Positions 1 through 64,000 of a DNA stretch of 64,000 nt are shown piece by piece; positions within the stretch are counted from its first letter, which is position 1; every line of letters starts with the position of its first letter. The translations under genes were made by a program, and so were the position numbers. The stretch covers positions 124,001 through 188,000 of the forward strand of contig JARLGU010000012.1 in assembly GCA_031292625.1 (NCBI GenBank), given 5' to 3'. Below the pieces are notes generated by a model. It did not search any database and had not been told where the DNA came from. It saw only the letters and a list, made by a program, of their open reading frames with translations. This stretch comes from Capsulimonadaceae bacterium. Its GTDB lineage: Bacteria; Armatimonadota; Armatimonadia; Armatimonadales; Capsulimonadaceae.

Positions 1-115
1 GGGCTGAACAGTGAGTTCGCCCTTTCGTACAATGAACGTCATGACAAAGCGCAATGGTTCCGTGGCGCTTGCGTTTCATGCGATCAGACGCGTGTTTTCG
101 CTTCAAGCAAGAAGC

Positions 116-2521
116 TCAAAGGCTGGACGATAGGTTACTTTGCCCAACGGAGCGCGCTTGCCGTCCAAGACGCCAGGTTAGTCCGCACGCCAGGAGGTAG
201 GCAGCGAGGCCCGCCAGGGAGATCGCCGCGCCCTTGCGAAGGCCCGGTGGACGGTAGGCAAGCTCAAAACGATGCGTCCCGGCTTCCAGCGGCACCGCAA
301 TCAAAGCGTAGTCGCCCGGCATTGGGCGATAGACGCGCTGGGTCGAGCTGGGGAGCGCGTTCGCGATCCAAAATCGGCTGTAGGCATCGGTGATTAGCAA
401 GATGCCCGGCGCATCGCACTTTGCGTTCACTTCCAGAGTGTCGCTGTCCTTCCATCTTACTTGTGCGCTGTCCTGGATGAGCGCTGGTCTCGGCGCGATC
501 GACGGCGGGGTCTCTAGCACGACCACGCGCCAGCGCGGGAAATTGGCATCGGCGACTTTGTAGAGGATCTTCGTGCTCGCCGGCATGATTTTGCACCGAT
601 GGACGATGAGCCCATGCGGGAGAGGATTGTCGATGACGTTCATGCCGACAGTGTCCGCGGTAAACCTTCTTTTGTTCCTGGGCACGTAGGTGAAGCCGTT
701 GACATCGTTCGTTACGAAAAAGACCCTGCTGCAGCGAAGCAACGCGAGCGACGGATTGGGATCCGTGTACATAACGTACATTTGCGCCTGATTTGCGTCG
801 CAGTGCTGGGTGGCCGTGACCAACTGAGCGTAGCGTAGCTGCACCATCGGATCGTAGCCCCAAACGTCGTAGCTGCCTGAGCCCATCGCCCCTTCGGTAA
901 GTAGACCCGCAAGATAGACGCGCTGGTCGCCCGGGTGTGTCCGCTCCCAGTTCATGACGACAGCTGGACGCGGGTGCGTGGGATCAAAGGTCGTGATCGT
1001 CGACCGGTCAAACGCGATGAGCTCGACCAGTACGAGCGTGGCGAGCGTGGGGGCGGCCCATCGAGTGGAGCGCGCTCGCGCAAGCAGCACGGCGGCGAGC
1101 GAAGCCGTGAGCGTTGCGGTCGCAAATCCCCACGCGGCGAATCTTCCCGCCTCTCGGGCAAAGACGGTGAACTGCGGGATGCTGACGCGGTAATACGAAT
1201 CGGATGCGACGCGCAACGTGCGAATAAACCAAATGCAAGTGAATGGATCCGCCATCCAGATCCCCGCCATCGCGCACATGGCCGCGACGCCAGCGGTTGC
1301 GGCCGCCAGGCGGGAGCCGCTTCCGCTCGATCCTTCCTCGCGGCGGGCTACAAGCGCATCAAGGCCTGCGCCGGCCAGCATCGCGGTAAAGATCGTTACG
1401 GGAAAGATGAACTTGGCGAAGGCTCGAAACTTGGAGAAACCGGGGACATACAGGTAGAGCAATCTAAAGAGCGGCGTATACGCGCCCATTGCCAGGACGA
1501 AGAGCGCAATCGCCATGGTAATCCAGAGTTTACGGCGCGGCGATTCTCCTCGGAACGCACCCAAAATGACCAGCGGCAGGCTGGCGACGCCGATGAAGGC
1601 GCACATCTCCCACTTGTTCCATGGTCCCCAATACGGCATGTGGAAGATGTCGCCGAAAAGATGCGGTACGAGTAGCGTCCACAGGTTGACCGCCTGGTAC
1701 GAGATCTCCGCTGCGAACGCGTAGCCCACCGCATGGCTCCGGACGCCCTCGGTGCTCACTTCGAGGCCCGCCAGAAGTTGAACGGCCGTTATCGCCGCGC
1801 TGCCGGCGGCGGCGACGGCGATCGCCGCGGCGGTTTGCAGCCGTTTACGCGCGCGAATAATCCGCAAGCCGGTGTAGAGCGCGAGAACCACCAGCGTGTT
1901 GAACAGCGTCTGCGGATGTCCGGCAAAAAGCTGCATCGAAAACGAGAATATCGCCAACAGGACCGAGCGCGGATTGGGCGAATCGATCAGGTCGTCGAAC
2001 GCCAGCACGATCAGCGGCATCCACGCCATCGCGGCCATGGTGGCCAGGTGTCCGGCGTAGACATGGGGGAAAAACGAGCCGCCGAGCATGACAATCGCCG
2101 CCGCCAGCAGGCGCGCGAGCGGGCTGAGGCCGTATTTGCGCGCGAGCAGCGACGTGAACAGCCCCGTCAGATAGGTGCTGATTACGATGTCCAGATTGCA
2201 CGCGACCGGAAGCGGGAGGAACAGATAGATCCAATTGATCGGATAGAGCAGGCCGCTCTGCCATCCGCCGAAGAACGGGACGCCGCCGCACACGTACGGG
2301 TTCCATTGCGCAATGTGGCCATGGCGTAAATTCTCGAAGCCGAACTGACGCCAGTAGTAGAACTCCGTCGCCAGATCCGTCGTGCTGTCGGACAAGACCC
2401 CATGCCGAAGTCCGGTAAGCACGTCCCCGAAGACCAGCAGGCAGAGCGCCAGGAGGGCCAGGGGGACGAAGAGCGGCATAGCCAGGATGCGGCGCATCGT
2501 TATGTCGTTCTCGTTACTCAA
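116..2521 (-). CDS. YfhO-like multi-spanning membrane protein (copy 2)
   Basis: The 801-residue protein has about a dozen hydrophobic segments in its first 500 residues, a soluble region of about 230 residues, and a last membrane helix near 770-790. The conserved segments RHGH.xxWNPYVCGGVPFFGGWQ and AGHLATMAAMAWMPL resemble YfhO-type GT-C fold proteins, which in other bacteria help move sugars onto wall or surface polymers. The donor and acceptor cannot be read here. It starts with TTG at 2519-2521, and its first bases overlap the TGA of the upstream paralogue (TTGA), so the two are probably translationally coupled; an in-frame ATG lies at codon 9. A fold-level assignment is fairly safe; the biochemical role is inference. 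Confidence 0.75.
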   Translation of the reverse strand: MSNENDITMRRILAMPLFVPLALLALCLLVFGDVLTGLRHGVLSDSTTDLATEFYYWRQFGFENLRHGHIAQWNPYVCGGVPFFGGWQSGLLYPINWIYLFLPLPVACNLDIVISTYLTGLFTSLLARKYGLSPLARLLAAAIVMLGGSFFPHVYAGHLATMAAMAWMPLIVLAFDDLIDSPNPRSVLLAIFSFSMQLFAGHPQTLFNTLVVLALYTGLRIIRARKRLQTAAAIAVAAAGSAAITAVQLLAGLEVSTEGVRSHAVGYAFAAEISYQAVNLWTLLVPHLFGDIFHMPYWGPWNKWEMCAFIGVASLPLVILGAFRGESPRRKLWITMAIALFVLAMGAYTPLFRLLYLYVPGFSKFRAFAKFIFPVTIFTAMLAGAGLDALVARREEGSSGSGSRLAAATAGVAAMCAMAGIWMADPFTCIWFIRTLRVASDSYYRVSIPQFTVFAREAGRFAAWGFATATLTASLAAVLLARARSTRWAAPTLATLVLVELIAFDRSTITTFDPTHPRPAVVMNWERTHPGDQRVYLAGLLTEGAMGSGSYDVWGYDPMVQLRYAQLVTATQHCDANQAQMYVMYTDPNPSLALLRCSRVFFVTNDVNGFTYVPRNKRRFTADTVGMNVIDNPLPHGLIVHRCKIMPASTKILYKVADANFPRWRVVVLETPPSIAPRPALIQDSAQVRWKDSDTLEVNAKCDAPGILLITDAYSRFWIANALPSSTQRVYRPMPGDYALIAVPLEAGTHRFELAYRPPGLRKGAAISLAGLAAYLLACGLTWRLGRQARSVGQSNLSSSL

Positions 2522-4824
2522 TCGATAACATCCTTGTTATTGCGGTAGGCGATAATTGCGACGATCAGGAATGCGCAGAGCGACACCATGGATATGATCG
2601 CGCCAAGGCGAAAAGCGGGCGGACAATAGTTCAGAGTGAAATGGTGGCTGCCCGCTTCAACAGGAATCGCGATTTGCGCATAGTTGCCGGACTGAACATC
2701 ATAGCGAGTCTGCGCCGATCCCGGCAGCGCCGCCGCCGTCCAGAATCGGCTATACGCGTCGGTAATCAGCAGAATACCCGGCGAGGACGTCACGGCGTCA
2801 ATCCGCAACGAATCGGTGCTTGTTTGGCGGACCGTGACCGCCGAATGTGCATCCGGCAGGCCAGGTTCGATTGCTGGCGCGCGTTCGAGCACGACCGCGT
2901 CTCGTCCCGTGAACGCTGGGTTGAACAAAACCCGGAACGCCTCATCGCGCTTGGGGGCGACGATAGCCTTGTAGACCACCAGGCCGTGCGGGAGCGGGTT
3001 CGGGATCGCGTAGACGATTCGACGCCCGTGTTCGACCTTCAGGACGTATTGGCAGCGCAAAAGACGCATCAAGACAGCAGGGGGAGCGGAGCGCATGAAC
3101 ATGGACGCATCGTCCGGATTTTCGCCTTCCGCCGCTGTAATCAGCTCCGTGTAGCGGCGCTGGACGACTGGATCGTAGCCCCATATATCGTAGTCGTTCA
3201 GGCTGATCGCGCAATCGACCGGGTAGGCCGTTTGGAGAACGCGAAAGTCTCCTGGATGATCATGGCGCCAGGCCGCAAGCGATGGCGGCAACGATTGTGC
3301 GGGGTCGAACGTCGTAATCATCGACCGCGCAAAAAACAGACCTTCCAATAGCGCGACGGCGGCGAGCGCGTACACCCAACGGCGTGACCGGGACAGTAAT
3401 GCGATGATCGCGGAAACGGCAATTGCGAAGCATCCTGCGATGACGAGCGCTTGAGATGCGGCTCCTTGCGCCGCCGCGAGGAACGCTGGGATATTAGCGC
3501 CTCCGAGCAAGTACGTCAGATCGCCGTGGCCACGGACAAAGACGATAACTTCCGCGCCCATATCCGTTCGCATCGCACATGCCGCCGCAAACAGCAGCGC
3601 GCCGAGTATCGCGGTCGCCCACGCCCACCCCCGCTTAAGCGTCGCGCCGCGCAGAAGCGCATCGAGACCTGCGCCGGAGAGCAGCGCGATGAAGATCGTC
3701 GCCTCATAGAAGAAGCGATCGTGTGCGCGGAATTTGGCGATGCCGGGGACAGTCAGGTACAGCAAATGCAGCAATGGCGTATACTTGCCGAGCGCCATTA
3801 CGATCAGCGCGAGCGACATGGTCGTCCACAACCCGCGCCGTGGAGAGCGGACGAACCGCCAACCCGCAATCGCCATCGTCAACGCCGCGATCCCGATGAA
3901 ACCCGCCGCCTCCCAATACTCCCAACGTCCCCAATACATGACATGCGTCAGATCGCCAAGCGTCAGCGGCGCTATCGTCGTAAGAAGATTCTCCGGAGGA
4001 AACGAGTATTGCGAAACGAACTTGAACGATGCCGCGCCGGACCGTACGCCCTCGGACGACGCCTGAACGCCGGTCAGCAGTTGCACGGCCGTCAAGAGCG
4101 AAGCCGCGACCGGCATGGCGCACAGCGATGCGATCGCGCGCGCCCGGCTGCTTGCGCCAACGAGCCGGATAACTGCGTATATGGCAACTGTGAGCGCCGT
4201 ATTGTAGACGGTCTGCGGGTGTCCGGCCAGGATCTGCATCGCCAGCGCGAACGCGCCCACGAGCGACGCCCGGACGCTTGGCCGATCGATTGCCTCGTCG
4301 GCTGCCAGAAGCGCAAGCGGAGTCCACGCCATCGCCGCAAGCGCCGATAGATGCCCTGGCCAGACGTGCGCGAAAAACGCGCCGCTGAACATCACTACCG
4401 CGCCGGTGAGCATGACCGCAACAGGATGAAACCCCTGGCGGCGAGCCAGAATTGCCGTCAATAGCCCCGCAATGTACGTGCTCATCGCCGCGTCTACGGC
4501 GATGGCGAGTTTCAGGGGAAGAATGAGGTAGATCCAGTTCGGCGGGTAAAACAATCCGGCCTGCCAGCCGCCGAAAAACGGCACACCGCAGTAGATGTGC
4601 GGGTCCCACAACGGCACATGACCGTGACGTAGGTTTGAGAAGCCGAACTCGCGCCAGTAAAGGAACTGGCGCGCCGTGTCGCCATCCGCCGCCGAAAGAA
4701 TACCGGGACGCAGGCCGAGAAGCACGTCCCCAAATGCGAAAAGGCACAGCGCGGCAAGCCCCGCGGCAGGAAACCAGGGGCAGTGGACTATAGCGCGAAC
4801 GCGATCAAGAAATGGGTTCGTCAT
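2518..4824 (-). CDS. YfhO-like multi-spanning membrane protein (copy 1)
   Basis: This 768-residue paralogue of the downstream gene is first in a two-gene operon. It shares the N-terminal pattern (FGDVLLGLRPGILSAADGD, then FLYWREFGFSNLRHGHVPLWDPHIYCGVPFFGG), repeated hydrophobic segments, the AGHPQTVYNT motif and a C-terminal soluble region followed by one last helix. Conserved acidic residues sit in the first extracytoplasmic loop (ADGDTAR), as expected of GT-C glycosyltransferases, but I cannot assign a substrate. ATG start at 4822-4824. A promoter on this strand lies upstream (-35 near 4922-4927, -10 near 4898-4903). The pair probably arose by tandem duplication and may act on the same surface glycan. 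Confidence 0.75.
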   Translation of the reverse strand: MTNPFLDRVRAIVHCPWFPAAGLAALCLFAFGDVLLGLRPGILSAADGDTARQFLYWREFGFSNLRHGHVPLWDPHIYCGVPFFGGWQAGLFYPPNWIYLILPLKLAIAVDAAMSTYIAGLLTAILARRQGFHPVAVMLTGAVVMFSGAFFAHVWPGHLSALAAMAWTPLALLAADEAIDRPSVRASLVGAFALAMQILAGHPQTVYNTALTVAIYAVIRLVGASSRARAIASLCAMPVAASLLTAVQLLTGVQASSEGVRSGAASFKFVSQYSFPPENLLTTIAPLTLGDLTHVMYWGRWEYWEAAGFIGIAALTMAIAGWRFVRSPRRGLWTTMSLALIVMALGKYTPLLHLLYLTVPGIAKFRAHDRFFYEATIFIALLSGAGLDALLRGATLKRGWAWATAILGALLFAAACAMRTDMGAEVIVFVRGHGDLTYLLGGANIPAFLAAAQGAASQALVIAGCFAIAVSAIIALLSRSRRWVYALAAVALLEGLFFARSMITTFDPAQSLPPSLAAWRHDHPGDFRVLQTAYPVDCAISLNDYDIWGYDPVVQRRYTELITAAEGENPDDASMFMRSAPPAVLMRLLRCQYVLKVEHGRRIVYAIPNPLPHGLVVYKAIVAPKRDEAFRVLFNPAFTGRDAVVLERAPAIEPGLPDAHSAVTVRQTSTDSLRIDAVTSSPGILLITDAYSRFWTAAALPGSAQTRYDVQSGNYAQIAIPVEAGSHHFTLNYCPPAFRLGAIISMVSLCAFLIVAIIAYRNNKDVID

Positions 4825-4897
4825 GGCTAATTCGTGAGCGATCGAAATCAGGCGGGATCGCCCGCGGCCGCGCGGTCCGGAGGACGAGACTGTACCG

Positions 4898-4927
4898 ATT
4901 ATGCGCTTGACGACCGGAGGGTGTCAA
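4898..4927 (-). promoter_or_regulatory. Promoter of the YfhO-like pair
   Basis: Reading the minus strand, TTGACA (4922-4927) is followed after 18 bp by CATAAT (4898-4903). The -35 region also holds an inverted repeat CTTGAC-N11-GTCAAG, which could be an operator. Confidence 0.5.
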
Positions 4928-4993
4928 GGACGCTCCGCATCGGAGAAGGCTATCGCTTGCGATATTCGTGAATTTAACCAGCCAGACGGCAAC

Positions 4994-5024
4994 TTGACAT
5001 GCCGATTGCGCCGTATGATATAAT
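4994..5024 (+). promoter_or_regulatory. hrcA promoter, no CIRCE seen
   Basis: TTGACA (4994-4999) and TATAAT (5019-5024) are separated by 19 bp and lie 56 bp before the hrcA start. I looked for the CIRCE operator (TTAGCACTC-N9-GAGTGCTAA), the usual HrcA target, and see none between 4825 and 5079, so classical autoregulation is not supported. Confidence 0.65.
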
Positions 5025-5079
5025 CGTTATGCGCGGTTGCTTATCGGATCGTGTGCAGCGTGCGTGAACGGAAGACGTA

Positions 5080-6138
5080 ATGGAGCTGGACGAGCGTAAA
5101 CAGAGAATTCTTCAGGGCGTCGTGTGGAGCTATGTCGCGACCGCTGAACCGGTAGGCTCGGAAAATCTCGCGCAGCGCTATGCGTGGTGGGGCGTCAAAT
5201 CGGCGACGATCCGCAACGTCCTTGCCGATCTCGCCGACCTGGGTTACCTGCGCCAGCCGCATACATCGGCGGGACGCATTCCTTCGGACCAAGGATATCG
5301 ATTTTACGTCAACCACCTGATCTTCGATGCGGAGATTGGGGAAGACATTGCGCAGCAGACGAAGGCGGACCTCGAGCAGGAGAGCGCCGACAATCTCGAA
5401 CGCATTTTGCGGCAGACGTGCGCGCTGCTTTCCCGGATGACCCATTACACGAGCGTCGCCACGCGTCCGCAACCGGCCGACACCTGCCTGCGTCAGGTAT
5501 TCGTCGCGCCTGCCGACGCGCGATCCATTCTCCTCGTCGTCCTGCTGTCCACGGGGCAATCCGAGACGAGGTTGCTTTCGGGGGCGGTCGCGCAGCATGC
5601 CGACGAGAATCCGTCGGCATTGACGGCGGCCAGCAATACTCTCAACGCACTGTGGGCGAGCAAAAGTCTCCAGGCGATTGCCTGCGCCGCGGACGCCGAT
5701 TTGAAACCGCCCGCGGACCTGGCGGGCGATCACGCACGCGCCATCTATACGACGCTTGTCTTGACGCTGCGCAATGTCGCGCGGATGGCCGGAGAAGACC
5801 GCGCCGTCGTCGAGGGCGCTCGGGAGATGTTTCGCCAGCCCGAGTTTCACGATTTGGACAAGCTCGATCCCGTGCTTGAAACCATCCAGATGCAGCCGCA
5901 TTTCGTTGAGGCGATCAATCATGGCGGTCGCGGCGAAGTGAGCGTTGTCATCGGCGCTGAGAATGCCGTCGAGCCCCTTAAAGAATGCAGCGTCGTGACC
6001 GCATCCTATTACATCGGCGCCCGCGAACGCGGCACCCTGGGCGTCGTCGGCCCGACGCGTATGGATTACGACCGGACGATCCCCGCGGTCAGCTTCATGG
6101 CCCGCAGTCTGAGCGACTTGCTCACGCGGCTGGCGTAA
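5080..6138 (+). CDS. hrcA: Heat-inducible transcription repressor HrcA
   Basis: The 352-residue product matches HrcA in length and layout. It has an N-terminal winged helix (ELDERKQRILQGVVWSY, then SATIRNVLADLADLGYL and the wing HTSAGRIPSDQGYRFYV, residues 1-75), then a GAF-like domain and dimerisation region, ending with the typical GPTRMDYDRTIPAV segment. HrcA represses groE and dnaK operons by binding CIRCE, with GroEL as co-factor. No dnaK, grpE or dnaJ gene is adjacent here, which is unlike the common hrcA-grpE-dnaK-dnaJ arrangement. ATG start with a short GGAAG ribosome site. The following glycosidase starts 4 bp after the stop, so they may be co-transcribed. Confidence 0.93.
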   Translation: MELDERKQRILQGVVWSYVATAEPVGSENLAQRYAWWGVKSATIRNVLADLADLGYLRQPHTSAGRIPSDQGYRFYVNHLIFDAEIGEDIAQQTKADLEQESADNLERILRQTCALLSRMTHYTSVATRPQPADTCLRQVFVAPADARSILLVVLLSTGQSETRLLSGAVAQHADENPSALTAASNTLNALWASKSLQAIACAADADLKPPADLAGDHARAIYTTLVLTLRNVARMAGEDRAVVEGAREMFRQPEFHDLDKLDPVLETIQMQPHFVEAINHGGRGEVSVVIGAENAVEPLKECSVVTASYYIGARERGTLGVVGPTRMDYDRTIPAVSFMARSLSDLLTRLA

Positions 6139-6142
6139 GGCC

Positions 6143-8380
6143 ATGCCCCATTCGGAACCGTACGCGACGAAACTCGAAGAACGCTCGTCTCTTCTGCTTT
6201 ACTGTCTCCTCTTCACGCTTCTCTCCGCATGCGCGACAGCGTCCGCCGCCGATGTCGTGACCATCGATCCGTCGCGTGTGCTGAACACGTTCACCCCGAT
6301 AGAGGCTTTAGGCGCGGGCGTCGACGGGCACGTGCTTGGCGATGCCGGACGCATGTATACGAAGCGCAATGTCGACGCCATGAAAAGCGCTGGGCTTGGG
6401 GCGCTCACGTACCGCTTGCGCACCGAACTTGCGATCGAGGCGTGGCATTGGAACGCGACCGGCGTCTGGAGCGACCGGAGCGGCCGCGAGGGCTATTGGA
6501 CATCGAGCGCGCAAGGCCGCCCGCTTGCGGCGGAGAGCTATGGCTATCGTTTGCCGCGGCGCGGAAGCACGATTGACCAGGCGAACAACGATGGCTATTC
6601 GCGTCTGGATGACGGCGATGAGGCGACGTTTTGGAAGAGCGATCCGTATCTCGACGCCGCGTTCACCGGGGATGACAACGCGGCCCATCCGCAATGGGTG
6701 GCGATCGATCTAGGTGAGTCCATGCCGATCAGCCAGGTGCGGATCGACTGGGGCGAGCCCTATGCCACGCGGTTTCGCATCGAAGCGCTTACGGACGCGG
6801 ACCTTTCGCCGGGCGACGAGCTGGCGCAAACCGTCCAGAACGGAAAGTGGACGCCGCTGTGTTCGGTCGCTCTCTCACGCGGGCAGGGGCCGATATCGGA
6901 GTGCATTTTTCCAAAAAAGACCGTTCGATTTCTGCGAATCGTGATGCTCGAAAGCTCCGGCAAGGTTCAGGGGAACGGCGATCCGCGCGATCAGGTCGGC
7001 TATGCCATCCGCGAACTCCATGCCGGCGCGTACGATCCGCGCACGGGTTTCGTCGACATCATCCGCCACGCCCCGAACAAGGCTGGGCAGACGGTAATCA
7101 TGGCCTCCTCGACGGATCCGTGGCATGAGGCGAGCGACCGCGACGCGCGCACCGAGCAGCCGGCTTTGGAGCGCATCCTGCGAAGCGGGCTGATGCGCGG
7201 ACGCCCGATGATGCTGCCGGTAGGCGTCGCGTACGATACGCCGGAGAATGCCGCCGGCCTGCTGCGCGCGGCGCGCGCGCAAGGCTTCCCCGTGGCGCAG
7301 GTGGAACTGGGCGAGGAGCCGGATGGCCAGATCATGAGCCCCGAGGACTATGGCGCGCTTTATATACAGTTTGCGCGCGCCCTGAAGGCTGTCGATCCCT
7401 CGATTCAGCTTGGCGGTCCATCGCTCCAGACGGATGTCGAGGGATGGCATTACTGGCAAAATGCGAAGGGCGAGGAGTCGTGGATGAAACGCTTCCTCGC
7501 TTATCTTGATGCGCATGGCCGCCTTGGCGATTTTTCGTTCTTTAGTTTCGAGTGGTATCCTTTCGATGACTTTCGTGACAGCGCGGCGACGCAGTTGCTG
7601 AAGCAGCCCAAGCTTCTGCGGGAGGCGCTGGCCGCCTCCGGCGTGCCTCGGCGGTTGCCGTGGTACATGACCGAGTACGGCTATTCGGCTTTTGCGGGAG
7701 AACCGGAGGTGACGATTGCGGGCGCGTTGATGAACACGGACATCGCGCTCTCCTTTCTGGCCATGGGCGGGGCGCGCGCCTATCTCTACGGCTATGAGGC
7801 GGTTCCGTTGATTACGGAGCCCGAGGGCGACGGTCAGTATGGCAACCTGACGCTCCTGCTCGCGGGAAAGGGCGGCGCAGCGCCGACCCCCGCGGCAACG
7901 TACTACGCCATTCGGATGCTCACGACGCATTGGTTGGGCGACGGGACAAAATCACATCGCATGATCGCCGCCGAAGCGCGCTTGGGCAATGGCAAACCTA
8001 CCCGGCTGATCGCACCCTACGCGGTCGTCCGGCCGGATGGATCAATCGCGTTGATCCTTTTGAACAAAGATCCCGTCCACGTTTGCAAGGTTCGTTTGAA
8101 CATCGCGCACGGAAGCGTTTTCGCCGGTCCCGTCGAATTGTTGCAGTACTCGGCTCGCCAATATCAGTGGCATCCTGGCGGCTTGAACGGCTACGCGAAG
8201 CCTAACGTGCCTCCCGCGCGCAGCATCCCTGAGCGATGGCCCGAGACCGGGATCGATTTGCCGCCGCTCTCGATCAGTTGTATCGCATTTTCCCGAGGAC
8301 CGAAAGGCCAGGTCGCTCGACGTCCTAATTCGGCCGCGATGACAAAACCGGCGTACGCTAGCGTGATAATGGTAGAATAG
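6143..8380 (+). CDS. Secreted clan-A-type glycoside hydrolase with discoidin-like domain
   Basis: This is a 745-residue exported protein. A hydrophobic stretch ends in LSAC (residues 27-30), a possible lipobox, so it may be a lipoprotein. Residues about 150-300 (DEATFWKSDPYLD, WVAIDLGESMPISQVRIDWG) look like an F5/8 type C (discoidin) carbohydrate-binding domain. The rest resembles a TIM-barrel hydrolase: ELGEEPDG carries the probable acid/base Glu392 and WYMTEYGYSAF the probable nucleophile Glu511. A GH39/GH79-like clan-A enzyme is likely; the substrate is unknown. The start is taken at the ATG 4 bp after hrcA; the N-terminus is poor in positive charge, so a later start is possible. Confidence 0.75.
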   Translation: MPHSEPYATKLEERSSLLLYCLLFTLLSACATASAADVVTIDPSRVLNTFTPIEALGAGVDGHVLGDAGRMYTKRNVDAMKSAGLGALTYRLRTELAIEAWHWNATGVWSDRSGREGYWTSSAQGRPLAAESYGYRLPRRGSTIDQANNDGYSRLDDGDEATFWKSDPYLDAAFTGDDNAAHPQWVAIDLGESMPISQVRIDWGEPYATRFRIEALTDADLSPGDELAQTVQNGKWTPLCSVALSRGQGPISECIFPKKTVRFLRIVMLESSGKVQGNGDPRDQVGYAIRELHAGAYDPRTGFVDIIRHAPNKAGQTVIMASSTDPWHEASDRDARTEQPALERILRSGLMRGRPMMLPVGVAYDTPENAAGLLRAARAQGFPVAQVELGEEPDGQIMSPEDYGALYIQFARALKAVDPSIQLGGPSLQTDVEGWHYWQNAKGEESWMKRFLAYLDAHGRLGDFSFFSFEWYPFDDFRDSAATQLLKQPKLLREALAASGVPRRLPWYMTEYGYSAFAGEPEVTIAGALMNTDIALSFLAMGGARAYLYGYEAVPLITEPEGDGQYGNLTLLLAGKGGAAPTPAATYYAIRMLTTHWLGDGTKSHRMIAAEARLGNGKPTRLIAPYAVVRPDGSIALILLNKDPVHVCKVRLNIAHGSVFAGPVELLQYSARQYQWHPGGLNGYAKPNVPPARSIPERWPETGIDLPPLSISCIAFSRGPKGQVARRPNSAAMTKPAYASVIMVE

Positions 8381-8399
8381 AGGGAAATCGCATTTCGCC

Positions 8400-9020
8400 A
8401 TGGAAATCAACCAACTGTTGTACCGCTCTGCCTTCGCCTTTGCCATTGCCGCACTGCTCATATTGGGTTCTCCGCGCCTATCGGCCGCGCAATCGCACGC
8501 CGGGCCGCGGAAGGCTATACCCGCGCCAAGCGCGCCGGAGCCGGGTATCCACGGAGTCGGTTCAGGGGTGACGATGACGTTCACCGACCCGAAGACGGGG
8601 AAGGTCCTCTGGACCGCCAATGTAAAGCGGGTCGAGGCGACGAGCAAGGCGAACGCGAATGATGTCACCGGCACGATGCACGGCGTTGACGGCGTGCTCT
8701 ATCAGGACTCCGTTGCCGCCGACCGGCTGCAGGCTCCGACGGTGACCGTGGACAACGCGAGCCAGCTCGTCGATGCATCGGGCGGCGTGACGGTTACTTC
8801 GCTGACTCAGGCGAATACGCGGATTACGTGCGACAAAATGACGTATTATGCGTCCAAAGCAAAGATAGTCGGACATGGGCACGTCGTCTTCCACAAAGGC
8901 GGCTTTACACAAAAGGGACCGTCGTTCGCCGCGGATGTCAAACTCAAGGCGGTCGTGATGCCCGCTCCTGGGGAGCCGGGAAGTTCGAAGCCGGGCGTCC
9001 ACGTCGATTGGCGCCGGTGA
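8400..9020 (+). CDS. OstA/LptA-LptC-like periplasmic protein
   Basis: The 206-residue protein has a signal sequence (FAFAIAALLILGSPRLSAAQ) followed by a beta-rich OstA-like region (LQAPTVTVDNASQLVDASGGVTV, ITCDKMTYYASKAKIVGHGHVVF). That pattern is typical of the beta-jellyroll shared by LptA and LptC, which carry LPS from the inner to the outer membrane. It is the first gene of a run followed by a second LptA-like gene, lptB and an LptF/G permease. It may play the LptC role, being longer, but it lacks a clear stable anchor. Weak -10-like hexamers (GATAAT, TAGAAT) lie at 8365-8378. Confidence 0.7.
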   Translation: MEINQLLYRSAFAFAIAALLILGSPRLSAAQSHAGPRKAIPAPSAPEPGIHGVGSGVTMTFTDPKTGKVLWTANVKRVEATSKANANDVTGTMHGVDGVLYQDSVAADRLQAPTVTVDNASQLVDASGGVTVTSLTQANTRITCDKMTYYASKAKIVGHGHVVFHKGGFTQKGPSFAADVKLKAVVMPAPGEPGSSKPGVHVDWRR

Positions 9021-9057
9021 TTGACTGGCGAGCAGATTCTAGGGAGCAGCAGCAATC

Positions 9058-9606
9058 GTGACTAAGTATTGTATTGTTATAGCGGTCGTGATCGCGCTAG
9101 CGGCGCCGCTTTGTCTCGCGGAACCCGTGTCGGCGCCCGTTAAGACCGGCGTCTCGCAGCCGCTCGGACAAGGCTTCGGCAAGCCGGGGAACGTAACAAT
9201 CGATGCCCGCCAGAGCATTGCGAATCCGGGCTCGGTGACGTTTACGGGACACGCCCATTTGGTGACCGAGAACGGAGCGACCCTCGATGCCGCCGAACTC
9301 AAGGCGCTTATCTCGAAAGAAGACAATACCTTTCAAAAGGTGATTGCGACCGGCAAGGTTAAGGGCACGTTCAACCAGGCGATTACGAAGCGGTTTTATA
9401 CGGTCTATGCCGATGAGGGCGTCTACGATCCCAAGAAGAACCAGATCGATTTAACCGGATCGGTTCGCATCCTGATCGACTCTCCAATGACCAAGGGCCC
9501 CCTCGTTCAAACGGGAACGAGCGCCGTCGTGCTGCTGGGCAACGGTCCCGACTATCCGATCATCACGACGCAGGACGTCAAGACGGTGTTTACCGTTAAC
9601 CAATAG
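9058..9606 (+). CDS. LptA-like LPS transport protein
   Basis: This 182-residue exported protein starts at GTG (9058-9060), supported by a GGGAG ribosome site about 12 bp upstream and a following signal peptide (YCIVIAVVIALAAPLCLA). The body has the OstA pattern VTFTGHAHLVTENGATLDAAELKALISKEDNTF..ATGKV, close to LptA, the periplasmic bridge for LPS. It ends 6 bp before lptB. Having two OstA-like proteins side by side suggests LptC and LptA roles or duplicated bridge units. Its family is well supported; which Lpt subunit it is remains inference. Confidence 0.75.
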   Translation: MTKYCIVIAVVIALAAPLCLAEPVSAPVKTGVSQPLGQGFGKPGNVTIDARQSIANPGSVTFTGHAHLVTENGATLDAAELKALISKEDNTFQKVIATGKVKGTFNQAITKRFYTVYADEGVYDPKKNQIDLTGSVRILIDSPMTKGPLVQTGTSAVVLLGNGPDYPIITTQDVKTVFTVNQ

Positions 9607-9612
9607 CCACAC

Positions 9613-10353
9613 ATGACCCAGATCTACGCCAATAACCTGGTCAAGACCTACGGGAACCGCACGGTTGTCAAAGGAATTTCGGTTGACGTCAGCCAAGGCG
9701 AGATCGTCGGCTTGCTCGGGCCCAACGGCGCAGGCAAAACGACGACGTTTTATATGATCGTCGGCCTGATCCGGCCGGAATCCGGCAACGTTTGCCTGAA
9801 CAACGAGGACATTACCCACCTGCCGATGTATGCGCGCGCGCAACATGGATTGGGCTATCTGGCGCAGGAGAATTCGGTCTTCCGCAAGTTGACGGCATTC
9901 GAGAACTTTATGCTTGTTCTCGAAATGTGGCGTGGTCCGGATGGGCGCAAGCTGAACCTCAAAGAGCGCCGCGACCGGGCCGATCAGCTATTGGAGGAAC
10001 TCGGGTTGGCGGCGCGCCGGGATTCGGTCGCTGGCCTGCTCTCCGGCGGTGAGCGGCGGCGGGTCGAGATCGGCCGCGTTCTCGCGACGGACCCGAAATT
10101 CATTTTGCTCGACGAGCCGTTCACGGGCGTCGATCCCCTTGCGATCAACGACCTGCAGCGCATCATCCACGATCTTATCAACCGCGGCATCGGGGTGCTC
10201 ATTACCGACCACAACGTTCACGCGACGCTGACGATCACCAACCGCGCATACATTATTTCCGACGGCGAAATCAAGACGAGCGGCTCGTCGGAAAAGCTTG
10301 TCGATGACCCGATCGCGCAACAGTTCTACCTCGGCGAGGGCTTCCGGCTATGA
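9613..10353 (+). CDS. lptB: LPS export ABC transporter ATPase LptB
   Basis: The 246-residue protein is an ABC ATPase of the LptB subfamily. Visible motifs are Walker A GPNGAGKTT (residues 36-44), a Q-loop in YLAQENSVFRKLT, the signature LSGGERRRVEIGRVLA and Walker B FILLDEPFTGVDP. The YLAQENSVFRKL segment and the GERRR signature are typical of LptB. It should power LPS extraction from the inner membrane together with the permease encoded next. Its TGA overlaps the ATG of that permease (ATGA), so the two are translationally coupled. Confidence 0.93.
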   Translation: MTQIYANNLVKTYGNRTVVKGISVDVSQGEIVGLLGPNGAGKTTTFYMIVGLIRPESGNVCLNNEDITHLPMYARAQHGLGYLAQENSVFRKLTAFENFMLVLEMWRGPDGRKLNLKERRDRADQLLEELGLAARRDSVAGLLSGGERRRVEIGRVLATDPKFILLDEPFTGVDPLAINDLQRIIHDLINRGIGVLITDHNVHATLTITNRAYIISDGEIKTSGSSEKLVDDPIAQQFYLGEGFRL

Positions 10354-11504
10354 CGGATGTCCCCGTAACGGCAAAGCGGCCCGGGAAAACCGGACTGGGC
10401 CGGACGCTCGACCGGTTCTTGTTCGCGGAGATTGTCCCGCAGGTCTTGCTCTACCTCCTGATCGTCGGCGGCATGTTTCTGCTGTTCACGGCTACCGTGG
10501 TCATGCAGAAGTTTCTTGCCAGCGGCGTGTCCATTTGGATTATCGTCGAAGTTCTGCTGCTCAACCTGCCCCCCTATATCGTGATCGCTTTTCCGATGGC
10601 GATGCTGCTCGGCGCGATCCTTGGCTTTACGAAGATCTCCACGGACAGCGAAGCCGTGGCGCTGCTTGCGGCCGGCGTTTCGTTCCGCCGCATGCTGCTG
10701 CCCGCGGCAATCGTCGGCGCGGTGCTCATGGTTGCGGGCATGATTATCAACAATACGCTCGCTCCTTTTGCGGCGGCGCGCCTCGCGGATATTTCGGCGA
10801 ACGTTCTGAAGGACACCTCCACAAGCTCCAAGCCCTTCCTGCTTCCCCCGCTGCGAACCAACGTAAACGGCGTGTCCAAGCTTCAGGCGACCGTGTGGGT
10901 CGAGGGTGGGTACGATGCGACCGAGAAGGCTTTGCGCCAGGTCTATATCACGCGCGTCGATCCCGTCACGGGCATGCCGGCGATGGAAATCTTCGCGGCG
11001 ACCGCCAATTGGCAGGGCGGCGAAAGCTGGATCCTCAAGGATGTTAACGTCCTGCGCGGCGGCGCTTACGGGCACTGGGCCTACTTCAACACGACCGAGA
11101 TTAAAGAGACGCCCACGTCGATGACGTTCCTGCAGCGCCCGCCCGAAGCGATGAACTTTAGCGACCTCAGGCGCAAGGTTCAGATCCTCAAGCAGATTGG
11201 CGGAGCGGCTCCGTCGGACATTCGGGAGGCGGAGGTAACCCTGTGGAACAAGATCTGGCTCCCGGTCGCTAGCTTCGTCTTCGCGTTCGTCGGCGCCGCG
11301 CTCGGCTTCCGTCCACAGCGCTCCGCGTCGCGCGGTATGGCGATCGGCTTCGGCGTCTTCATTATCTTCTGCTACTACGCGATGTTTAAGGGCATGGAAG
11401 TGGTCGCCACGAACGGCATGATCGCGCCATCGCTCGCCGTCAGTCTCCCCGTAATCTGCGCCACCGCTCTCGGCGTGATCCTGGTCGCGCGGACGACCAC
11501 ATAG
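10350..11504 (+). CDS. LptF/LptG-family permease
   Basis: This 384-residue YjgP/YjgQ-family protein has three hydrophobic helices in the first 110 residues (QVLLYLLIVGGMFLLF, LLNLPPYIVIAFPMAMLLGAILGF), a periplasmic beta-jellyroll of about 160 residues, and three helices at the C-terminus. That is the LptF/G layout. The gene overlaps lptB by 4 bp. Only one permease gene is present here. Enterobacteria use an LptF-LptG heterodimer, so either a homodimer forms or the partner is encoded elsewhere. Confidence 0.88.
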   Translation: MTDVPVTAKRPGKTGLGRTLDRFLFAEIVPQVLLYLLIVGGMFLLFTATVVMQKFLASGVSIWIIVEVLLLNLPPYIVIAFPMAMLLGAILGFTKISTDSEAVALLAAGVSFRRMLLPAAIVGAVLMVAGMIINNTLAPFAAARLADISANVLKDTSTSSKPFLLPPLRTNVNGVSKLQATVWVEGGYDATEKALRQVYITRVDPVTGMPAMEIFAATANWQGGESWILKDVNVLRGGAYGHWAYFNTTEIKETPTSMTFLQRPPEAMNFSDLRRKVQILKQIGGAAPSDIREAEVTLWNKIWLPVASFVFAFVGAALGFRPQRSASRGMAIGFGVFIIFCYYAMFKGMEVVATNGMIAPSLAVSLPVICATALGVILVARTTT

Positions 11505-11640
11505 GCCGTCGACGAGACGCCCCTTCCGCCGCATTGGCCGCGCCGGCATGCCCTCCCAGGCGCACCGGCAAATCCCATACTGACCCCATGATCGCAAGAG
11601 TCCGTTCGTGGGTATATCCCTATCAGACTGGAGGCGCCAT

Positions 11641-12318
11641 ATGAAGTTATTTGTCGACACGGCCAGCCTGGACGAGGTCAAGAGGGCCAGCGAGTGGGGG
11701 TTGGTCGATGGGGTAACGACGAACCCTTCGTTGATCGCGAGGGAAAATGTCCCCTATCGGAAGCGGGTGCTCGAAATCTGCGACGTGGTCGGGCCGGGTA
11801 AGGCGGTGTCCGCCGAGTGTATCGAGCCCGAGTTCGACAAGATGCTCGCGGAAGCTAGGGACATTGCGAAATGGCACCCGAATATCCACGTCAAGGTTCC
11901 GTTAACGCCCGCTGGCGTCGAGGTCATGGCGCGTCTCTCGCCCCAGGGAGTGCGGTTTAATTGCACGCTGATTTTTTCGTTGCCGCAAGCGCTTCTGGCC
12001 GCCAAGGCAGGCGCGAAGTTCCTGTCGATCTTTGTCGGACGCGTCGACGACATGGGAAGCGGCGAGGCGTTCAAGACGGTCGAGGATGCGGTGGACATGG
12101 TGAACACGTATGAGTTTCCGAATCAGCCCGAGGTGCTGGTCGCCTCAGTGCGCAGTCCGCTCCAGATCGTCGAGGCCGTGCGTGTCGGTGCACAGATCAC
12201 GACCGCGCCGTTTAAGATTCTCGAAGAGCTCTTCCACCATCCGTTGACCGACGCCGGCATCGAACGATTCGCGAAGGACTACCAAGAGGCGCTTGCGCAC
12301 GCTGCACGGAATGCGTAA
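11641..12318 (+). CDS. Fructose-6-phosphate aldolase / small transaldolase
   Basis: This 225-residue TalC/FSA-type enzyme has FVDTASLDEVKRASEWGLVDGVTTNPSLIARE at the N-terminus, and the Schiff-base lysine is Lys85 in the HVKVPLT motif. It either cleaves fructose 6-phosphate to dihydroxyacetone and glyceraldehyde 3-phosphate or transfers dihydroxyacetone units in the pentose phosphate pathway; the two cannot be told apart here. I chose the ATG at 11641 over an upstream in-frame codon because GGAGG sits at 11630-11634 and homologues begin MKLFVDTA. It is transcribed in the same direction as the lpt run but 136 bp downstream, so it is likely separate. Confidence 0.9.
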   Translation: MKLFVDTASLDEVKRASEWGLVDGVTTNPSLIARENVPYRKRVLEICDVVGPGKAVSAECIEPEFDKMLAEARDIAKWHPNIHVKVPLTPAGVEVMARLSPQGVRFNCTLIFSLPQALLAAKAGAKFLSIFVGRVDDMGSGEAFKTVEDAVDMVNTYEFPNQPEVLVASVRSPLQIVEAVRVGAQITTAPFKILEELFHHPLTDAGIERFAKDYQEALAHAARNA

Positions 12319-12479
12319 CGCACGATGCTTTTCAGCCGGCGGAAGCGGCGCCGCACATGGGGCCGTGGAGCTCCGGGAACGCCCTCGCCGGCGTGCTGAG
12401 AGCCTGAAGAATTGTCTCGGACACTGGCCGCGCAATGGAACAATCCCCGTAGCGCGGCGACGTTTCGAGACGCTATTCA

Positions 12480-13265
12480 ATGACACCTGAACCCACAGCA
12501 GATCCATTGCCAACATGGGGTCGCTCCTTCTATCAGCCGGGGGGCGGCGACGCCATTCTGGACTATGTAGCGTTTGGCCGCTTCGCTCAGCCGATCGAGC
12601 TTTCGATGGGCGCTTACCACACGGCCGGAGTTCCCGATTTTGTCGATGTCGCCTACCACACCCGTCCCGATGACCCGGAGCGCTTTGACGGATACCTGCA
12701 TGGCTACGCGGCCGATTGGCTGCGCGCCAACGACGCGTCGCAATTCTCGACCGTACGGCTCTGCGAGGACGCTATCGAGATCACTGGCCGTCTTCGCGAT
12801 CCATCGAGCCTGAACTATCTGCGCGACGTGATTGGGATCCTCGCCGGCCTGATGGACTTGAAAGGCGTCGCCGTGCTCGATCGGCTAGCGTTGCGCTGGT
12901 GGCGTCCGGCCGAGTGGAAGGAGCAGGTTTGGAAGCCGAAGACGCTCAACGTCCCCGCGCTGATCAACACCGTCGTCTCTCGCGCCGACGGTGACGTCGG
13001 CTGGACGGTCTCCACGCGGGGAATGCGCAAGTTCGGCCGCCCGGACGTCCGGCTTCGCGAAACGCCGCAGGATCAGACGCGCACGGCGGTTGACGTGGTC
13101 AACCGGATGGCGTCCATGCTCGCTCAAGGGGCCATCGTCCCCAACGGCAAGATCATCAAAACGCCCGCGATCCCAGGCGATCTGGTCTGCCGCCTCGACG
13201 GCGGCGAAGACGATCCCGCGTTCCAAAATGCGTACGTTGATATCGTGTATCCCGCAGCGCGATGA
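12480..13265 (+). CDS. Uncharacterised protein, 261 aa
   Basis: I do not recognise this protein with certainty. It has no signal peptide or membrane helix. The middle (DAIEITGRLRDPSSLNYLRDVIGILAGLMDLKGVAVLDRLALRWW) and the end (RMASMLAQGAIVPNGKIIKTPAIPGDLVCRLDGGEDDPAFQNAYVDI) read like a compact alpha/beta cytoplasmic domain. The reading frame is open for 786 bp and has the same codon style as its neighbours, so it is very likely real. It stands 161 bp after the aldolase gene and converges with the glycosidase gene downstream. No function is proposed. Confidence 0.6.
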   Translation: MTPEPTADPLPTWGRSFYQPGGGDAILDYVAFGRFAQPIELSMGAYHTAGVPDFVDVAYHTRPDDPERFDGYLHGYAADWLRANDASQFSTVRLCEDAIEITGRLRDPSSLNYLRDVIGILAGLMDLKGVAVLDRLALRWWRPAEWKEQVWKPKTLNVPALINTVVSRADGDVGWTVSTRGMRKFGRPDVRLRETPQDQTRTAVDVVNRMASMLAQGAIVPNGKIIKTPAIPGDLVCRLDGGEDDPAFQNAYVDIVYPAAR

Positions 13266-13302
13266 CTCTTCCGGAACGCCGGACACTCTTACCGCGCGGT
13301 CC

Positions 13303-15360
13303 TCAAATCTGCGCGGGAAAGTCCTCCGCCCGCAGGCGCCACTTCGCGCTGCTCTTGAGTCCGCTACCGGCCATCATCGCGACGGCCGCGAGGATGCCGC
13401 CGTTGCCGGGGAGATAGAGCGGCAGGGTGTCGTCTACCTGGAAGTTATGGCCGTTGGGCAGGTACCGGTTCTTTGGGGCGTTCATGAGAAGCGCGTCGAA
13501 CGCGTCGTCCAGGCGGCCCAGGCGTGTCGCGGTCATCGCCAACACTGGATAGTCCCATCCCCAGGTCGACTGCCATTTCCAGTTATTCAGCACGTCGTTG
13601 TACGTCCGGTTCATTATTTCTGCGTCGATAAGCGGCGTCGAGGGAAGAAACCCAAGCGCCATAAGCAGGGATGGATGGTCGTGACGCACCGTATGCGGGG
13701 CGCTTTCGACGGCTGCGTAAAGGCCGTCGATCACCAGCGGGCGGGAGAGGCGTGCTAAAACGTCGTCCCAGTCCGCCCTTCGCACAAGTCCCTGCCGCTC
13801 GCGCCATGTTTGCGCGGTTTCGAGGCCCCACCACCAATACGCCAGCTCATAGGTGGGGTTGATGGTGTCGTCCGGCCTGTACGACTCCTGGGCAGGGATT
13901 GACGGCGGACCGAGGACAAATCGACCGTCGGTTTCAATCGCAAACGAGCCCATGAACTCGGCGGTCTCCGCCACGATTAAGCTAAACTTGTCGAGCGTTT
14001 CGCGAACTGGCTGTTGACGGTAGAGCAATTCGGCGTAGTAGATTGGATGTGGCTGCTGCCACAGGAGAAACGGTCCGATCGAGCTGGGCATTTCGCGGCC
14101 CTCGAGCGACGGGCATTTGGGCCAGCGCGCGCCGGTGCAGCCTTGCCGGCGAGCGGTCTCGCGTGCGGCCGGCAGGATGGTCTCGTACCACGGCAGGCTG
14201 CGCTCAAGCAACTCGGGCCGGCCCCACATTGGGAACTGCGCCGCGTGCCACCAGTGCATTTCGAGGTGGAAGCGGCCGTACCACGAATTCATGACGAGCC
14301 CCGTCTCTTGCGGCGGCAGGCTTCCGCAGCATTGGATTCGGGTGAGGTATTCGCTGAGGACGATGCGCCGCTCCAACTCGTGCGCGCGCTCGTCGGTCGA
14401 GCCGCTCAAGTCGATCGCTGCTCCGCTGTGCCAGAATCTCCGCCATGCCGACGCCGACGCCGCGATCGAGACGTCAAACGCCGGCAATTCTTCGACAATC
14501 GGCTTGGCAGAAAACGCGGCGCAGAATTCTGCGGTCGAAGCGCCCTCGAACGCGATGTCGTACGTGTGGGCAAGTTTCGTATCCCGGAGCTGATGGGCCT
14601 GGGCGGAATCGAATGCCACATAATAGCGGTCGTCGTCGAGGATCCGCTCGAAATACGTCCGGCTCGGCGTATGCGCAACGATCGTTTTATGGAGTGCGGA
14701 TGTGCTCGGCGCCGCCCCATCGCCTACCCTCGGATCGTATTGCGCGCCTGTCTCCATGCCGGGAAGGTACGGAAACATGATGCGAACCGCAAGCCTTCCA
14801 TCGGTGAGCAGCGGGGATGTGACGCGGACAGCGACGGCGTCGATATCCGGATGGCAAAGCGTAACGACGCTGACGGGACGCGTGCCGATGCGAAATTCGC
14901 TCGTGATTACGCCCGATGCGAGATCCAGGGTTTGACGGGTGTCCGTGATCAGATTCGGGTCGACGCGTTGGTGAGTGAGAGCCGAATCCTCGCGATAGAC
15001 GAAGCCAATGCACCCGAGCTGCAACCGGTGCGGATTTTCGCGCAGCCATGTTGCCGCGGAAAGGGGACCGGCGTCGCCGCTGAGGACGGCGGGGTAGGGG
15101 AACGACCCCCGGCGGTTCTTGTGATACGAATAGGTCTGCGGAAGCGTGAACCCGTGCGGGTTGGCACTCGTGTGAAATCCCCACTGCGCCTGCGTCCCTA
15201 GCGGGATTCCGCGCCGGTACGCCGATGGCAGCGACTGCAGTCCGGTCAAGTCCGCCGTGAACGCAAACTCCCCGTTGCCAACGGACAACGGAGCGAGCGG
15301 GTCAAAATCGGTAATAGTAATGTTGTGTCTCGTGACGACGCCGAGCCGATCGATGGCCAT
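13303..15360 (-). CDS. Six-hairpin (GH65/GH95-like) glycosidase, cytoplasmic
   Basis: The 685-residue protein has no signal peptide. An N-terminal beta-sandwich (residues 1-270, starting ITDFDPLAPLSVGNGEFAFTADLTG) is followed by an (alpha/alpha)6 barrel with the segment NSWYGRFHLEMHWWHAAQFPMWGRPELL, typical of inverting enzymes related to GH65, GH95 or alpha-rhamnosidases. The late segment WKWQSTWGWDYPVLAMTATRLG also fits six-hairpin barrels. The substrate and exact family are not readable. ATG start with a CGGAGA ribosome site. Confidence 0.75.
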   Translation of the reverse strand: MAIDRLGVVTRHNITITDFDPLAPLSVGNGEFAFTADLTGLQSLPSAYRRGIPLGTQAQWGFHTSANPHGFTLPQTYSYHKNRRGSFPYPAVLSGDAGPLSAATWLRENPHRLQLGCIGFVYREDSALTHQRVDPNLITDTRQTLDLASGVITSEFRIGTRPVSVVTLCHPDIDAVAVRVTSPLLTDGRLAVRIMFPYLPGMETGAQYDPRVGDGAAPSTSALHKTIVAHTPSRTYFERILDDDRYYVAFDSAQAHQLRDTKLAHTYDIAFEGASTAEFCAAFSAKPIVEELPAFDVSIAASASAWRRFWHSGAAIDLSGSTDERAHELERRIVLSEYLTRIQCCGSLPPQETGLVMNSWYGRFHLEMHWWHAAQFPMWGRPELLERSLPWYETILPAARETARRQGCTGARWPKCPSLEGREMPSSIGPFLLWQQPHPIYYAELLYRQQPVRETLDKFSLIVAETAEFMGSFAIETDGRFVLGPPSIPAQESYRPDDTINPTYELAYWWWGLETAQTWRERQGLVRRADWDDVLARLSRPLVIDGLYAAVESAPHTVRHDHPSLLMALGFLPSTPLIDAEIMNRTYNDVLNNWKWQSTWGWDYPVLAMTATRLGRLDDAFDALLMNAPKNRYLPNGHNFQVDDTLPLYLPGNGGILAAVAMMAGSGLKSSAKWRLRAEDFPAQI

Positions 15361-15602
15361 AGTGATCTCCGATAAGAGTATGGCACGTGCGGAGGGCGGC
15401 TGAAATAGGATCGTTAGGAAAAGATGCTATCCGGGGGGGCGGGGCCACCGATTTTTCCTTGGCGCGTCGCCCGTCGCGAAGCAATAGCCGGAAGCGAGGG
15501 AGTGCCGGTTGACAATATGTTCCGAGCGCTTTGAATTGCATCAAGCGCCCGGTTGCCTTCAGCCTCGCGACGCGCCTCCGCCCATGCTTGGGCAGGGGCG
15601 CG

Positions 15603-16508
15603 TCAATCGACGCTGAACGTCATGGCGACGGGGGAATAGGCGCTCCCGCTCTGGATCGTCATGATGGATGTGCTGGTCGCCACGTCGTGCCCGGACACGG
15701 CCTGATAGCCGGGAGAACCATGATCGAATCCGCCGCTGACCTGGCCAGCCTGCAGGGACTTCACATGGCCGTCGCAAGCCAGGAAGTTTGCGAGATTTGA
15801 GTGCCGTCCGATGCCGGGAGTCAGGTTGATGGTGTTGAGCGGAGATGCCGCCGAGCCGCCGGTCGCAAGCGTTGAGAGCGGTGACGTCGTTCCATGCGGG
15901 GTGTCGCCGCAGCAGTTGTTCTGGTAGAGATAGTCGTAATTGTTGCCCGAAAGCGATGCCGTGTAATAGGCATACTGGCCGCCGGAGTACCCTGTCACGC
16001 GCGCGGAGTCTCCCTGGATCTCAAACAACAAGCACGTTAGCGCCGGGGCGCTGAACTTTGTCAGGTTGCCGTCCGCTCCAGACGGCGATCCGCCGCAGCC
16101 CGAGGAGTACGGAGCCATGCCGAATGCCAGATTCATGTTGACCGCGTACGAAACCGTCGTCGTGACGCCTCCGGCCGTGACCGCTGCGTCCGGAACGTTG
16201 TCGTCTGGACAGGCAAAGACGCCAGCGCTCTTGAGGTACGGATACAGTTCCCAGGCCCATCCCTGCCCGGTATTCGTGCCGCAAAAGCTGGCCCAGTAGT
16301 TTGTGCCCGCCGGGACCATTTCGTCGTAGTCCTGTGTGTATTGCAGGAAGGCGACTCCCAGCTGTTTTTCGTTGCTTGCGCAGGACGCTTGTCGCGCCTT
16401 TTCGCGCGCTGTCGCGAAAACAGGGAATAGAATCGCCGCGAGTATTGCAATGATAGCGATAACAACGAGTAGCTCAATAAGCGTGAACCCGGCTCTGCGT
16501 GGTGTCAT
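15603..16508 (-). CDS. DUF1559-type pseudopilin-like protein
   Basis: The product begins [31 protein letters not shown], a class III/type IV prepilin leader with cleavage expected after Gly and the mature protein starting FTLIE, so PilD-type peptidase processing is likely. Next come [29 protein letters not shown] and, near the end, [14 protein letters not shown], the H-x9-DG motif of DUF1559 proteins, which are expanded in Planctomycetota, Armatimonadota and relatives. It is probably an extracellular pseudopilin or surface protein. I start it at 16508, not at the longer frame start, because the leader must be N-terminal. Length about 301 aa. Confidence 0.88.
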
Positions 16509-16562
16509 GCGTATCCCTTTCTCCGCTCTCGATGCTGCAAAGGCCATTTCGTAACGATCATC

Positions 16563-16611
16563 CTCTACAGCATGCTATAGAGATAATATCACGTCGTCCA
16601 ATTCTTGTCAA
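16563..16611 (-). promoter_or_regulatory. Promoter with 20-bp near-perfect palindrome
   Basis: On the minus strand TTGACA (16606-16611) is followed after 17 bp by TATTAT (16583-16588). Directly behind the -10 box, at 16563-16582, is CTCTATAGCATGCTGTAGAG, in which 9 of 10 base pairs are symmetric. Its place at the start of transcription fits an operator for a dimeric repressor controlling the first DUF1559 gene. Confidence 0.65.
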
Positions 16612-16658
16612 TACGATTTTTCGGTCATCTGAGAATCGAACGTTTGGCACAATGCAAA

Positions 16659-16682
16659 GCGCCCTCGCGCGGGCGAGGGCGC
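16659..16682 (-). terminator. Hairpin terminator after the second DUF1559 gene
   Basis: A perfect 10-bp GC-rich stem (GCGCCCTCGC / GCGAGGGCGC) with a 4-nt loop lies 41 bp after the stop of the 16724-17620 gene, followed on the minus strand by TTTGCATTG. The T-run is weak but the stem is very stable. Confidence 0.55.
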
Positions 16683-16723
16683 ACGTTGAGCGCCGCTTCA
16701 GAGGCTATCTCAGGCGTCGCGGC

Positions 16724-17620
16724 TTAATTGTAACTCATCGTTGCTCCCAGCGTTGTCGCGCCGCAGGAAGTCTTCGCCGCCGCTTGATCGTCTCCGCAAT
16801 CGTAGCCGGATGGAATGAAGTTCGTCGAGCCGACCGCGACCGCGTTCGCCGTGAACCATTTGGCGTGGCCGTCCGCCATGACGAAGTTTGCGCCTTGATT
16901 GTGAACTCCATTGGGGAACGACGTCAGGATCCGGCCGCTGCGCCACTGCTGGTTGCCGCTTCCGCCCGTAAATCCCCCTGCTCCCTCCGCGAAGCCGGTG
17001 AGATTGGTGCCCGTCGCGCCGCAATTGACGCCGCCGTTGAAGCCGTTGCAGACCGGATCGGCGCCTGAGGCGAGCGGCGGCAATTTGCTCGGATCGTTGT
17101 GATCGCCAAAGTATTCCAGGATCGCGACCGTCCGCGACGGCGATGTGCACTCCGACATCTGCACGGAACGCGGCGACGCTGGCCCTGCTGTGCCGGCTCC
17201 GTGGACGCTCACCCGGGCGCACTCGAGCATGTTCTGGTTGAACGCGTACGACATCGGGTAAAGCGTCGGCGTGCCCGTGGTGTTGTTGGGATCGCTTGGG
17301 CAATCGAATGCATTGACGGATTTCAGGTACGGATAGATCAAGTTCGTCCAGTAGCCGCCCCCCAAATTCACCCCGAGCGTCGTCAGACCGCACGGAAACG
17401 TTTCGTCGTAGTCCTGCACGTACTGGATCATGGCCAGACCGATCTGCTTCTCATTGTTCAGGCACGCAGTTCCCCTTGCCTTGTCCCTCGCCGAAGCAAA
17501 TACCGGGAACAAAATAGCTGCCAAAATACTAATAATAGCGATAACTACGAGCAATTCAATTAGTGTAAATCCATGGTGCGCACGCGTAACCGTGCCGCGG
17601 CCAGTCTTCTGTCTTTTCAT
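16724..17620 (-). CDS. DUF1559-type pseudopilin-like protein
   Basis: This 298-residue paralogue of the neighbouring gene starts [24 protein letters not shown] and continues [49 protein letters not shown]. The motif [16 protein letters not shown] (H-x9-DG) is near the C-terminus. As in its neighbour, the prepilin leader predicts processing at Gly-Phe and export through a type II/IV pilus-like system. GGAG lies 8 bp before the ATG at 17618-17620. A terminator and a separate promoter lie between the two paralogues, so they are probably separate units. Confidence 0.88.
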
Positions 17621-17682
17621 CGTCAATCTCCATTCTAAGCGGATCTTGCTTGGATACAACGATCAACTCGGTGCATTGACTT

Positions 17683-17699
17683 GTATACCAACGGTATAC
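17683..17699. promoter_or_regulatory. Perfect palindrome GTATACC-N3-GGTATAC
   Basis: A perfect 7-bp inverted repeat with a 3-bp centre lies 63 bp before the DUF1559 start at 17620 and in the divergent gap shared with the sulfate operon. TATACA within it could serve as a minus-strand -10 box. It looks like an operator for a LacI/GntR-type dimer, but the regulator is unknown. Confidence 0.5.
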
Positions 17700-17811
17700 T
17701 TGACATTTTAACACGTTCCCAGGGCCTTGTCAATAACTTGCGCAACGAGCGTGCGGCGAACTGGCGTCACTGCGATGGGAACGCGATTTTCCACGCGATT
17801 TGTCAAGCGTG

Positions 17812-17840
17812 TTGACATTCTTTACACGAGTGGTTACAAT
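17812..17840 (+). promoter_or_regulatory. Strong promoter of the sulfate operon
   Basis: TTGACA (17812-17817) and TACAAT (17835-17840) are separated by the ideal 17 bp, 83 bp before the start of the sulfate-binding protein gene. Confidence 0.8.
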
Positions 17841-17842
17841 GC

Positions 17843-17881
17843 TTTCAATAATCCATAGTATTCACGTATGGATTATTGAAA
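17843..17881 (+). promoter_or_regulatory. Perfect 15-bp inverted repeat at the sulfate operon start site
   Basis: Arms TTTCAATAATCCATA (17843-17857) and TATGGATTATTGAAA (17867-17881) match perfectly around a 9-nt spacer. The repeat begins 3 bp after the -10 box, so it covers the transcription start and early leader. It could be a repressor operator that responds to sulfur supply, or a 5' hairpin in the mRNA. Confidence 0.75.
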
Positions 17882-17922
17882 AATGCGGCGATGAATCTGG
17901 CCGCTTAACAAAGGATGTTCCG

Positions 17923-18930
17923 ATGAAACTGCTTAAACTCGCTGCAACGGCGCTCGCCGTGTTTGCCGTGCTCGGCATTTCCGCCGCCGCACACGCCCAG
18001 GATAAACTGCTCAATGTCTCGTATGATCCGACGCGTGAGCTCTACAAGGCCTATAATGCCGGTTTCGAGGCCTCTTGGAAACACAAGACAGGTAAGGCTA
18101 TTGAAGTCCAGCAGTCGCACGGCGGCTCTGGTAAGCAGGCGAGGGCGGTTCTCGACGGCTTGGGCGCCGATGTCGTCACGCTCGGCATCCCCTCGGACAT
18201 CGACGCATTGGCGAAGGCGGGATTGGTCCGTCACGATTGGCCGACGGTGTTCCCAAACCACAGCGTCCCATACACCTCAACCATTGCGTTCGTCGTTCGC
18301 AAGGGGAATCCCAAAGGGATTAAGGACTGGGGCGACCTGATTAAACCGGGCGTTAATGTCGTCACGCCGAGCCCGAAGTCCAGTTCGGGGGGACGATGGA
18401 ACTATCTCGCGGCGTGGGGCTGGGCCGAATTGACGCAGGGAGGCAAGGCTTCGGCGCGTAACTATGTTGCAAAGCTTTATGCGAATGCTCCTATCCTCGA
18501 TTCCGGCGCACGCGGCTCGACGGTGACGTTCGTCGATCGCGGACAGGGCGATGTATTGATTGCGTGGGAGAACGAAGCGCTGCTGATCACCAAAAGTCTG
18601 GGAGCAGGCAAGTACGAGATCGTGCGCCCCTCGCTGACCATTCGCGCCGAACCGCCGATCGCCGTCGTGGACAAGAACGTCGATGAGCACGGCACTCGTC
18701 AGATCGCGATAAACTATTTGAGCGGCCTCTACACGCCGGAAGGCCAGAAGATCGCAGCCGAGAACTTCTACCGTCCGTTGTACACAAAGGGCGTTCCCAA
18801 AGCCGAACTCGCGGTATTCCCGAAGGTCAAGGAGTTCACGTTCGAGAAGGTGTTCGGGAGCTGGGACGCCACGCAGAAAGCGCACTTTGACGATGGCGGC
18901 GTGTTCGACCAAATATACGCCAAGCACTAG
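17923..18930 (+). CDS. Sulfate ABC transporter substrate-binding protein
   Basis: This 335-residue periplasmic protein has a clear signal peptide (LKLAATALAVFAVLGISAAAHA, cleavage after AHA). Family motifs are NVSYDPTRELY, QSHGGSGKQARAVLDGLGADVVTLG, SPKSSSGGRWNYLAAWGWA and VLIAWENEALL, typical of Sbp/CysP, which bind sulfate or thiosulfate. It is the first gene of the SBP-cysT-cysW-cysA cluster. I begin it at the ATG at 17923; a longer open frame runs upstream through the promoter and inverted repeat and is not coding. Strong promoter and a perfect palindrome lie directly upstream. Confidence 0.93.
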   Translation: MKLLKLAATALAVFAVLGISAAAHAQDKLLNVSYDPTRELYKAYNAGFEASWKHKTGKAIEVQQSHGGSGKQARAVLDGLGADVVTLGIPSDIDALAKAGLVRHDWPTVFPNHSVPYTSTIAFVVRKGNPKGIKDWGDLIKPGVNVVTPSPKSSSGGRWNYLAAWGWAELTQGGKASARNYVAKLYANAPILDSGARGSTVTFVDRGQGDVLIAWENEALLITKSLGAGKYEIVRPSLTIRAEPPIAVVDKNVDEHGTRQIAINYLSGLYTPEGQKIAAENFYRPLYTKGVPKAELAVFPKVKEFTFEKVFGSWDATQKAHFDDGGVFDQIYAKH

Positions 18931-19060
18931 CTCGCCGACAGGCTGATCACGTTCGACTCGTTTCCCGGCGCCGCCTAACTTTGGCGGTTGCCGGGATTTC
19001 GAGCATGCTGCCGTTGGCCGCGATAGGGCCTGCAGTGCTCTGTTCTGCACGCTATGCGCC

Positions 19061-19096
19061 CTAATCTAGACTTATCCAGTAGAGATTAGGTATAAT
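19061..19096 (+). promoter_or_regulatory. Possible internal promoter before cysT
   Basis: TATAAT at 19091-19096 lies 63 bp before cysT, and a TAGACT-like -35 fits 17 bp upstream. A short inverted repeat CTAATCT (19061-19067) / AGATTAG (19083-19089) brackets this -35. A second start point for the permease genes is possible. Confidence 0.4.
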
Positions 19097-19158
19097 TCCA
19101 AAGAGTGCGGCAAAAGCGTTTCTGATCGCTAAAGAACGCTCGGTTGCGAGGGTGGCGA

Positions 19159-20064
19159 ATGACGGCTGTGGCTTCTCCCAAGACAGCACGGACGAAAACT
19201 CGGTCGCTCCGGGTAATCCCGGGGTTCGGACTCAGTCTGGGCTACACGGTTTTCTATCTGAGCATCATCGTCCTGATCCCGCTGTCGACGATTTTTCTCA
19301 AGAGCGCCCAGATCGGCCTATCCGGTATGTGGCGGATTATGTCCGACCCGCGCGTCCTGGCGGCGTTCAACCTGTCGTTCGGCTCCGCGTTCGCTGCTGC
19401 GCTGACCAACGTATTTGCCGGCGTCCTCATCGCATGGGTGTTGGTCCGGTACCGCTTTCCCGGCGTCCGCTTGATCGACGCGCTGATCGACCTTCCGTTC
19501 GCGCTCCCGACATCGGTTGCGGGCATCAGTCTCGCCGCGGTGTACGCGAATACGGGATATCTTGGGCGCTATCTTGAATCTGGCGTTATTGGGCTCCCTG
19601 CGTTGGCCGGCCATCATTTTGCATTACATTTTCCGCCGGTTAAAATCGCCTATACGGGCCATGGCGTCTATATTGCGCTGCTGTTTATCGGCCTGCCGTT
19701 TATCGTCCGCACCGTTCAGCCGGTGCTGGAGGAACTCGGCGCGGATGTCGAGGAGGCCGCCGCGAGCCTGGGTGCGAGCCGTTGGCAGACGATCGTCCGG
19801 GTGATATTTCCGATGATGCTTCCCGCGCTGCTGACGGGCTTTTCGCTGGCGTTCGCACGCGGTCTGGGCGAGTACGGCTCGGTCATCTTTATCTCGAACA
19901 ACAAGCCATTCGAGGGCGAGATCCTGCCAAAATTGATTATCGAGAAGCTGGAGCAGTTCAACTATCCTGGCGCAACGACGATCGGCGTGCTGATGCTGCT
20001 CGCATCGTTCGCGCTTTTGCTTACCGTGAACGTTCTTCAGCGCTGGGCGAGCCGGTGGCAGTAG
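19159..20064 (+). CDS. cysT: Sulfate ABC transporter permease CysT
   Basis: The 301-residue inner-membrane protein has about six helices (GYTVFYLSIIVLIPLSTIF at the N-terminus). Its EAA loop reads EELGADVEEAAASLGASRWQTIVRVIFPMM, the contact site for the CysA ATPase. Motifs DLPFALPTSVAGISLAA and FARGLGEYGSVIFISNN are typical of CysT (CysU). It should pair with CysW to form the sulfate/thiosulfate channel. I choose the ATG at 19159 with a GAGGG ribosome site just upstream rather than the TTG at 19144. A 228-bp gap separates it from the binding protein gene. Confidence 0.92.
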   Translation: MTAVASPKTARTKTRSLRVIPGFGLSLGYTVFYLSIIVLIPLSTIFLKSAQIGLSGMWRIMSDPRVLAAFNLSFGSAFAAALTNVFAGVLIAWVLVRYRFPGVRLIDALIDLPFALPTSVAGISLAAVYANTGYLGRYLESGVIGLPALAGHHFALHFPPVKIAYTGHGVYIALLFIGLPFIVRTVQPVLEELGADVEEAAASLGASRWQTIVRVIFPMMLPALLTGFSLAFARGLGEYGSVIFISNNKPFEGEILPKLIIEKLEQFNYPGATTIGVLMLLASFALLLTVNVLQRWASRWQ

Positions 20065-20098
20065 GGGTTGTTGACGGCGTTAATAGTAAGGAAGTCGC

Positions 20099-20944
20099 AT
20101 GAGCACTGTTCGACCGATTACAGCAAGCACGACAGAGCCCGCGTGGGTGCGCAGACTGCTCATTGCCGCCGTGTTGCTCTTGGTTATGGTTATGCTGATT
20201 TTGCCGCTTTGCGCGGTGTTTCAGCAGGCGTTCGAGAACGGCGCGGCAGCCTATTGGGCGGCCATCCGCGATGACGACTCCGTCGCGGCGATCAAGTTGA
20301 CGTTGCTGATCGCGGCGATTGCGGTTCCTCTTAACCTTGTTTTTGGAGTCGCGGCGGCATGGGCGATCACCAAGTTTGATTTTCCGCTCAAGAACCTCTT
20401 AAGCACGCTGATCGACTTACCGTTCGCGGTTTCGCCCGTGATCTCGGGGTTGATTTTCGTTCTCTTGTTCGGCCGCCGCGGCTACTTCGGTCCATGGCTG
20501 GAGAACCACAATATCGCTATTGTTTTTGCCCTGCCGGGAATGGTGCTTGCGACGGTCTTCGTGACGTTCCCATTTGTCGCGCGCGAGTTGATCCCGGTGA
20601 TGCAGTCGCTGGGGCGTGACGAGGAGCAGGCGGCGATCGTTCTGGGAGCGACAGGCTGGCAGACGTTCTGGCGGATCAGCCTGCCAAATATCCGGTGGGG
20701 ACTGCTCTATGCGGTGATCCTATGCAACGCCCGCGCGATGGGGGAGTTCGGCGCGGTGTCCGTGGTCTCCGGCCACGTCGCCGGTCTCAACAACACGATT
20801 CCGCTTCAGGTGGAGCTGTTCTACGACGATTACAACTTCAGCGGGGCGTTTGCGCTGGCTTCCGTGCTCGCGATGTTGGGCGTGGTGACGTTGATCCTCA
20901 AGAAGCTGATCGAGTGGCGCACGGGGATTCGCGCGGACGCATGA
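20099..20944 (+). CDS. cysW: Sulfate ABC transporter permease CysW
   Basis: This 281-residue permease, partner of CysT, has about six helices. Motifs are [20 protein letters not shown], the EAA-like loop [26 protein letters not shown], and [27 protein letters not shown], which is characteristic of CysW. TAAGGAAG lies just before the ATG. It sits 34 bp after cysT and 16 bp before cysA, consistent with one operon. It acts in the inner membrane to import sulfate for assimilation. Confidence 0.93.
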
Positions 20945-20960
20945 TGGTGGAAGAGGCGTT

Positions 20961-22037
20961 ATGAGTATCGAAGTTTCGCATATAAGCAAGTCGTTTGGCG
21001 GCTTTCAGGCTCTCAACGATATCAACTTGAAAGTCGAATCGGGCGAGTTGGTTGCGCTGCTGGGGCCATCGGGCTGCGGCAAGACGACGCTGCTGCGCAT
21101 AATCGCCGGGCTCGAGGCGGCGGACGAGGGTTCGGTTGTTGTCGAAGGAAAGGACGCCACCAATCAGGCTGCGCGTGAGCGCGGCGTCGGTTTCGTCTTC
21201 CAGCATTACGCACTTTTTCGTCACTTGAGCGTGCTCGAAAACGTTGCGTTCGGTCTGCGCGTCCGGCCCCGATCTTTACGCCCATCCAACGCCGAAATCA
21301 AGACGAAGGCGCTCGAACTGTTGCGATTGGTTCAACTGGAAGGGTTGGAGAAGCGCTCGCCGTCGGAGCTGTCGGGCGGGCAGCGTCAGAGAGTCGCGCT
21401 CGCGCGCGCTCTAGCGGTTGAGCCCAACGTCCTGCTGCTCGATGAGCCCTTCGGAGCGCTCGATGCCCAGGTGCGCATCGAGTTGCGGCGCTGGCTCCGG
21501 CGACTGCACGACGATCTGCACATGACCAGCGTGTTCGTGACGCATGACCAGGAGGAGGCGCTCGAGCTGGCCGACCGCGTCGTCGTGATGAACAAGGGGC
21601 AGATCGAGCAAATCGGGACGCCGCAAGAGGTCTACGAGAGGCCGGCGAGCCCCTTCGTCTACCACTTCCTGGGCTCCGTGAACCTGTTCCACGGGCGCGT
21701 GCACAATGGCCGCGCCACGATCGGTTCGCTCGATATTGCTGCGCCCGACGATCTCATTAACACCGAGTCGAAGGCCGTCGGCTTTGTGCGCCCGCACGAA
21801 TTGGAGATCAGCCGGAGTCCGAACGGCAAGGCGACGCTTCAGGCGCGCGTAAGCCACATCCACGCCGTCGGCGCCACGATTCGCGTCGAGTTGGTCGATG
21901 CGTCGACCCGGGAGTTTATCTCCGCCGAACTCACGCGCTCCCGTTACCAGGAACTCGCTCTCGTCGTGGGCGACCAGGTCTACGTAACCCCCAGCAACAT
22001 CCGCGTGTTCGCGGCGGACCTCGATTTCTCGATCTGA
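20961..22037 (+). CDS. cysA: Sulfate ABC transporter ATPase CysA
   Basis: The 358-residue protein has an ABC domain (residues 1-235) with Walker [10 protein letters not shown], signature [16 protein letters not shown], Walker [15 protein letters not shown] and switch H in [17 protein letters not shown]-terminal TOBE-type region ([37 protein letters not shown]) follows. This is the standard CysA layout. It drives sulfate/thiosulfate import through CysTW. It is the last gene of the transporter cluster. Confidence 0.95.
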
Positions 22038-22159
22038 CGCGGCCGGATGGGAGGCGGGGCGTAATTGGGCGTTTCGCTTTTCGCTGGACGATCGTTGCCA
22101 ACGAGAGCGGCCGATAGTTTTGCGCAAAATCGCCAAAACTTGGCTCGCTCAAGTAGAAT

Positions 22160-23137
22160 ATGGGTATGAACCCGAACAGCACGCCGCCTGCGGAACCTAC
22201 TCCGAATGCGGATCGGCTCGCTCTTCAACTGCACGTATTTCAGGCGCTGTCAATCTTATTGGCGGTTCTCCTGGTGCTCGGAGCGGGGATCTACATCTAT
22301 AAGCAGACACAAATTTCGCCTGTCCACGTTGACGTCAACGGACAGCACGTCACGGATTTCACCGATTACAACGCCGCCGCGAGGGCGCTCGATAAGCTGC
22401 GCTCCGATGCCGCGGACGGTTTCCCGTCGTCCGCTCACCCGCAGTTTGCGGAGAAGGTCCAGATCGTCCGCTACCCGTCGAATTGGCGGGATCTGCAACT
22501 TGCCTTCTCCGATCGCGCGGCGGACGACCTTGCTCAGAAGCTGCACGTTATTGTGAACGCCGCCGCGATCTTGGCTGACAATGCGGTTGTCGTTGCATTG
22601 CCGAGCAAGGATGAAGCGCAGAAGGCGCTTGACGCGGTGACAAAGCACTATGCCAGCTTGCCGCCAGCAGACCCGGTAGACGGTACGCCCAAGATCCGCG
22701 AAAAGGTGACCATCGTATCGCGGCGCGTGCCTGCCGCGCTGGCCAAGAAGAAGATCGCCGATGCGGTTCAGGTGATGCTTACGGCGCCGCCGGCGCAAAC
22801 GTACACGGTGCAGAATCGCGATACGGGTTGGCGGATTGCGCGCAAGTTCCACATGCGGTTCGACAAGTTCATCGAATCCAACGCCGGCCGCGACATCAAC
22901 CGGCTCTCGATCGGCGATACGGTAAACGTAAGCGTCGCGACCCCGCCGATCACCGTCATCGTGACCAAACGTTCGCAGCGCCAAGAGCCGATCCGCCAGG
23001 GGGCGTCGGCCGACCGGGCGGGCATGCGATCGCTGACAACTCTTACGACCTACGTGAACGGCGTCGCGCAAGGAAATCCCGAGACGCTCAACGTCACGAC
23101 CCTCAAGCGTGCGGCCCCTGCGCGCTCCGTGATGTAG
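22160..23137 (+). CDS. Membrane-anchored LysM-domain protein
   Basis: The 325-residue protein has one N-terminal transmembrane helix (VFQALSILLAVLLVLGAGIYIY, residues 24-45), then an extracytoplasmic region. A probable LysM module lies near residues 215-260 (QTYTVQNRDTGWRIARKFHMRFDKFIESNAGRDINRLSIGDTVNV), which would bind peptidoglycan. The C-terminal stretch TVIVTKRSQRQEPIRQGASADRA resembles the region before G5 domains in wall-remodelling proteins, but no hydrolase domain is seen. A TTGGCT/TAGAAT promoter-like pair lies at the start. Likely a cell-wall-associated factor; the exact role is unknown. It converges on the next gene with 8 bp between stops. Confidence 0.75.
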   Translation: MGMNPNSTPPAEPTPNADRLALQLHVFQALSILLAVLLVLGAGIYIYKQTQISPVHVDVNGQHVTDFTDYNAAARALDKLRSDAADGFPSSAHPQFAEKVQIVRYPSNWRDLQLAFSDRAADDLAQKLHVIVNAAAILADNAVVVALPSKDEAQKALDAVTKHYASLPPADPVDGTPKIREKVTIVSRRVPAALAKKKIADAVQVMLTAPPAQTYTVQNRDTGWRIARKFHMRFDKFIESNAGRDINRLSIGDTVNVSVATPPITVIVTKRSQRQEPIRQGASADRAGMRSLTTLTTYVNGVAQGNPETLNVTTLKRAAPARSVM

Positions 23138-23145
23138 GCCGTCGC

Positions 23146-24255
23146 CTACCCACGCAAATACGACGCCATGGCCTTCGCCAGCGAGGCTCCGAACTCGCGA
23201 AGGCCGTCGGGCGTGACGTCGACTTCGTGCGCCTTGCCGTACGTAACCTCGAGTACGCCGGCGAACTTCGGCGCGCAGGCGATTTGTACCCATCCGGCGG
23301 ACGATGCCGCCAGCCCCTTATTCCAGTCCACGCCGTGGGCGATCGTGTCCGCGCTATGGTAGGGAAGATGTCCGTCGTGGATGTCCTCGACAAGCGCGGT
23401 CAGCTTGTCGAGTTCTGTCTGCCACGGTTGCGGTTGGCCGGTGAAGAAGATGGTGTCGTTGATCCCATCGCGGAGATACGGCGCGTGGATGTCGAGGTAG
23501 AAATCGAGGCGGTTCTTGCACCCAAGCAATAGCTCCTGCAGCGCACGAACGGACGCATAGAGCGGCGATGCGCCAAAGTCGCGGTTGTGGTCATGCGGCT
23601 TGCGCGCCTTGCCCTGGTCGCCCTCTTCGACGCCGTCCTTGTCCATGAACGGCACGACGACTAATTCGTAGTTTTCGTGAAGCCACGCGGCGCCTGGCGA
23701 TTGAGCGGTGAGCCACTCGGACAAAATGCCTTCCATGACGAAGTTGGCGGACACCTCGCAAGCGTGCGTGCGCGCGATCAGCGCGACTGTTCGCGCGCCG
23801 TTCCTGCGTTTTGCCGGCACGCGTAGGAGTTCGACCGGCCGGCCGTGCTCGCTGGCGCAGAGCGTGCCGCGCTCGACTCTGCCGGGCGCAATTCGCGTCT
23901 CCAGCTCGCGGAGGAACCGTTCGAGATGGCGCTGCGTGTAGAGCGGGGCGAACGAGAAGTATGCAACATCTACGCGGGGCGGGATCGTGACGGTGAACGA
24001 TGTCCGCGGCGAATCCGTTCGGCCCAGCCAATGCCAGTCAATGGCATTCCAGCTTGCGCAGGGGCCGCATGCGGAGAAAACGTCGCCGTTCGTAAAGCGA
24101 AACGTAAGCGTCCTGCCGGCTGCGCCGGAGACGCGCAGGGCCCACCAGAACCACCATTCGCCGGTGTCGCGCAGATCTTGGCGCACGTCGATCGTGTTGC
24201 CGTCGATGTGCTCGACAAGGATGTTGCCGCCTGGGAATTCGGCATCGATTTTCAT
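23146..24255 (-). CDS. M14-family zinc carboxypeptidase
   Basis: The 369-residue cytoplasmic protein belongs to the M14 family of the cytosolic/AGBL-like or murein-peptide type. An N-terminal beta-sandwich (residues 1-105) precedes the catalytic domain. Zinc ligands are visible as His164 and Glu167 (THACE) and His257 (DIH), the substrate-binding Asn-Arg as HNRD (224-225), and the catalytic glutamate as Glu336 (LEVTYG). It removes C-terminal residues or a peptide side chain; the neighbouring LysM protein hints at peptidoglycan peptides, but this is only context. ATG with an AAAGGAT ribosome site. Confidence 0.82.
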   Translation of the reverse strand: MKIDAEFPGGNILVEHIDGNTIDVRQDLRDTGEWWFWWALRVSGAAGRTLTFRFTNGDVFSACGPCASWNAIDWHWLGRTDSPRTSFTVTIPPRVDVAYFSFAPLYTQRHLERFLRELETRIAPGRVERGTLCASEHGRPVELLRVPAKRRNGARTVALIARTHACEVSANFVMEGILSEWLTAQSPGAAWLHENYELVVVPFMDKDGVEEGDQGKARKPHDHNRDFGASPLYASVRALQELLLGCKNRLDFYLDIHAPYLRDGINDTIFFTGQPQPWQTELDKLTALVEDIHDGHLPYHSADTIAHGVDWNKGLAASSAGWVQIACAPKFAGVLEVTYGKAHEVDVTPDGLREFGASLAKAMASYLRG

Positions 24256-24310
24256 GGGACGATCCTTTCACGGATAGTCATGTGGCTATGGAAATTGTTT
24301 TGACGGAAAG

Positions 24311-24401
<91 letters not shown>

Positions 24402-24434
24402 CTGAGGCTGCCGATGACGCTGACGTCGGGCGTT

Positions 24435-24510
24435 TGGTGGGGCTGGAGGGAATCGAACCCCCGACACGCCGCTTAGGACGCGGCTGCTCTATCCCCTGAG
24501 CTACAACCCC
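24435..24510 (-). tRNA. tRNA-Arg (anticodon CCT)
   Basis: The 76-nt minus-strand gene has acceptor stem GGGGTTG/CAGCCCC, D-stem GCTC/GAGC, anticodon stem GCCGC/GCGGC with loop GTCCTAA (anticodon CCT, reading AGG), T-loop TTCGATT and encoded CCA. Confidence 0.95.
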
Positions 24511-24545
24511 AAAGTGGACTTCGCGCCTTACGCGACCGGCATCCC

Positions 24546-24573
24546 ATTATACCTCAGGTTGCGAGCGTGTCAA
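24546..24573 (-). promoter_or_regulatory. tRNA promoter
   Basis: On the minus strand TTGACA (24568-24573) and TATAAT (24546-24551) are 16 bp apart, 36 bp before tRNA-Arg. Both tRNAs are probably one transcript. Confidence 0.75.
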
Positions 24574-24689
24574 CGCCAGTTTTGGCGGCCTCGCGGGTCA
24601 TCGCTTCTATAACTGTCAACATCGGCGCATCTCCGGTCTGAAGGGCGTGAACGGGGTTGATCGTTAGACACCAAGCAGTTTCGTGATCC

Positions 24690-24715
24690 GGCAGCTCCAT
24701 TGATGGGGCCTGACA
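24690..24715 (+). repeat. Dispersed repeat, copy 1
   Basis: GGCAGCTCCATTGATGGGG followed by CCTGACA. It matches 23 of 26 bases of the inverted copy at 45450-45475, and a shorter relative lies at 36055-36077. The core CCATTGATGG is nearly palindromic. Confidence 0.5.
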
Positions 24716-24894
24716 TGTCAGACCGGCCTTGGATTTATCCGCTGGAGCGGCTCGATGGGGATCGCCCAAAACGCGGCTTGATCACTGAAAAGCGCGCACG
24801 GCGACAGGGGTCTTTAACGGAAGATTGAAATCGCAATGATCTAGATCATATTGAATATGACGGCAATTTTTCTATTGAATATACTTTCGATTCG

Positions 24895-24924
24895 TTGACA
24901 GATGTTTGCTTGCTGCACTATACT
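24895..24924 (+). promoter_or_regulatory. Promoter of the FG-GAP/chitobiase-repeat gene
   Basis: TTGACA (24895-24900) and TATACT (24919-24924) are 18 bp apart. The predicted transcript has a leader of about 160 nt including hairpins CGGCG-AAA-CGCCG and CGCGCT-N6-AGCGCG just before the start codon. Confidence 0.65.
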
Positions 24925-25094
24925 AATTAGAGGCACGCTTTTGCGTTTGATCTAATTTTATAGAACTACGAACGCTGATATTCTCGTGTTTTTGACGGCG
25001 GCTCCGCTGCTCCGCTTCGAGGCGCGGAACGCATCCGGTAACGCTTTACGGCGAAACGCCGCGCTTCGTTGAGCGCGGCGGGAAAACGACTCCC

Positions 25095-28000
25095 ATGAAG
25101 ACATCGATTGGCAATAGGAAATCTCTCGTAACGATAATGGCGGCGGCCCTACTGCTCGTCGCAGGGCCATCGGCGGCGCTCGCGGCAAGCGACTCTGTGC
25201 TCACGACGATTTCAGTGAGTCCATCAATGGCCCTGGTGCTTCCGGGCGAGATCCAGCAGTTTTCGGCAATCGGCCTCGATCAATATGGCAGCCCGTTGGC
25301 GACACAGCCGCCATTTGGGTGGACCGTCTCTGGCGGCGGTACGATAGCGAACAGCGGCTTGTTCACTGCAGGGGGGGAGACGGGCGGTCCTTATTCGGCC
25401 ACAGCGTCCGCTGCCGGACTTTCGGGTTCGACGAACTTTAATATCGTGTCGACACGTACGGTAACATTCGGCAGTCCGATTTCGATTCCACTATCCGGTC
25501 AAAACGGGGTACTGGTTGCCGATATCGATGGAGATGGGCATCAGGACATTGTCGTAAGAACACAAGCTGGAGGCATCGTATTCCTATTTGGCAATGGCGA
25601 CAATACATTCACGCGCGTCGACTATCCATATGTCATTTCCGGCTTTAACCTGAACTCTGTCGGGATGGTAGCCGGAGATCTAAACGGAGACGGCAGCTTG
25701 GACATCGTTTGCAACACAAGTACCGGTGTTGCGGTGATCATGAATGCTGGCAACCGGAACTTTGCACGTCCCTTGCTCTATCCTGTCCTGTCGAATTGCG
25801 AAGCCGTTGCGCTTGGGGACTTCCGCGAGAACGGGAAGCTCGACATTGCATGCGTGAGCACGGGCAGCGGTTACGGTGCGGCTACCAATACCCTCACGGT
25901 GCTTTTGAACTACGGCGAAGGTAACTTCGGCGCCCCGGTAAATTATTCAATTCCAGGTGGCTATTACGGATATGTAATGGGCGTTGTTGCTCTCGACGTG
26001 AACTCGGACGGTCATCTGGACCTTGTATGTAGCGAGGAAGACGAACTCGATACGGCGAAATCGTCTGTCTTTCTCGGCGCTGGAGATGGCACCTTCACCC
26101 TTTCACCTAAGTCGCCAATTACCGTCGCTGGCGCATCTCTCTTGGCGACTGACCTAAATAACGACGGGATCCTCGACTTAGTCGCGTCGGACCACTGGGC
26201 AGGGCAGCCGCGATGGGGCATCTGTGACGGGAAGGGAGGCTTTAGTTCGATGACGGCGTCAGGAAATGGCTGGGCCGGGCCAATCGTTGCGGCCGACTTT
26301 GACGGCTGCGGATATAAGGATCTGGCGCAAGCTTATTCGTCGTCGCAAAACGTTGTGATTTTCGCTAGTAACGGTGACGGCACATTTGCACCGTGGGTGG
26401 GATATTCGCTAATAGCGTCGAACCCAGCCGTCGGAGACTTTAACGAAGACGGGCAACCAGACCTTGTCCTCTATTCAGATCCAACCCAGGTTGTCATCTA
26501 TCCCAACACCACAAACCCAGCGCCAACCATTACGTACCTTAGCCCCAATATCGCGCCCGTCGGCACGGCACTCACGTTGACCATTCACGGACATGGACTG
26601 CTTAGCCGTTCCGTAGCTAATTGGAACGGAACGCCCCTTCCAACTACGTTTAATTACTTAGACGGTACGCTCACTGCGAGCGTGCCCGCGGGATTGTTGA
26701 CCGCGCCGGGGTCTGCAACGGTTACGGTTACCACCGCGTCGCCAGGCGGCGGCACATCGAACTCTCTTACCATATCCTTCGCCAGTTCAGCTCCGACGCC
26801 TACGCTTTCCCCTGGTAGTGGCACGTATGCGAACTCGGTCACGGTGACCTTGTCCGATATGCTGAAGGATCCGTTGCTCAAGTTCTACTACACAACGGAC
26901 GGGTCCAAGCCTACGGTTTCATCGACACTCTATTCAGCTCCCTTTACGCTTGATTCCAGCGCAACGGTCAACGCGATTGCGGTTACGTCGGGCTACTCGA
27001 ATAGCGCCGTGGGTTCCGCGACCTACACGCTCTTGCCGCCCGCGCCAACGCCGACGTTCTCGCCGACGCCGGGTTCGTTCGCGAATACGGCGAGCGTGAC
27101 GATCAGCGATACGGACTCTAGTGCAACGATCTATTACACGACGGACGGCTCGACGCCGACGACAGGCTCTACGCCGTATACCGGACCGGTGGCGCTGAGC
27201 GCGACGAGTACGATCAAGGCGATCGCCGTCGACACGGCAAGCTACTCGAACAGCGCGGTGGCCTCGGCTACCTACACGCTCTTGCCGCCCGCGCCAACGC
27301 CGACATTCTCACCGACGCCGGGCTCGTTCGCGAATACGGCGCACGTGACGATCAGCGATGCAGACTCTAGCGCAACGATCTATTACTCGACAGACGGTTC
27401 GACGCCGACGACGAGTTCGACGCCGTATACCGGACCGGTGGCGCTGAGCGCGACGAGTACGATCAAGGCGATCGCCGTTGACCCGGCAAGCTACTCGAAT
27501 AGCGCCGTGGCCTCGGCGACGTACACGCTCTTGCCGCCCGCTCCGACTCCCACCTTCTCACGGACAGCGGGCTCGTTCGGGAACTCGACGAACGTGACGA
27601 TCAGCGATACGGATACGTCGGCGACGATCTATTATACGACGGACGGCTCGACGCCGACGACAAGCTCTACGCCGTACACCGGACCGGTGGCGCTGACCGC
27701 GACGACGACGATCAAGGCGATCGCCGTTGACACGGCAAGCTACTCGAATAGCGCAGTGGCCTCGGCGGTGTATACGCTGGCCTCGCCTGCCGCGACGCCG
27801 TCGTTCTCCCCGACACCCGGTCCGTTCGCGAACTCGGTGAGCGTTGCGATCGCCGATAGCACGCCGGGAGCGACGATTTATTACACGACCGATGGAATGA
27901 CGCCGACCACCGAGTCGGCGCAGTACACTCTGCCGCTGACCGTGACCCAGGCGACTCCGATCAATGCAATTGCCGTCGCGCCGGGTTATTCGACCAGCGC

Positions 28001-28784
28001 CGTGGGCTCCGCGGCGTACTCGATCTTGCCGCCAGCGGCGACACCGGTGATCATGCCGGCGTCCGGCTCGTATCCGGGCACTCGGAGCGTGACGATTACG
28101 GACGGCACGGCCGGCGTGACGATCTATTACACACTCGATGGCTCGACGCCGACCACCGCATCCGCTGTTTATAGCGCACCGCTCACGATTACGAGTACGA
28201 CGACGATCAAGGCAATCGCGGCCTCGGGCGATTCGTCGACGAGCGGCGTCGCCTCGGGGACAATCACGATTGTCTCGGCGTCGGGATTTTCGTATTCGGC
28301 GGGTCTCAACTTCTTCTCAAGCCCGTACGACTATCCGGGTGTCGCCCTGGATACGCTGTTCGGCTATACAGGCGTCAAGCTCGCGGTGTTCGATCCATCG
28401 TCGTATGCCTGGGCGGTCACGCCGACGGCGCCAGCGGATGCGCTCCGGCTGGGGGGCGGTTACTGGGCCCGATTCCCGCATGCGGTGACGTTGACGAGCA
28501 TCGGGACGCCTGCTCCATCGGGATCGCCTTTTGCGATCACGTTGGCGGCGGGATGGAACATGATCGGCGACCCGTTTACAACGGCCGCGCCGCTCTCGTC
28601 GATCACTTTCGGCGCCGATGGAATGAGTTATGCCGGTGCGGTTTTGAGCGGCCTCGTAGGCCCGGCGCTCTGGGCTTACGACTCTTCGTCGAACGGCTAC
28701 ATCAGCGCGACGAGTCTCGAACCCCTGAAAGGGTACTGGATCTTCGCCTATTCGGCGACCTCGATGAGCGTGCCTCATCCCTAG
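25095..28784 (+). CDS. Large secreted protein with FG-GAP and chitobiase-type repeats
   Basis: The 1229-residue exported protein has a signal peptide (VTIMAAALLLVAGPSAALA). Next is an Ig-like bacterial domain (TTISVSPSMALVLPGEIQQFSAIG), then FG-GAP/VCBS-like repeats of the form DxDxDGxxDIV up to residue about 470, which usually form a calcium-binding beta-propeller. An IPT/TIG-like domain follows (ITYLSPNIAPVGTALTLTIHGHGL). Next come six or more chitobiase C-terminal-type repeats of about 83 residues (ATIYYTTDGSTPTTSSTPYTGP), three nearly identical in DNA. The last 170 residues (AGWNMIGDPF, GYWIFAY) resemble surface-layer terminal modules. Probably a cell-surface or extracellular adhesin or carbohydrate-binding protein; no catalytic domain is seen. 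Confidence 0.85.
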   Translation: MKTSIGNRKSLVTIMAAALLLVAGPSAALAASDSVLTTISVSPSMALVLPGEIQQFSAIGLDQYGSPLATQPPFGWTVSGGGTIANSGLFTAGGETGGPYSATASAAGLSGSTNFNIVSTRTVTFGSPISIPLSGQNGVLVADIDGDGHQDIVVRTQAGGIVFLFGNGDNTFTRVDYPYVISGFNLNSVGMVAGDLNGDGSLDIVCNTSTGVAVIMNAGNRNFARPLLYPVLSNCEAVALGDFRENGKLDIACVSTGSGYGAATNTLTVLLNYGEGNFGAPVNYSIPGGYYGYVMGVVALDVNSDGHLDLVCSEEDELDTAKSSVFLGAGDGTFTLSPKSPITVAGASLLATDLNNDGILDLVASDHWAGQPRWGICDGKGGFSSMTASGNGWAGPIVAADFDGCGYKDLAQAYSSSQNVVIFASNGDGTFAPWVGYSLIASNPAVGDFNEDGQPDLVLYSDPTQVVIYPNTTNPAPTITYLSPNIAPVGTALTLTIHGHGLLSRSVANWNGTPLPTTFNYLDGTLTASVPAGLLTAPGSATVTVTTASPGGGTSNSLTISFASSAPTPTLSPGSGTYANSVTVTLSDMLKDPLLKFYYTTDGSKPTVSSTLYSAPFTLDSSATVNAIAVTSGYSNSAVGSATYTLLPPAPTPTFSPTPGSFANTASVTISDTDSSATIYYTTDGSTPTTGSTPYTGPVALSATSTIKAIAVDTASYSNSAVASATYTLLPPAPTPTFSPTPGSFANTAHVTISDADSSATIYYSTDGSTPTTSSTPYTGPVALSATSTIKAIAVDPASYSNSAVASATYTLLPPAPTPTFSRTAGSFGNSTNVTISDTDTSATIYYTTDGSTPTTSSTPYTGPVALTATTTIKAIAVDTASYSNSAVASAVYTLASPAATPSFSPTPGPFANSVSVAIADSTPGATIYYTTDGMTPTTESAQYTLPLTVTQATPINAIAVAPGYSTSAVGSAAYSILPPAATPVIMPASGSYPGTRSVTITDGTAGVTIYYTLDGSTPTTASAVYSAPLTITSTTTIKAIAASGDSSTSGVASGTITIVSASGFSYSAGLNFFSSPYDYPGVALDTLFGYTGVKLAVFDPSSYAWAVTPTAPADALRLGGGYWARFPHAVTLTSIGTPAPSGSPFAITLAAGWNMIGDPFTTAAPLSSITFGADGMSYAGAVLSGLVGPALWAYDSSSNGYISATSLEPLKGYWIFAYSATSMSVPHP
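27040..27790 (+). repeat. Three tandem near-identical 249-bp coding repeats
   Basis: Three copies of an 83-codon unit beginning LLPPAPTPTF lie in tandem inside the large secreted protein gene. They match so closely at DNA level that copy-number change by recombination is likely. Confidence 0.8.
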
Positions 28785-28924
28785 ATAAAGCGAGCGGCAT
28801 CAAGCAGGCGCGGATACGGAGGGCGGCATTTCCGATGCGTCCCAATGTCCGCGCCTTGTTGCGTCTCCGGTCGATCGCCATTACGATCCGCTATGCCAAT
28901 GAGCTCAATGGCGATCCGAGTGAG

Positions 28925-28947
28925 TATAATATGAAGTATAACCGGTT
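28925..28947 (+). promoter_or_regulatory. LacI gene -10 box and AACCGGTT operator
   Basis: TATAAT at 28925-28930 is followed at 28940-28947 by the 8-bp palindrome AACCGGTT, with the central CG typical of LacI-family operators. Position over the transcription start fits autorepression. Confidence 0.5.
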
Positions 28948-28978
28948 CAATTAGCAGGAGGGGTGGGGCTCGACGAGA

Positions 28979-30007
28979 ATGGCGACGATTCGAGATGTGG
29001 CAACGAGGAGCGGGGTATCGACGGCGACGGTGTCGTATGTGCTGAACAACGGCCCGAGGACCGTGCGTCCACGGACGCAGGCGCGCGTGCTGGCCGCGAT
29101 GCGCGAGCTGAACTATCACCCGAGCGCCATGGCGCGCGGCCTCAACCATAAACGAGTGAACTCGATCGGCGTTGTCACGCTGCATTCCGTCCAATCGCCG
29201 CTCGAAAACCCCTATTACCGGCCGGTGCTCAGCGGGATCGTCGATGCCGCCACGCGTCTCCGGCAGAGCGTCAACCTGTTCAACGGCAACGTCTGGGAGA
29301 GTGAGAGCTCCGACTTTCCGGTTTTTTGCGATGGGCGCTGCGACGGTTTATTGATTTTTCTTCCATACGTCGGCAACACCCTCATCCCGGCGCTGAAGAA
29401 CCAGACCGCTCCGTTCGTGATCATTGGCGAGGGCGGAACCGATCCGACCGTTTCAAGCATCGATATCGACAACGTCGCCGTGGCTCGCGAGATCGTCGGC
29501 CACCTGATCGGTTTCGGGCACCGGCGGATAGCACACTTCCAGGGCGCCGATTACTTGCTCAGCTCGGCCGATCGCCGGCTGGGCTATACGGAAGCGCTGG
29601 CAGCCGCTGGAATTCCCTTCGATCCCGCGCTCGTGCTGACCGGCGACTACGAGACGCCGTCGGGCTACGATCTAGCGCGGACGCTGTTCGAGACGGCCGG
29701 CGAGAAACCGACCGCGATCTTTGCCGCCAACGACCGCATGGCCGTCGGCGCGATTAAGGCGCTGCGTGAACTCGGTCTGGATGTGCCTCGCGATGTGTCC
29801 GTAGCGGGCATCGACTGCTCGTCGCATCCCGATATCCCCGGCACGCGCCTGACGTCCGGCGACCAGCACCTCATGCAGCTCGGCGAAACCGCGGTCACCA
29901 TGGTGATGGAACTGATCAACTCCGCCGAGCCAAGGATCATCAAAACCCTGCAGCCTTACGATATCGTCCCTGGCGACACCGTCGGACCGCCGCTTATTCG
30001 GGCGTAG
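28979..30007 (+). CDS. LacI-family transcriptional regulator
   Basis: The 342-residue protein has an N-terminal LacI helix-turn-helix (MATIRDVATRSGVSTATVSYVLN) and hinge helix (RTQARVLAAMRELNYHPSAMARGL), followed by a periplasmic-binding-protein-like effector domain (PTAIFAANDRMAVGAIKALRELGLDVPRDVSVAGID). Such regulators normally sense a sugar or nucleoside and control a nearby catabolic or transport operon. No sugar transporter is adjacent, so the target is unknown. A probable operator overlaps its own start region. Its stop overlaps the convergent next gene by 14 bp. Confidence 0.92.
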   Translation: MATIRDVATRSGVSTATVSYVLNNGPRTVRPRTQARVLAAMRELNYHPSAMARGLNHKRVNSIGVVTLHSVQSPLENPYYRPVLSGIVDAATRLRQSVNLFNGNVWESESSDFPVFCDGRCDGLLIFLPYVGNTLIPALKNQTAPFVIIGEGGTDPTVSSIDIDNVAVAREIVGHLIGFGHRRIAHFQGADYLLSSADRRLGYTEALAAAGIPFDPALVLTGDYETPSGYDLARTLFETAGEKPTAIFAANDRMAVGAIKALRELGLDVPRDVSVAGIDCSSHPDIPGTRLTSGDQHLMQLGETAVTMVMELINSAEPRIIKTLQPYDIVPGDTVGPPLIRA

Positions 30008-30422
30008 GGCTTTCCTCACGCAGGGACGGCGCATCTTCGCTGGCCTGCACGCTCTGGCTCGCGGCCCGCGTCGTCAACAGGCGTTTGGCCATGATCTCCG
30101 CAAGGGCGATCCCGGTTATGCCCACGAGAACGTGAACCGCTCTCAGCGCCCACTGCGCAGGACCGGGCGAGATATTCAACTGCGCCATTCCAAGCGCCGG
30201 AAGAATGAATCCCCACGCTCCGGCGGCAAACGCGAGCCCGATCGCGCTGGAGCGGATCTGCACCGCCAGCGCCCACACGGCGCCGACCAACAAGACGCCA
30301 AAAAACGTGTGCGCGGAGACGGATGCGCTGCCTGCTCCAAGATGCACGATCCCCAGGCCGATCGCGATCAGACCGCTGATGCGCGCCACCATCGTAAACG
30401 ATTTCGTGATTGATCTCTTCAT
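29994..30422 (-). CDS. Small four-helix membrane protein
   Basis: The 142-residue protein shows four hydrophobic helices (ARISGLIAIGLGIVHLGAG, HTFFGVLLVGAVWALAVQI, AIGLAFAAGAWGFILPALGMA, ALRAVHVLVGITGIALAEI) and a charged cytoplasmic tail. I do not recognise a family; the layout is like small integral membrane proteins of unknown role. It is convergent with and slightly overlaps the LacI gene, and lies 39 bp downstream of ohrR on the same strand, so it may be the last gene of the ohr-ohrR transcript. Confidence 0.6.
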   Translation of the reverse strand: MKRSITKSFTMVARISGLIAIGLGIVHLGAGSASVSAHTFFGVLLVGAVWALAVQIRSSAIGLAFAAGAWGFILPALGMAQLNISPGPAQWALRAVHVLVGITGIALAEIMAKRLLTTRAASQSVQASEDAPSLREESPTPE

Positions 30423-30461
30423 TCGGAATTTTATCCTCGCGCGAAAGATGGGCGACGGAGG

Positions 30462-30980
30462 CTAGAAAGGACTCTTTGCCGTTGGCGGCGCCGAAATCGT
30501 CTGCAACTCGCGGAGCAGTTCCTCGACGGAGTCCTTCAGGGCAAGCGTCTTTTCTGGAGTTAAGTTGATCGACGACCTAAGACTAGCGGGAATGCACGCG
30601 CACTTCGATTTGAGTTCGATGCCTTCGCAGGTCAAACTGACGTTCACGATCCTCTCATCGCCGGCGCTCCGATTGCGACGAATATAGCGAAGGCGCTCCA
30701 ACCGCTTTAGGAGCGGCGTCAGCGTATTCGAGTTCAGCAGGGTGCGTGCGCCGATATGCGAAACCGAGCACGGCGCATCTTCCCACAGAACCATGAGCGC
30801 CACGTACTGTGGATAGGTGAGACCGAACGGTTCGAGCAGCGGCTGATAGAGCCTGGTGATCAAACGAGACGCCGCATAAAATGCAAAGCAAAGCTGCCGG
30901 TCGAGAAGCATGTTGCCTTGATCGGGACCGGAGGACAGAGCAAATTGCCTATCAGTCGTTGTTGCTTCTGATAATCCCAT
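30462..30980 (-). CDS. ohrR: MarR-family organic peroxide regulator OhrR
   Basis: The 172-residue protein has the OhrR signature LLDRQLCFAFYAASRLITRLYQPLLEPFGLTYPQYVAL, with peroxide-sensing Cys31, and a MarR winged helix (ARTLLNSNTLTPLLKRLERLRYIRR). Cys127 and Cys129 near the C-terminus suggest a two-Cys sensing type that forms a disulfide. OhrR represses ohr and itself until oxidised by organic hydroperoxides. It lies 52 bp downstream of ohr on the same strand. Compared with typical OhrR (about 150 aa) it has about 20 extra N-terminal residues; a shorter start is possible. Confidence 0.92.
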   Translation of the reverse strand: MGLSEATTTDRQFALSSGPDQGNMLLDRQLCFAFYAASRLITRLYQPLLEPFGLTYPQYVALMVLWEDAPCSVSHIGARTLLNSNTLTPLLKRLERLRYIRRNRSAGDERIVNVSLTCEGIELKSKCACIPASLRSSINLTPEKTLALKDSVEELLRELQTISAPPTAKSPF

Positions 30981-31032
30981 ATTCGATATCCTCCGTCCGA
31001 GCGATCAATGCGATTCCCTTTCCAAGCGATTG

Positions 31033-31449
31033 TCAAGCGAGGATCAGCTCAACGTCGACGTTTCCGCGAATGGCATTGGAGTAGGGGCAGACAACGTGCG
31101 CGGCTTCGAGCAGCGCTTGAGCCTCGTCACGCGGCAGGTCCGGTATCGTCACCGCGAGCTTTACGGCAAGCCCGAAGCCGCCGGCGCCGTTCTGTCCGAT
31201 CCCGACCGTGGCATCAACGCGCGTTCCGCTGAGCTTGACTTTCTTCTGGCCCGCCACGAACGCCAGCGCGCTATCGAAACAGGCCGCATAGCCAGCGGCG
31301 AAAAGCTGCTCTGGATTGGGCGCCAGTCCCCCCGCGCCGCCAAGTCCCTTCGGGATTGCGAGATCGAAAGCGAACGAACCATCGCTTGACGCAACGTGCC
31401 CGTTGCGTCCGCCGGTCGCCGTAGCGTTGGCTTCGTAAAGTATGTTCAT
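31033..31449 (-). CDS. ohr: Organic hydroperoxide resistance protein Ohr
   Basis: This 138-residue OsmC/Ohr-family peroxidase has the two catalytic cysteines Cys57 (AACFDSAL) and Cys121 (HVVCPYSNAIRGN). It starts MNILYEANATATGGRNG, typical of Ohr. It reduces organic hydroperoxides with lipoyl-type thiols in the cytoplasm. I choose the ATG at 31447-31449 with AGGAG upstream rather than a start 8 codons earlier. The upstream region holds GCGATT-type inverted repeats, a likely OhrR site. Confidence 0.95.
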   Translation of the reverse strand: MNILYEANATATGGRNGHVASSDGSFAFDLAIPKGLGGAGGLAPNPEQLFAAGYAACFDSALAFVAGQKKVKLSGTRVDATVGIGQNGAGGFGLAVKLAVTIPDLPRDEAQALLEAAHVVCPYSNAIRGNVDVELILA

Positions 31450-31775
31450 GTCGGCTCTCCTCTGAGATCGCAAACGATTGAATCGCGTGCGATTGATTGT
31501 GTTCTACGCTATGAAAACACTGGCAAACGGGAATTAGTTCGTTATAAGGAAAATACAGCTCATTTTGAGCGTGGTTCGCCAGAAGAGAACCCCTCCTCCC
31601 CGAATCGGAGAGACAAAGAGGCAAGTATTGGCCCACGTTCTTCTTTCTCCTCCCGTTTCGGGAGGAAGGGGCCTGCCGTCCTCGGCGGGAAGGCGGGTTC
31701 CGCGCGAATCGCACCGCGCGGTCCAGGGCCGAGCCTTGAACCGCGTTCGAAATGACTGTATCTTGAGCGAATCCT
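31450..31775. other. Region between ohr start and sulfite reductase end
   Basis: No gene is supported here. The part near ohr holds its operator-like repeat. The part nearer the reductase has GC-rich hairpins, such as CCTCCCG-AAA-CGGGAGG on the minus strand (about 31648-31665), that probably end the reductase transcript. Confidence 0.5.
31481..31494. promoter_or_regulatory. Possible OhrR operator
   Basis: AATCGC-GT-GCGATT is a perfect 6-bp inverted repeat 32 bp upstream of ohr, flanked by further GATTGA-like bases. Related GCGATC/GCGATT half sites recur in the short gap between ohr and ohrR (30981-31032). Confidence 0.4.
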
Positions 31776-33827
31776 TTACGCCGGCGTCACGCGGAGAGAA
31801 GGCCCCAGCGACTTATACAGCGCCTTGACGGCTTCGACGAATGCCGCAACATCGTCGGGCTCTGCGAGGAAGGCGGCCTCTGGAACTGGCTCGGTGTATG
31901 CGCGTTGTGCGGATTCGAGCAATGGACGGACGCTTGCCGGAACAAGACCTTCATCCACGAACAGTTTCAGGAACAGTTCGACGCCTTCTTTGTCGCTATC
32001 CGCCTGCTTCGATCGCGTGATCAGCAGTGCGCGCGCCGCCGAGCCGACCGCCAGGAGTTGGCGGCCCGCAGCCAGCGAGTTCGTCGCTTCGGCCAGGTCG
32101 ATGTCGATCAAATCGAAGACGCCTGCGCCGCATTCGGCCGCACCGCGTCCCGCGAGGCTGAACGGCTCTTGTGCATCCCAATCGATATAGGCGCTTGGAT
32201 CGTCGTCGAAGCTTGGAGCGACCTCGTGCCGCTTCGCCAGCGCGGCGGCGATTTCGCGGCCCCCATTGGCCAGAAACGTGTCGAGATCCGCGCCTTCGTC
32301 CTGCGCGGCGCGGAGCAGATCGACCACGAACGCGGGGACATTCTTAGCGGGCAGCGTGTATGCTCCGGTCGCGAGGGTGCTCTTACCCTCCTCGACATGG
32401 CCGCCGAGCTGAACGACATAGGCGGGAATAGGCCGTCCGTGTTCGCGCCGGGCGACGCCAAAGAGCCCGATCGGGGCGACGGGATGGCGTCCGCACGAAT
32501 TCGTGCAGCCGCTGATATGAATGCTCGCGTCGCCGATTGGACCGGTCAGGTCGAGGTCGCTTTCGCCGATCGCTTGCTGGATCGCGGCGGCGACTCCGCG
32601 CGAGCGGCAGATGCCCAGGCGGCATGTGGATGCCCCGGCGCAGGTCACCATGCGTCGCAAGATCGGCGGCCGCGGCTGGCCGAGGCCGATCGCCGCCAAT
32701 CCGGCATGCAGCGCGGGAAGGTCGTCCTCGGCCACCCAACGCAGCATAAGCGTTTGCCAGGCGGTCGCACGCGCGATACCGTCGCCGAAACGCTGGACGA
32801 GATCCGCCAGGCTGTCCAGCAAGTTGGCGTCCAACACGCCAGCGGGCGTCCCGATGTCCACCGTGAAGTATCCCGCCTGCTTTTGCGGCGCGGCGTGGAC
32901 GGCTTGCCACTGCGCAAACCCAGGCGCGGCGGCGACCGCTGTTTGGTATGTGCGACGAGGGGCCTCGTGGGCGACCGATACTGGCGCCAGCATCTTCGCA
33001 ATCCCGGTCAGCTCGGCCCTGTAGAGCTTTTGGAATTCCTCGAAGCCCAGGCTTTCGATCAGGAAACGGATGCGCGCCCGATGACGGTTTTTGCGATTGC
33101 CATGTTTGTCGAAGACGCGTTTGACGGCCTCCGCGACCCGGTAGACGTCCTTCGCGGGGACAAATTCCTCGAGGCCTTGGGCGACGCGGCTGAAGGAGCC
33201 CATGCCGCCGCCGACGTACACCGCGAAACCGTCGATCCCGTCCCTCTGTTTGGCGATCAAGCCCAGGTCGTTGACGGTCGCGCCCGCGCAGTCCGTTCCG
33301 CAACCCGAGTAGGCGATCTTATACTTTCGTGGAAGCTGGTAGGAGAGCGGATCGTTGAGCAGCGCTTCCGTTAAGGCGATGAGGTGGGGCGTGACGTCGA
33401 AGACCTCATCCGGGCATACGCCGGCAAAGGGACAGGCGGCGATGTTGCGCACCGTGTTGCCGCCGCCGCCCTTGGGCGACAGGCCGCCGTTCGTGAGCGC
33501 GACGGTTGCGGGATATATTCCTTCGAGCGCAACCGCATGGACCTGCAGGTCCTGGCGGCTCGTGAGATGCAGAACGCCGCTGCCGTATTCGCGCGAAATC
33601 CGCGCCGCGAGACGCATCTGCTCCGGGGTGACCTGACCGGCTGGCAGCCTGCAGCGGATCATGTACGTGCCCGGCTCTCGTTGCTCGTAGATCCCTTGCG
33701 GGACGCGGAACGCCTGGAAGCGAGCGGCGGTGATCTCTTCGCGTGTGAACTGATCGCACATTGACTTGAGCTGTTCGAGATCCTGAGGAACGCTGTCTGG
33801 GAGCGCATAAAGGTTTGTCGTGGTCAT
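31776..33827 (-). CDS. Ferredoxin-type sulfite/nitrite reductase with C-terminal extension
   Basis: The 683-residue protein has two half-domains of the siroheme sulfite/nitrite reductase fold. The 4Fe-4S/siroheme cysteines are Cys396, Cys402, Cys441 and Cys445 (CAGASTC and CTNSC). It should reduce sulfite to sulfide or nitrite to ammonia with ferredoxin. The sulfate importer 10 kb away favours sulfite, but this is inference. Usual length is 500-560 residues; the last 115 residues or so (FDLIDIDLAEATNSLAAGRQLL...YKSLGPSLR) form an extra helical domain of unknown role. A strong promoter lies upstream. Confidence 0.85.
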   Translation of the reverse strand: MTTTNLYALPDSVPQDLEQLKSMCDQFTREEITAARFQAFRVPQGIYEQREPGTYMIRCRLPAGQVTPEQMRLAARISREYGSGVLHLTSRQDLQVHAVALEGIYPATVALTNGGLSPKGGGGNTVRNIAACPFAGVCPDEVFDVTPHLIALTEALLNDPLSYQLPRKYKIAYSGCGTDCAGATVNDLGLIAKQRDGIDGFAVYVGGGMGSFSRVAQGLEEFVPAKDVYRVAEAVKRVFDKHGNRKNRHRARIRFLIESLGFEEFQKLYRAELTGIAKMLAPVSVAHEAPRRTYQTAVAAAPGFAQWQAVHAAPQKQAGYFTVDIGTPAGVLDANLLDSLADLVQRFGDGIARATAWQTLMLRWVAEDDLPALHAGLAAIGLGQPRPPILRRMVTCAGASTCRLGICRSRGVAAAIQQAIGESDLDLTGPIGDASIHISGCTNSCGRHPVAPIGLFGVARREHGRPIPAYVVQLGGHVEEGKSTLATGAYTLPAKNVPAFVVDLLRAAQDEGADLDTFLANGGREIAAALAKRHEVAPSFDDDPSAYIDWDAQEPFSLAGRGAAECGAGVFDLIDIDLAEATNSLAAGRQLLAVGSAARALLITRSKQADSDKEGVELFLKLFVDEGLVPASVRPLLESAQRAYTEPVPEAAFLAEPDDVAAFVEAVKALYKSLGPSLRVTPA

Positions 33828-34291
33828 TCACTCTCTCCGTCGTCGATAGCAAGTAAATCGATCGAATATAAGGAGAAGTGTAGCCGTAAGTCCGCTATAC
33901 GTCAAGCGCCAAGCGGCAAAGTCCTCCGATACGGGGAGGAGGCTGGCTCTGGGCCTGCGTGGACGATGACCGATTACGTGCGGGCAAAGTGTACGAAGGG
34001 GCACGTCTCGTTATAGTAAAAGCAACAGAGGCGCCGGGCCTGTATCAATTCGCCTCTTACTACGGCTCCTCCATGCAATAGAGCCGAGCAATACGCATAA
34101 AGAGTTCGGCGCTCTCAGGGCGGTGAGCTTGTCGAACCGGCGGGCCATTTTTCGTGCGCCGGCGACGGCGATTTTGTCGCAAGCAGCTGGCTGTGATTAA
34201 CCTGGAGCGAAGCGACCAAGAAAAAATGCCCCGGCGGCATGAGCCGTCTTGAAATCTTTTCACAGACGCTCGTAGTTACGAATACTTTCCT
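33828..34291. other. Intergenic region after reductase promoter
   Basis: Apart from the reductase promoter I find no gene. Bases around 34115-34140 contain CGGTGAGCTTGTCGAACCGG, a motif resembling a widespread dispersed bacterial repeat (TTCGACAAGCTCAC), and GC-rich hairpins follow. Confidence 0.45.
33877..33905 (-). promoter_or_regulatory. Promoter of the sulfite/nitrite reductase gene
   Basis: On the minus strand TTGACG (33900-33905) and TACACT (33877-33882) are 17 bp apart. A TCGATCGA palindrome lies just downstream. The sulfate operon's long inverted repeat is not repeated here. Confidence 0.65.
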
Positions 34292-35944
34292 CTACCGGGT
34301 GGGTTGGCGTTCGAGCTGATCGACGGCGCGCAGGAGGTAGGCGCGGGCCTTTTCCTTGGCGTCGGCGGGTTTCCAGGTGTCGTCGGGCGTGGCATCGAGG
34401 GCTTGCAGGACAATTTCGCGCGCCATGTTGAGCCGGTGAAGGCTGTCGGAGAACTGGCGGCGGAACGGGATGATATCTTCGCCGGGGCGGACAAGCTCCG
34501 GTTCCCAGCGCCGGTATAAGCAAAGCGCGATCACCGTCCGGCGGGCGGCTTCGTCGGCTGTCCGCGTCTTGGCGGTCGCAAAGATGCTTTGGACGCGCGC
34601 GGGCGTGCCGAACGCGGCCCTTGCGAGACTCGCCCAGGTGATCATCTCTTCAAGCCGCTCCTCAATCTCCGCCGATGAGAAGCCGGGCCATTCTTCGGGC
34701 GGTTGGTTCGGACGCGACGCGATCTTGAGGACGGGCTCGCCGGTTTGCGGATCGAGGCCGGGCTCAATGCGGGCGATGCCGGCGAGAAACTGCTTCTGGT
34801 GACGGTCCAGCCAGTCTTTGTAACCGGCCAGACGCAGTGATTTCTGGCGGATGCGTTCCGCCGATCGCGCGCCGGCCAGCGCAACGTCCGCAAGGCTGCG
34901 CGTTTCCAAAACCTTCGCGGCCGCTTCCGGAGTGGGCGCGCCCGAGCGCGTAAGCCCTTCGCGAAGCTGGTAAAGCAGGCGTCCAGCCGCGCGCATGATT
35001 TCGGTTTGCGAGAACGAGCCGCCAGCGACGATTTCGGTGCGCAGGAGTTCCTTTAGCTCTCTTTCGAGTTGCGCGCGCCGCTCGTCGGAAAGCTTGGATG
35101 TCGCCATCGAGAGGAACGGATCGGCGGCCGAAGGCACGAGATCGGCGACGGTCGGCGTGGGGGCAGTCGACGCTGACGTTTCGGCTGGCTGATGGCCGTT
35201 CGCGGCCGGTTCCGCGCCGAGCGGCTGGAGCAGTTCCGGAAGCGCAAATGGCGCTTCCGTGATGTCTTCCAACTCGTCGGGATGATCCTCGTGGTATTTG
35301 GCTGCCCCGAGCGCAAGGCGGATCGTTTCGAGATAGAGCTCCGGGAAAAAATCGAGCAAGGATTGCAGGATCGATTTAAGCGCTTTGTTCTTGATAGGCG
35401 CCTTGCGCAAGAGTTCCTCGGCGTCCGCGAGCAGCATATCGTCGAGACTGGTTTTCCATTCCAAGGGATGCAAGAGCGTGCGCATATCGGTTGCGCGCTG
35501 GTAGTTAAGCAGCCTGGGCAAAATGGTGCGTAGTTCGGGAGCGCTCATCAGCATCGGCATCAGGTCGCGCGCCGAGAGCAGGGCCGGGAGCATTTGCGCG
35601 GAGAGCAGGCCGCAGGTGACGGCGCGCTCGAGCCACTCGCGGCCGATCGCGGGCGGAGCGAGGTTGACGATTTGGGAAAACTTAGGCGCGGGGATATTTC
35701 CCAGCAGCGCCGTGTTTTCTTCCGGGTTGCTCTCGATGATCGCCGCCACTTCGTCGGGAGGCATCTCCCCTAGCGCGGCGTGTCGCTCCAAAGTTGGCAG
35801 TCCCCAAAGGAGCTGCGCTTTTTGCGGCATAGTGGACGCTTCGCTTACCCTTTGGGCAAGCGCTCTGCCGTTAGGCTGATTCGGCGCCGCGATATCGCGG
35901 GAAATTTCGGTCGAGGGGTCTGGAACTGAAGACTGATCGTCCAT
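34292..35944 (-). CDS. Uncharacterised helical protein, 550 aa
   Basis: I cannot name this protein. It is soluble and strongly helical. Residues about 30-230 read as short helical repeats (LLWGLPTLERHAALGEMPPDEVAAIIESNPEENTALLGNIP), resembling MgtE_N/FliG-like superhelices and possibly DUF6178 proteins. A low-complexity Ala/Thr/Pro linker follows, then a second helical domain (residues about 290-540). I start it at the ATG at 35944 because a TTGATT-N18-TATAAT promoter places its -10 box on top of the earlier ATG at 35998, which therefore cannot be used. It is monocistronic, divergent from the oxidoreductase gene. Confidence 0.6.
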   Translation of the reverse strand: MDDQSSVPDPSTEISRDIAAPNQPNGRALAQRVSEASTMPQKAQLLWGLPTLERHAALGEMPPDEVAAIIESNPEENTALLGNIPAPKFSQIVNLAPPAIGREWLERAVTCGLLSAQMLPALLSARDLMPMLMSAPELRTILPRLLNYQRATDMRTLLHPLEWKTSLDDMLLADAEELLRKAPIKNKALKSILQSLLDFFPELYLETIRLALGAAKYHEDHPDELEDITEAPFALPELLQPLGAEPAANGHQPAETSASTAPTPTVADLVPSAADPFLSMATSKLSDERRAQLERELKELLRTEIVAGGSFSQTEIMRAAGRLLYQLREGLTRSGAPTPEAAAKVLETRSLADVALAGARSAERIRQKSLRLAGYKDWLDRHQKQFLAGIARIEPGLDPQTGEPVLKIASRPNQPPEEWPGFSSAEIEERLEEMITWASLARAAFGTPARVQSIFATAKTRTADEAARRTVIALCLYRRWEPELVRPGEDIIPFRRQFSDSLHRLNMAREIVLQALDATPDDTWKPADAKEKARAYLLRAVDQLERQPTR

Positions 35945-35996
35945 AGACTCGCGTTTCCAAGCTAGATCACATCGTTTGTGACCTTTTAGGCCCTTC

Positions 35997-36026
35997 ATTA
36001 TACCCGCCGGATTAAGCGCGAATCAA
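35997..36026 (-). promoter_or_regulatory. Promoter of the 550-aa helical protein gene
   Basis: On the minus strand TTGATT (36021-36026) and TATAAT (35997-36002) are 18 bp apart. The -10 box overlaps an in-frame ATG, which decides for the downstream start at 35944. Confidence 0.6.
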
Positions 36027-36092
36027 GGTCGTTGCGGGGCGGTAAGTGTCCTCCGGCTGCATTGATGGAGCCTGTGACCGTCGCGCCGCCGC

Positions 36093-36146
36093 TTGACATC
36101 CTGCCGCCTGCCGGTTACAATAACGGCAATGCTTCATCGCTGAAGC
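36093..36146 (+). promoter_or_regulatory. Promoter and start-site palindrome of the oxidoreductase gene
   Basis: TTGACA (36093-36098) and TACAAT (36116-36121) are 17 bp apart. A perfect hairpin or operator GCTTCA-TCGC-TGAAGC (36131-36146) follows 9 bp after the -10 box. Confidence 0.7.
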
Positions 36147-36170
36147 AAACCAGCGAAGGCGGATTGTATA

Positions 36171-37349
36171 ATGGATGACCTGAAGATCGGAGTGATCGGC
36201 GCGGGAGGACGAGGCAAGCTCGCCGGATACGCGCATAAGCCCGGCAAGGGCTCACGAATTGTCGCGTGCTGCGACGTATCGGACCGGTGGCTGGATGATG
36301 CGCGGAAGTCGTATGGCGACGATATTGCGCTTACTCACGACTATCGCGAGCTTCTCGACATGGCGCTTGACGCCGTATTCGTGACCACGCCGGATTTTCT
36401 CCACGAGGAATACGCAACGGCGGCGCTCGAAGCAGGTAAGGCGGTCTATCTCGAGAAGCCGATGGCAATCACGATTGCGGGCTGCGACCGAATCCTCGAG
36501 GCCGCGCGGAGAACCGGTTCGCGGCTCTACTTGGGCCACAATATGCGCCACATGCCCTTTGTTATTAAGATGAAGGAACTGATCGACTCGGGGGCTATTG
36601 GCGAAGTTAAGACGGCCTGGTGCCGCCATTTTGTTGGAAACGGTCCCGACTTCTATTTTAAGGATTGGCACGCCGAGCGACGCTATTCGACGAGCCTGTT
36701 GTTGCAGAAAGCCGCGCACGATATCGATGTCCTTCACTGGCTCTGTGGTTCGTTCAGCCGACGCGTGACGGCGATGGGCGACCTGATGGTGCTCGGCAAG
36801 ATTGAGAGCCGTCGTCCTGACACTGGGCTGCCTCAGCCGCTCGATCGCGAATCGCTTGACTGGAAACGCTGGCCGCCGGCTGCGCATGAGGGAATGAATC
36901 CGGTTATCGATGTCGAGGATGTGAGCCTAATGCTCATGCAGCTTGATAACGGCGTTCTGGCGTCGTATCAACAGTGCCACTTCACGCCGGACTACTGGCG
37001 AAACTATACTGTAATCGGCAGCGAAGGCCGAATCGAGAACGACGGCAACGGGGAGCAAGGGACGACGATCAAACTCTGGAACCAGCGCCACGGGTGGTGT
37101 CCGGAAGGCGATGTCGCATACCCGGTGGACGAGGCGGCGGGCGGTCATGGCGGCGCGGACCCGAATATCGTCGCTGAGTTCGTTCGCTTCGCGAAAGAAG
37201 GCGGCGCGACGCAGACGTCGCCAGTCGCCGCTCGAAACAGCGTCGCCGCTGGCTGTCTGGCTGCGCAATCCCTGCGGAACGGCAGCGTCCCGTTGGACGT
37301 TCCCAGGCTGGACGACGCCCTGATTGCCTATTTCGACCGACAGGTTTAA
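36171..37349 (+). CDS. Gfo/Idh/MocA-family oxidoreductase
   Basis: The 392-residue protein has an N-terminal Rossmann fold (IGVIGAGGRGKLAGYAHKPGKGSRIVACCDV, then VFVTTPDFLHEEYATAALEAGKAVYLEKPMA). The EKP motif is the typical catalytic/NAD(P)-binding lysine of this family. The C-terminal domain follows (VDVEDVSLMLMQLDNGVLASYQQCHFTPDYWRNYTVIGSEGRIEN). Members oxidise or reduce sugars or inositols; the substrate is not readable. No signal peptide is present. It is a single-gene unit with a strong promoter and a following terminator. Confidence 0.9.
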   Translation: MDDLKIGVIGAGGRGKLAGYAHKPGKGSRIVACCDVSDRWLDDARKSYGDDIALTHDYRELLDMALDAVFVTTPDFLHEEYATAALEAGKAVYLEKPMAITIAGCDRILEAARRTGSRLYLGHNMRHMPFVIKMKELIDSGAIGEVKTAWCRHFVGNGPDFYFKDWHAERRYSTSLLLQKAAHDIDVLHWLCGSFSRRVTAMGDLMVLGKIESRRPDTGLPQPLDRESLDWKRWPPAAHEGMNPVIDVEDVSLMLMQLDNGVLASYQQCHFTPDYWRNYTVIGSEGRIENDGNGEQGTTIKLWNQRHGWCPEGDVAYPVDEAAGGHGGADPNIVAEFVRFAKEGGATQTSPVAARNSVAAGCLAAQSLRNGSVPLDVPRLDDALIAYFDRQV

Positions 37350-37364
37350 TAGGCTTCGCTCAAT

Positions 37365-37399
37365 AGCCGCGGCGTGATGGCTCGTTGCGGCTTCTTTTT
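37365..37399 (+). terminator. Intrinsic terminator after the oxidoreductase gene
   Basis: AGCCGC (37365-37370) pairs with GCGGCT (37387-37392) and is followed by TCTTTTT. It lies 16 bp after the stop codon. Confidence 0.6.
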
Positions 37400-37492
37400 A
37401 CTCGCCTTATCTTTGTCGATCATCCTGTATAATGAGGGCACGTTTTCTGGAGCCGTCAATGCTCCATTTCCCATATTGCGGAGACCCGAAAG

Positions 37493-39544
37493 ATGATCAC
37501 GAAGACCGCGGGAGTGCTGGCGCTGATTTGCCTCGCGTTCGGCGCAAGCCTTGTCTGGGCGAGCGATCCTGATAGCCCGGTAATCGCGTCCGTCGGCATA
37601 TCCACGATCACCTATGCCCAGGCGAACATTGTTCCGCCGGTCTCCCCCGGAACGCCAACCGCTTCGGCAAGCAGCGACGATCAAGCTCGCTTGAAACGAC
37701 TGATCCTCAAGGATGTGACCGAAAACGTCCGCCAGGAGATCGGCGTTGGCGTAACCGACGACGATCTCAAGCAGATCGCCGTAGCGGAGACCAGTAGCCT
37801 TGGCGATCTCGACTGGGCCGTGCGGCAGATGCACGATCACGCCGATCAGCTCGATGCCTGCCTTCGCGGCGCGCGCGCCGTATACGACAGCGGCGACAAA
37901 CCAGACGGCGCGTTCGATAAGTACGTCAAAGGGAAAGCGCCTCGTGCGCTCTGGGATACGGTGCTTCCGGCCGCGAAATCGCAAGCTCAGCGTGATGTTT
38001 ACATCAAGCAGATCGCAGACGAGCGGAGCGTGACCGTCGACCAGTTGCGCGATCCCCAAAAGTACCGGCCGCTCGCGATGATGCGCAATACGATGCTTGC
38101 GGTTGTGCGAAGGATTGGTCGGAAGAATGCGGCGGCTCGCGCATTTGCGGATTCGATCAAGCCTCCGACCGGTATCGACGATGTATTGCCGGTCATGCCG
38201 CGGGATGTGCAAAAGGCCTACGACGCCTGGTGGCGCAACCAATATCGAAGCGCCGGTATTGAGATCGCGGACCGCCGGTTTATCGGTTTGTATGGCGAAC
38301 TCGGTTTGCCGGCGCCGCCCGTAAAGAGTGCGCCGCCCTTGCCTGCCAACGTTCCCTCTGCCGCGCCGGTTCATCCGGCGACGCCGGCGGCGTCATCTCC
38401 TCCGGCCCCCGCGCCGGTTCGTCCCGCGACGCCTGTCGCGGCGTCTCCTCCGGCCCCCGCGCCGGCTCATCCCGCGACGCCTGTCGCGGCGTCTCCTCCG
38501 GTCCCCGCGCCGGTTCGTCCCGCGACACCGGTTGCGGCGTCTCCTCCGGCCCCCGCGCCGGCTCATCCCGCGACGCCTGTCGCGGCGTCGCCGCCGGCCC
38601 CCGCGCCGGTTCGTCCCGCAACACCGGCGGCGTCATCGCCTCCGATCCCCGCGCCGGTTCATCCTGCGACACCGGTCGCGTCGCCGTCCATAACGGCCGT
38701 TAAGCCGGCTACTGGCGCTCCAGATGCCTCGGGAGCGACGATGGCGACGATTCGGAGCGAGGGTGCAACGCCTGCGCTCCCGGCAGCGCCGCTTGCGAAG
38801 AGCCACACGGATTCGCAGCCCTCGTTGCCAGCCGCTGGGCAGACCGTGCAACCCGTCGCAAATCGCGTTGCGTCCTCCGACGCAGCTCCCGTTGGCGCAT
38901 CGGACCGGCGGGCGCCGAGCGCCAAGGTTGAGTTTCGCTGGTTGCAGCCGGTTCAGTCATCGCTAAATCCTCGAGCCCGCTATCGATTGATTTCGGGATT
39001 GGAAGGCGGATCCCCGGTCTTTTCGTTTCACGACAACCGGACGGGCCAGACCTTCCGCGATGGCGCAGCGATCCGCGCGGAGTTCCTCGGCATCGTGTCG
39101 CATTCCTCCCGGGGCGGTCGCCGGTTCGTTGTGCCGGCGCAACTCATCGCTGGAACCGGTCTTCACCCGGCGCTGCTTCTCGACGAGGGGCGGCGTGCGA
39201 AGGTCGTCGCTTTGGCCGCGGAGATGCGTCAATATCTTGGCCTGCTGGACGCGTCGCCGACGATTGATGGCGCCGCCGATATCTCGGGCGCGGAGGCTCG
39301 CTCCGATCCGGGCGTCAAAGGGGCCTTCGTCGATCTATTTCTGCAAAGCGACGGCTGCGTCAAGCTCGAGGCCTTTTCTGGGCGACACGCGGGCGCGATA
39401 CTAGCCGTGATCGTGGACGATAAGATCGTGACGGCCTCGCCGATTACCGACCAGATTACGGGATACCAGGTTGAGCTTGCGAGAACCTTTGAAAGCCTCG
39501 ATCAAGCGCGCAACCTCGCGGCCCAGATCAATGGAACGCACTAG
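37493..39544 (+). CDS. Exported protein with Pro/Ala repeat linker and SecD P1-like C-terminus
   Basis: The 683-residue protein has a signal peptide (GVLALICLAFGASLVWA). Residues about 30-270 form a helical domain beginning VIASVGISTITYAQAN, faintly like a SurA-type chaperone N-domain. Residues about 285-400 are a low-complexity linker of PAPVRPATPVAASPP-type units. The last 190 residues end VKLEAFSGRHAGAILAVIVDDKIVTASPI then ITGYQVELARTFESLDQARNLAAQIN. This closely resembles the SecD first periplasmic (P1 head) domain around its RLAIVLDGKVISAPVI...ITGxFTxEEAxxLA stretch, but without SecD membrane helices. A role in late export or folding is inference. Confidence 0.6.
   Translation: MITKTAGVLALICLAFGASLVWASDPDSPVIASVGISTITYAQANIVPPVSPGTPTASASSDDQARLKRLILKDVTENVRQEIGVGVTDDDLKQIAVAETSSLGDLDWAVRQMHDHADQLDACLRGARAVYDSGDKPDGAFDKYVKGKAPRALWDTVLPAAKSQAQRDVYIKQIADERSVTVDQLRDPQKYRPLAMMRNTMLAVVRRIGRKNAAARAFADSIKPPTGIDDVLPVMPRDVQKAYDAWWRNQYRSAGIEIADRRFIGLYGELGLPAPPVKSAPPLPANVPSAAPVHPATPAASSPPAPAPVRPATPVAASPPAPAPAHPATPVAASPPVPAPVRPATPVAASPPAPAPAHPATPVAASPPAPAPVRPATPAASSPPIPAPVHPATPVASPSITAVKPATGAPDASGATMATIRSEGATPALPAAPLAKSHTDSQPSLPAAGQTVQPVANRVASSDAAPVGASDRRAPSAKVEFRWLQPVQSSLNPRARYRLISGLEGGSPVFSFHDNRTGQTFRDGAAIRAEFLGIVSHSSRGGRRFVVPAQLIAGTGLHPALLLDEGRRAKVVALAAEMRQYLGLLDASPTIDGAADISGAEARSDPGVKGAFVDLFLQSDGCVKLEAFSGRHAGAILAVIVDDKIVTASPITDQITGYQVELARTFESLDQARNLAAQINGTH
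38370..38690 (+). repeat. Tandem Pro/Ala-coding repeats
   Basis: Units of about 60 bp encoding PVAASPPAPAPxxPAT are repeated about five times in the gene at 37493-39544, forming a flexible linker. GC-rich and prone to length change. Confidence 0.75.
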
Positions 39545-39641
39545 GAGAGCGGATAATCGCTTTCAGGCTCGTCCGGTTCCGCGATTGCTCGATCTGGCGG
39601 TAAGCCGGAGAGTAAGACGTACGTACAATCGAGCGCAATTC

Positions 39642-40961
39642 CTACAGGACGGTCTGCGCGACATTTCCGAACGCGGCTTGCCATCGATGCCAGAAGTCGG
39701 GGAAGGTTTTGGCGACGCAACCCGGGTCGTTGATGGTCATCGACGGAAGGCGCAATGTTGCGACTGCAAAGGACATCGCCATGCGGTGATCGTCGTAGGT
39801 ATCGATCGCCGCGGTGTACGGCGACTTTGGCGGAGTTATTGTCAGCGAGTCAGGGCCTGCCACGATTTCCGCCCCCAACTTGCGCATTTCCGTCGCGAGC
39901 GCCTCGATCCGGTCAGTTTCCTTGACTCGAAGAGTTCCAAGGCCCCTCAGTCTCGAGACGCCGTTTGCGAACAGCGCGAGAACGGCCACGGTTTGTGCGG
40001 TGTCGGGGATTGATTCGAGGTCGATATCGACGGCATGAAGCGTATCTGGACCGGTTACGACGGTCGTGCTCTGGCCCTGCATGACGGCGCAGCCCATCTC
40101 TTCGAGCACGCGCACGAATGTCGCGTCTCCTTGGGCCGACGAAGAGCCGAGGCCGCTTACGGTCACTCTCCCACCGGTAAGCGCGGCGGCGGCGAGAAAG
40201 TAAGTTGCGTTAGACGCATCGGGCTCGATCGCGTAGTCCCGCGCGATGTAATGGAGCCGGCCCGGAACCGCGAATTTCTGGTATTCCTCGTGGCCAATTG
40301 CGACGCCGAAGGCGGTCATGACGGCATCGGTCAAGTCGACGTAGGGTTTGGACACGAGCGAGCCTTCGACCACGATATGCGTGTCGGACGTCGCGAGGGG
40401 CGCTGCCATTAAGAGGGCGCTCAGATATTGGCTGCTGATCGTGCCGTGGACCGAGCAGCGGCCGCCGCGCAGTCCTCCGCCGGCAACGCGAACGGGAGGG
40501 CAGCCGCCGTCGCCAAGGCATCGAACGTCGACGCCAAGTTGGGTCATTGCCTCAACGAGGTCGGCGATGGGACGCTGGCGCATACGTTCATTGCCATCGA
40601 GAATCACGTTCGAACCTGCCGGTGTAAACGGGGCTGCGGTCGTCAGAAAGCGGATTGTCGTTCCTGAGTTGCCTGCGAACAATGGGCCCTGGGGGGCGCT
40701 GTAGCGTCCGCCGGTTCCGTGAACCGTGAGTGTTTCCCCGTCCTTTTCGATGGACACGCCGAGCGCGCCGAGACATTCGATCATGCGCCGCGTATCGTCG
40801 GCATCGAGCGCGCCGCTGAGGATCGACCGGCCGCCCGCCAGACTGGCGATCAGCAGTGCGCGGTTCGTAATGCTCTTGGACCCTGGCAGCGTCACCGTCG
40901 CGTGGGCTGCGTTGCGCAGCGGCGTGAACGTCATCGCGGGTGGATAGGTAAAATTTCCCAT
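39642..40961 (-). CDS. aroA: 3-phosphoshikimate 1-carboxyvinyltransferase (EPSP synthase)
   Basis: The 439-residue enzyme joins shikimate 3-phosphate and phosphoenolpyruvate in aromatic amino-acid synthesis. Clear motifs are LPGSKSITNRALLIASLAGG near the N-terminus, LFAGNSGTTIRFL, DGNERMRQRPI, HGTISSQYLSALLMAAPLA, LRVKETDRIEALATEMRKLGAEI and TYDDHRMAMSFAVA, all AroA hallmarks. Its length is normal. The GNSGT variant in place of GNAGT is worth noting. The start is ATG at 40961. No other aro genes are adjacent. It converges with the gene at 37493 and leaves a 97-bp gap. Confidence 0.96.
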   Translation of the reverse strand: MGNFTYPPAMTFTPLRNAAHATVTLPGSKSITNRALLIASLAGGRSILSGALDADDTRRMIECLGALGVSIEKDGETLTVHGTGGRYSAPQGPLFAGNSGTTIRFLTTAAPFTPAGSNVILDGNERMRQRPIADLVEAMTQLGVDVRCLGDGGCPPVRVAGGGLRGGRCSVHGTISSQYLSALLMAAPLATSDTHIVVEGSLVSKPYVDLTDAVMTAFGVAIGHEEYQKFAVPGRLHYIARDYAIEPDASNATYFLAAAALTGGRVTVSGLGSSSAQGDATFVRVLEEMGCAVMQGQSTTVVTGPDTLHAVDIDLESIPDTAQTVAVLALFANGVSRLRGLGTLRVKETDRIEALATEMRKLGAEIVAGPDSLTITPPKSPYTAAIDTYDDHRMAMSFAVATLRLPSMTINDPGCVAKTFPDFWHRWQAAFGNVAQTVL

Positions 40962-41309
40962 GCCGTATTATAGCCTTTTCCGGCGCTTGCCTGCGCCGCG
41001 TGCATTTCCCTGCGCGATCTTGTTTTCTCGGTCGTTCATCCGCATCCTGGCTAGGTTTACGGCAGAGGAAACAGATTGTTCGTTTGCTCCAGGCCATGCG
41101 CGGCCGGGCGGCGCACTCCGCTCGCTTGGCTTTACGGTGCACGCTCCCTACGTTGTACCTGACCAATTCGCCCGCATACTTGACAGGCGGGACCGTTTTC
41201 GAGAATAATGAAAAGGAGATTAGTCTACGAGCGGAGGTTCGGCCCTTAAGATGGCGGAGCCCGCGCCTAGATTCGTCATTCACCCATGTCAATGTCGATA
41301 ATATATAGC

Positions 41310-41590
41310 CACAAACAGGGAAATGGAGAGCCGGTGCGCATCGGTTCGCGGAGGGATCTTCGCCAGGGCGCGCACTGGGTCGCGATGGAGCGTCCCGCCG
41401 GGGGCGCCGCTCGTCGCCGTCACGCCCTTTTCCATTACCAGCACCACCAGTGTTGCCTGCCGGAGCTTCAAGTTGGGAGAGTTCTGTCCACTCCCCGGCT
41501 TGTCGTGAAGGAAGGAGTGGCTAGCCCCGCGTTGACGAGTGTTCTGCTTGCATGAGCGAACCGGTGTCGAGCGGGGCTTGTTTTTTTGTC
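41310..41590 (+). ncRNA. Candidate structured RNA of about 280 nt with intrinsic terminator
   Basis: The 5' arm CATCGGTTCGC (41339-41349) pairs over 11 bp, with one G-U pair, with GCGAACCGGTG (41556-41566). An outer pairing GAGCC/GGCTT joins 41328-41332 to 41575-41579. Inside are hairpins such as CCACTCC/GGAGTGG (41489-41495 with 41515-41521). The 3' end is AGCCCCGC/GCGGGGCT followed by TTGTTTTTTTG. A GATAAT -10-like box sits at 41297-41302. I found no RNase P, tmRNA, SRP or known riboswitch core motifs. It could be an independent RNA or a leader of the HNH gene. Confidence 0.45.
41523..41589 (+). terminator. Intrinsic terminator with long loop
   Basis: AGCCCCGC (41523-41530) pairs with GCGGGGCT (41571-41578), directly followed by TGTTTTTTTG. 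It competes with the long-range pairing of the candidate RNA and lies 87 bp before the HNH start. Confidence 0.6.
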
Positions 41591-41675
41591 GTGGGCGAGG
41601 AGGAGAGCATTATCGAGTGAGGCTGTCCGATCCGGGCGTGTCGCCTGGCGGGCAGAGGGAGAAGGACGATCCGTA

Positions 41676-42233
41676 ATGAACCAAGAGGTGCTAGTACTCA
41701 ACAGTGACTTCGAGCCGTTGAACGTGTGTAACCTGCGGCGTGCGGTGGTGCTCGTCTACATGGGTAAGGCGGACATTTTGCATACCGACGAGCATGCATC
41801 GCCGATGCAACTCGCCGATGGGAGCGTCGCCGCGCCGTCGGTCGTCAAGCTGCGCTATCATGTGCGCCGCCCTTTGCCGGAACTTAAGCTCTCTCGACGC
41901 TCTATCTTTGCCCGGGACAACTACACGTGCCAGTATTGCGGTCATCAGTCGCGGGATCTGACTATCGATCACATTCTCCCGAAGCGTCACGGCGGCGACA
42001 TGCGGTGGGACAACCTCGTTGCCTGTTGCCGCAAGTGCAATACGAAAAAGGGCGACAAGCTGCTCTCGCAGACCGGCATGAAGCTGATGCGCCCTCCGCG
42101 ACGCCCTCGCTACGTGCCGTACATCGCGCTCACTAAGTACGTCAACGGCACCAAGAACGACATCTGGCGCAACTATTTGCCGACGTTTACGGATGTCGGG
42201 GGATACCACGTTATCGAACAGATGGCGGTGTAG
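41676..42233 (+). CDS. HNH endonuclease family protein
   Basis: This 185-residue stand-alone HNH protein begins MNQEVLVLNSDFEPLNVCNLRRAVVLVYMGKADIL, the usual start of a widely conserved family. The nuclease core is FARDNYTCQYCGHQSRDLTIDHILPKRHGGDMRWDNLVACCRKCNTKKGD, with two CxxC zinc pairs (CQYC, CRKC) and the DH...N...K catalytic pattern. It probably cuts or nicks DNA, with a housekeeping role unknown. It starts at the ATG at 41676 with GGGAGAAGGA upstream. The long gene-free stretch with a structured RNA just before it is notable. Confidence 0.88.
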   Translation: MNQEVLVLNSDFEPLNVCNLRRAVVLVYMGKADILHTDEHASPMQLADGSVAAPSVVKLRYHVRRPLPELKLSRRSIFARDNYTCQYCGHQSRDLTIDHILPKRHGGDMRWDNLVACCRKCNTKKGDKLLSQTGMKLMRPPRRPRYVPYIALTKYVNGTKNDIWRNYLPTFTDVGGYHVIEQMAV

Positions 42234-42259
42234 GACGGACGATAAGTTATGGATACAAT

Positions 42260-42289
42260 GGCCCGCTGGACGCAACCGTCCAGCGGGCC
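42260..42289. terminator. Strong bidirectional hairpin
   Basis: A perfect 13-bp stem GGCCCGCTGGACG / CGTCCAGCGGGCC with loop CAAC lies between the convergent HNH and peroxiredoxin-like genes. T-runs are short, but the stem is very stable. Confidence 0.7.
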
Positions 42290-42361
42290 GTTTCACAAGC
42301 CAGGCCATCGCAGGCACTGGCTGCTCCTATTGTTGACGCCTGCTTTCAGATACCGGGCAGG

Positions 42362-42991
42362 TCATTCTTTCTTCTTGTTGGCTCGCTTCTTCGGCTCCTT
42401 GACCGCGCTCCCGGCTGCCGCGGGATTTGTCGACGGCGCAGGAACAGGCGCAGTGGAAATGGGGGGCGCTGGCGCTGGCGGCGTGACCGCTGCCGGCGCG
42501 GCGGCCTTGGCGGCTTCTTCCGCGGCTTTTGCGGCTGCCTCGATGGCTTTGCGGACCGACTCGCTCAGACTGCTCTTGGCGGCCTCTAAGGCTGGCTGGT
42601 CGTCCCCGGCGATCCGGGCGAGCACCTTGCCGCGCGCATCGCTTACGAAGACGGCCGGAAGCGCATTGATACCCCAGGTTCCCGCGACGTAGTCTTCGGG
42701 ATCCCAGACGACCGGGAATTTAATATCGAGGCTGGCGGCGGCATTGGTCAGCGCAGTTCGATCGCCGGATGCGACCCCGAGCAGCGAGACGCGATCGGCG
42801 GGCAATTCGGCAGCCCAGCCGCCGAGCGTTGCGGCGACCGACGCCGAATATTCGTCGTCGACTTTGAAAAAGAACACGACAAGCCAACCTTTGGATCGCA
42901 GTCTTGTCGTATTCTGGTAGACGCCTTTCAGGTCGCACAGACCGAACTCCTGGATGGTGCGTCCCGGCGTGATCGCGCTTCTGTCGAACAT
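42362..42991 (-). CDS. Peroxiredoxin/thioredoxin-fold protein lacking the active Cys
   Basis: The 209-residue protein has an AhpC/TSA-like thioredoxin fold in residues 1-140 (ITPGRTIQEFGLCDLKGVYQNTTRLRSKGWLVVFFF). Where peroxiredoxins carry the peroxidatic cysteine (FxPxxxTxxC), it has VDDEYSASVAATL at about residues 44-56, with no Cys. The cis-Pro segment (GINALPAVFVSDARGKVLARI) is kept. The last 70 residues are an Ala-rich helix, then a Pro/Ala linker ending in EPKKRANKKKE. Start at 42991 with GGGAGG; peroxidase activity is unlikely. Confidence 0.75.
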   Translation of the reverse strand: MFDRSAITPGRTIQEFGLCDLKGVYQNTTRLRSKGWLVVFFFKVDDEYSASVAATLGGWAAELPADRVSLLGVASGDRTALTNAAASLDIKFPVVWDPEDYVAGTWGINALPAVFVSDARGKVLARIAGDDQPALEAAKSSLSESVRKAIEAAAKAAEEAAKAAAPAAVTPPAPAPPISTAPVPAPSTNPAAAGSAVKEPKKRANKKKE

Positions 42992-43078
42992 GGAGCCTCC
43001 CTCAAAGTATGTGCAGTTGATAAATCTGGACTGCGTGTTATGGATACGTCCCGCTTCGGCTAGCTTGCCGCATGTTCC

Positions 43079-43102
43079 GGCCACGGGTTTGAACCCGTGG
43101 CC
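43079..43102. repeat. REP-like 24-bp palindrome
   Basis: GGCCACGGGTT-TG-AACCCGTGGCC is a perfect 11-bp inverted repeat with a 2-bp centre in the 191-bp gap between two minus-strand genes. Similar CCACGGGTT...AACCCGTGG palindromes are common dispersed repeats in several phyla. Confidence 0.55.
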
Positions 43103-43182
43103 GACGGCGCGGAGCCGTTCGCATACCCTCCGAATGATACCCGGCAGCCTGCAGGCAACGGATTAGGCTGTCGCCATGGCCG

Positions 43183-44325
43183 TCACTTGGCCCAATCCTC
43201 CAGCCATTGCCATGTGCTCTCGATTGTCGCCTCGGCCGGCAGCGGCGGAAGCGCGCGAGTTGGGGGCGGGATGACGACCGGCTTGCCGGAGTAGGCATCG
43301 ATGATCTCGCGAATTACTTCGGTGTGCGCCTTCGGTTGGTTGCTCGTAGTGAAGAGGCCGAGGCCGTATTCCAGCGACGCGAACTCGTAACCGGGATCGA
43401 TGTCGTGGCTGCACCACCAGGTCATCCAGCTGACGCCCTGTTCGATTGCAGCAAGCGTGGCGCGCTCGGTCCAGGTTGCGAGAGTCGGCGCGTCCATCCA
43501 CTCAAGCGATGCGCCGTACTCCTGCACCCAGACGGGCTTGTCGGGATCTCCGGCGTAGGCGCGAACGAGTGCGGCCATGCCAGCCAGCAGGTTGACGCTG
43601 GGACTGCCGAGCGCGCCGCCGCGGTCGAGCGCGCCGGTAAAGTATGTCCAACAGTGGATGGGGACGATCTGCTGGCCGGCGGTGAGCGCTTTTGGCGAGA
43701 ACGTGTTCGGCCGGAACCATGGCTGGTGGTCGACGCCGTTGACATGGACGCCGTCCGGGCTAATTTGTCGAAGCAGCCCAAGCATGTGGCCCTGCCAGGC
43801 GTCGCCGACGGCAAGTTCCGCCTGGCGATAGCAGCAGATTTCGTTGCCGAGGTCGAAGCCGAGGAAATTCGGGTGGCGACCCGTGAGCGCCGCGAGCGCC
43901 TGAAAGAAGCGTTCTTGCGCGGCGATTGCCGTGGCGTCCGTGTAGATCGATTTGCCGACGCAATAGGGCGGCTCGAAGTGGTAGCCGCTCAAGAAGCCGT
44001 TGAGCGCGGTGACGCAAACGTCGAGTCCGCGCGCTTCCGCCAGCGTCATCAGCGAATCGAGACGGTCGAGGTGCGCGGAGCTGACGCTTGTAGGATTGGG
44101 CTGAAAATACGGCCATAGGAGCATGATCCGGATATGGTCCATGCCGATCGACGCAATGCGATCAAAATCCCTTGCAATCGCCCGTTTATCGAAGTCGTTC
44201 CAACAGTACCACCAGTTGCGCGACGGAACGTAGTTCGCGCCAAATCGATGGGTGCGCAATCGCTCTGCCGGCTTCATTGGCGCCGTCGTGGCAAGCTGCG
44301 CGTATTTGCGTATTCCGGTTGTCAT
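43183..44325 (-). CDS. GH5-like clan-A glycoside hydrolase, cytoplasmic
   Basis: The 380-residue protein has no signal peptide. It fits a clan GH-A (beta/alpha)8 barrel: FGANYVPSRNWWYCWNDFDKRAIARDFDRIASIGMDHIRIMLLW at the start, the acid/base Glu162 in GFDLGNEIC, and the nucleophile Glu269 in VWVQEYGAS. The Trp-rich segment WMTWWCSHDI follows. It is probably a retaining beta-glycosidase or mannanase-like enzyme; the exact family and substrate are not readable. It is one of four glycosidases in this window. Confidence 0.78.
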   Translation of the reverse strand: MTTGIRKYAQLATTAPMKPAERLRTHRFGANYVPSRNWWYCWNDFDKRAIARDFDRIASIGMDHIRIMLLWPYFQPNPTSVSSAHLDRLDSLMTLAEARGLDVCVTALNGFLSGYHFEPPYCVGKSIYTDATAIAAQERFFQALAALTGRHPNFLGFDLGNEICCYRQAELAVGDAWQGHMLGLLRQISPDGVHVNGVDHQPWFRPNTFSPKALTAGQQIVPIHCWTYFTGALDRGGALGSPSVNLLAGMAALVRAYAGDPDKPVWVQEYGASLEWMDAPTLATWTERATLAAIEQGVSWMTWWCSHDIDPGYEFASLEYGLGLFTTSNQPKAHTEVIREIIDAYSGKPVVIPPPTRALPPLPAEATIESTWQWLEDWAK

Positions 44326-44715
44326 GATTTGTGGAAAATCCGGCCTCTCACTTTGAGTTACTGATTCATTGTACTCGACGCCGACTCTCTAATGTTATGG
44401 GACAATTCAGCCGATACTATTTGTGGGACAGTTGCCTGGTAAAAATACCGGATTACAGCTCCTTGGCGGCAGAGCGTGGACGGATCCGCGCTGGTTGCCA
44501 GGCCAGTAATTGAATGAACGAATCAAGTTATGAGAGATCGCGGAGGATTATGGTAACATGTCCATATTCGAGCGGGATTTAGCCGCTCGTCCCATTTGAC
44601 CGGCAAAACGGGATTTCCCATTGCGCATGGAAGCTAGGGGTTTCGTTGTGTCCGTTTCATCTTGACAGCTTGGTTTGGACCGGCGTTTTTGCGTGTCCAA
44701 CGAGAGACTCCAACA
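44326..44715. other. Intergenic region, 390 bp
   Basis: No gene is evident. Two TGGGACA(A/G)TT words occur near 44400 and 44430 and could be a relic of a mobile element end, but I find no partner. A TATGG-N8-CCATA repeat sits near 44550-44567. Confidence 0.4.
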
Positions 44716-45282
44716 ATGAATTCGGTAACACAATTTAAGGGATTCCTTCCCACGCTTCTTTGGTTCGCATTGGCGGCCGTAAGCCTGGTCTTTTCGCCCC
44801 ACGCGTTGCTGGCGGATTCCCGCTTCGGACTCCCGCTTCCGCTTGCCGCGTCGTTCGTTTTACCCTCGACGAACCCGGTTGGTCTCCAGAGCGCTCCGCT
44901 TGCTTTGCCGCCTTCCCGCGCAGATATTGGAGCGTCCGCCTACATGATCCCGATATCGCCTCCGGTTGCATCGACGGCAATGTCGCTGCCGCTCGACGAA
45001 CTGGGACGCACGAGTATCTCGTGCGGCAGTATCGGACAGGGCGTATTGGCCGGCGGCTGGACGTCGTGCGGCTACCAGCGATCGTTCGGGCATGGCGTTG
45101 TACTGTATACGGACGTCGATTACTGGGCTGACCGTCTCCTTGGAACAGGGCATCGCATTTTGCGCTTCCAGGTGAGGAAGGATATTCGGCGCGGAACGCA
45201 GATGAGCTTCGAAATCGGCGGCGGCGCCTTTGGCGACACCTCGCATCATATGTTTAAGCTGGCCCTTCGCGGATCGTTCTGA
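44716..45282 (+). CDS. Secreted uncharacterised protein, 188 aa
   Basis: I do not recognise a family. The N-terminus is a signal peptide (FLPTLLWFALAAVSLVFSPHALLA). The mature part is Ser/Pro-rich at first. It then has a compact C-terminal half (GHGVVLYTDVDYWADRLLGTGHRILRFQVRKDIRRGTQMSFEIGGGAFGDTSHHMFKLALRGSF). That half looks like alternating beta strands and ends in Phe, as small outer-membrane beta-barrel proteins do, but this is only a suggestion. Two cysteines (CGSIGQGVLAGGWTSCG) could form a disulfide. ATG at 44716. Confidence 0.6.
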   Translation: MNSVTQFKGFLPTLLWFALAAVSLVFSPHALLADSRFGLPLPLAASFVLPSTNPVGLQSAPLALPPSRADIGASAYMIPISPPVASTAMSLPLDELGRTSISCGSIGQGVLAGGWTSCGYQRSFGHGVVLYTDVDYWADRLLGTGHRILRFQVRKDIRRGTQMSFEIGGGAFGDTSHHMFKLALRGSF

Positions 45283-45328
45283 TCGTCCGTTGCGACCCCG
45301 TGGGCGGAGCCGTTTTGGGTCCCGCCCT

Positions 45329-45374
45329 GCTCCAATGTCGCGTCAACTCCGATAAACCTGGTGATTGTACGAGG
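45329..45374 (+). repeat. Direct repeat copy 1 (46 bp)
   Basis: It begins GCTCCAATGTCGCGTCAACT and ends GATTGTACGAGG. It matches the copy at 45565-45610 with one mismatch. Confidence 0.85.
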
Positions 45375-45449
45375 GGGGGCGCATCTACTAATATCAACGA
45401 TTGTCACCGATATTGGCGCGGTTTCCGGCCGTGAACGACCGTCCTGAGA

Positions 45450-45475
45450 TGTCAATCCCCATCAATGGGGCTGCC
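45450..45475 (-). repeat. Dispersed repeat, copy 2
   Basis: On the minus strand: GGCAGCCCCATTGATGGGG followed by ATTGACA. It lies between the two 46-bp direct repeats. Confidence 0.5.
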
Positions 45476-45564
45476 TGCTCACGAAAATGCAGGCCGTCTA
45501 CCGATTAGGCCCGTTCACGGGCTTTCTCAACCAGGCCGGCCCTTTCAGGATCGGACCCGGCCCC

Positions 45565-45610
45565 GCTCCAATGTTGCGTCAACTCCGATAAACCTGGTGA
45601 TTGTACGAGG
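45565..45610 (+). repeat. Direct repeat copy 2 (46 bp)
   Basis: It begins GCTCCAATGTTGCGTCAACT and ends GATTGTACGAGG, directly before the promoter of the S41 gene. Only base 45575 differs from copy 1. Confidence 0.85.
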
Positions 45611-45616
45611 CCAAGT

Positions 45617-45645
45617 TTGACACCCCCCTTGCGGAGTGGTATAAT
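45617..45645 (+). promoter_or_regulatory. Consensus promoter of the S41 protease pair
   Basis: TTGACA (45617-45622), 17 bp, TATAAT (45640-45645): a perfect sigma-70-type promoter 75 bp before the TTG start. Confidence 0.85.
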
Positions 45646-45720
45646 CGGGTATTCAGTGCGTCATTTTGGCTGCCCTGACTGGCATGCGTCGGTACCCGAA
45701 TTCGGAGGCGATCGATAGAT

Positions 45721-47229
45721 TTGAAGCGAATCAGTCGGATTATATTCCCTACGGTTGTGGTCGTCGTTGCGATCGGAGCTTTCGCATGCGGGGGACACTA
45801 CAACCTCCTCCAGCAGCAGCGATCCCTCTTCCGCAATCATCAGGTCGCGCACAATGGCCTTTGGCTTCAGGAAGCGCGCGGCGACGGCAACGTTCAAAAG
45901 CCGAGCGGTTTGCAGACGGCGGCGGACGACAACCTTTCAGACATTTTCCAGAGCGACAGCCCATATGGGACGTTCCAAAACGTCTACCAGCTGCTGAAGG
46001 ATCAGTATGTCGAGGGAATCCCCTCGGACACGCCTCTTGCCTATGGCGCCGCGGAAGCCCTCCTGGGATCTTTGGATGAGCCGAACTCCCGCTTTATCGA
46101 ACCCGCCGAGCGGCGCGCTCTAGACGATCAAGACAACGGGGTTTACCAAGGCGCCGGCATCCTCTTTACCGTTCGCAAGCAGACCGACAGCGATCTGGTT
46201 ATTCGCAAGATTACCACGGTGGATGTCGTCCCCGGATCGCCCGCCGAGAAGGCGGGAATCGTTACGGGCGATGTCGTCACCGAGATCGATCATCACTGGA
46301 TCATTGCCTACGATCCAATCCAGGCAGATGCCAAGCTGTTCAAGAAGCTCGCCAAGGACGAGGTGGGCCTGGAAAAAGAGTACACATCGATCGAGAACAA
46401 GATTAAGAACGGGATCAGCCTCGCCAAAGCTCAGGCGCAGCTTAACGCGCCGGATACCGCGCCGCTTGTGCTGACCGTCGAGCGCGCCGGGGAGCCGAAA
46501 CCGCTCACCTTTTCGCTGGACGTTTCGCAGCCGACAAGGTCGGATTCGGCGACATGGAAGACGCTCCCGGACGGCTCCGGCTATATCCGCATCCTCTCCT
46601 TTAACAACAACACGGTTGCACAGTTCGATAAGGCGCTGGCAAGCCTCGCGAGCGCCTCGGGAATCGTGCTCGATCTGCGTGATTGCCCCGGCGGACAGTT
46701 GACGCCGGCGCTGGCGATCGCCAATTCGATGGCGCCTGGGACCGAACTTGGCCGTATTGTCGTACGAGACAATCGCGCCAAGAACGTCGATCCCACGATG
46801 GGCTTTGGAACGAAGGTGCAGCCGCTCAAAAGCACTCCAAACACGCCTGTATTGAAGAACAGCTACCATGGCAAGATCGTCGTGTTAATCAATAACGCGA
46901 CCGCTAACACCGCGGAACTGCTGGCGGCGTTCCTTCACGACCGTGTTGGCGCGCGCATGGCGGGGACGTCAACTTTTGGCGACGCCACGGCGCAAACGCT
47001 CTTCCCAATGTCCGACGGCTCAGCATTTACCCTCACGACGGGCGTGCTGCAGACCGCGAGCGGCAAATCATTTAACTTGGCGGGCATCGTTCCCGATGTG
47101 CCGGTCGCCGACTCAGCGATACGACGGGATGGAGATCAGGCGGTCGCGAAAGCCGAGGCGCTGCTCTCGCTTCCTCCGCTGAAGGTAGAAGCCAGCCGGC
47201 CAGCCGAGCCGCCGACGCTATCGCTTTAG
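45721..47229 (+). CDS. S41 (CtpA-like) family protein, apparently catalytically inactive
   Basis: The 502-residue protein has an N-terminal signal anchor (IIFPTVVVVVAIGAFACGG), a helical region, a PDZ domain (residues about 140-260, VVPGSPAEKAGIVTGDVVTEID) and an S41 core (YIRILSFNNNTVAQFDKAL, IVLDLRDCPGGQLTPA). Aligned without gaps to the next gene's SASASE and TFGKG motifs, the catalytic Ser is Asn396 (NATANTAE) and the catalytic Lys is Asp421 (TFGDA). It is therefore probably a pseudoprotease, perhaps an adaptor of the active partner. It starts at TTG (45721) with GGAGG 11 bp upstream. Operon with the active paralogue 28 bp downstream. Confidence 0.88.
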   Translation: MKRISRIIFPTVVVVVAIGAFACGGHYNLLQQQRSLFRNHQVAHNGLWLQEARGDGNVQKPSGLQTAADDNLSDIFQSDSPYGTFQNVYQLLKDQYVEGIPSDTPLAYGAAEALLGSLDEPNSRFIEPAERRALDDQDNGVYQGAGILFTVRKQTDSDLVIRKITTVDVVPGSPAEKAGIVTGDVVTEIDHHWIIAYDPIQADAKLFKKLAKDEVGLEKEYTSIENKIKNGISLAKAQAQLNAPDTAPLVLTVERAGEPKPLTFSLDVSQPTRSDSATWKTLPDGSGYIRILSFNNNTVAQFDKALASLASASGIVLDLRDCPGGQLTPALAIANSMAPGTELGRIVVRDNRAKNVDPTMGFGTKVQPLKSTPNTPVLKNSYHGKIVVLINNATANTAELLAAFLHDRVGARMAGTSTFGDATAQTLFPMSDGSAFTLTTGVLQTASGKSFNLAGIVPDVPVADSAIRRDGDQAVAKAEALLSLPPLKVEASRPAEPPTLSL

Positions 47230-47257
47230 AACCCGGGTTCTTGGCGGGGAATTTTAA

Positions 47258-48595
47258 ATGTTATTGCGAAAAGCCATTATCCGCATCGTCATGCTGCTCA
47301 TTGTGGGCTTCGTGGCCTTCTTCGGTGGTTTCACGTACCACGACGTGACCAACGGGGTCTCGCGTCCGCAATCGTTGTTTACGACGATTACGATGCTCCC
47401 GCATCACATTAAGCTGGGGGTCGGCGCGATCGTCCATGGCGATCAGGACAATGCCTCGAAGCCATTCGAGAGCTATGCCTACACGCTTAGCACGGTTCAG
47501 GCGGCATACTACGGGAAGGCCGGTTCGACTCGAGAACTCACGTACAGCGCCATTCGCGGAATGATGGCGTCCCTTGGAGACCGGTACACCCGCTTCCTTG
47601 CTCCCACCGAATACTCGAAGATGCAGGAAGAGAACCAGGGCGAATTTGTCGGGATCGGCGCTCAGCTCGATGAGAACGACAAAGGCCAGGTCTTCGTCGT
47701 CAAGCCGCTTCCCAACAGCCCGGCTTTACGCGCGCACCTGCTTACCGGCGACATCATCGCCAAAGTCAACGACAAGGCCGTGCTTGGCACGGATATTACC
47801 AAGGTCGTGCAGATGATCCGGGGCGAGCCGCGAACCAAGGTCGACCTTACGATTATCCGCAAGGGGCTGCCCAAGCCGCTGGTCGTTTCGATTATTCGCA
47901 ACTACGTCCACCAGGAAGTGGTCGTCTCTCGAATGGTCGACCCGCAGCATAAGGTGGGCTATATTGCGCTCGCGCAGTTTAACGAGGAATCCGACAAGCA
48001 GGTCAACGTCGCGATGAATGAGTTGCGCGATCAGGGAATGCGAGGGTTGATCTTCGACCTTCGAGGCAATCCCGGCGGTTTGCTGAATATCGCTCAGGAT
48101 GTCGCCAGCCGATTCGTTACGAGCGGACCGATCGTCTGGGTGAAGGAGCGCGGCGCTCAGATGGAGTCGTTTAACGTCGAGCAAAGCAAGCACAACCACC
48201 CGCGTTATCCGCTTGTTGTGCTCGTTAACTCCGGCAGCGCCTCCGCATCCGAGATTACCTCGGGCGCGGTCAAGGATACGCATGCAGGCATCTTGATCGG
48301 CGAGCGGACGTTTGGCAAAGGGCTCGTGCAGACGATCATTCCGTTGCCGGACCGCTCCGCGGTTGCTATCACGACGGCGCATTACTATACGCCCGCGAAG
48401 AACGACATTAACCACAAGGGTATCGACCCGGACATCTCCGTGAAGTTGACGGACGACGATCAGCGCAAGATGAACGACTATTCGAACAACAATCCGGCGG
48501 ATCCGATCGACCTCAAGTACGATCGCCAACTCCAAAAGGCTGTTGCGGTGATGGACGACAAGTTGGCTGACGGAGCGCATCCTCAGCCCTGGTAA
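47258..48595 (+). CDS. S41 carboxyl-terminal processing protease (CtpA-type)
   Basis: This 445-residue membrane-anchored serine protease has one N-terminal helix (IVMLLIVGFVAFFGGF), a PDZ domain (residues about 125-215, FVVKPLPNSPALRAHLLTGDIIAKVND) and the S41 core. The Ser-Lys dyad is Ser329 (NSGSASASE) and Lys354 (RTFGKGLVQT). Such proteases trim or degrade exported proteins from their C-terminus and may act on wall-associated substrates. It follows an inactive paralogue, so the pair may form a regulated complex. A strong hairpin terminator follows 18 bp after the stop. Confidence 0.94.
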   Translation: MLLRKAIIRIVMLLIVGFVAFFGGFTYHDVTNGVSRPQSLFTTITMLPHHIKLGVGAIVHGDQDNASKPFESYAYTLSTVQAAYYGKAGSTRELTYSAIRGMMASLGDRYTRFLAPTEYSKMQEENQGEFVGIGAQLDENDKGQVFVVKPLPNSPALRAHLLTGDIIAKVNDKAVLGTDITKVVQMIRGEPRTKVDLTIIRKGLPKPLVVSIIRNYVHQEVVVSRMVDPQHKVGYIALAQFNEESDKQVNVAMNELRDQGMRGLIFDLRGNPGGLLNIAQDVASRFVTSGPIVWVKERGAQMESFNVEQSKHNHPRYPLVVLVNSGSASASEITSGAVKDTHAGILIGERTFGKGLVQTIIPLPDRSAVAITTAHYYTPAKNDINHKGIDPDISVKLTDDDQRKMNDYSNNNPADPIDLKYDRQLQKAVAVMDDKLADGAHPQPW

Positions 48596-48613
48596 CTTGA
48601 GCAATCGCTTGCG

Positions 48614-48646
48614 GCGCCTTCTTTTCGTTATACGAAGAGGAGGCGC
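48614..48646. terminator. Bidirectional hairpin terminator
   Basis: A 14-bp stem (GCGCCTTCTTTTCG with CGAAGAGGAGGCGC, two G-U pairs) and a TTATA loop lie between the convergent S41 and HD-GYP genes, followed by TGTTTGCATTTTG. Confidence 0.7.
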
Positions 48647-48714
48647 TGTTTGCATTTTGCCCAGCCACGACGCAGAATGTGCGCCGAGGAGATCCGGCGA
48701 TTGCGGCGCGCATG

Positions 48715-50601
48715 CTATGCGGCGCGCGCCAGGCTCTTGTCCAACTGCTCGAGAGCGTCGAGGTCGTTGTCGAACCCCTTCATGCGCAGGAACGCTTTGA
48801 GGACGCGGATATCGAAGTGAGTTCCGGCCAGCGATCTAATGTGCTCGATGACCCTTTCTATCGGCCAACCGCTTCTGTAGGGGCGGTCCGAACTCAAAGC
48901 GTCGAACACGTCAACGACAGCGAAGATCCGGGCTGCGAGGGGAATGTCGTGGCCCTTGAGCCCATACGGGTATCCGGTGCCATCCCATTTTTCGTGATGG
49001 TAGGTTGGTATCTCCAGAGCAGGCTTAAGGAAGTCGATGGGACTGAGCATATCATACGCGTGTTGAGTATGCTTCCGCATGATGCGTGTTTCCTCTTCGG
49101 TCAACGCTCCCGGCTTGAGAAGGATATGATCCGGCACGCCCATTTTCCCGATGTCGTGCAGGAGAGCGCCGCGACGGATTTGGACAATTTGCTCGTGCGG
49201 AAGGCCGAGTTCCTGTGCGAGTTGGACGGACATTTCCGTCACGCGTCGCGAGTGCCCTTCGGTTTCCTTGTCGCGCAGGTCCAGGGCGCGCGACCACCCT
49301 TCTATAGTGGCCTCATAGGCTACGGTGAGCTCGATGTTCGTCCGTTCGAGGTCCCTGAGCAGGCCGCGGTTACTCATTGCGATCGCGGCTTGACCAGCAA
49401 TTGCCTGTAGGTAATCGATCCAGTCTTCGTCGGGCTTGAGGTCGTTAACGGACCAAACTTCGACGATTCCGATAACTTGTCCACTGGCCGTCATTGGCGC
49501 GCTAAAGTAGGACTTGATCCAGTGCTCATCGAGCATGATCTTTAGCGACTCGTTGTCCATGAGGCCCTCGAGATCGTCGAGAGAGACAAGGACCCCGGAC
49601 CTGGCGGCAATGAGCGCAGGATCGTCGAACTGTCGCGCTTCGGGTCCGGGCAACTCACAGGATCGTTCAATCGCTTGCGCCGCGGTCGATAGGTCGCCGG
49701 ACCTGTGGTCGTAAGCGAGGATGCGCGCTCCATTGACGCCCAAGCGGCGTTGAGCATGGCGAGTCAATACCGCGAGCGTCGTGCGCAGGTCGACGCCCGT
49801 CGTGATAGCGTGGTCGATGTCGCGCAGAGCGGCAAGACGATTGACACGCTGTTCGAGCATATGGTTCAGGCCATTGATCCGGTCTTCGGCGCATTGGCGC
49901 TCGAACGTGCGGCCGAGCTGTTTGCCGATCGTCGCGAACACTTCGTCTAAAGAATCGTCGAGGTGTACGATTTCTCCGATGAAGAACTCAAGCACGGCGA
50001 CGACGCGATCGTCCGCGATCACCGGCACCGCCAGTGCGGACTTGATGCCAACCTGCTCCCCAATCTCATAGCGCGGCTGTTGTTCGAGTTTGAAGTCCTG
50101 CGGCAAAACGGGAGCGCGCTTTTGCGCGACCAGTCCTGGCAACCCTTGGCCGGTAGCGTAAGTCGTTTGCTTTGTGAGTTCCATGAAGGAGTGAAAGCGC
50201 TTGTAATCCCGGACGAGCCAGATGCCCGAGCACTTATAGAGGTCAGGATCATCCTCCGACGCGATGTAAACGTGTCCAATGGGCCAGCCGGTAAAATCGC
50301 AAACGTGACGAAGCGTGGCGCGGAACGCATCGGAGACGTTGTACGCTTCGTTGGCGGCGACGGAAACGGCGAGAAGGAGCTGAACAAGGCGTTGCTTCTT
50401 GTTGAGCTCGTCGACGCGAGCAGCGGCGACGGCTTCGGCGTGGCGACGTGCATCCCGCTCTTGGAGGATCATTTCGTCGCGTTTACGCAGTTCCTTGCGA
50501 ATATCGTTTCGACGTTTCTTGAGCGGTTTGGCGCTAGCGTCATTGCGAGCGGCCCAACGTACCCGGTTTGGTCCAAGTTCAGCTTTGGAACGATCTAGCA
50601 C
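48715..50601 (-). CDS. GAF-domain HD-GYP phosphodiesterase-like protein
   Basis: The 628-residue cytoplasmic protein has an N-terminal coiled coil (residues about 20-75, RRNDIRKELRKRDEMILQERDARRHAEAV), two GAF-type sensor domains (about 75-230 and 255-420), and a C-terminal HD-GYP domain (about 430-600). Catalytic motifs are present: HDIGKMGVPDHILLKPG and the EKWDGTGYPYGLKG GYP box. HD-GYP proteins usually degrade cyclic di-GMP; the GAF domains suggest control by a small ligand or redox state. The GTG start at 50599-50601 has a weak ribosome site; an ATG at codon 44 (MILQERD) is an alternative. Confidence 0.9.
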   Translation of the reverse strand: MLDRSKAELGPNRVRWAARNDASAKPLKKRRNDIRKELRKRDEMILQERDARRHAEAVAAARVDELNKKQRLVQLLLAVSVAANEAYNVSDAFRATLRHVCDFTGWPIGHVYIASEDDPDLYKCSGIWLVRDYKRFHSFMELTKQTTYATGQGLPGLVAQKRAPVLPQDFKLEQQPRYEIGEQVGIKSALAVPVIADDRVVAVLEFFIGEIVHLDDSLDEVFATIGKQLGRTFERQCAEDRINGLNHMLEQRVNRLAALRDIDHAITTGVDLRTTLAVLTRHAQRRLGVNGARILAYDHRSGDLSTAAQAIERSCELPGPEARQFDDPALIAARSGVLVSLDDLEGLMDNESLKIMLDEHWIKSYFSAPMTASGQVIGIVEVWSVNDLKPDEDWIDYLQAIAGQAAIAMSNRGLLRDLERTNIELTVAYEATIEGWSRALDLRDKETEGHSRRVTEMSVQLAQELGLPHEQIVQIRRGALLHDIGKMGVPDHILLKPGALTEEETRIMRKHTQHAYDMLSPIDFLKPALEIPTYHHEKWDGTGYPYGLKGHDIPLAARIFAVVDVFDALSSDRPYRSGWPIERVIEHIRSLAGTHFDIRVLKAFLRMKGFDNDLDALEQLDKSLARAA

Positions 50602-51178
50602 GGTATTGCAGTCGACCCTTTCGCATGGCAGAGGTGAGTCCGCCCATCCGCCACGCCTGGAAAGATACAGTTGTTCTCTCTATCGTATCGGAACATTTGC
50701 CGGTACTCTGAAGGGTGTGCATCGTTTACGTATGAAAAGGTGCGTGCGTCGAATAGTTCGGGTTTCAACGCTCCGTTGACGAGGTGCATCTTTATGACGG
50801 GGCATATCGCCGGGCTGTCTGGGGAGACCGTGTGAGCCCGGATGCTGGAAAGTCGTTCCTGTTGTGGCGAGCAAGCGAGGTAATTGCCGCTGTTGACCGA
50901 AAAGCGGAACAAATCCGTCTAATTGCGGGTTATAATAAGCAGCAATTCGCCAATAATGACAATGTGACGAAACGTCGAGTGCCTATAAGGCACTCAAAGG
51001 AGACTGGGCGAGAATGATTAGAGGCATTCGTCGCGGCTATCATAGTCCGCACGGTCGTCTCGAAGGATGTTAGCCAGCGCGGAGGGGTAAGTTGATCCTT
51101 CGCAAGCAGCATTCCTCCTGATGACCGGAATCGTCGGTAAAGTTCGGAAGTTGAACGATTGTAGGGAGGGATGAGCAA
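50602..51178. other. Divergent gap with structured leader
   Basis: No gene is well supported in these 577 bases. A TATAAT -10 box at 50931-50936 starts a plus-strand leader of about 230 nt. It contains two perfect hairpins: GAGTGCC-TATAA-GGCACTC (50979-50997) and CGAAGGAT/ATCCTTCG spanning about 51060-51103. Confidence 0.5.
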
Positions 51179-51490
51179 ATGACCCGTCAAGTGTTTGAAG
51201 TGACTATTCAGGGTGTCTGTGCAGCGTTGCGCAAGCCGCTCTGCGATGGGGGAGGAGTTGGCCTGACGGCCGCCTTCCAATTCTGCTCGGCGAGCGAAAT
51301 CGCCGAGGTCGTCTCGGAGCTAACCGCCGCGGAGGCACTGGCCATATTCGAGTGGTTGGACGACGTACGCGCCGCCGCCATGCTCACGGAATTGCCTGAG
51401 CCGATGACGAACTACATTATTACGAACGCGCCTCCTGGCCGAATCGCGCACCTGAGCGCCGAGGAAGCGGAGCACAAGCTGGGCTTGTAA
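51179..51490 (+). CDS. Small MgtE_N/FliG-like helical protein
   Basis: The 103-residue protein has no known catalytic motif. The stretch CSASEIAEVVSELTAAEALAIFEWLDDVRAAAMLTELPEPMTNYIIT fits the MgtE N-terminal repeat (two short helices around LxxLDxxxAAxxLxELP). MgtE uses this domain to sense magnesium; FliG and scaffold proteins have similar superhelices. It has no transmembrane domain and is not a truncated MgtE by context. GGAGG precedes the ATG at 51179, and a long structured leader lies upstream, so post-transcriptional control is likely. A strong terminator follows. Confidence 0.7.
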   Translation: MTRQVFEVTIQGVCAALRKPLCDGGGVGLTAAFQFCSASEIAEVVSELTAAEALAIFEWLDDVRAAAMLTELPEPMTNYIITNAPPGRIAHLSAEEAEHKLGL

Positions 51491-51501
51491 ATTGATGGCA
51501 G

Positions 51502-51533
51502 CGGCCGCGCTGGAGACTACTCCGGCGCGGCCG
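51502..51533. terminator. Strong hairpin terminator
   Basis: The 14-bp stem CGGCCGCGCTGGAG / CTCCGGCGCGGCCG (one G-U pair) with loop ACTA is followed by TTTGTGTTTG. It lies 12 bp after the small MgtE_N-like gene and also faces the convergent efflux operon end. Confidence 0.75.
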
Positions 51534-51544
51534 TTTGTGTTTGT

Positions 51545-52675
51545 CTAGGTCGCTTCGCTGCCTCGGCGCCGCCGGAAGACCCGTACGGCCCACCAGGCCC
51601 AGGCCAGCGTTACGGGCAGCCAAAGCGCGATCGCCAGCACGTCGCTTGCGATTGCCGATCCAGGCGCGCCAATGAGCGCCACACAGCGAGCGATGTGCCA
51701 ATAGTGAGTGAGCGGCATCCACCCGGCTACGGTCTGGAAGGCCTGCGGTTCCGCGAGAGTCGGATACGTGTAGCCTGACAGGACAAATATCGGTACGGAT
51801 GCGCAAAGAAGAAGTTGAACGGCGGTGACCGGTCTATTAACGGTTGCCGCGAGCCCGAAACCCGACCAGATATTGACGATCGTTGCGATGACGCACCCGG
51901 TTGCGAGAAGACGCCAGTCTCCATGAAAGAACGATCCGAACGCCGTGAAGGGCAGCGATAAGGCGATTGCGGACACCGGCAACATGACGCAGAGATGCGC
52001 CAGCGTCTTGCCGGTCAGCTCAATGCCGGCGGCGACGCTCGTCGTTCGTTGCGGCCGGCTCAGCCCGGTTACCCCGCCCATCATCGTACACTGCTGGAGC
52101 GCAATACACATCAGCCCGACCAGGATAAACGTGCCGTAATTGTACGTGGGGTTAAACAGCGGGCGAAACTCGGCCCCAATCGGCTGGGCCGTTGCGAGGG
52201 CGATGAGTTCGGGCATGCCCTCCGCACTCAAGCGCGATGCCCGCACGCCGGCGCGAAACGTACCCATGACCGTCCGCAGCGACTTTAGAATGACGTTGGC
52301 GTACAACGTATTGCCGCCGTCGACCGATACGAGAACTCGCGTTTGACGTCCTCTCTCGATCGTCTTTTCGAACCCCTGGGGAATCGATACGCACGCCCAG
52401 ACTCGGCCGTTTTGGACTTCTTGCGCGAATTGGCTCGTTGATGTCGCAAGCTCTTCGACTCGAACGCTGTCATTCGCGCGGAGCATCTGAATCAGGTTGC
52501 GCGACAGAGCCGAATGGTCCTGGTCCACTACCATGATCGGCGCTTGGCGGACCCGGCCTTGCGAATAGACGCCGCCGAACATCAGCGCGTAGGCAAGCGG
52601 ACCGCCCAGCATAACGCTCGCAATTGTTCGCGTCGTGAAAATAGCCCGAAGCTCCTCGACCATAATCCTAAACAT
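51545..52675 (-). CDS. ABC-2 type permease (efflux operon, second)
   Basis: The 376-residue protein has one N-terminal helix (TIASVMLGGPLAYALMFGGV), a large extracytoplasmic region, and five to six C-terminal helices (FILVGLMCIALQQCTMM onward; FVLSGYTYPTLAEPQAFQTVAGWMPLTHYW). This is the YhhJ/YbhR-type ABC-2 layout. I begin it at the ATG at 52675 (MFRIMVEELRAIFTTR); it overlaps the upstream permease by 8 bp. With the HlyD and TolC genes it should form a drug or lipid exporter, but no ATPase gene is present in the operon. Confidence 0.88.
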   Translation of the reverse strand: MFRIMVEELRAIFTTRTIASVMLGGPLAYALMFGGVYSQGRVRQAPIMVVDQDHSALSRNLIQMLRANDSVRVEELATSTSQFAQEVQNGRVWACVSIPQGFEKTIERGRQTRVLVSVDGGNTLYANVILKSLRTVMGTFRAGVRASRLSAEGMPELIALATAQPIGAEFRPLFNPTYNYGTFILVGLMCIALQQCTMMGGVTGLSRPQRTTSVAAGIELTGKTLAHLCVMLPVSAIALSLPFTAFGSFFHGDWRLLATGCVIATIVNIWSGFGLAATVNRPVTAVQLLLCASVPIFVLSGYTYPTLAEPQAFQTVAGWMPLTHYWHIARCVALIGAPGSAIASDVLAIALWLPVTLAWAWWAVRVFRRRRGSEAT

Positions 52676-53876
52676 CGGGACCTCCCGTCTCTCCGAGCAC
52701 CTTGTTGACTTTGGCGTATGCAAAGGCAGCGGCGACGATCGTCCATGCGCTCAGGGCGAGAAGTTCTATATGAATATCGGCCCAGGAGCCTGCCATCATA
52801 GTGATGCGACGGTATATCATCAAATAGTGCGAGATTGGCTCGACGTTGGAGAGCGCCTGAACGGCAAAAGGCATCGATGTCGTTGGCCACGTAAATCCTG
52901 ACAACAAATAAGACGGCATAACGATGATTGCGAGCATCTGAACGGCGAGCATGCTCTGCCGGCACCACGCCGACATTCCTATTCCCGCGACCGCGACGAT
53001 TACGATGAACCACGTCGTCGTGAGCGCCACGATGAGCGGATCGCCTCGAAACGGAACGTCTCCCAGATACGTCGGCAGAACCAGGGACGCAAGCGATGTC
53101 GGGAGCATCAGGCAGAGGTAAACGAGCGCTTTACCGATGATGACTGGCCAGGGCTTTGCGCTTATCGAGCGAAGTTCGTCCACGTCGCCCCGTTCGATCT
53201 CAGAGGAAATCGATTCGGCTGCCAGAAGCACCGTGAGCAACTGGATCGCGACGCAGACGAAACTCGCGATCATGAAGTTTGCGTAGTTTCCGTTGAGCGC
53301 CGGGTTGTACTGGATACGGTATTCGTCATCAACCGGCTTGGCGATGTCAGCATCGGCGGCCCCGTTTCCTTGCATCCTGGATCTCCGGATGTCCATCCCC
53401 GCGGAGAATGTGCCGATCAGGTCTGAGGCGGCGTTGATTGCGACGTTCGCGATGGCAATATTCGTGGCGTCGACCCAGACTGCGACCTTGACCGGGCGTC
53501 CGGCAAGCAGATCTCGCTCAAAATTTGGTGCGAACGTGAAGCAGACGTGGGACTTGTCCGCGACCGCGAGGCTGCGGAACTCGTTCGTCGATGCGGCGTA
53601 CTGGCCCAGGGTGAACGTTTCCGACGCGAGGATTGCGGTCGTGATCTGCCGCGAGAGGCGCGAGTGGTCGAGATCGACGATCGTGACGGGAATATGGGCG
53701 ATCTTGCGCTGAGCATAAAGCGCACAGAAGAACAGCGCATAGACGATCGGTATCGTTAGAGACAGAATCAGGATGAACCGGCGGCTGCGCCAGAGAATGT
53801 GCGCTTCTCGCCGGCAGATTGCGAGGAGCGGACCATCCTGTGGACCCTGTTCGAGGCGCTTATGCGGTGACGACAT
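52668..53876 (-). CDS. ABC-2 type permease (efflux operon, first)
   Basis: This 402-residue paralogue of the next gene has an N-terminal helix (FILILSLTIPIVYALFFCALYA), a periplasmic domain of about 150 residues, and a block of C-terminal helices (ANFMIASFVCVAIQLLTVLLAA; YLLSGFTWPTTSMPFAVQALSNVEPISHYLMIY). YbhS/YhhJ-like. Together with the neighbouring permease it probably makes a heterodimeric channel fed by the HlyD adaptor encoded 2 bp upstream. The nucleotide-binding subunit must come from elsewhere. Confidence 0.88.
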   Translation of the reverse strand: MSSPHKRLEQGPQDGPLLAICRREAHILWRSRRFILILSLTIPIVYALFFCALYAQRKIAHIPVTIVDLDHSRLSRQITTAILASETFTLGQYAASTNEFRSLAVADKSHVCFTFAPNFERDLLAGRPVKVAVWVDATNIAIANVAINAASDLIGTFSAGMDIRRSRMQGNGAADADIAKPVDDEYRIQYNPALNGNYANFMIASFVCVAIQLLTVLLAAESISSEIERGDVDELRSISAKPWPVIIGKALVYLCLMLPTSLASLVLPTYLGDVPFRGDPLIVALTTTWFIVIVAVAGIGMSAWCRQSMLAVQMLAIIVMPSYLLSGFTWPTTSMPFAVQALSNVEPISHYLMIYRRITMMAGSWADIHIELLALSAWTIVAAAFAYAKVNKVLGETGGPDV

Positions 53877-53878
53877 GG

Positions 53879-55231
53879 TTACCGGCCTGCTTCGATCTGG
53901 ACGCGCGCAGTCATGCCATTGCGGAGCGACGGCGGCGGGTTAGGAATGCGAATGACGAGTTCGACTGAGCGAACGTCGAGCGATCCCTGTTCGTTGGTCG
54001 CCTTCTTCGTCGCGAAATCCGCGGCCTGTGCGATTCGGGCGAGCTCTCCGGTGCAAACCGTACCCGGCAGGGCGGGCAGTTCGATATGGATCGGCGCATG
54101 GAGTTTCAGCGAGCCGAATCGACTTTCGTCCGCGTAGACCTTGACGCGGAAATCCGCGCTCTTGACAATCGTCGCAATCGGGTAGCCAGCGGAAATCATC
54201 TCGCCCGCGTTCGCGATTTTCTGCGAGATGTAGCCGGATACGGGAGCGACGATTGTTGTTTCTTGCTTATAGGAATGCGCCTCGTCGACGCTGCCCTGCG
54301 CTGCCTTCACGCCGCTTGCGGCCGCGCTCGCTTCCAGACGTCTTATTTCGGCCTGCATCATATTGTGCTTGGCGAGCGCGACGGCGGCGCCGGCTGCCTG
54401 CGCGCCTGCGCGGGCCTGGTCGATGTCCTCGCTGCGCGCACCCTCACGCGCCAGACTCAGTTGCGCTTTGGCGGCATCGAGACCGGCGCGAGCCTGCCGG
54501 AGATCCTCCGAGCGCGTGCCCTCTTTGACGAGGCTCAGCTTGGCCTGCGCGCCTTCGTATGCGGCCTTGGCGGAGAGGTACTGCATTTCGATCTCATCCT
54601 GCTTTTGGCGCGGGATGACGCCTTCGTTATAAAGGTTCTGGAATCGGTCGTAGGTTGCCTTGGCGGCCCGGTAGACGGCAGATGCTTGGTCGACGGCCTT
54701 TTGCACCTGCTCGATTTCCTGCGGACGCGCACCTTTGACCGCCTCGTCCATGCGTGCCTGCGCTGCGTCGACGTTGGCCTGGGCTTGTTGCTTTTCCTGC
54801 CTTCGCGTCCCCGCCAGAGCCTCGCGGAGTTTGGCCCGCGCGGCGTCGTCGGCAGCGCCGGCCTGATGCAACTGATCCTGGCACACGAGATACTGAAGGT
54901 TGGCGGCGACGAGCGCCTCCGCAGCCTTGTTCTTCGCAGCGCCAAGCTGGCCGGATGCCTGGGAGACCTTGGCGTCGATCTCGCCGGACTCGAGGCGCGC
55001 AATGACCTGTCCCGCTCTAACGTCATCGCCCTCATCGTAAATCAGCGCCTTGATTCGCCCCGGGATCTTCGACGAGACGTTTACCTCGTCGGCCTCGATC
55101 GTTCCTTCGATCGTGACAACCGACGGGCTATGGGGCGCCTGCGCATGGCGCATGACGATGACGAATATGGCGATGATAATCACGAGCCCAACGACCACGG
55201 CCGCAATGAACTTGGCGGATCGGTAATTCAT
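53879..55231 (-). CDS. HlyD-family membrane fusion protein
   Basis: The 450-residue adaptor has an N-terminal membrane anchor (FIAAVVVGLVIIIAIFVIVM), a biotinyl-lipoyl half (TIEGTIEADEVNVSSKIPGRIKALIYDEGDDVRAGQVIARLESGE), a very long coiled-coil hairpin rich in repeated ARAGLDAAKAQLSLAREGARSEDID units, then the second lipoyl half (TTIVAPVSGYISQKIANAGEMISAGYPIATIV) and a beta-barrel end. It connects the ABC-2 permeases to the TolC-type channel. It overlaps the tolC-like gene by 4 bp (ATGA-type coupling). The repeated helical hairpin, with three or more EGxRSED units, is longer than in YbhG-like adaptors. Confidence 0.9.
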   Translation of the reverse strand: MNYRSAKFIAAVVVGLVIIIAIFVIVMRHAQAPHSPSVVTIEGTIEADEVNVSSKIPGRIKALIYDEGDDVRAGQVIARLESGEIDAKVSQASGQLGAAKNKAAEALVAANLQYLVCQDQLHQAGAADDAARAKLREALAGTRRQEKQQAQANVDAAQARMDEAVKGARPQEIEQVQKAVDQASAVYRAAKATYDRFQNLYNEGVIPRQKQDEIEMQYLSAKAAYEGAQAKLSLVKEGTRSEDLRQARAGLDAAKAQLSLAREGARSEDIDQARAGAQAAGAAVALAKHNMMQAEIRRLEASAAASGVKAAQGSVDEAHSYKQETTIVAPVSGYISQKIANAGEMISAGYPIATIVKSADFRVKVYADESRFGSLKLHAPIHIELPALPGTVCTGELARIAQAADFATKKATNEQGSLDVRSVELVIRIPNPPPSLRNGMTARVQIEAGR

Positions 55232-56649
55232 TTCGTATTTTCCTTCGCCGGCGAAAACGGCGTTTGCAGATCGGCGAGCAAAAGATTTGTCAGATTGAGG
55301 AGCCGGTAGTAGGCGGAGTCGATCTGGTACAAAGCGTTGGCGCGTTCAACGCGGGCCTGGGATACGCCGAGAATGGCATCGATTTTTTCGACGCTTGTGC
55401 CGACGCCTGTTTCAAAGCGTCGTGATGCCAGTCTGAGGCCCTCTTCCGCCAGCGCGAGCCCCTCATCGGCGGATGCGAGTCCCTTTTGTCCGGACGCCAA
55501 ATCGTCGCTTGCCTGGTGTACGCCCATCTGGATAAGGTCTTCCGCCTTCTGGGCATCGTCGAGGCTTTTGGCGGCTTGCTGGTGTTGTTGGTCGGCGAGC
55601 GCTTTCGCCGCTCCGCCGTCGTACAGCGGCCAGTTGACCGCGAGCATCACGAACGAGTTAGGTTCGAGGGCAGTCAGGTCCTGCTGAATGACATTGTGCA
55701 TGGCGAGCGCGGTGACGGTTGGCTTATCCTGGGCTCCGGTCGCTCGGCCAAGCGCTTCTTGCGATTTAGCCTTGTAGCGTAGCGCCTGCGTGACGTTCGA
55801 CGAACTGATGGCTTGCTTAATCGCGGCGTCGGTGTCTTGTGCGTACGCGCGGTTTACGAGGGGCGACGCAAGATTGACTGGCGTTGACAGCGGGACGTGC
55901 ATCGCGTTCAGCAGCGCGAGCGTCGCTAGATCGCGTTGATTGGCCGCGTCCGTGACACGCTTCTCCTGGCTGGCGAGCTCCTTTTGCGCCCTCAAGACAT
56001 CGTACTTCGCGACGACTCCCGCGTCGAAGAGCTTTTGGGTATCGTCAAGGTGACGGCGAACATCGTCCAGCCCCTCGCGCTGGACCTGCTCGATCTGAGC
56101 GGCGAGCGATGCACGCAAGTAGTCTTGCACGACGTCGATCGCGACATCGTTTGCCTTTGCGTCAAGCGCCTTCGCGTTTGCGCGCTCGCCATATTTCGCC
56201 GCCGTTACCGTGTTCTCAATCGCGCCGCTTGTATAAATCGGAAGCGCTACCTGCACTGACATGCGCGTTTCATCTTGTTTCGCAAGTTCCATTTCGGGAA
56301 GCGAGATCGTCTTCGATCCAAGCATCGGCAAGGTCATCGTGTAGGACGGGATCGCCATGTCCAACGGTTCGCCAAGATGAAGCTGCGATGCCAAGGCGCT
56401 CGCCTTCGGGAGCCTGAGACTGTTCGCAAATCGGTTTTGCGCGCGCGCGACCGCGACATCGCGCTTGGCCGTTGCGATGTCCAAGCTGTTTGCGAGCGCT
56501 ATCGCAACGGCGCCGGCGATCGTGAGATCCTGGCCGGCTGGAGGGTTCGCCGGCTCGGCGGATGCCGCCGCCGGCGATAGCAGGTACGTCGCCAATATCG
56601 CGAGCGGAATGTATTGATTGGCTCTCGGCCTGATCTGTGTTCTTGTCAT
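55228..56649 (-). CDS. TolC-family outer-membrane efflux channel
   Basis: The 473-residue protein has a signal peptide (ANQYIPLAILATYLLSPAAASA) and the duplicated outer-membrane efflux protein pattern (LTIAGAVAIALANSLDIATAKRDVAVARAQNRF, then VTALAMHNVIQQDLTALEPNSFVMLAVNWPLYDGGAAKALADQ). Such proteins form trimeric channels through the outer membrane and periplasm. It lies 4 bp after tetR and overlaps hlyD, so all five genes are one operon. Its presence confirms that this bacterium is diderm. Confidence 0.9.
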   Translation of the reverse strand: MTRTQIRPRANQYIPLAILATYLLSPAAASAEPANPPAGQDLTIAGAVAIALANSLDIATAKRDVAVARAQNRFANSLRLPKASALASQLHLGEPLDMAIPSYTMTLPMLGSKTISLPEMELAKQDETRMSVQVALPIYTSGAIENTVTAAKYGERANAKALDAKANDVAIDVVQDYLRASLAAQIEQVQREGLDDVRRHLDDTQKLFDAGVVAKYDVLRAQKELASQEKRVTDAANQRDLATLALLNAMHVPLSTPVNLASPLVNRAYAQDTDAAIKQAISSSNVTQALRYKAKSQEALGRATGAQDKPTVTALAMHNVIQQDLTALEPNSFVMLAVNWPLYDGGAAKALADQQHQQAAKSLDDAQKAEDLIQMGVHQASDDLASGQKGLASADEGLALAEEGLRLASRRFETGVGTSVEKIDAILGVSQARVERANALYQIDSAYYRLLNLTNLLLADLQTPFSPAKENTK

Positions 56650-56653
56650 GGTT

Positions 56654-57295
56654 CTATTCCGTTGAATCGAATCGCGCCTCGCGCGTTAGAATGCCGTTGA
56701 CGAGAATCCGCACGAGCTGGCGCGCACGTTCCTCAATCTCGTCTCGTGAGCCGAGTTCGTTTTCGCCGATACCGGCCGGTAGAAGCGAATTCGTTGCGGT
56801 GATCAGGGTCTGGGCCGTCCGCCGGGAATCGTCGAACGTAAAGACGCCCTTTCCGAGGCCATCTTCGAGAAGAGGAACGAAGACGAGCGATTCCTGAACG
56901 AGCAGTTCCTGACGCAGCATGAGAAACGGGCCCCGCAGCTCGGTGAAGATGTCCGTCAGCCGTGAGAGATAGGGCTCGACGCTGTCGTAACCCATCAGAA
57001 TCCGCTGCACGAGCATGCGCGATAGGCGCTCTTGCGGAGAGCCATCGGAACCCCGGATCGCTTCGAGCTCCGCTCGCGATGTCGCGTCGATGCGCTCCCG
57101 GCACGCAAGGGCGACGCTTTCTTTGTCGTGGAAGTATTGGTAGACGGTCGCTTTGCCCAGACCGGCTTCCCGGGCAATGTCGACCATCGTCACCTTAATG
57201 TAACCGTGCCGGATGGCAAGCCGTTCGGCCGCGTCAAGAATCGCATCGCGTGTTTCCGAGCGCTGATTGTATGGTCTCATTATCATGATAGTCAC
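56654..57295 (-). CDS. TetR-family repressor of the efflux operon
   Basis: The 213-residue protein has a TetR helix-turn-helix (SETRDAILDAAERLAIRHGYIKVTMVDIAREAGLGKATVYQYF, residues about 12-55) and a helical ligand-binding half. It is first in the efflux operon, so it probably senses an exported compound and autoregulates. GTG (57293-57295) is the longest start; ATGs at 57286 and 57280 (MRPYNQRSETR) are equally plausible. A perfect 6-bp inverted repeat directly behind its promoter (57296-57314) is the likely operator. Confidence 0.9.
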   Translation of the reverse strand: MTIMIMRPYNQRSETRDAILDAAERLAIRHGYIKVTMVDIAREAGLGKATVYQYFHDKESVALACRERIDATSRAELEAIRGSDGSPQERLSRMLVQRILMGYDSVEPYLSRLTDIFTELRGPFLMLRQELLVQESLVFVPLLEDGLGKGVFTFDDSRRTAQTLITATNSLLPAGIGENELGSRDEIEERARQLVRILVNGILTREARFDSTE

Positions 57296-57342
57296 ATAGA
57301 CGGTTTATGTCTATTTGTACCACGGATTTGCGTGATTGTAAA
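57296..57342 (-). promoter_or_regulatory. Efflux operon promoter and TetR operator
   Basis: On the minus strand TTTACA (57337-57342) and TACAAA (57314-57319) are 17 bp apart. Immediately after comes ATAGAC-N7-GTCTAT (57296-57314), a perfect 19-bp palindrome with a 7-bp centre abutting the tetR start, as expected for autorepression. Confidence 0.7.
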
Positions 57343-57634
57343 GAAGTTTCTTACGCGGGCGTACCGATCGGCTTCATAGGCCTCTCGGAAGGTGTGTGAT
57401 TAGTCGGCGTTGCGGTGTCAACATGCGTACGGCCTTTTGCCGCAAGTGTCCGATTCCAACGCACGTCGCTAAGCGGTGAAAGCGCTGTGACGGCCCTTTT
57501 TCAATAACGGCCACGGCGGCCGGGGAGCCGTCTTACAAGGCCTTTCGATGTTTACGCACCCCTGAGAGAGCTGCCTGAATTTGCGATCTGCACGGGGAAT
57601 GACAACGACGCGCCGTTTGACCGGTAAGCGGAGA
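57343..57634. other. Gap between efflux promoter and GntR gene end
   Basis: I see no gene, repeat or clear regulatory element in this stretch. Confidence 0.5.
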
Positions 57635-58723
57635 CTAGTCTGAAGGCGAGCCTACTGATTCACGCACGATGAGCCGAGGCGCGACGAGGCGGAGGCGGTC
57701 GTCTGGCGCGAGTTGACCGGCGATTCGCAGGCGGATCATTTCGAGCGCCTGCTGGACATGGGCTTCGATGTCGGTGTCGACGCATGTCACCGCAGGGTAG
57801 CCGTACGCCATTTGGGGACTGTCGCATCCGCACACGATCGAAATCTTGTCGGGACAGGCAAGCCCTTCGTCCCGGCAAGCCGCCATCGTTCCAAGAGACA
57901 GTTCGTCGTTGAAGCCGATGAGTGCCGTCGGACGGTTTGTTGTGCTCTCGTGGAGATAGCGACGGACAGCCGCGTAGCCCGTTTCGACGCAGCAAACGTG
58001 CGGCGGAATGGTTACGGCAATGCGGAGCGCAGGAGCGGCTTCCAGGCCATGCTCCTGCATGGACTGTTCCCAAGCCCGCACGCGGATAGAGCCGATGTAC
58101 GTTTCGGAATTATCCGCGACCACTGCAATGCGGCGATGACCGTGCTCGATCAGATGATCGACAGCAAGGCGAATTCCCTGGGCATCGTCGGCTAGGACGG
58201 AGGATACGCCGAATTGGTCCAGGCGATTGCCGATGACGACCACCTGGCCGTCGCTGCCGTGCATCGCGTCGCCAAGCGCACCGTGAATGTCGGTGTTGTC
58301 GGCGAGCACGAGGGCCGGCTCGCTGCGACGAAGCGCCTCCAGGGTTTCCTCGTGCGTTCGCTCGCCATACCGAATGATGTCGGGGTTCCAACCGGCCTCT
58401 TCGCACTGTCGCGCAGCGATCCTAAGAAACGAGCGAGTGAGAGTGTTGTCGTCGAATTGGCAGACAATATTGACCGTTTGCGGCGTAAGCGACGAGGGAA
58501 CATTGTCGCTTACGTAGACCCCGGAACCGACATGCCTGACGAGCAGGTTCGCCTCGACCAGTTCGGTCACCGCGCGGCGGGCCGTCATGTAGCTCACCCC
58601 GAATTGCGCGGCGATCTGCTTTTCGGCGGGCAGGCGTTGTTTGGGTTTGTATCGTCCCCAGCGGATCTCTTTTTCAAGGGCAACGCGAATCGAGGAAAAC
58701 TTGTTGGCGGTTTGATTGCTCAT
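57635..58723 (-). CDS. GntR/LacI hybrid transcriptional regulator
   Basis: The 362-residue protein has a GntR-type winged helix at residues 1-75 (FSSIRVALEKEIRWGRYKPKQRLPAEKQIAAQFGVSYMTARRAVTELVEANLLVRHVGSGVYVSD). It is fused to a LacI-type sugar-binding domain (residues about 80-355; DHLIEHGHRRIAVVADNS, CPDKISIVCGCDSPQMAYGYPAVTCVDTD). This AraR-like layout normally senses a sugar and represses sugar-use genes. Before the mobile element inserted, it lay about 350 bp from the divergent glycosidase gene at 62207, a likely target. A perfect palindrome sits behind its own promoter. Confidence 0.92.
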   Translation of the reverse strand: MSNQTANKFSSIRVALEKEIRWGRYKPKQRLPAEKQIAAQFGVSYMTARRAVTELVEANLLVRHVGSGVYVSDNVPSSLTPQTVNIVCQFDDNTLTRSFLRIAARQCEEAGWNPDIIRYGERTHEETLEALRRSEPALVLADNTDIHGALGDAMHGSDGQVVVIGNRLDQFGVSSVLADDAQGIRLAVDHLIEHGHRRIAVVADNSETYIGSIRVRAWEQSMQEHGLEAAPALRIAVTIPPHVCCVETGYAAVRRYLHESTTNRPTALIGFNDELSLGTMAACRDEGLACPDKISIVCGCDSPQMAYGYPAVTCVDTDIEAHVQQALEMIRLRIAGQLAPDDRLRLVAPRLIVRESVGSPSD

Positions 58724-58743
58724 AAACGGACGGCAGCATGGTC

Positions 58744-58792
58744 TCTATATAGGGATATAGAAAAGTATAGCATAGGGTGTGAGGGACGTCAA
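58744..58792 (-). promoter_or_regulatory. GntR/LacI gene promoter and operator
   Basis: On the minus strand TTGACG (58787-58792) and TATACT (58764-58769) are 17 bp apart. Then comes the perfect palindrome TCTATAT-N4-ATATAGA (58744-58761). Its position over the start site fits autoregulation. Confidence 0.7.
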
Positions 58793-58873
58793 TATAAAAG
58801 ATGCGCCGTCGCAGGGCAATCGAGCTTTTCTGTTCGGACGCTGGAAATTGTGTCAAGTCCCCATATCCCTTTT

Positions 58874-58881
58874 GAGATTTG
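58874..58881. repeat. Target-site duplication, left copy
   Basis: GAGATTTG directly before the left inverted repeat matches the right copy at 62004-62011. Eight base pairs is the usual IS1-family duplication size. Confidence 0.9.
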
Positions 58882-58890
58882 GGTAGTGGG

Positions 58891-59721
58891 TCAGTTTGAA
58901 TTGAGTAACGCGACGACGTCTTCGAGCGTCCAAATCTTGTCAGTCACACCCGCCGCGAACGCCGGGGTCGTCTTGATCGTCTGATGGATGCGAACGAAGT
59001 TGTAGTACATGAAGTGCAGCGAGATCGCCGCCGCGTGGTTCTCTACCTTCTTTGAGAAGGCGTTCGTCAAGCGAGTGAACCGCCGCATACTCATGCGCAT
59101 CGTCAGGTTGTGCCGCTCGTTGATGCTCGTGCTGATGAAATCAGAGTCGGGCTTGCCGATCTTTGGCCGCTTGGACGCCGACAGGCATACGGCGGGGCTG
59201 TAGCGCTTCTCCGATAACGGGTCGCTGCCATACTCCTTGACGAGCATGGCATAGTCGATATTGTTTCCAAAGGCCCCTTTGACCGCGTTCAGGTACGGCT
59301 TATGCGCGTCCGTGGTAAGCTGCACGCGGTTTGTTAGGCGATCCGCAACGTCCTGCATGAACTCGAATGCCGCATCGGCGTCACGCGTGCTTACCAGCCA
59401 GCTAAGAACGATCTTCGTATCAGCATCAATGGCCGTCCACGTCCAAACGTCGCCAATACCTAACTCGCCGCGCCGCTCGTCAGGTACGTTCTTATCCTTG
59501 CATCCAACGAACGACCAGATTTCATCGCACTGGACACGCTCGCACGCCAGGTTGCGAAGAACGCCATCCTGGTAACGCTCACAAGCGCCGCCGAGATCCA
59601 CGAGGAGTTTAACCACCGTGTTCTTGGCGACGCCTGTAATGCGCACAGTTGAACGGATCGAGTTGCCTTCGACAAGGCAGCGGATAACTGCGGTGCGGCG
59701 TTCAGATTTAAGCGTGTTCAT
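58891..59721 (-). CDS. IS1-family DDE transposase
   Basis: The 276-residue single-frame transposase starts MNTLKSERRTAVIRCLVEG at 59721. It has a helix-turn-helix (NSIRSTVRITGVAKNTVVKLL), then the catalytic aspartate in QCDEIWSFVG, the second in TTDAHKPYL, and the glutamate in SINERHNLTMRMSMRRFTRLTNAFSKKVEN. The last block is typical of the IS1 family. It differs from classic IS1, which uses a frameshift between InsA and InsB. Its stop codon lies inside the left inverted repeat. It has its own strong promoter with a large palindrome. Confidence 0.93.
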   Translation of the reverse strand: MNTLKSERRTAVIRCLVEGNSIRSTVRITGVAKNTVVKLLVDLGGACERYQDGVLRNLACERVQCDEIWSFVGCKDKNVPDERRGELGIGDVWTWTAIDADTKIVLSWLVSTRDADAAFEFMQDVADRLTNRVQLTTDAHKPYLNAVKGAFGNNIDYAMLVKEYGSDPLSEKRYSPAVCLSASKRPKIGKPDSDFISTSINERHNLTMRMSMRRFTRLTNAFSKKVENHAAAISLHFMYYNFVRIHQTIKTTPAFAAGVTDKIWTLEDVVALLNSN

Positions 59722-59724
59722 ATT

Positions 59725-59768
59725 GACTAGTATACTTGACATGGTCGCGCTTGTCAAGCATTCTAGTC
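59725..59768 (-). promoter_or_regulatory. Transposase promoter inside a 44-bp interrupted palindrome
   Basis: On the minus strand TTGACA (59752-59757) and TATACT (59729-59734) are 17 bp apart. The whole region is symmetric: GACTAG-N5-TTGACA-N10-TGTCAA-N5-CTAGTC, centred near 59746. Such a double inverted repeat over the -35 and -10 boxes looks like an operator. Confidence 0.7.
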
Positions 59769-59775
59769 ATTTTAT

Positions 59776-59991
59776 CTAAAACTGATATCGCAACCTAACA
59801 GTACGTGGGTCACCTTGCGGATCTTGCAGTTCGCGATCTGGCCGCGAGAATGGCGGTAACAATTTCGGGCGAGACTCTTCCATACACGGTATGTTCTCCA
59901 GTTTTGAGAGCAGTTCAACGAGCTCAGCAAGCTGCTCAGGATTGACGCCTCTATTGTGTTTTATTATTTTCTCTGTATCTAGCTTTGCCAT
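59776..59991 (-). CDS. Small cargo protein, 71 aa
   Basis: I do not recognise this short protein (starts MAKLDTEKIIKHNRGVNPEQLAELVELLSKLEN). An amphipathic helix covers residues about 18-35, and a Pro/Arg-rich tail ends RTVRLRYQF. Its ATG at 59991 follows the protease gene stop by 10 bp, so it is the last gene of the cargo operon and probably works with the protease. It ends 54 bp before the transposase start. Confidence 0.55.
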   Translation of the reverse strand: MAKLDTEKIIKHNRGVNPEQLAELVELLSKLENIPCMEESRPKLLPPFSRPDRELQDPQGDPRTVRLRYQF

Positions 59992-60001
59992 TGTTGTCGC
60001 C

Positions 60002-60862
60002 CTATGAGATGGGTACGTGTTTGCCTTGTATGTGAAGAAAGCCGCTATACCCAAGCTTTTGCATATAGTCTACGAGTAATCGATGATAAGAGCGAATAGT
60101 CTTACTCAGTTCAGCATCCTCCCCAAAATCTTCGATCTTCAAGTTTAAATCTTTGCGCAGGACATCCATCGATATATTCCGACTATGAGCATGCCACAAA
60201 CTAGTGTCATTCAACTTTTTCCCGACCGTAGCCGCCCTTGCTGTCCGCATCTTGAGCGTAACTTTACGCTTCCTAGTTTCGGTAACAATCCAGTTCTTAA
60301 ACTTGTAACGAACTAGCCAGTCTTTTAAAAGCGCAATAGAAAGTTCTCTTGATTGCTCGATGCTGTAAAGTTCAGCTTGGTCAAACCGGAGCAAGATTGC
60401 CATTTCGCCAGTGGTCAACGATCCTTCGGCGGACTTTTTTAATAGGCGCTCGTACTGAATTAAGTACCCAAGCGCCGGAACCTGCAATTTGTCCCGCCGT
60501 GGGATCTGCGGATCAATCGGACCGAGCACCGAGAAGTAGTCCATGTATATGGCGTCACCAGACATTACCAGGACAGTCCCTGCCGACATTGCGTAATTTG
60601 GAACAATGAAATCAACCTCTTTGTAGTTATGTCGAAGTGTGTTAACGATGCGCTCCACCACTTCGATGTATCCTCCGCCAGTTTCCAGGACGAAGACAAG
60701 TCGCTCTTTCTTTTGTTGAATGCTATCGACGCCATCTCGGATAAACTCATCGGCACCTACCAACAGTGATCCGGCATATGCCAGAACGTCTGCCTTGCAA
60801 TGAAGCCCGAGTTGCTCGTTAAACTTGTTAAGCTGCTCTTCAATGAGATTGTTTGCCTGCAC
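60002..60862 (-). CDS. SDH/SppA-like serine protease on mobile element
   Basis: The 286-residue protein matches the ClpP/crotonase-fold SDH_sah (serine dehydrogenase proteinase) family. RLVFVLETGGGYIEVVERIVNTLR is followed by VDFIVPNYAMSAGTVLVMSGDAIYMDYFSVLGPIDPQI, with the probable nucleophile Ser93 in AMSAGT. It has no signal peptide or membrane helix, so it is cytoplasmic unless tethered by a partner. Such proteases are usually membrane-associated in other genomes; a two-helix membrane protein is encoded just upstream. The C-terminal 120 residues are helical and basic. It lies 17 bp after the small basic gene and 10 bp before the 71-aa gene. Confidence 0.82.
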   Translation of the reverse strand: MQANNLIEEQLNKFNEQLGLHCKADVLAYAGSLLVGADEFIRDGVDSIQQKKERLVFVLETGGGYIEVVERIVNTLRHNYKEVDFIVPNYAMSAGTVLVMSGDAIYMDYFSVLGPIDPQIPRRDKLQVPALGYLIQYERLLKKSAEGSLTTGEMAILLRFDQAELYSIEQSRELSIALLKDWLVRYKFKNWIVTETRKRKVTLKMRTARAATVGKKLNDTSLWHAHSRNISMDVLRKDLNLKIEDFGEDAELSKTIRSYHRLLVDYMQKLGYSGFLHIQGKHVPIS

Positions 60863-60879
60863 TTATCCCTCCACTGCGG

Positions 60880-61134
60880 TTATTCTGCTTCCTTCCGTGC
60901 CCAACGTGCTTCTGCGGCCTTCTTGGCAATATCGCGCCGCTGATCTGCGCTCATGGATGCTGCTCGGGCTTTTCCACCCCTGAGCCCTCCCATTCGCCCC
61001 AGCGCGACAGCTGCGGGATTCTTACGGTCTTCCGACATTGAAGGCGCGTCCCCAACGGCTTCCTGAAAGACCCGGAAAGCGGCTTCGTTCACATCCTCGG
61101 GACCTTGCTTCGCCCTACTAGTACGTTGTGTCAT
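60880..61134 (-). CDS. Small basic GGK-type cargo protein
   Basis: The 84-residue protein ends in NPAAVALGRMGGLRGGKARAASMSADQRRDIAKKAAEARWARKEAE. This LGRxGGLxGGKARAxxxSxxxRxxIAxKAAxARW pattern occurs in many small uncharacterised bacterial proteins, often near mobile genes, and suggests nucleic-acid binding. The N-terminal half is acidic and helical. Its start overlaps the upstream membrane-protein gene by 4 bp (ATGA), so both are translated together. Function unknown. Confidence 0.72.
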   Translation of the reverse strand: MTQRTSRAKQGPEDVNEAAFRVFQEAVGDAPSMSEDRKNPAAVALGRMGGLRGGKARAASMSADQRRDIAKKAAEARWARKEAE

Positions 61135-61511
61135 GGCTTATTGTCGCTAACTCCAAGATGGTTGTCGGTGTGATACGGGCTACCGAAATAGTAGCCCAGG
61201 ATGAAAGCGAGGAGGGGACTGAACATGGTCCCTACCACCTGAAGCACCCGGAGGATTTCGTCAATCTCGGCAGCCAGCTTGTTGGCAACCGTTTCCGGGA
61301 ACCTTACTGCTAGTGCGATAAGACAGAAAATGACGAGGAAGGCACCGGCGATTGCCCAGCCAAATATGAGGATGAGCTTCGACGCTACTTCCCGCGCCGC
61401 CCCCTCTCGCACCAGTGCTATCGGCTTGTCTAACGACCTGCGGTCTTTCGGTTTAACGTCAGCGGACCCGATCTCGACTGTGAGATCGGCAGATTGATCG
61501 TCATTAGGCAT
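61131..61511 (-). CDS. Two-helix membrane cargo protein
   Basis: The 126-residue protein has a hydrophilic N-terminus of about 45 residues, one membrane helix at about 46-70 (LILIFGWAIAGAFLVIFCLIALAV), a short loop and a second helix at about 92-112 (VVGTMFSPLLAFILGYYFG). I know no family. Its ATG shares one base with the stop of the upstream ribbon-helix-helix gene (TAATG), and its stop overlaps the next gene by 4 bp. It may anchor the cargo protease to the membrane or act as an effector. Confidence 0.7.
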   Translation of the reverse strand: MPNDDQSADLTVEIGSADVKPKDRRSLDKPIALVREGAAREVASKLILIFGWAIAGAFLVIFCLIALAVRFPETVANKLAAEIDEILRVLQVVGTMFSPLLAFILGYYFGSPYHTDNHLGVSDNKP

Positions 61512-61717
61512 TAGGGCACATCAAGCTCCTTGATTACCTTGTTGCTCGTTCCGATATAGACCCTATGCTTGTCTCTTTTCTCGTCCTGCAAGGCGTTCAT
61601 CACCTGCAACGAATTCTTGATGTACGTGCCAACGTCCACACCCGACCGGGAAGCATATTGCTCAAGGGTCGCGCGGGCTTCGTCAGTCAAAGTGATGTTG
61701 ATTCTACCGTCGGGCAT
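61511..61717 (-). CDS. Ribbon-helix-helix-like small regulator
   Basis: The 68-residue protein begins MPDGRINITLTDEARATLEQYASRSGVDVGTYIKNSL, a strand-helix-helix pattern typical of Arc/CopG-type repressors, often antitoxins. It is the first gene of the cargo operon, so it likely autoregulates it. I start it at the ATG at 61715-61717 because AGGAGG lies 8 bp upstream; a longer open frame exists upstream but does not look like a domain. A perfect 8-bp palindrome sits about 100 bp upstream. Confidence 0.72.
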   Translation of the reverse strand: MPDGRINITLTDEARATLEQYASRSGVDVGTYIKNSLQVMNALQDEKRDKHRVYIGTSNKVIKELDVP

Positions 61718-61815
61718 AACCGTTTTCCTCCTGCTCGTGCTATGCTTGTACCCACATGCTTGAGCAGTCATGCACAGTTTGACCGCAAATACCCTTAATT
61801 CCTTCCCTGTAAACC

Positions 61816-61834
61816 AAACTTTTTGCAAAAGTTT
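61816..61834. promoter_or_regulatory. Palindrome upstream of the cargo operon
   Basis: AAACTTTT-TGC-AAAAGTTT is a perfect 8-bp inverted repeat with a 3-bp centre, about 100 bp before the ribbon-helix-helix-like gene. It may be that regulator's operator. Confidence 0.45.
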
Positions 61835-62003
61835 TTCAACCCATCTAGCAAGCCGGTATAAGTTACAGGTACTTGCGCCCCGATAACCAAACGCGCGTTT
61901 ACACCTAATGCTGCCTCCGTTTTCCCGATTCGTAAACAACGGAGTCGCAAAAATCTATCCCGCGCAGGCATTTGCCGAATCGCCGTCAAACTGACCCACT
62001 ACC

Positions 62004-62011
62004 GAGATTTG
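62004..62011. repeat. Target-site duplication, right copy
   Basis: GAGATTTG directly after the right inverted repeat, identical to the left copy at 58874-58881. Confidence 0.9.
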
Positions 62012-62165
62012 TATAGGCGCGCATAAAATCGAAAGTCCTGTGTACAATAGTCATGATCGCCGCGAGCAACAGGATGTTGCCCCGGCAGCGCTTGCGCGGC
62101 GGTCCGCGCATCATTGCTCTCGATCGCAATAAGTCTGAGCCGCCTCGATCCAAGAGCGTTTTGTT

Positions 62166-62173
62166 AAGCGCTT
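62166..62173 (+). promoter_or_regulatory. AAGCGCTT operator-like site
   Basis: An 8-bp palindrome (TTAAGCGCTTGC context) 33 bp before the glycosidase start has the core of LacI-family operators. The nearby GntR/LacI or LacI regulator could use it. Confidence 0.4.
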
Positions 62174-62206
62174 GCGTCCGGGGCGGATTCCAAAAGGACG
62201 CAAAAT

Positions 62207-64000
62207 ATGAGCCTTCGTTTTTCCGCTTCGACATCCGCCGTCACGGCGTTTGCCGCCCTCGCCTGTCTATTGACCGCAGGGCCGGCATCGTTCGCGCAGG
62301 CGGCGGCTGGCAGCAATCAGCATGGCCACGCAGAGACGCGTTTGCCGCTGTCCGTCTTGCCCGCGCCGGTCGTTCCCGATGGATTTGGCGTAAACATCCA
62401 CTTTACCCACTTCAAGCCCGAGGAACTGCAGCTATTTAAGGACGCTGGCTTCGGCCTCGTGCGCATGGACCTCGGCTGGAATGGGATTGAGCACGCGCCC
62501 GGCGTCTACGACTTTTCAAAGTTCGATACGCTTCTCGACGACCTCGATAGCGTCGGCGCCCGAGCGCTGCTGATCTTAGACTACTCTAACCCGCTCTACG
62601 ATCAAGGCCGTTCGCCGTACACCGATGCCGGACGCGCGGCGTTCGCGAAGTATGCTGCTGCCGCCGCCGCCCATTTTGCCGGCAGAAAGGTCATTTGGGA
62701 GATCTACAACGAGCCGAATGGCGGCTTTTGGACACCTAAACCGGACGTTAACGCCTACGCGGCTCTCGTAAAGGCGACCGTCGCCGCCGTCCGTCAGACC
62801 GATCCACACGCGCTTATTCTGGCCGGAGCCACCGCCAACCTGCCCCGCGATTATATCGAAGGGCTTGTAAGAAGCGGCGCCATGAAGGGTGTCGATGCAC
62901 TCTCCGTACACCCCTATCGGGACAGTAACCCGGAAACGTCGATCGAAGACTACAACCGAACGCGGACGATCATGATGCGCTTCACGCCGCCGGGCCAGCC
63001 GCTCTTGCCAATCATCTGCTCGGAGTGGGGCTATTCGACGAACACGAAGGGAATTAGCGAGCAAAAGCAGGCATCGTACATGGTGCGCGAGTACCTGGCG
63101 AACCTGGCGTTCGGCGTCAATCTAACGATCTTCTACGATTGGAAGAATGACGGCCCGGATCCGAATAACACTGAGCACCGCTTTGGGACGCTGACGCAGG
63201 ATCTCAAGCCAAAGCCATCTTATCTCGCCGCTAAGGGCCTTATCAACTCTTTGCGCGGCTACGCGTTCCGCCATCGACTTGTGGCAAACGGCGCAAACGA
63301 CTTCCGTCTGCTCTTCGAAGGCCCGGCGGACCTCGCGGTCGTCGAATGGTCGTCGACCGATAACGGGGACAATGCCTCTCTGCCGGCGGTTCGCAAGGTT
63401 GCTCCCGGCGATCCGGAATACGATTACCTCAAGAGAGCGGCCTCGATCCGATACTCGCCCGAACCTCGCATTACGCTGACCACGCCGCTCGTTCCGGCTG
63501 CGATACGGGTGACGAACCCTGGCGACAAGCCGGTCACCATCGTAATCAAAAACCGCGAGCGCCTCCGGCGGCTTGTCGTTGCGCCCCACGAAACCAGCCT
63601 CGCGATGACAAGTTTGTTCGTCGATTTCAGCGCTCCCAACCCACAGAAGATCGACCTCTCGATTAGCTGGAACGGCGAACCGGTGAACCTTATCGAACCG
63701 CTTACGGCGTTCACCGGCTCCGTGTTCGATCTCGCAGTCGGTCCGCGCGGCAGCGATCTTATGATCGATGTTGTAAATCCGTTAACGACGGCATTTACCG
63801 GCAAGCTCATACTCAAACCGGCCAAAGGAAAAACGATCGATAAGCCTCTGACGTTGGCGGCCGGCGAGAGGAAGACGGTCACCTTCCCGGGAGCGGCCGC
63901 AGGCGCAGGGAAGATCGAAGTCCAGGACAAAGCGGCATTCGTTTGGGCGCGCGGCGCAACGGAGAACTACGTTCCGAAGCCAGGGTGGCCTGCATCGGTC
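62207..64000 (+). CDS. Secreted PslG/GH39-like glycoside hydrolase (partial, runs off window)
   Basis: The frame is open from the ATG at 62207 to the window end (598 codons, no stop). The N-terminus is a signal peptide (TAVTAFAALACLLTAGPASFAQA-like). The catalytic barrel starts around VPDGFGVNIHFTHFKPEELQLFKDAGFGLVRMDLGW. The acid/base is Glu169 in IWEIYNEPN and the nucleophile Glu273 in IICSEWGYS. This matches GH39/PslG-type enzymes that cut exopolysaccharides. The last 150 residues visible look like beta-sandwich modules. The substrate is unknown. It is probably controlled by the divergent GntR/LacI hybrid. Confidence 0.82.
   Translation, partial: MSLRFSASTSAVTAFAALACLLTAGPASFAQAAAGSNQHGHAETRLPLSVLPAPVVPDGFGVNIHFTHFKPEELQLFKDAGFGLVRMDLGWNGIEHAPGVYDFSKFDTLLDDLDSVGARALLILDYSNPLYDQGRSPYTDAGRAAFAKYAAAAAAHFAGRKVIWEIYNEPNGGFWTPKPDVNAYAALVKATVAAVRQTDPHALILAGATANLPRDYIEGLVRSGAMKGVDALSVHPYRDSNPETSIEDYNRTRTIMMRFTPPGQPLLPIICSEWGYSTNTKGISEQKQASYMVREYLANLAFGVNLTIFYDWKNDGPDPNNTEHRFGTLTQDLKPKPSYLAAKGLINSLRGYAFRHRLVANGANDFRLLFEGPADLAVVEWSSTDNGDNASLPAVRKVAPGDPEYDYLKRAASIRYSPEPRITLTTPLVPAAIRVTNPGDKPVTIVIKNRERLRRLVVAPHETSLAMTSLFVDFSAPNPQKIDLSISWNGEPVNLIEPLTAFTGSVFDLAVGPRGSDLMIDVVNPLTTAFTGKLILKPAKGKTIDKPLTLAAGERKTVTFPGAAAGAGKIEVQDKAAFVWARGATENYVPKPGWPASV

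Follow-up and report, generated by a model that had tools for sequence, protein, structure and literature searches.

Organization of the HNH locus

The window, by which we mean the whole stretch of 64,000 nucleotides analysed here, carries an aroA gene on the minus strand (start 40961) followed by a gene encoding an HNH endonuclease (start 41676). The gap of 714 bp that an earlier note on this DNA had placed between genes was found at 40962-41675. According to that note, the gap contained a candidate novel structured RNA upstream of the HNH gene, with pairing ends, a -10 box on one side and a GC stem followed by a T-run on the other. The stem and its T-run, which ends near 41587, were recovered as an intrinsic terminator. 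The -10 box exists as well, being the GATAAT of a candidate promoter (P2), but a second candidate upstream of it (P1) scores better (Table 1). The gap also contains a short open reading frame (ORF), overlooked in the earlier note, whose stop codon sits between both arms of the terminator. Two start codons are possible for this leader ORF, ATG 41286 and GTG 41334, and the latter has to be the start if P2 is the promoter in use.

Table 1. Coordinates of the features upstream of the HNH gene, in positions of the window
Feature	Position	Strand	Remarks
Candidate leader promoter P1, TTGACA-18-AATAAT	41180..41209	+	11/12 consensus matches
Weaker candidate promoter P2, TCGTCA-18-GATAAT	41273..41302	+	9/12 consensus matches; contains the -10 box of the earlier note
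Leader ORF, 89 codons from ATG 41286	41286..41555	+	stop TGA 41553-41555
Leader ORF, alternative start GTG 41334, 73 codons		+	GGAGAG at 41325-41330 just before
His-rich core of the leader peptide, RRRHALFHYQHHQCC	41412..41456	+	alignment to RHRHALYHVRLHRH-type cores of relatives
Intrinsic terminator	41523..41587	+	arms AGCCCCGC 41523-41530 and GCGGGGCT 41571-41578, then T-run
11-bp helix of the earlier note, 5' strand CATCGGTTCGC	41339..41349	+	partner 41556-41566
11-bp helix of the earlier note, 3' strand GCGAACCGGTG	41556..41566	+	in the loop of the terminator, adjoining the leader stop codon
HNH endonuclease gene, 185 aa	41676..42233	+	Pfam HNH_5 2e-15; presumed controlled gene

The HNH protein is encoded as a single copy in 55 of the 61 genomes searched around that of the window. 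A scan of named genomes yielded about 60 HNH loci mostly labelled Armatimonadota and 18 others, nearly all from Chloroflexota; all data presented here are computational, and many of the genomes are metagenome assemblies. Matches of the protein in PADLOC, in PHROGs and among solved structures mostly cover the HNH domain alone. The best PHROGs match spans nearly the whole protein, and its name is merely HNH endonuclease. An IscB/OMEGA guide system was considered and rejected, in agreement with the earlier note: the protein possesses an HNH domain only and reaches 67 bits against an IscB cut-off of 175.

A cassette of promoter, leader ORF and terminator precedes most Armatimonadota HNH genes

Most of the sampled Armatimonadota genomes present the same order, with a promoter, a short ORF of about 40-90 codons, an intrinsic terminator and then the HNH gene. 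The terminator lies at most 170 nt from the HNH start at 51 of the 60 Armatimonadota loci. The same holds for 2 of the 18 HNH genes from elsewhere and for 21 of 225 further long ORFs, taken from the same DNA as controls. Promoters scoring at least 11/12 were predicted before the terminator at 32 of 55 loci (1.1% of shuffles). Between terminator and HNH gene, no candidate promoter scoring 9 or more was predicted in any of the 55 spacers, and this spacer measures 45 nt or less at 23 of the 55 loci. To judge from the sequences, transcription of the HNH gene most likely proceeds by read-through of the terminator. The sequences place the predicted start of this transcript at a promoter about 180-400 nt upstream of HNH.

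Three loci belonging to one genus (L065, L066 and L069) keep the terminator before HNH and have no recognisable His-rich leader ORF. Several loci outside this genus are likewise devoid of a recognisable His-rich leader.

The leader peptide is under selection

Pooled between close relatives, the pN/pS ratio of the leader ORF is 0.33 in frame versus 1.26 and 1.23 in the shifted frames, in pairs some of which share a member and none of which includes the window, so that they are non-independent and provide no formal test of the window's own copy. On this codon-level evidence, the leader ORF is judged to be under selection at the protein level, and hence translated. Within the last 35 codons of the leaders, histidine accounts for 10.9% of residues in frame versus 0.9% and 2.1% when read out of frame, and 25 of 41 leaders have at least four histidines in this stretch. 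Both histidine codons and several leucine codons are used, and the constraint therefore acts on the peptide.

A loose motif, approximately L-R-x-x-x-D-[SG]-x-x-H-x-H-x-x-H-H, was found repeatedly across families, with weak conservation from one family to another. Conservation of the leader is limited to a short stretch near the end of the ORF, which is rich in His and Cys there, and the remainder is unalignable. Only in this frame does the window's peptide, ARRRHALFHYQHHQCC, resemble the RHRHALYHVRLHRH of its relatives (leaders of L008, L035 and L036); the similarity scores are 51, 51 and 48, and among 300 shuffles 0, 0 and about 1 scored as well. Searching 41 genomes with a peptide profile returned as best matches largely the HNH leaders themselves, the others being weak; the profile misses the window's own copy and is too short to exclude copies elsewhere. 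A Pfam and NCBIfam search of the leader peptides gave nothing above chance.

The end of the leader ORF interlocks with the terminator

In each of the 34 measured leaders, the stop codon falls between -12 and +30 nt relative to the beginning of the terminator stem, a statistic that is not blind since the leader frames were picked partly by motif. Ordinary genes of the same loci have their stop at a median of -24 nt from the stem, with at most 15 of 69 in the -12 to +30 range. The distance from motif to terminator (58.9 nt, sd 7.0) is less variable than that from motif to stop codon (60.1 nt, sd 11.5; p 0.01) when families other than the window's own are compared. It amounts to about 46-75 nt in most lineages and the window's copy lies farther away, at 120 nt.

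The stretch separating motif and terminator folds better than its shuffles (mean z -1.05, p 8e-5). Its pairing with the 5' arm of the terminator is no stronger than in shuffles, with a mean z of +0.18 over 31 leaders. At four loci (L052, L055, L060 and L061), an 8-nt leader stretch, CGGACACG, is perfectly complementary to the loop region of the terminator, CGTGTCCG. This pairing is a possible antiterminator specific to that lineage.

Some leader ORFs extend further. At eight loci of the Fimbriimonadia (L077, L080, L082, L083, L085, L087, L088 and L089), the ORF continues past the terminator, its end lying close to the HNH start. The peptide differs at these loci: its core, about 100-200 nt before HNH, reads W-x-D-T-I-I-R or a variation on it. 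Most of the Fimbriimonadia sequences keep or re-form a small RNA hairpin around GACACG-ATAATA-CGTGTC (mean z -2.7), and the core often has two consecutive ATA codons within this hairpin. The terminator is also read through by the ORFs of L047, L062, L064, L084 and L086.

A model of translation-coupled attenuation

We consider it likely that the 5' leader of the HNH mRNA is a translation-coupled transcription attenuator comparable to that of pyrBI. A ribosome translating close behind the RNA polymerase would cover the 5' arm of the terminator, or run through the terminator altogether, thereby blocking the hairpin and allowing HNH to be transcribed. Should the ribosome lag, halt at the His-rich motif or fail to translate, the terminator would form, and transcription would stop near 41587 and leave a short leader RNA.

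The proposed working of this architecture follows from what is established for Escherichia coli, where ribosomes repress terminators lying just behind stop codons. A terminator placed a few bp past the stop codon is almost fully repressed there and becomes fully active again beyond about 30 bp (PMC4824070). Preventing termination at pyrL needs tight coupling across pyrL, and a stall motif before the pyrL terminator raises termination in cells lacking EF-P (PMC5021804).

For the HNH leader we infer the coupling itself, the sign of the regulation and the signal read by the motif, sign and signal being the least certain parts of the model. With the opposite sign, a ribosome that stalls right where the ORF ends would switch HNH on, as on speFL, where ornithine stalls ribosomes just upstream of the stop codon and Rho binding is affected (PMC7815308). 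Candidate signals could be the supply of histidyl-tRNA, a ligand of the nascent chain or general translation stress.

A broader interpretation is offered here tentatively and is somewhat doubtful. The leader might act throughout the phylum as a nascent-peptide sensor coupling the production of a DNA nuclease to the state of the ribosome, with two peptides and an overlapping terminator. The His-rich peptide, or the WTDTIIR-type peptide in Fimbriimonadia, would then answer some signal by stalling or releasing the ribosome at a fixed distance from the terminator.

Alternative functions of the leader ORF

Protein-level selection would also be expected if the ORF encoded a small functional protein, acting as a partner, an inhibitor or an antitoxin of the nuclease, with a leaky terminator setting the ratio of the two products. 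The His/Cys-rich end of the ORF could then bind metal. However, the conserved region is short and confined to the vicinity of the ORF end with the rest unalignable, the position of the motif follows the terminator and not the stop codon, the Fimbriimonadia use a different peptide, and an overlap of stop codon and terminator is uncommon among ordinary genes. We regard a small functional protein as unlikely.

A classical attenuation mechanism appears quite improbable. It supposes that histidine scarcity stalls ribosomes at His codons, frees an antiterminator and turns HNH on, which agrees with the histidine count of the 25 leaders mentioned above and with the better-than-shuffled folding between motif and terminator. 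Antiterminator pairing does not exceed chance, however, whether sought against the 5' arm (mean z +0.18) or as complementarity between leader and terminator (mean z -0.42). Moreover, amino-acid attenuators keep terminator and leader ORF more than 20 bp apart (PMC4824070) whereas the two overlap here, and histidine synthesis is not known to involve HNH.

RNA structure in the gap

Even a permissive search with Rfam covariance models over 40950-41750 gave no match at E values up to 5, in line with the absence of known RNA cores noted earlier by eye. The region has a fold-energy z of -2.69, with 3 of 200 shuffles equally good, and its minimum-energy fold includes the terminator and excludes the closing helix that had been reported. 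The two 11-mers of that helix do exist, but 4 of 150 shuffles also contain an 11-bp long-range helix with no more than one G-U, which is marginal, and no conservation of the pairing was found. Across 53 loci, complementarity between leader and terminator is no general feature (mean z as given above), the p value for the window being 0.09. Given the modest z, the recurrence of the helix in shuffles and a complementarity that relatives do not share, the structural claim is weak apart from the terminator.

At the DNA level, a similarity search of 60 relatives returned two short matches only, neither located upstream of HNH and both judged by eye to be protein-coding DNA. The conserved parts proved to be the promoter, the leader peptide and the terminator, and no conservation of the long-range helix was found. 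The RNA hairpins that stand are the terminator and often one preceding it, and not the pairing of the ends.

A free-standing structured non-coding RNA, as originally proposed, is accordingly very improbable. The fold energy speaks for it, and a terminated transcript of about 280-370 nt is likely under either reading; yet the leader is translated in relatives as estimated by pN/pS, Rfam offers no match and the long-range helix showed no conservation. The earlier interpretation is partly supported: the part of it that survives is a conserved cis-acting transcribed element without Rfam match, tied to the HNH gene. This element is a translated leader ending within a terminator and not a new non-coding RNA. 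More generally, structured-RNA candidates in GC-rich gaps need a codon-level selection test first.

Finally, GC-rich DNA commonly has short ORFs, but a chance juxtaposition of an unrelated ORF with the terminator of an upstream transcript is scarcely credible in view of terminators enriched at HNH only, promoters at the same place in relatives and codon-level selection.

Comparison with known systems

The attenuator favoured here finds its closest likeness in E. coli pyrBI. There, the leader ORF (pyrL) reaches into the intrinsic terminator that directly precedes the gene, or crosses it (PMC4824070, PMC5021804). As in pyrBI, the downstream gene appears to need read-through, to judge from the 55 spacers and their lack of promoters scoring 9 or more. 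The two differ in the gene concerned, since pyrBI comprises pyrimidine genes governed by UTP-dependent pausing and the HNH nuclease gene has no known link to UTP. They also differ in the leader peptide, which in the HNH case is itself conserved and His-rich.

With the his, trp and leu leaders, the HNH leader has in common a terminator preceded by a short peptide that favours one amino acid. Unlike them, its terminator overlaps the stop codon, an antiterminator is unsupported and the gene is not biosynthetic. The arrest peptides TnaC and SpeFL provide another parallel, as leader peptides governing transcription into the next gene. They differ from the HNH leader in their link to Rho, through which TnaC acts. 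On speFL, Rho binding is affected (PMC7815308); the HNH leader has an intrinsic terminator and a variable spacing from motif to stop codon.

IscB/OMEGA (HEARO) RNAs are similarly encoded beside an HNH nuclease gene. In the present case, the RNA would be the translated leader of HNH's own transcript and is without Rfam match. Judged from the shared transcript and the predicted read-through, the link between leader and HNH gene is regulatory and not that of an IscB/OMEGA-like guide.

Most known leader peptides belong to genes concerned with amino acids, pyrimidines, polyamines or antibiotic resistance. No earlier description of an element such as the HNH leader was found in the literature (open-licence papers). 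The little-studied phylum Armatimonadota appears to put a DNA nuclease under translational control, by means of a peptide motif whose distance to an overlapping terminator varies fairly little. If correct, the model would provide a handle on when these bacteria produce the nuclease, and hence on its purpose. It would also add one peptide motif to the candidates for ribosome stalling.

Other features of the window

On the plus strand, positions 37493-39544 hold an ORF of 683 aa that contains a long repeat rich in Pro and Ala (APVRPATPVAASPP-like) and has a very high local GC content of 74%. Two closely spaced tRNA genes on the minus strand (24315-24510) are the sole Rfam matches of the window at curated threshold.

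Follow-up and report, generated by a model that had tools for sequence, protein, structure and literature searches.

The window, a stretch of 64,000 nucleotides from a Capsulimonadaceae bacterium, contains a cargo-bearing IS1-type element of 3122 bp at positions 58882–62003. This element belongs to a widespread and little-noticed IS1-like clade. We consider it reasonably probable that it combines a core of ends, transposase, and a small protein (GGK) with self-contained addiction or anti-phage cargo, and that GGK or the transposase exerts control through a palindrome. The features are as follows.

58874–58881: target-site duplication, left copy, GAGATTTG
58882–58899, plus strand: left terminal inverted repeat, GGTAGTGGGTCAGTTTGA, at the transposase end; the same 18 bases terminate many relatives
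58891–59721, minus strand: IS1-type transposase (Pfam DDE_Tnp_IS1), 276 aa from ATG 59721; the listed reading frame reaches TTG 59757
59729–59757, minus strand: promoter-like TTGACA-N17-TATACT ahead of the transposase, read by eye; the position fits the conserved region of relatives
59776–59991, minus strand: 71-aa small protein, candidate SDH partner (relatives behind SDH in L094, L029, L030, L241, and L035)
60002–60862, minus strand: SDH-type ClpP-like serine protease (SDH), 286 aa, GTG start, by Pfam match
60880–61134, minus strand: GGK protein, 84 aa, the recurring second gene of the clade, with three predicted helices
61131–61511, minus strand: 126-aa protein (2TM) with two apparent membrane helices, judged by eye; found only here in homologue searches
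61511–61717, minus strand: 68-aa ribbon-helix-helix-like protein (RHH); weak RHH_5 and NikA-like matches below cut-off
61757–61774: copy of the palindrome TGCTTGA[GC]CG[GC]TCAAGCA with 2 mismatches, 40 bp ahead of RHH
61986–62003, minus strand: right terminal inverted repeat, perfect 18-bp mate of 58882–58899
62004–62011: target-site duplication, right copy, GAGATTTG

The earlier note had described perfect 18-bp inverted ends with an 8-bp duplication, a single IS1-type transposase, and tight packing of the other five genes, and all three observations are confirmed. The minus strand carries all six genes. The RHH and 2TM genes overlap by 1 nt and the 2TM and GGK genes by 4 nt, and the intergenic gaps are 17 nt (GGK to SDH) and 10 nt (SDH to the 71-aa gene). 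In the whole genome, the end sequence occurs twice (up to 2 mismatches allowed), and the transposase and GGK genes are present in one copy each.

The transposase scores 30.8 bits against the Pfam DDE_Tnp_IS1 cut-off of 24.1 but only 57 against the NCBIfam IS1 equivalog cut-off of 100, which places it in a distant IS1 subgroup; in a genome-wide family search it scored 22.5, slightly below the Pfam cut-off. Residues D78, D150, and E214 are invariant in the four aligned sequences. Translation very probably starts at ATG 59721, as the same start is found in all four aligned relatives. Given this start, the 54 nt that separate it from the 71-aa gene, and the promoter-like sequence, the transposase gene is considered to lie outside the tight operon. 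The element shares with classical IS1 (PF03400) the IS1-profile DDE transposase, terminal inverted repeats, and a short target duplication within the usual 8–9 bp. However, classical IS1 has a frameshifted pair of reading frames, whereas the transposase in the window and its relatives is encoded by a single one with no insA/insB' pair, and the window element, at 3.1 kb, greatly exceeds the usual 0.7–1.2 kb of cargo-free IS1 and carries cargo and the extra GGK gene. Moreover, clade elements are found in one or two copies per genome, in contrast to the 25 canonical IS1 matches in a single genome (G036). Single-ORF IS1 members are known, and ISfinder has an IS1 subgroup (ISMhu11) with lengths of up to several kb, so that long members of the family may have been catalogued before now. 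No mention of ISMhu11 was found in the literature searched.

To characterize the clade, 160 transposase loci from two scans were compared; because these are the best 80 of 536 and the best 80 of 100 relatives, the counts given here are not frequencies. Among them, 79 can be delimited by their two ends plus an exact duplication (hereafter strict elements), compared with 1 of 80 random placements, and 77 of the 79 are at least 1.85 kb long. The duplication is 8 bp in 37 of 38 strict genome elements and 9 bp in the other. Exact empty sites were found, each in two plasmids, for an Acidiphilium plasmid element with GGK and SDH and for a Mesorhizobium plasmid element with GGK and PD-lambda-2-like genes, and in all four comparisons the overlap between flank placements is exactly 8. 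These two cargo-bearing elements indicate that the whole unit, including cargo, transposes. The window element may be counted as a transposing unit by its own ends and duplication, while the empty sites come from its relatives. A chance assembly, in which a bare insertion sequence beside host genes or two nested insertions happen to be framed by similar ends, is very improbable. An almost bare element of 1323 bp (L150), with only GGK and transposase, does exist, but the window element has exact ends and an exact duplication and the same architecture recurs across many phyla, both of which argue against this explanation, and the empty sites of relatives contradict it.

GGK is present in all 42 elements of the first set and in 68 of the 79 strict elements in the best-80 sets, the 11 without it all coming from viral contigs. 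GGK and the transposase diverge together (Mantel rho 0.41, reached in 0 of 999 permutations, n = 132). Given this presence and this co-divergence, GGK is not ordinary cargo. Across 291 genomes from the phylum, GGK occurs at 20 places; 12 of these have a transposase match at a distance of at most 4 kb, and the other eight have none nearby. GGK was found in none of 30 canonical IS1 loci, a weak control in which loci reach 1.5 kb per side and three (L217, L218, and L221) belong to the clade itself. For this reason, a genome-level comparison is preferred: canonical or clade IS1 matches occur in 18 genomes, of which only the three that contain clade elements have a GGK match. The protein passed no Pfam cut-off, and sequence comparison of GGK and SDH with solved structures gave no meaningful match.

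The palindrome may provide a link between GGK and expression. In the best-80 sets, 113 matches to this motif, which was derived from the same elements, were found in 65 of 116 elements, compared with none in five shuffles and three in 1.32 Mb of flanks; the other 51 elements lack it at 3 mismatches. Of these matches, 48 lie no more than 90 bp from the start of the transposase gene and 55 are near the GGK start, where the motif coincides with coding sequence. These positions suggest that the palindrome at the transposase promoter and GGK start is operator-like. Alternatively, GGK may be a transposition cofactor or DNA-bending protein rather than a regulator, a possible but somewhat doubtful role. 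Its basic C-terminal half, three predicted helices (pTM 0.38), and co-divergence with the transposase would fit this role, as would the annotation of GGK as histone H1 in a Mesorhizobium record, but the motif at the GGK start codon favors an autoregulated gene.

The cargo differs among relatives. In 55 of 155 regions from the best-80 sets, the slot contains PD-lambda-2-like (14), RmrA (15), P63C (15), SDH (9), or Fic (2) genes, none of which were found in 1.33 Mb of flanks. Here, P63C matches were counted only below 1e-30, because the P63C model also catches GGK genes; two pairs of identical regions (L169/L170 and L180/L181) are each counted twice among the 155, and L034 was left out as it shares a contig with L044. 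Further slot contents include SoFic, HicA, and PemK, and five of 75 elements have no called cargo gene. The two nearest transposase relatives of the window carry RmrA-like (L044) and PD-lambda-2-like (L045) cargo. On the transposase tree, 54 changes of cargo label are needed, and the mean for shuffled labels is 56.6; the labels P63C and "other" cluster slightly (values as low in 31 and 4 of 500 shuffles, respectively). Of the 160 inner branches, 52 are weak; when only starred branches are considered, the number of forced label changes ranges from 8 (SDH) to 13 (RmrA). Overall, cargo swaps between close transposase relatives and is at most slightly related to their tree.

Cargo proteins of relatives match the PADLOC models PD-Lambda-2_B, RmrA (which we take to be a component of RosmerTA), SoFic, and HEC-04 at 1e-40 or better, whereas none of the six window proteins matched a PADLOC model. 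The HigB-like protein, the third protein, and the RmrA partner also had no PADLOC match. The cargo order of HigB-like protein, Xre-peptidase, and third protein in relatives is the one described for PD-lambda-2 (PMC9519451). The earlier note had proposed a defense or toxin-antitoxin operon that travels with the element. Mobile cargo is supported by the defense and toxin-antitoxin genes in this slot and by the two exact empty sites, but the five-gene unit is not, and a defense role of the window cargo is putative. Another explanation, to which we give slightly less than an even chance, is that the cargo is selected as the element's own addiction module rather than for phage defense, such that a cell that loses the element would be harmed by the freed protease. 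Plain toxin-antitoxin families are present among 113 cargo ORFs (HigB-like 4, HicA 1, PemK 1, and Gp49 1), and the position near transposition genes is of the same kind as in Tn3 elements, for which toxin-antitoxin pairs were proposed to act as addiction modules (PMC7157771). However, several cargo proteins match anti-phage models, as noted above, though defense and addiction overlap.

In the same source, toxin-antitoxin genes are within the Tn3-family transposition module, were gained several times, and may share its promoters (PMC7157771). Compared with that account, the clade has a different transposase family, no resolvase seen, a 3-kb size, and a wider cargo that includes defense genes. 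Insertion sequences with genes unrelated to transposition have been published as transporter IS (tIS; PMC3129680, PMC9330008, PMC7986276). The clade shares with tIS the passenger genes inside one transposing unit, with empty sites for two relatives, but differs from tIS as there described in that cargo is the rule and that a second conserved gene, a common motif, and cargo exchange are present.

Under the explanation we favor, the core consists of the two ends, the DDE transposase, and GGK; the exact empty sites of two relatives show in silico that core and cargo insert together as one unit with an 8-bp duplication. GGK (or the transposase) may bind the TGCTTGA palindrome, which overlaps both the start of GGK and the −10 region of the transposase gene; such binding would keep transposase and cargo expression low. 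InsA has an analogous expression-lowering role in classical IS1. The slot would serve the element, since self-contained addiction or anti-phage modules would make hosts retain it. In the window, this module would be SDH with the 71-aa protein, which may restrain or direct the protease; infection or element loss would free the protease, with the result that growth is arrested or a protein of the phage or the host is cut. RHH and 2TM would represent a lineage-specific addition.

The usual carriers of most defense genes are prophages, plasmids, and large islands. More tentatively, the clade may represent an unnamed family of compact defense transposons, with an IS1-type transposase, a GGK regulator, a shared operator, and interchangeable immune cassettes across numerous bacterial phyla and their phages and plasmids, in which SDH and its partner would be an undescribed immune or addiction system. 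If true, defense genes could hardly have a simpler vehicle than such a 2–4 kb unit with its single transposase and swappable cassette. The slot contents beside the PD-lambda-2-like and RmrA-like modules would be a ready list of candidate defense genes, and GGK and the palindrome would open the co-regulation of transposition and cargo to direct test. The literature searched, which covered few subscription papers, contained no account of an IS1-type element that carries GGK or defense cargo.

The five non-transposase genes had been viewed as one module in the earlier note, a claim that must be abandoned. Besides the window element, the first set comprises 41 elements, none of which has a homolog of RHH or 2TM, and the full set of five was found only in the window, the outcome that the note itself had named as contradicting a module. 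The single unit is rejected because GGK follows the transposase and SDH with its small ORF recurs separately, whereas RHH and 2TM do not. The ribbon-helix-helix identity of RHH is only suggested. For 2TM, no Pfam cut-off was passed, no plasmid match was found, and 150 relatives gave only three marginal matches (E 0.004–0.007).

SDH and its small ORF are, as judged by sequence, the part of the window cargo that recurs elsewhere. SDH shares with SDH-type serine proteinases (PF01972, NF047768) a Pfam match above cut-off (SDH_protease, 53.4 bits against 31.3) and conserved catalytic-type residues: G63, G64, S93, D117, and H226 are invariant in 11 of 11 sequences, and S93, D117, and H226 are the conserved Ser, Asp, and His. 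It differs in falling below the NCBIfam equivalog cut-off (64 of 250) and in its pairing with a small ORF; the fold model is poor (pLDDT 46). The 71-aa protein passed no Pfam cut-off. Its recognizable relatedness is limited to six SDH loci, and it has no match to a 56-aa ORF of E. coli or to the small ORFs of divergent SDH proteins. It is unlikely that SDH and its neighbors belong to the element's own machinery and control how it transposes, with transposase degradation as one conceivable means. SDH is in tight order with GGK and present in several clade elements, but it occupies only nine of the 155 regions, unrelated genes replace it in L044 and L045, and SDH with a small ORF is also found on plasmids and prophages that have no clade transposase. 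SDH was also considered as a phage gene and rejected, with no relative in the viral-contig scan and two weak matches in phage records. SDH with a small ORF adjoins a repressor gene in all three E. coli prophage loci viewed (directly in two, with one small gene between in the third) and multiubiquitin/ThiF genes in all three Rhizobium plasmid loci viewed, and these prophage repressor and ubiquitin-like neighbors hint at defense or addiction. Finally, the SDH reading frame of L094 contains a stop codon, and several Rhizobium SDH copies are apparently frameshifted.

The window element is a cargo-carrying insertion sequence from an IS1-type clade in which another gene recurs beside the transposase and the cassette, often defence-like, is exchangeable. 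The structure and mobility of this family are well supported; functions for the small basic 84-aa protein GGK, a shared palindrome, and the SDH pair (a ClpP-like SDH-type serine protease and the small ORF behind it) are those that we infer. Features noted in the window are:

24315-24510, minus strand: two tRNA genes
26989-28037: tandem repeat, 249-bp unit, about 3 copies, probably protein repeats
38361-38680: tandem repeat, 48-bp unit, 6.7 copies, GC-rich, proline/alanine-like
58882-62003: the element, with perfect 18-bp inverted ends, an 8-bp duplication, an IS1-type transposase, and five more ORFs (71-aa protein, SDH, GGK, two-helix membrane protein, and the ribbon-helix-helix-like RHH), with all six genes on the minus strand

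The coordinates, ends, duplication, transposase, and five ORFs described for this element in an earlier note were all confirmed in the sequence. The transposase very probably starts at ATG 59721, downstream of a promoter-like sequence of its own, and so stands apart from the tightly packed genes.

A four-transposase alignment, run against one genome per species, provided 536 transposase relatives, of which the best 80 are spread over many phyla; a scan of viral contigs provided 100, and the best 80 were likewise used. With at least 13 of 18 end bases matching plus an exact duplication as the criterion (searched up to 250 bases downstream in one search and 1500 in the other), elements were delimited at 38/80 genome loci and 41/80 viral loci, compared with 1/80 random placements. 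Many remaining loci are interrupted by contig ends or have one end only. These 79 strict elements range from 1323 to 4774 bp (77 are at least 1.85 kb), and one or more cargo ORFs (at least 57 aa) were called in 70 of the 75 genome elements or parts that underwent gene calling. The Armatimonadota genome G036 has 25 canonical IS1 matches, many nearly identical to each other.

Evidence for movement comes from empty sites of relatives on plasmids, the window element being known by its ends and duplication. A 2634-bp element of GGK, an SDH gene, and a transposase in Acidiphilium multivorum plasmid 1 is absent from the corresponding site in that strain's plasmid 3 and in A. cryptum pACRY02. A 3370-bp element on a Mesorhizobium loti plasmid, carrying PD-lambda-2-like genes as well as GGK, has its site empty in two further plasmids of Mesorhizobium. 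Each of the four comparisons shows an overlap between left and right flank of exactly 8 bases, those of the duplication. The Acidiphilium element (L234, 3303-5936) is inserted at a RES-Xre toxin-antitoxin locus.

GGK (KNPAAVALGRLGGLKGGKARA...RSEIAKKAAxARW) is present in 42/42 elements of the first set, in 71/80 genome loci (from the best 80 of 536), and, at 1e-5, in 61/80 viral regions (from the best 80 of 100). Eight of the nine genome loci without it have <1.3 kb upstream of the transposase. Among strict elements, it occurs in 38/38 from genomes and 30/41 from viral contigs. A sister group with different ends (e.g., L169, L171, and L184) lacks GGK; its elements L169-L172, L182, and L184 end in GGTAGTGGGCTACTTTGA or GGTAGTGGCCTGATTTGA and have no GGK upstream of the transposase. 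GGK and transposase distances are correlated (rho 0.41, 0/999 permutations, n=132, host kinship uncorrected). P63C-domain cargo proteins at four loci (L049, L098, L100, and L105) start with a GGK-model match (1e-6 to 1e-12), so the motif is common to the core and one cargo type.

The palindrome TGCTTGA[GC]CG[GC]TCAAGCA (up to 3 mismatches) has 113 copies, spread over 65 of the 116 elements or partial elements. As it was derived from these same elements, the flanks (3 copies in 1.32 Mb) and five dinucleotide shuffles (0 copies) serve as controls and not as an independent data set. Forty-eight copies lie within 90 bp ahead of the transposase start, with -29 and -28, over the -10 region, the most frequent positions; 55 are close to the start of GGK, including 37 at the first GGK codon. 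The window element has one copy with 2 mismatches, ahead of RHH, and a copy with 3 mismatches lies outside it at 36130.

Pfam annotation of 113 cargo ORFs identified 64 families. Among the 25 listed are Xre-type HTH (13), IrrE-type peptidase (9), P63C (5), SDH (4), HigB-like (4), Fic (2), and DUF3800 (2); PemK, HicA, AAA_21, NYN, DUF433, N6_Mtase, Gp49, and others also occur. Strong single-protein PADLOC matches are PD-Lambda-2_B (1e-45; L059 and L103), RmrA (8e-59; L119), SoFic (5e-53; L112), and HEC-04 (2e-52; L069), and their partner proteins had no match to PADLOC models. Five family models matched in 55/155 regions (identical pairs L169/L170 and L180/L181 counted twice) and nowhere across 1.33 Mb of flanks.

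The distribution of cargo is out of step with the transposase tree. The changes needed are 10 for 10 rows (SDH), 16 for 16 (RmrA), 15 for 16 (PD-lambda-2-like), and 13 for 15 (P63C), and all labels combined need 54 versus 56.6 in shuffles. This FastTree phylogeny has many weak branches; the well-supported ones alone give 8 to 13 changes per cargo family. Of the two nearest transposase relatives of the window, L044 carries RmrA-like cargo and L045 carries PD-lambda-2-like cargo.

Relatives of the window SDH occur on Methylosinus, Rhizobium, and E. coli plasmids (42-51% identity) and in two Armatimonadota genomes; Ser93, Asp117, His226, and G63-G64 are invariant in 11/11 sequences. L094, Methylosinus, and Rhizobium each have a relative of the 71-aa protein behind SDH, and a model of these relatives found among 888 ORFs only one more Rhizobium ORF (2e-15) and an L035 ORF (0.0015). 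The SDH pair, whole or in part, is present in 19/5426 complete E. coli genomes. In three viewed E. coli genomes it adjoins a phage repressor gene, the position that rexAB has in lambda, and in all three Rhizobium loci inspected it comes after multiubiquitin and ThiF genes; these neighbourhoods offer guilt by association. In the E. coli prophage locus L238 (3501-5280), the repressor and the SDH pair behind it are followed by a HicAB pair in opposite orientation. Locus L249 (G145:C112, 334-2870) has a different left end and holds GGK, an SDH gene, and an ORF assigned by eye as a proteasome-like Ntn-hydrolase.
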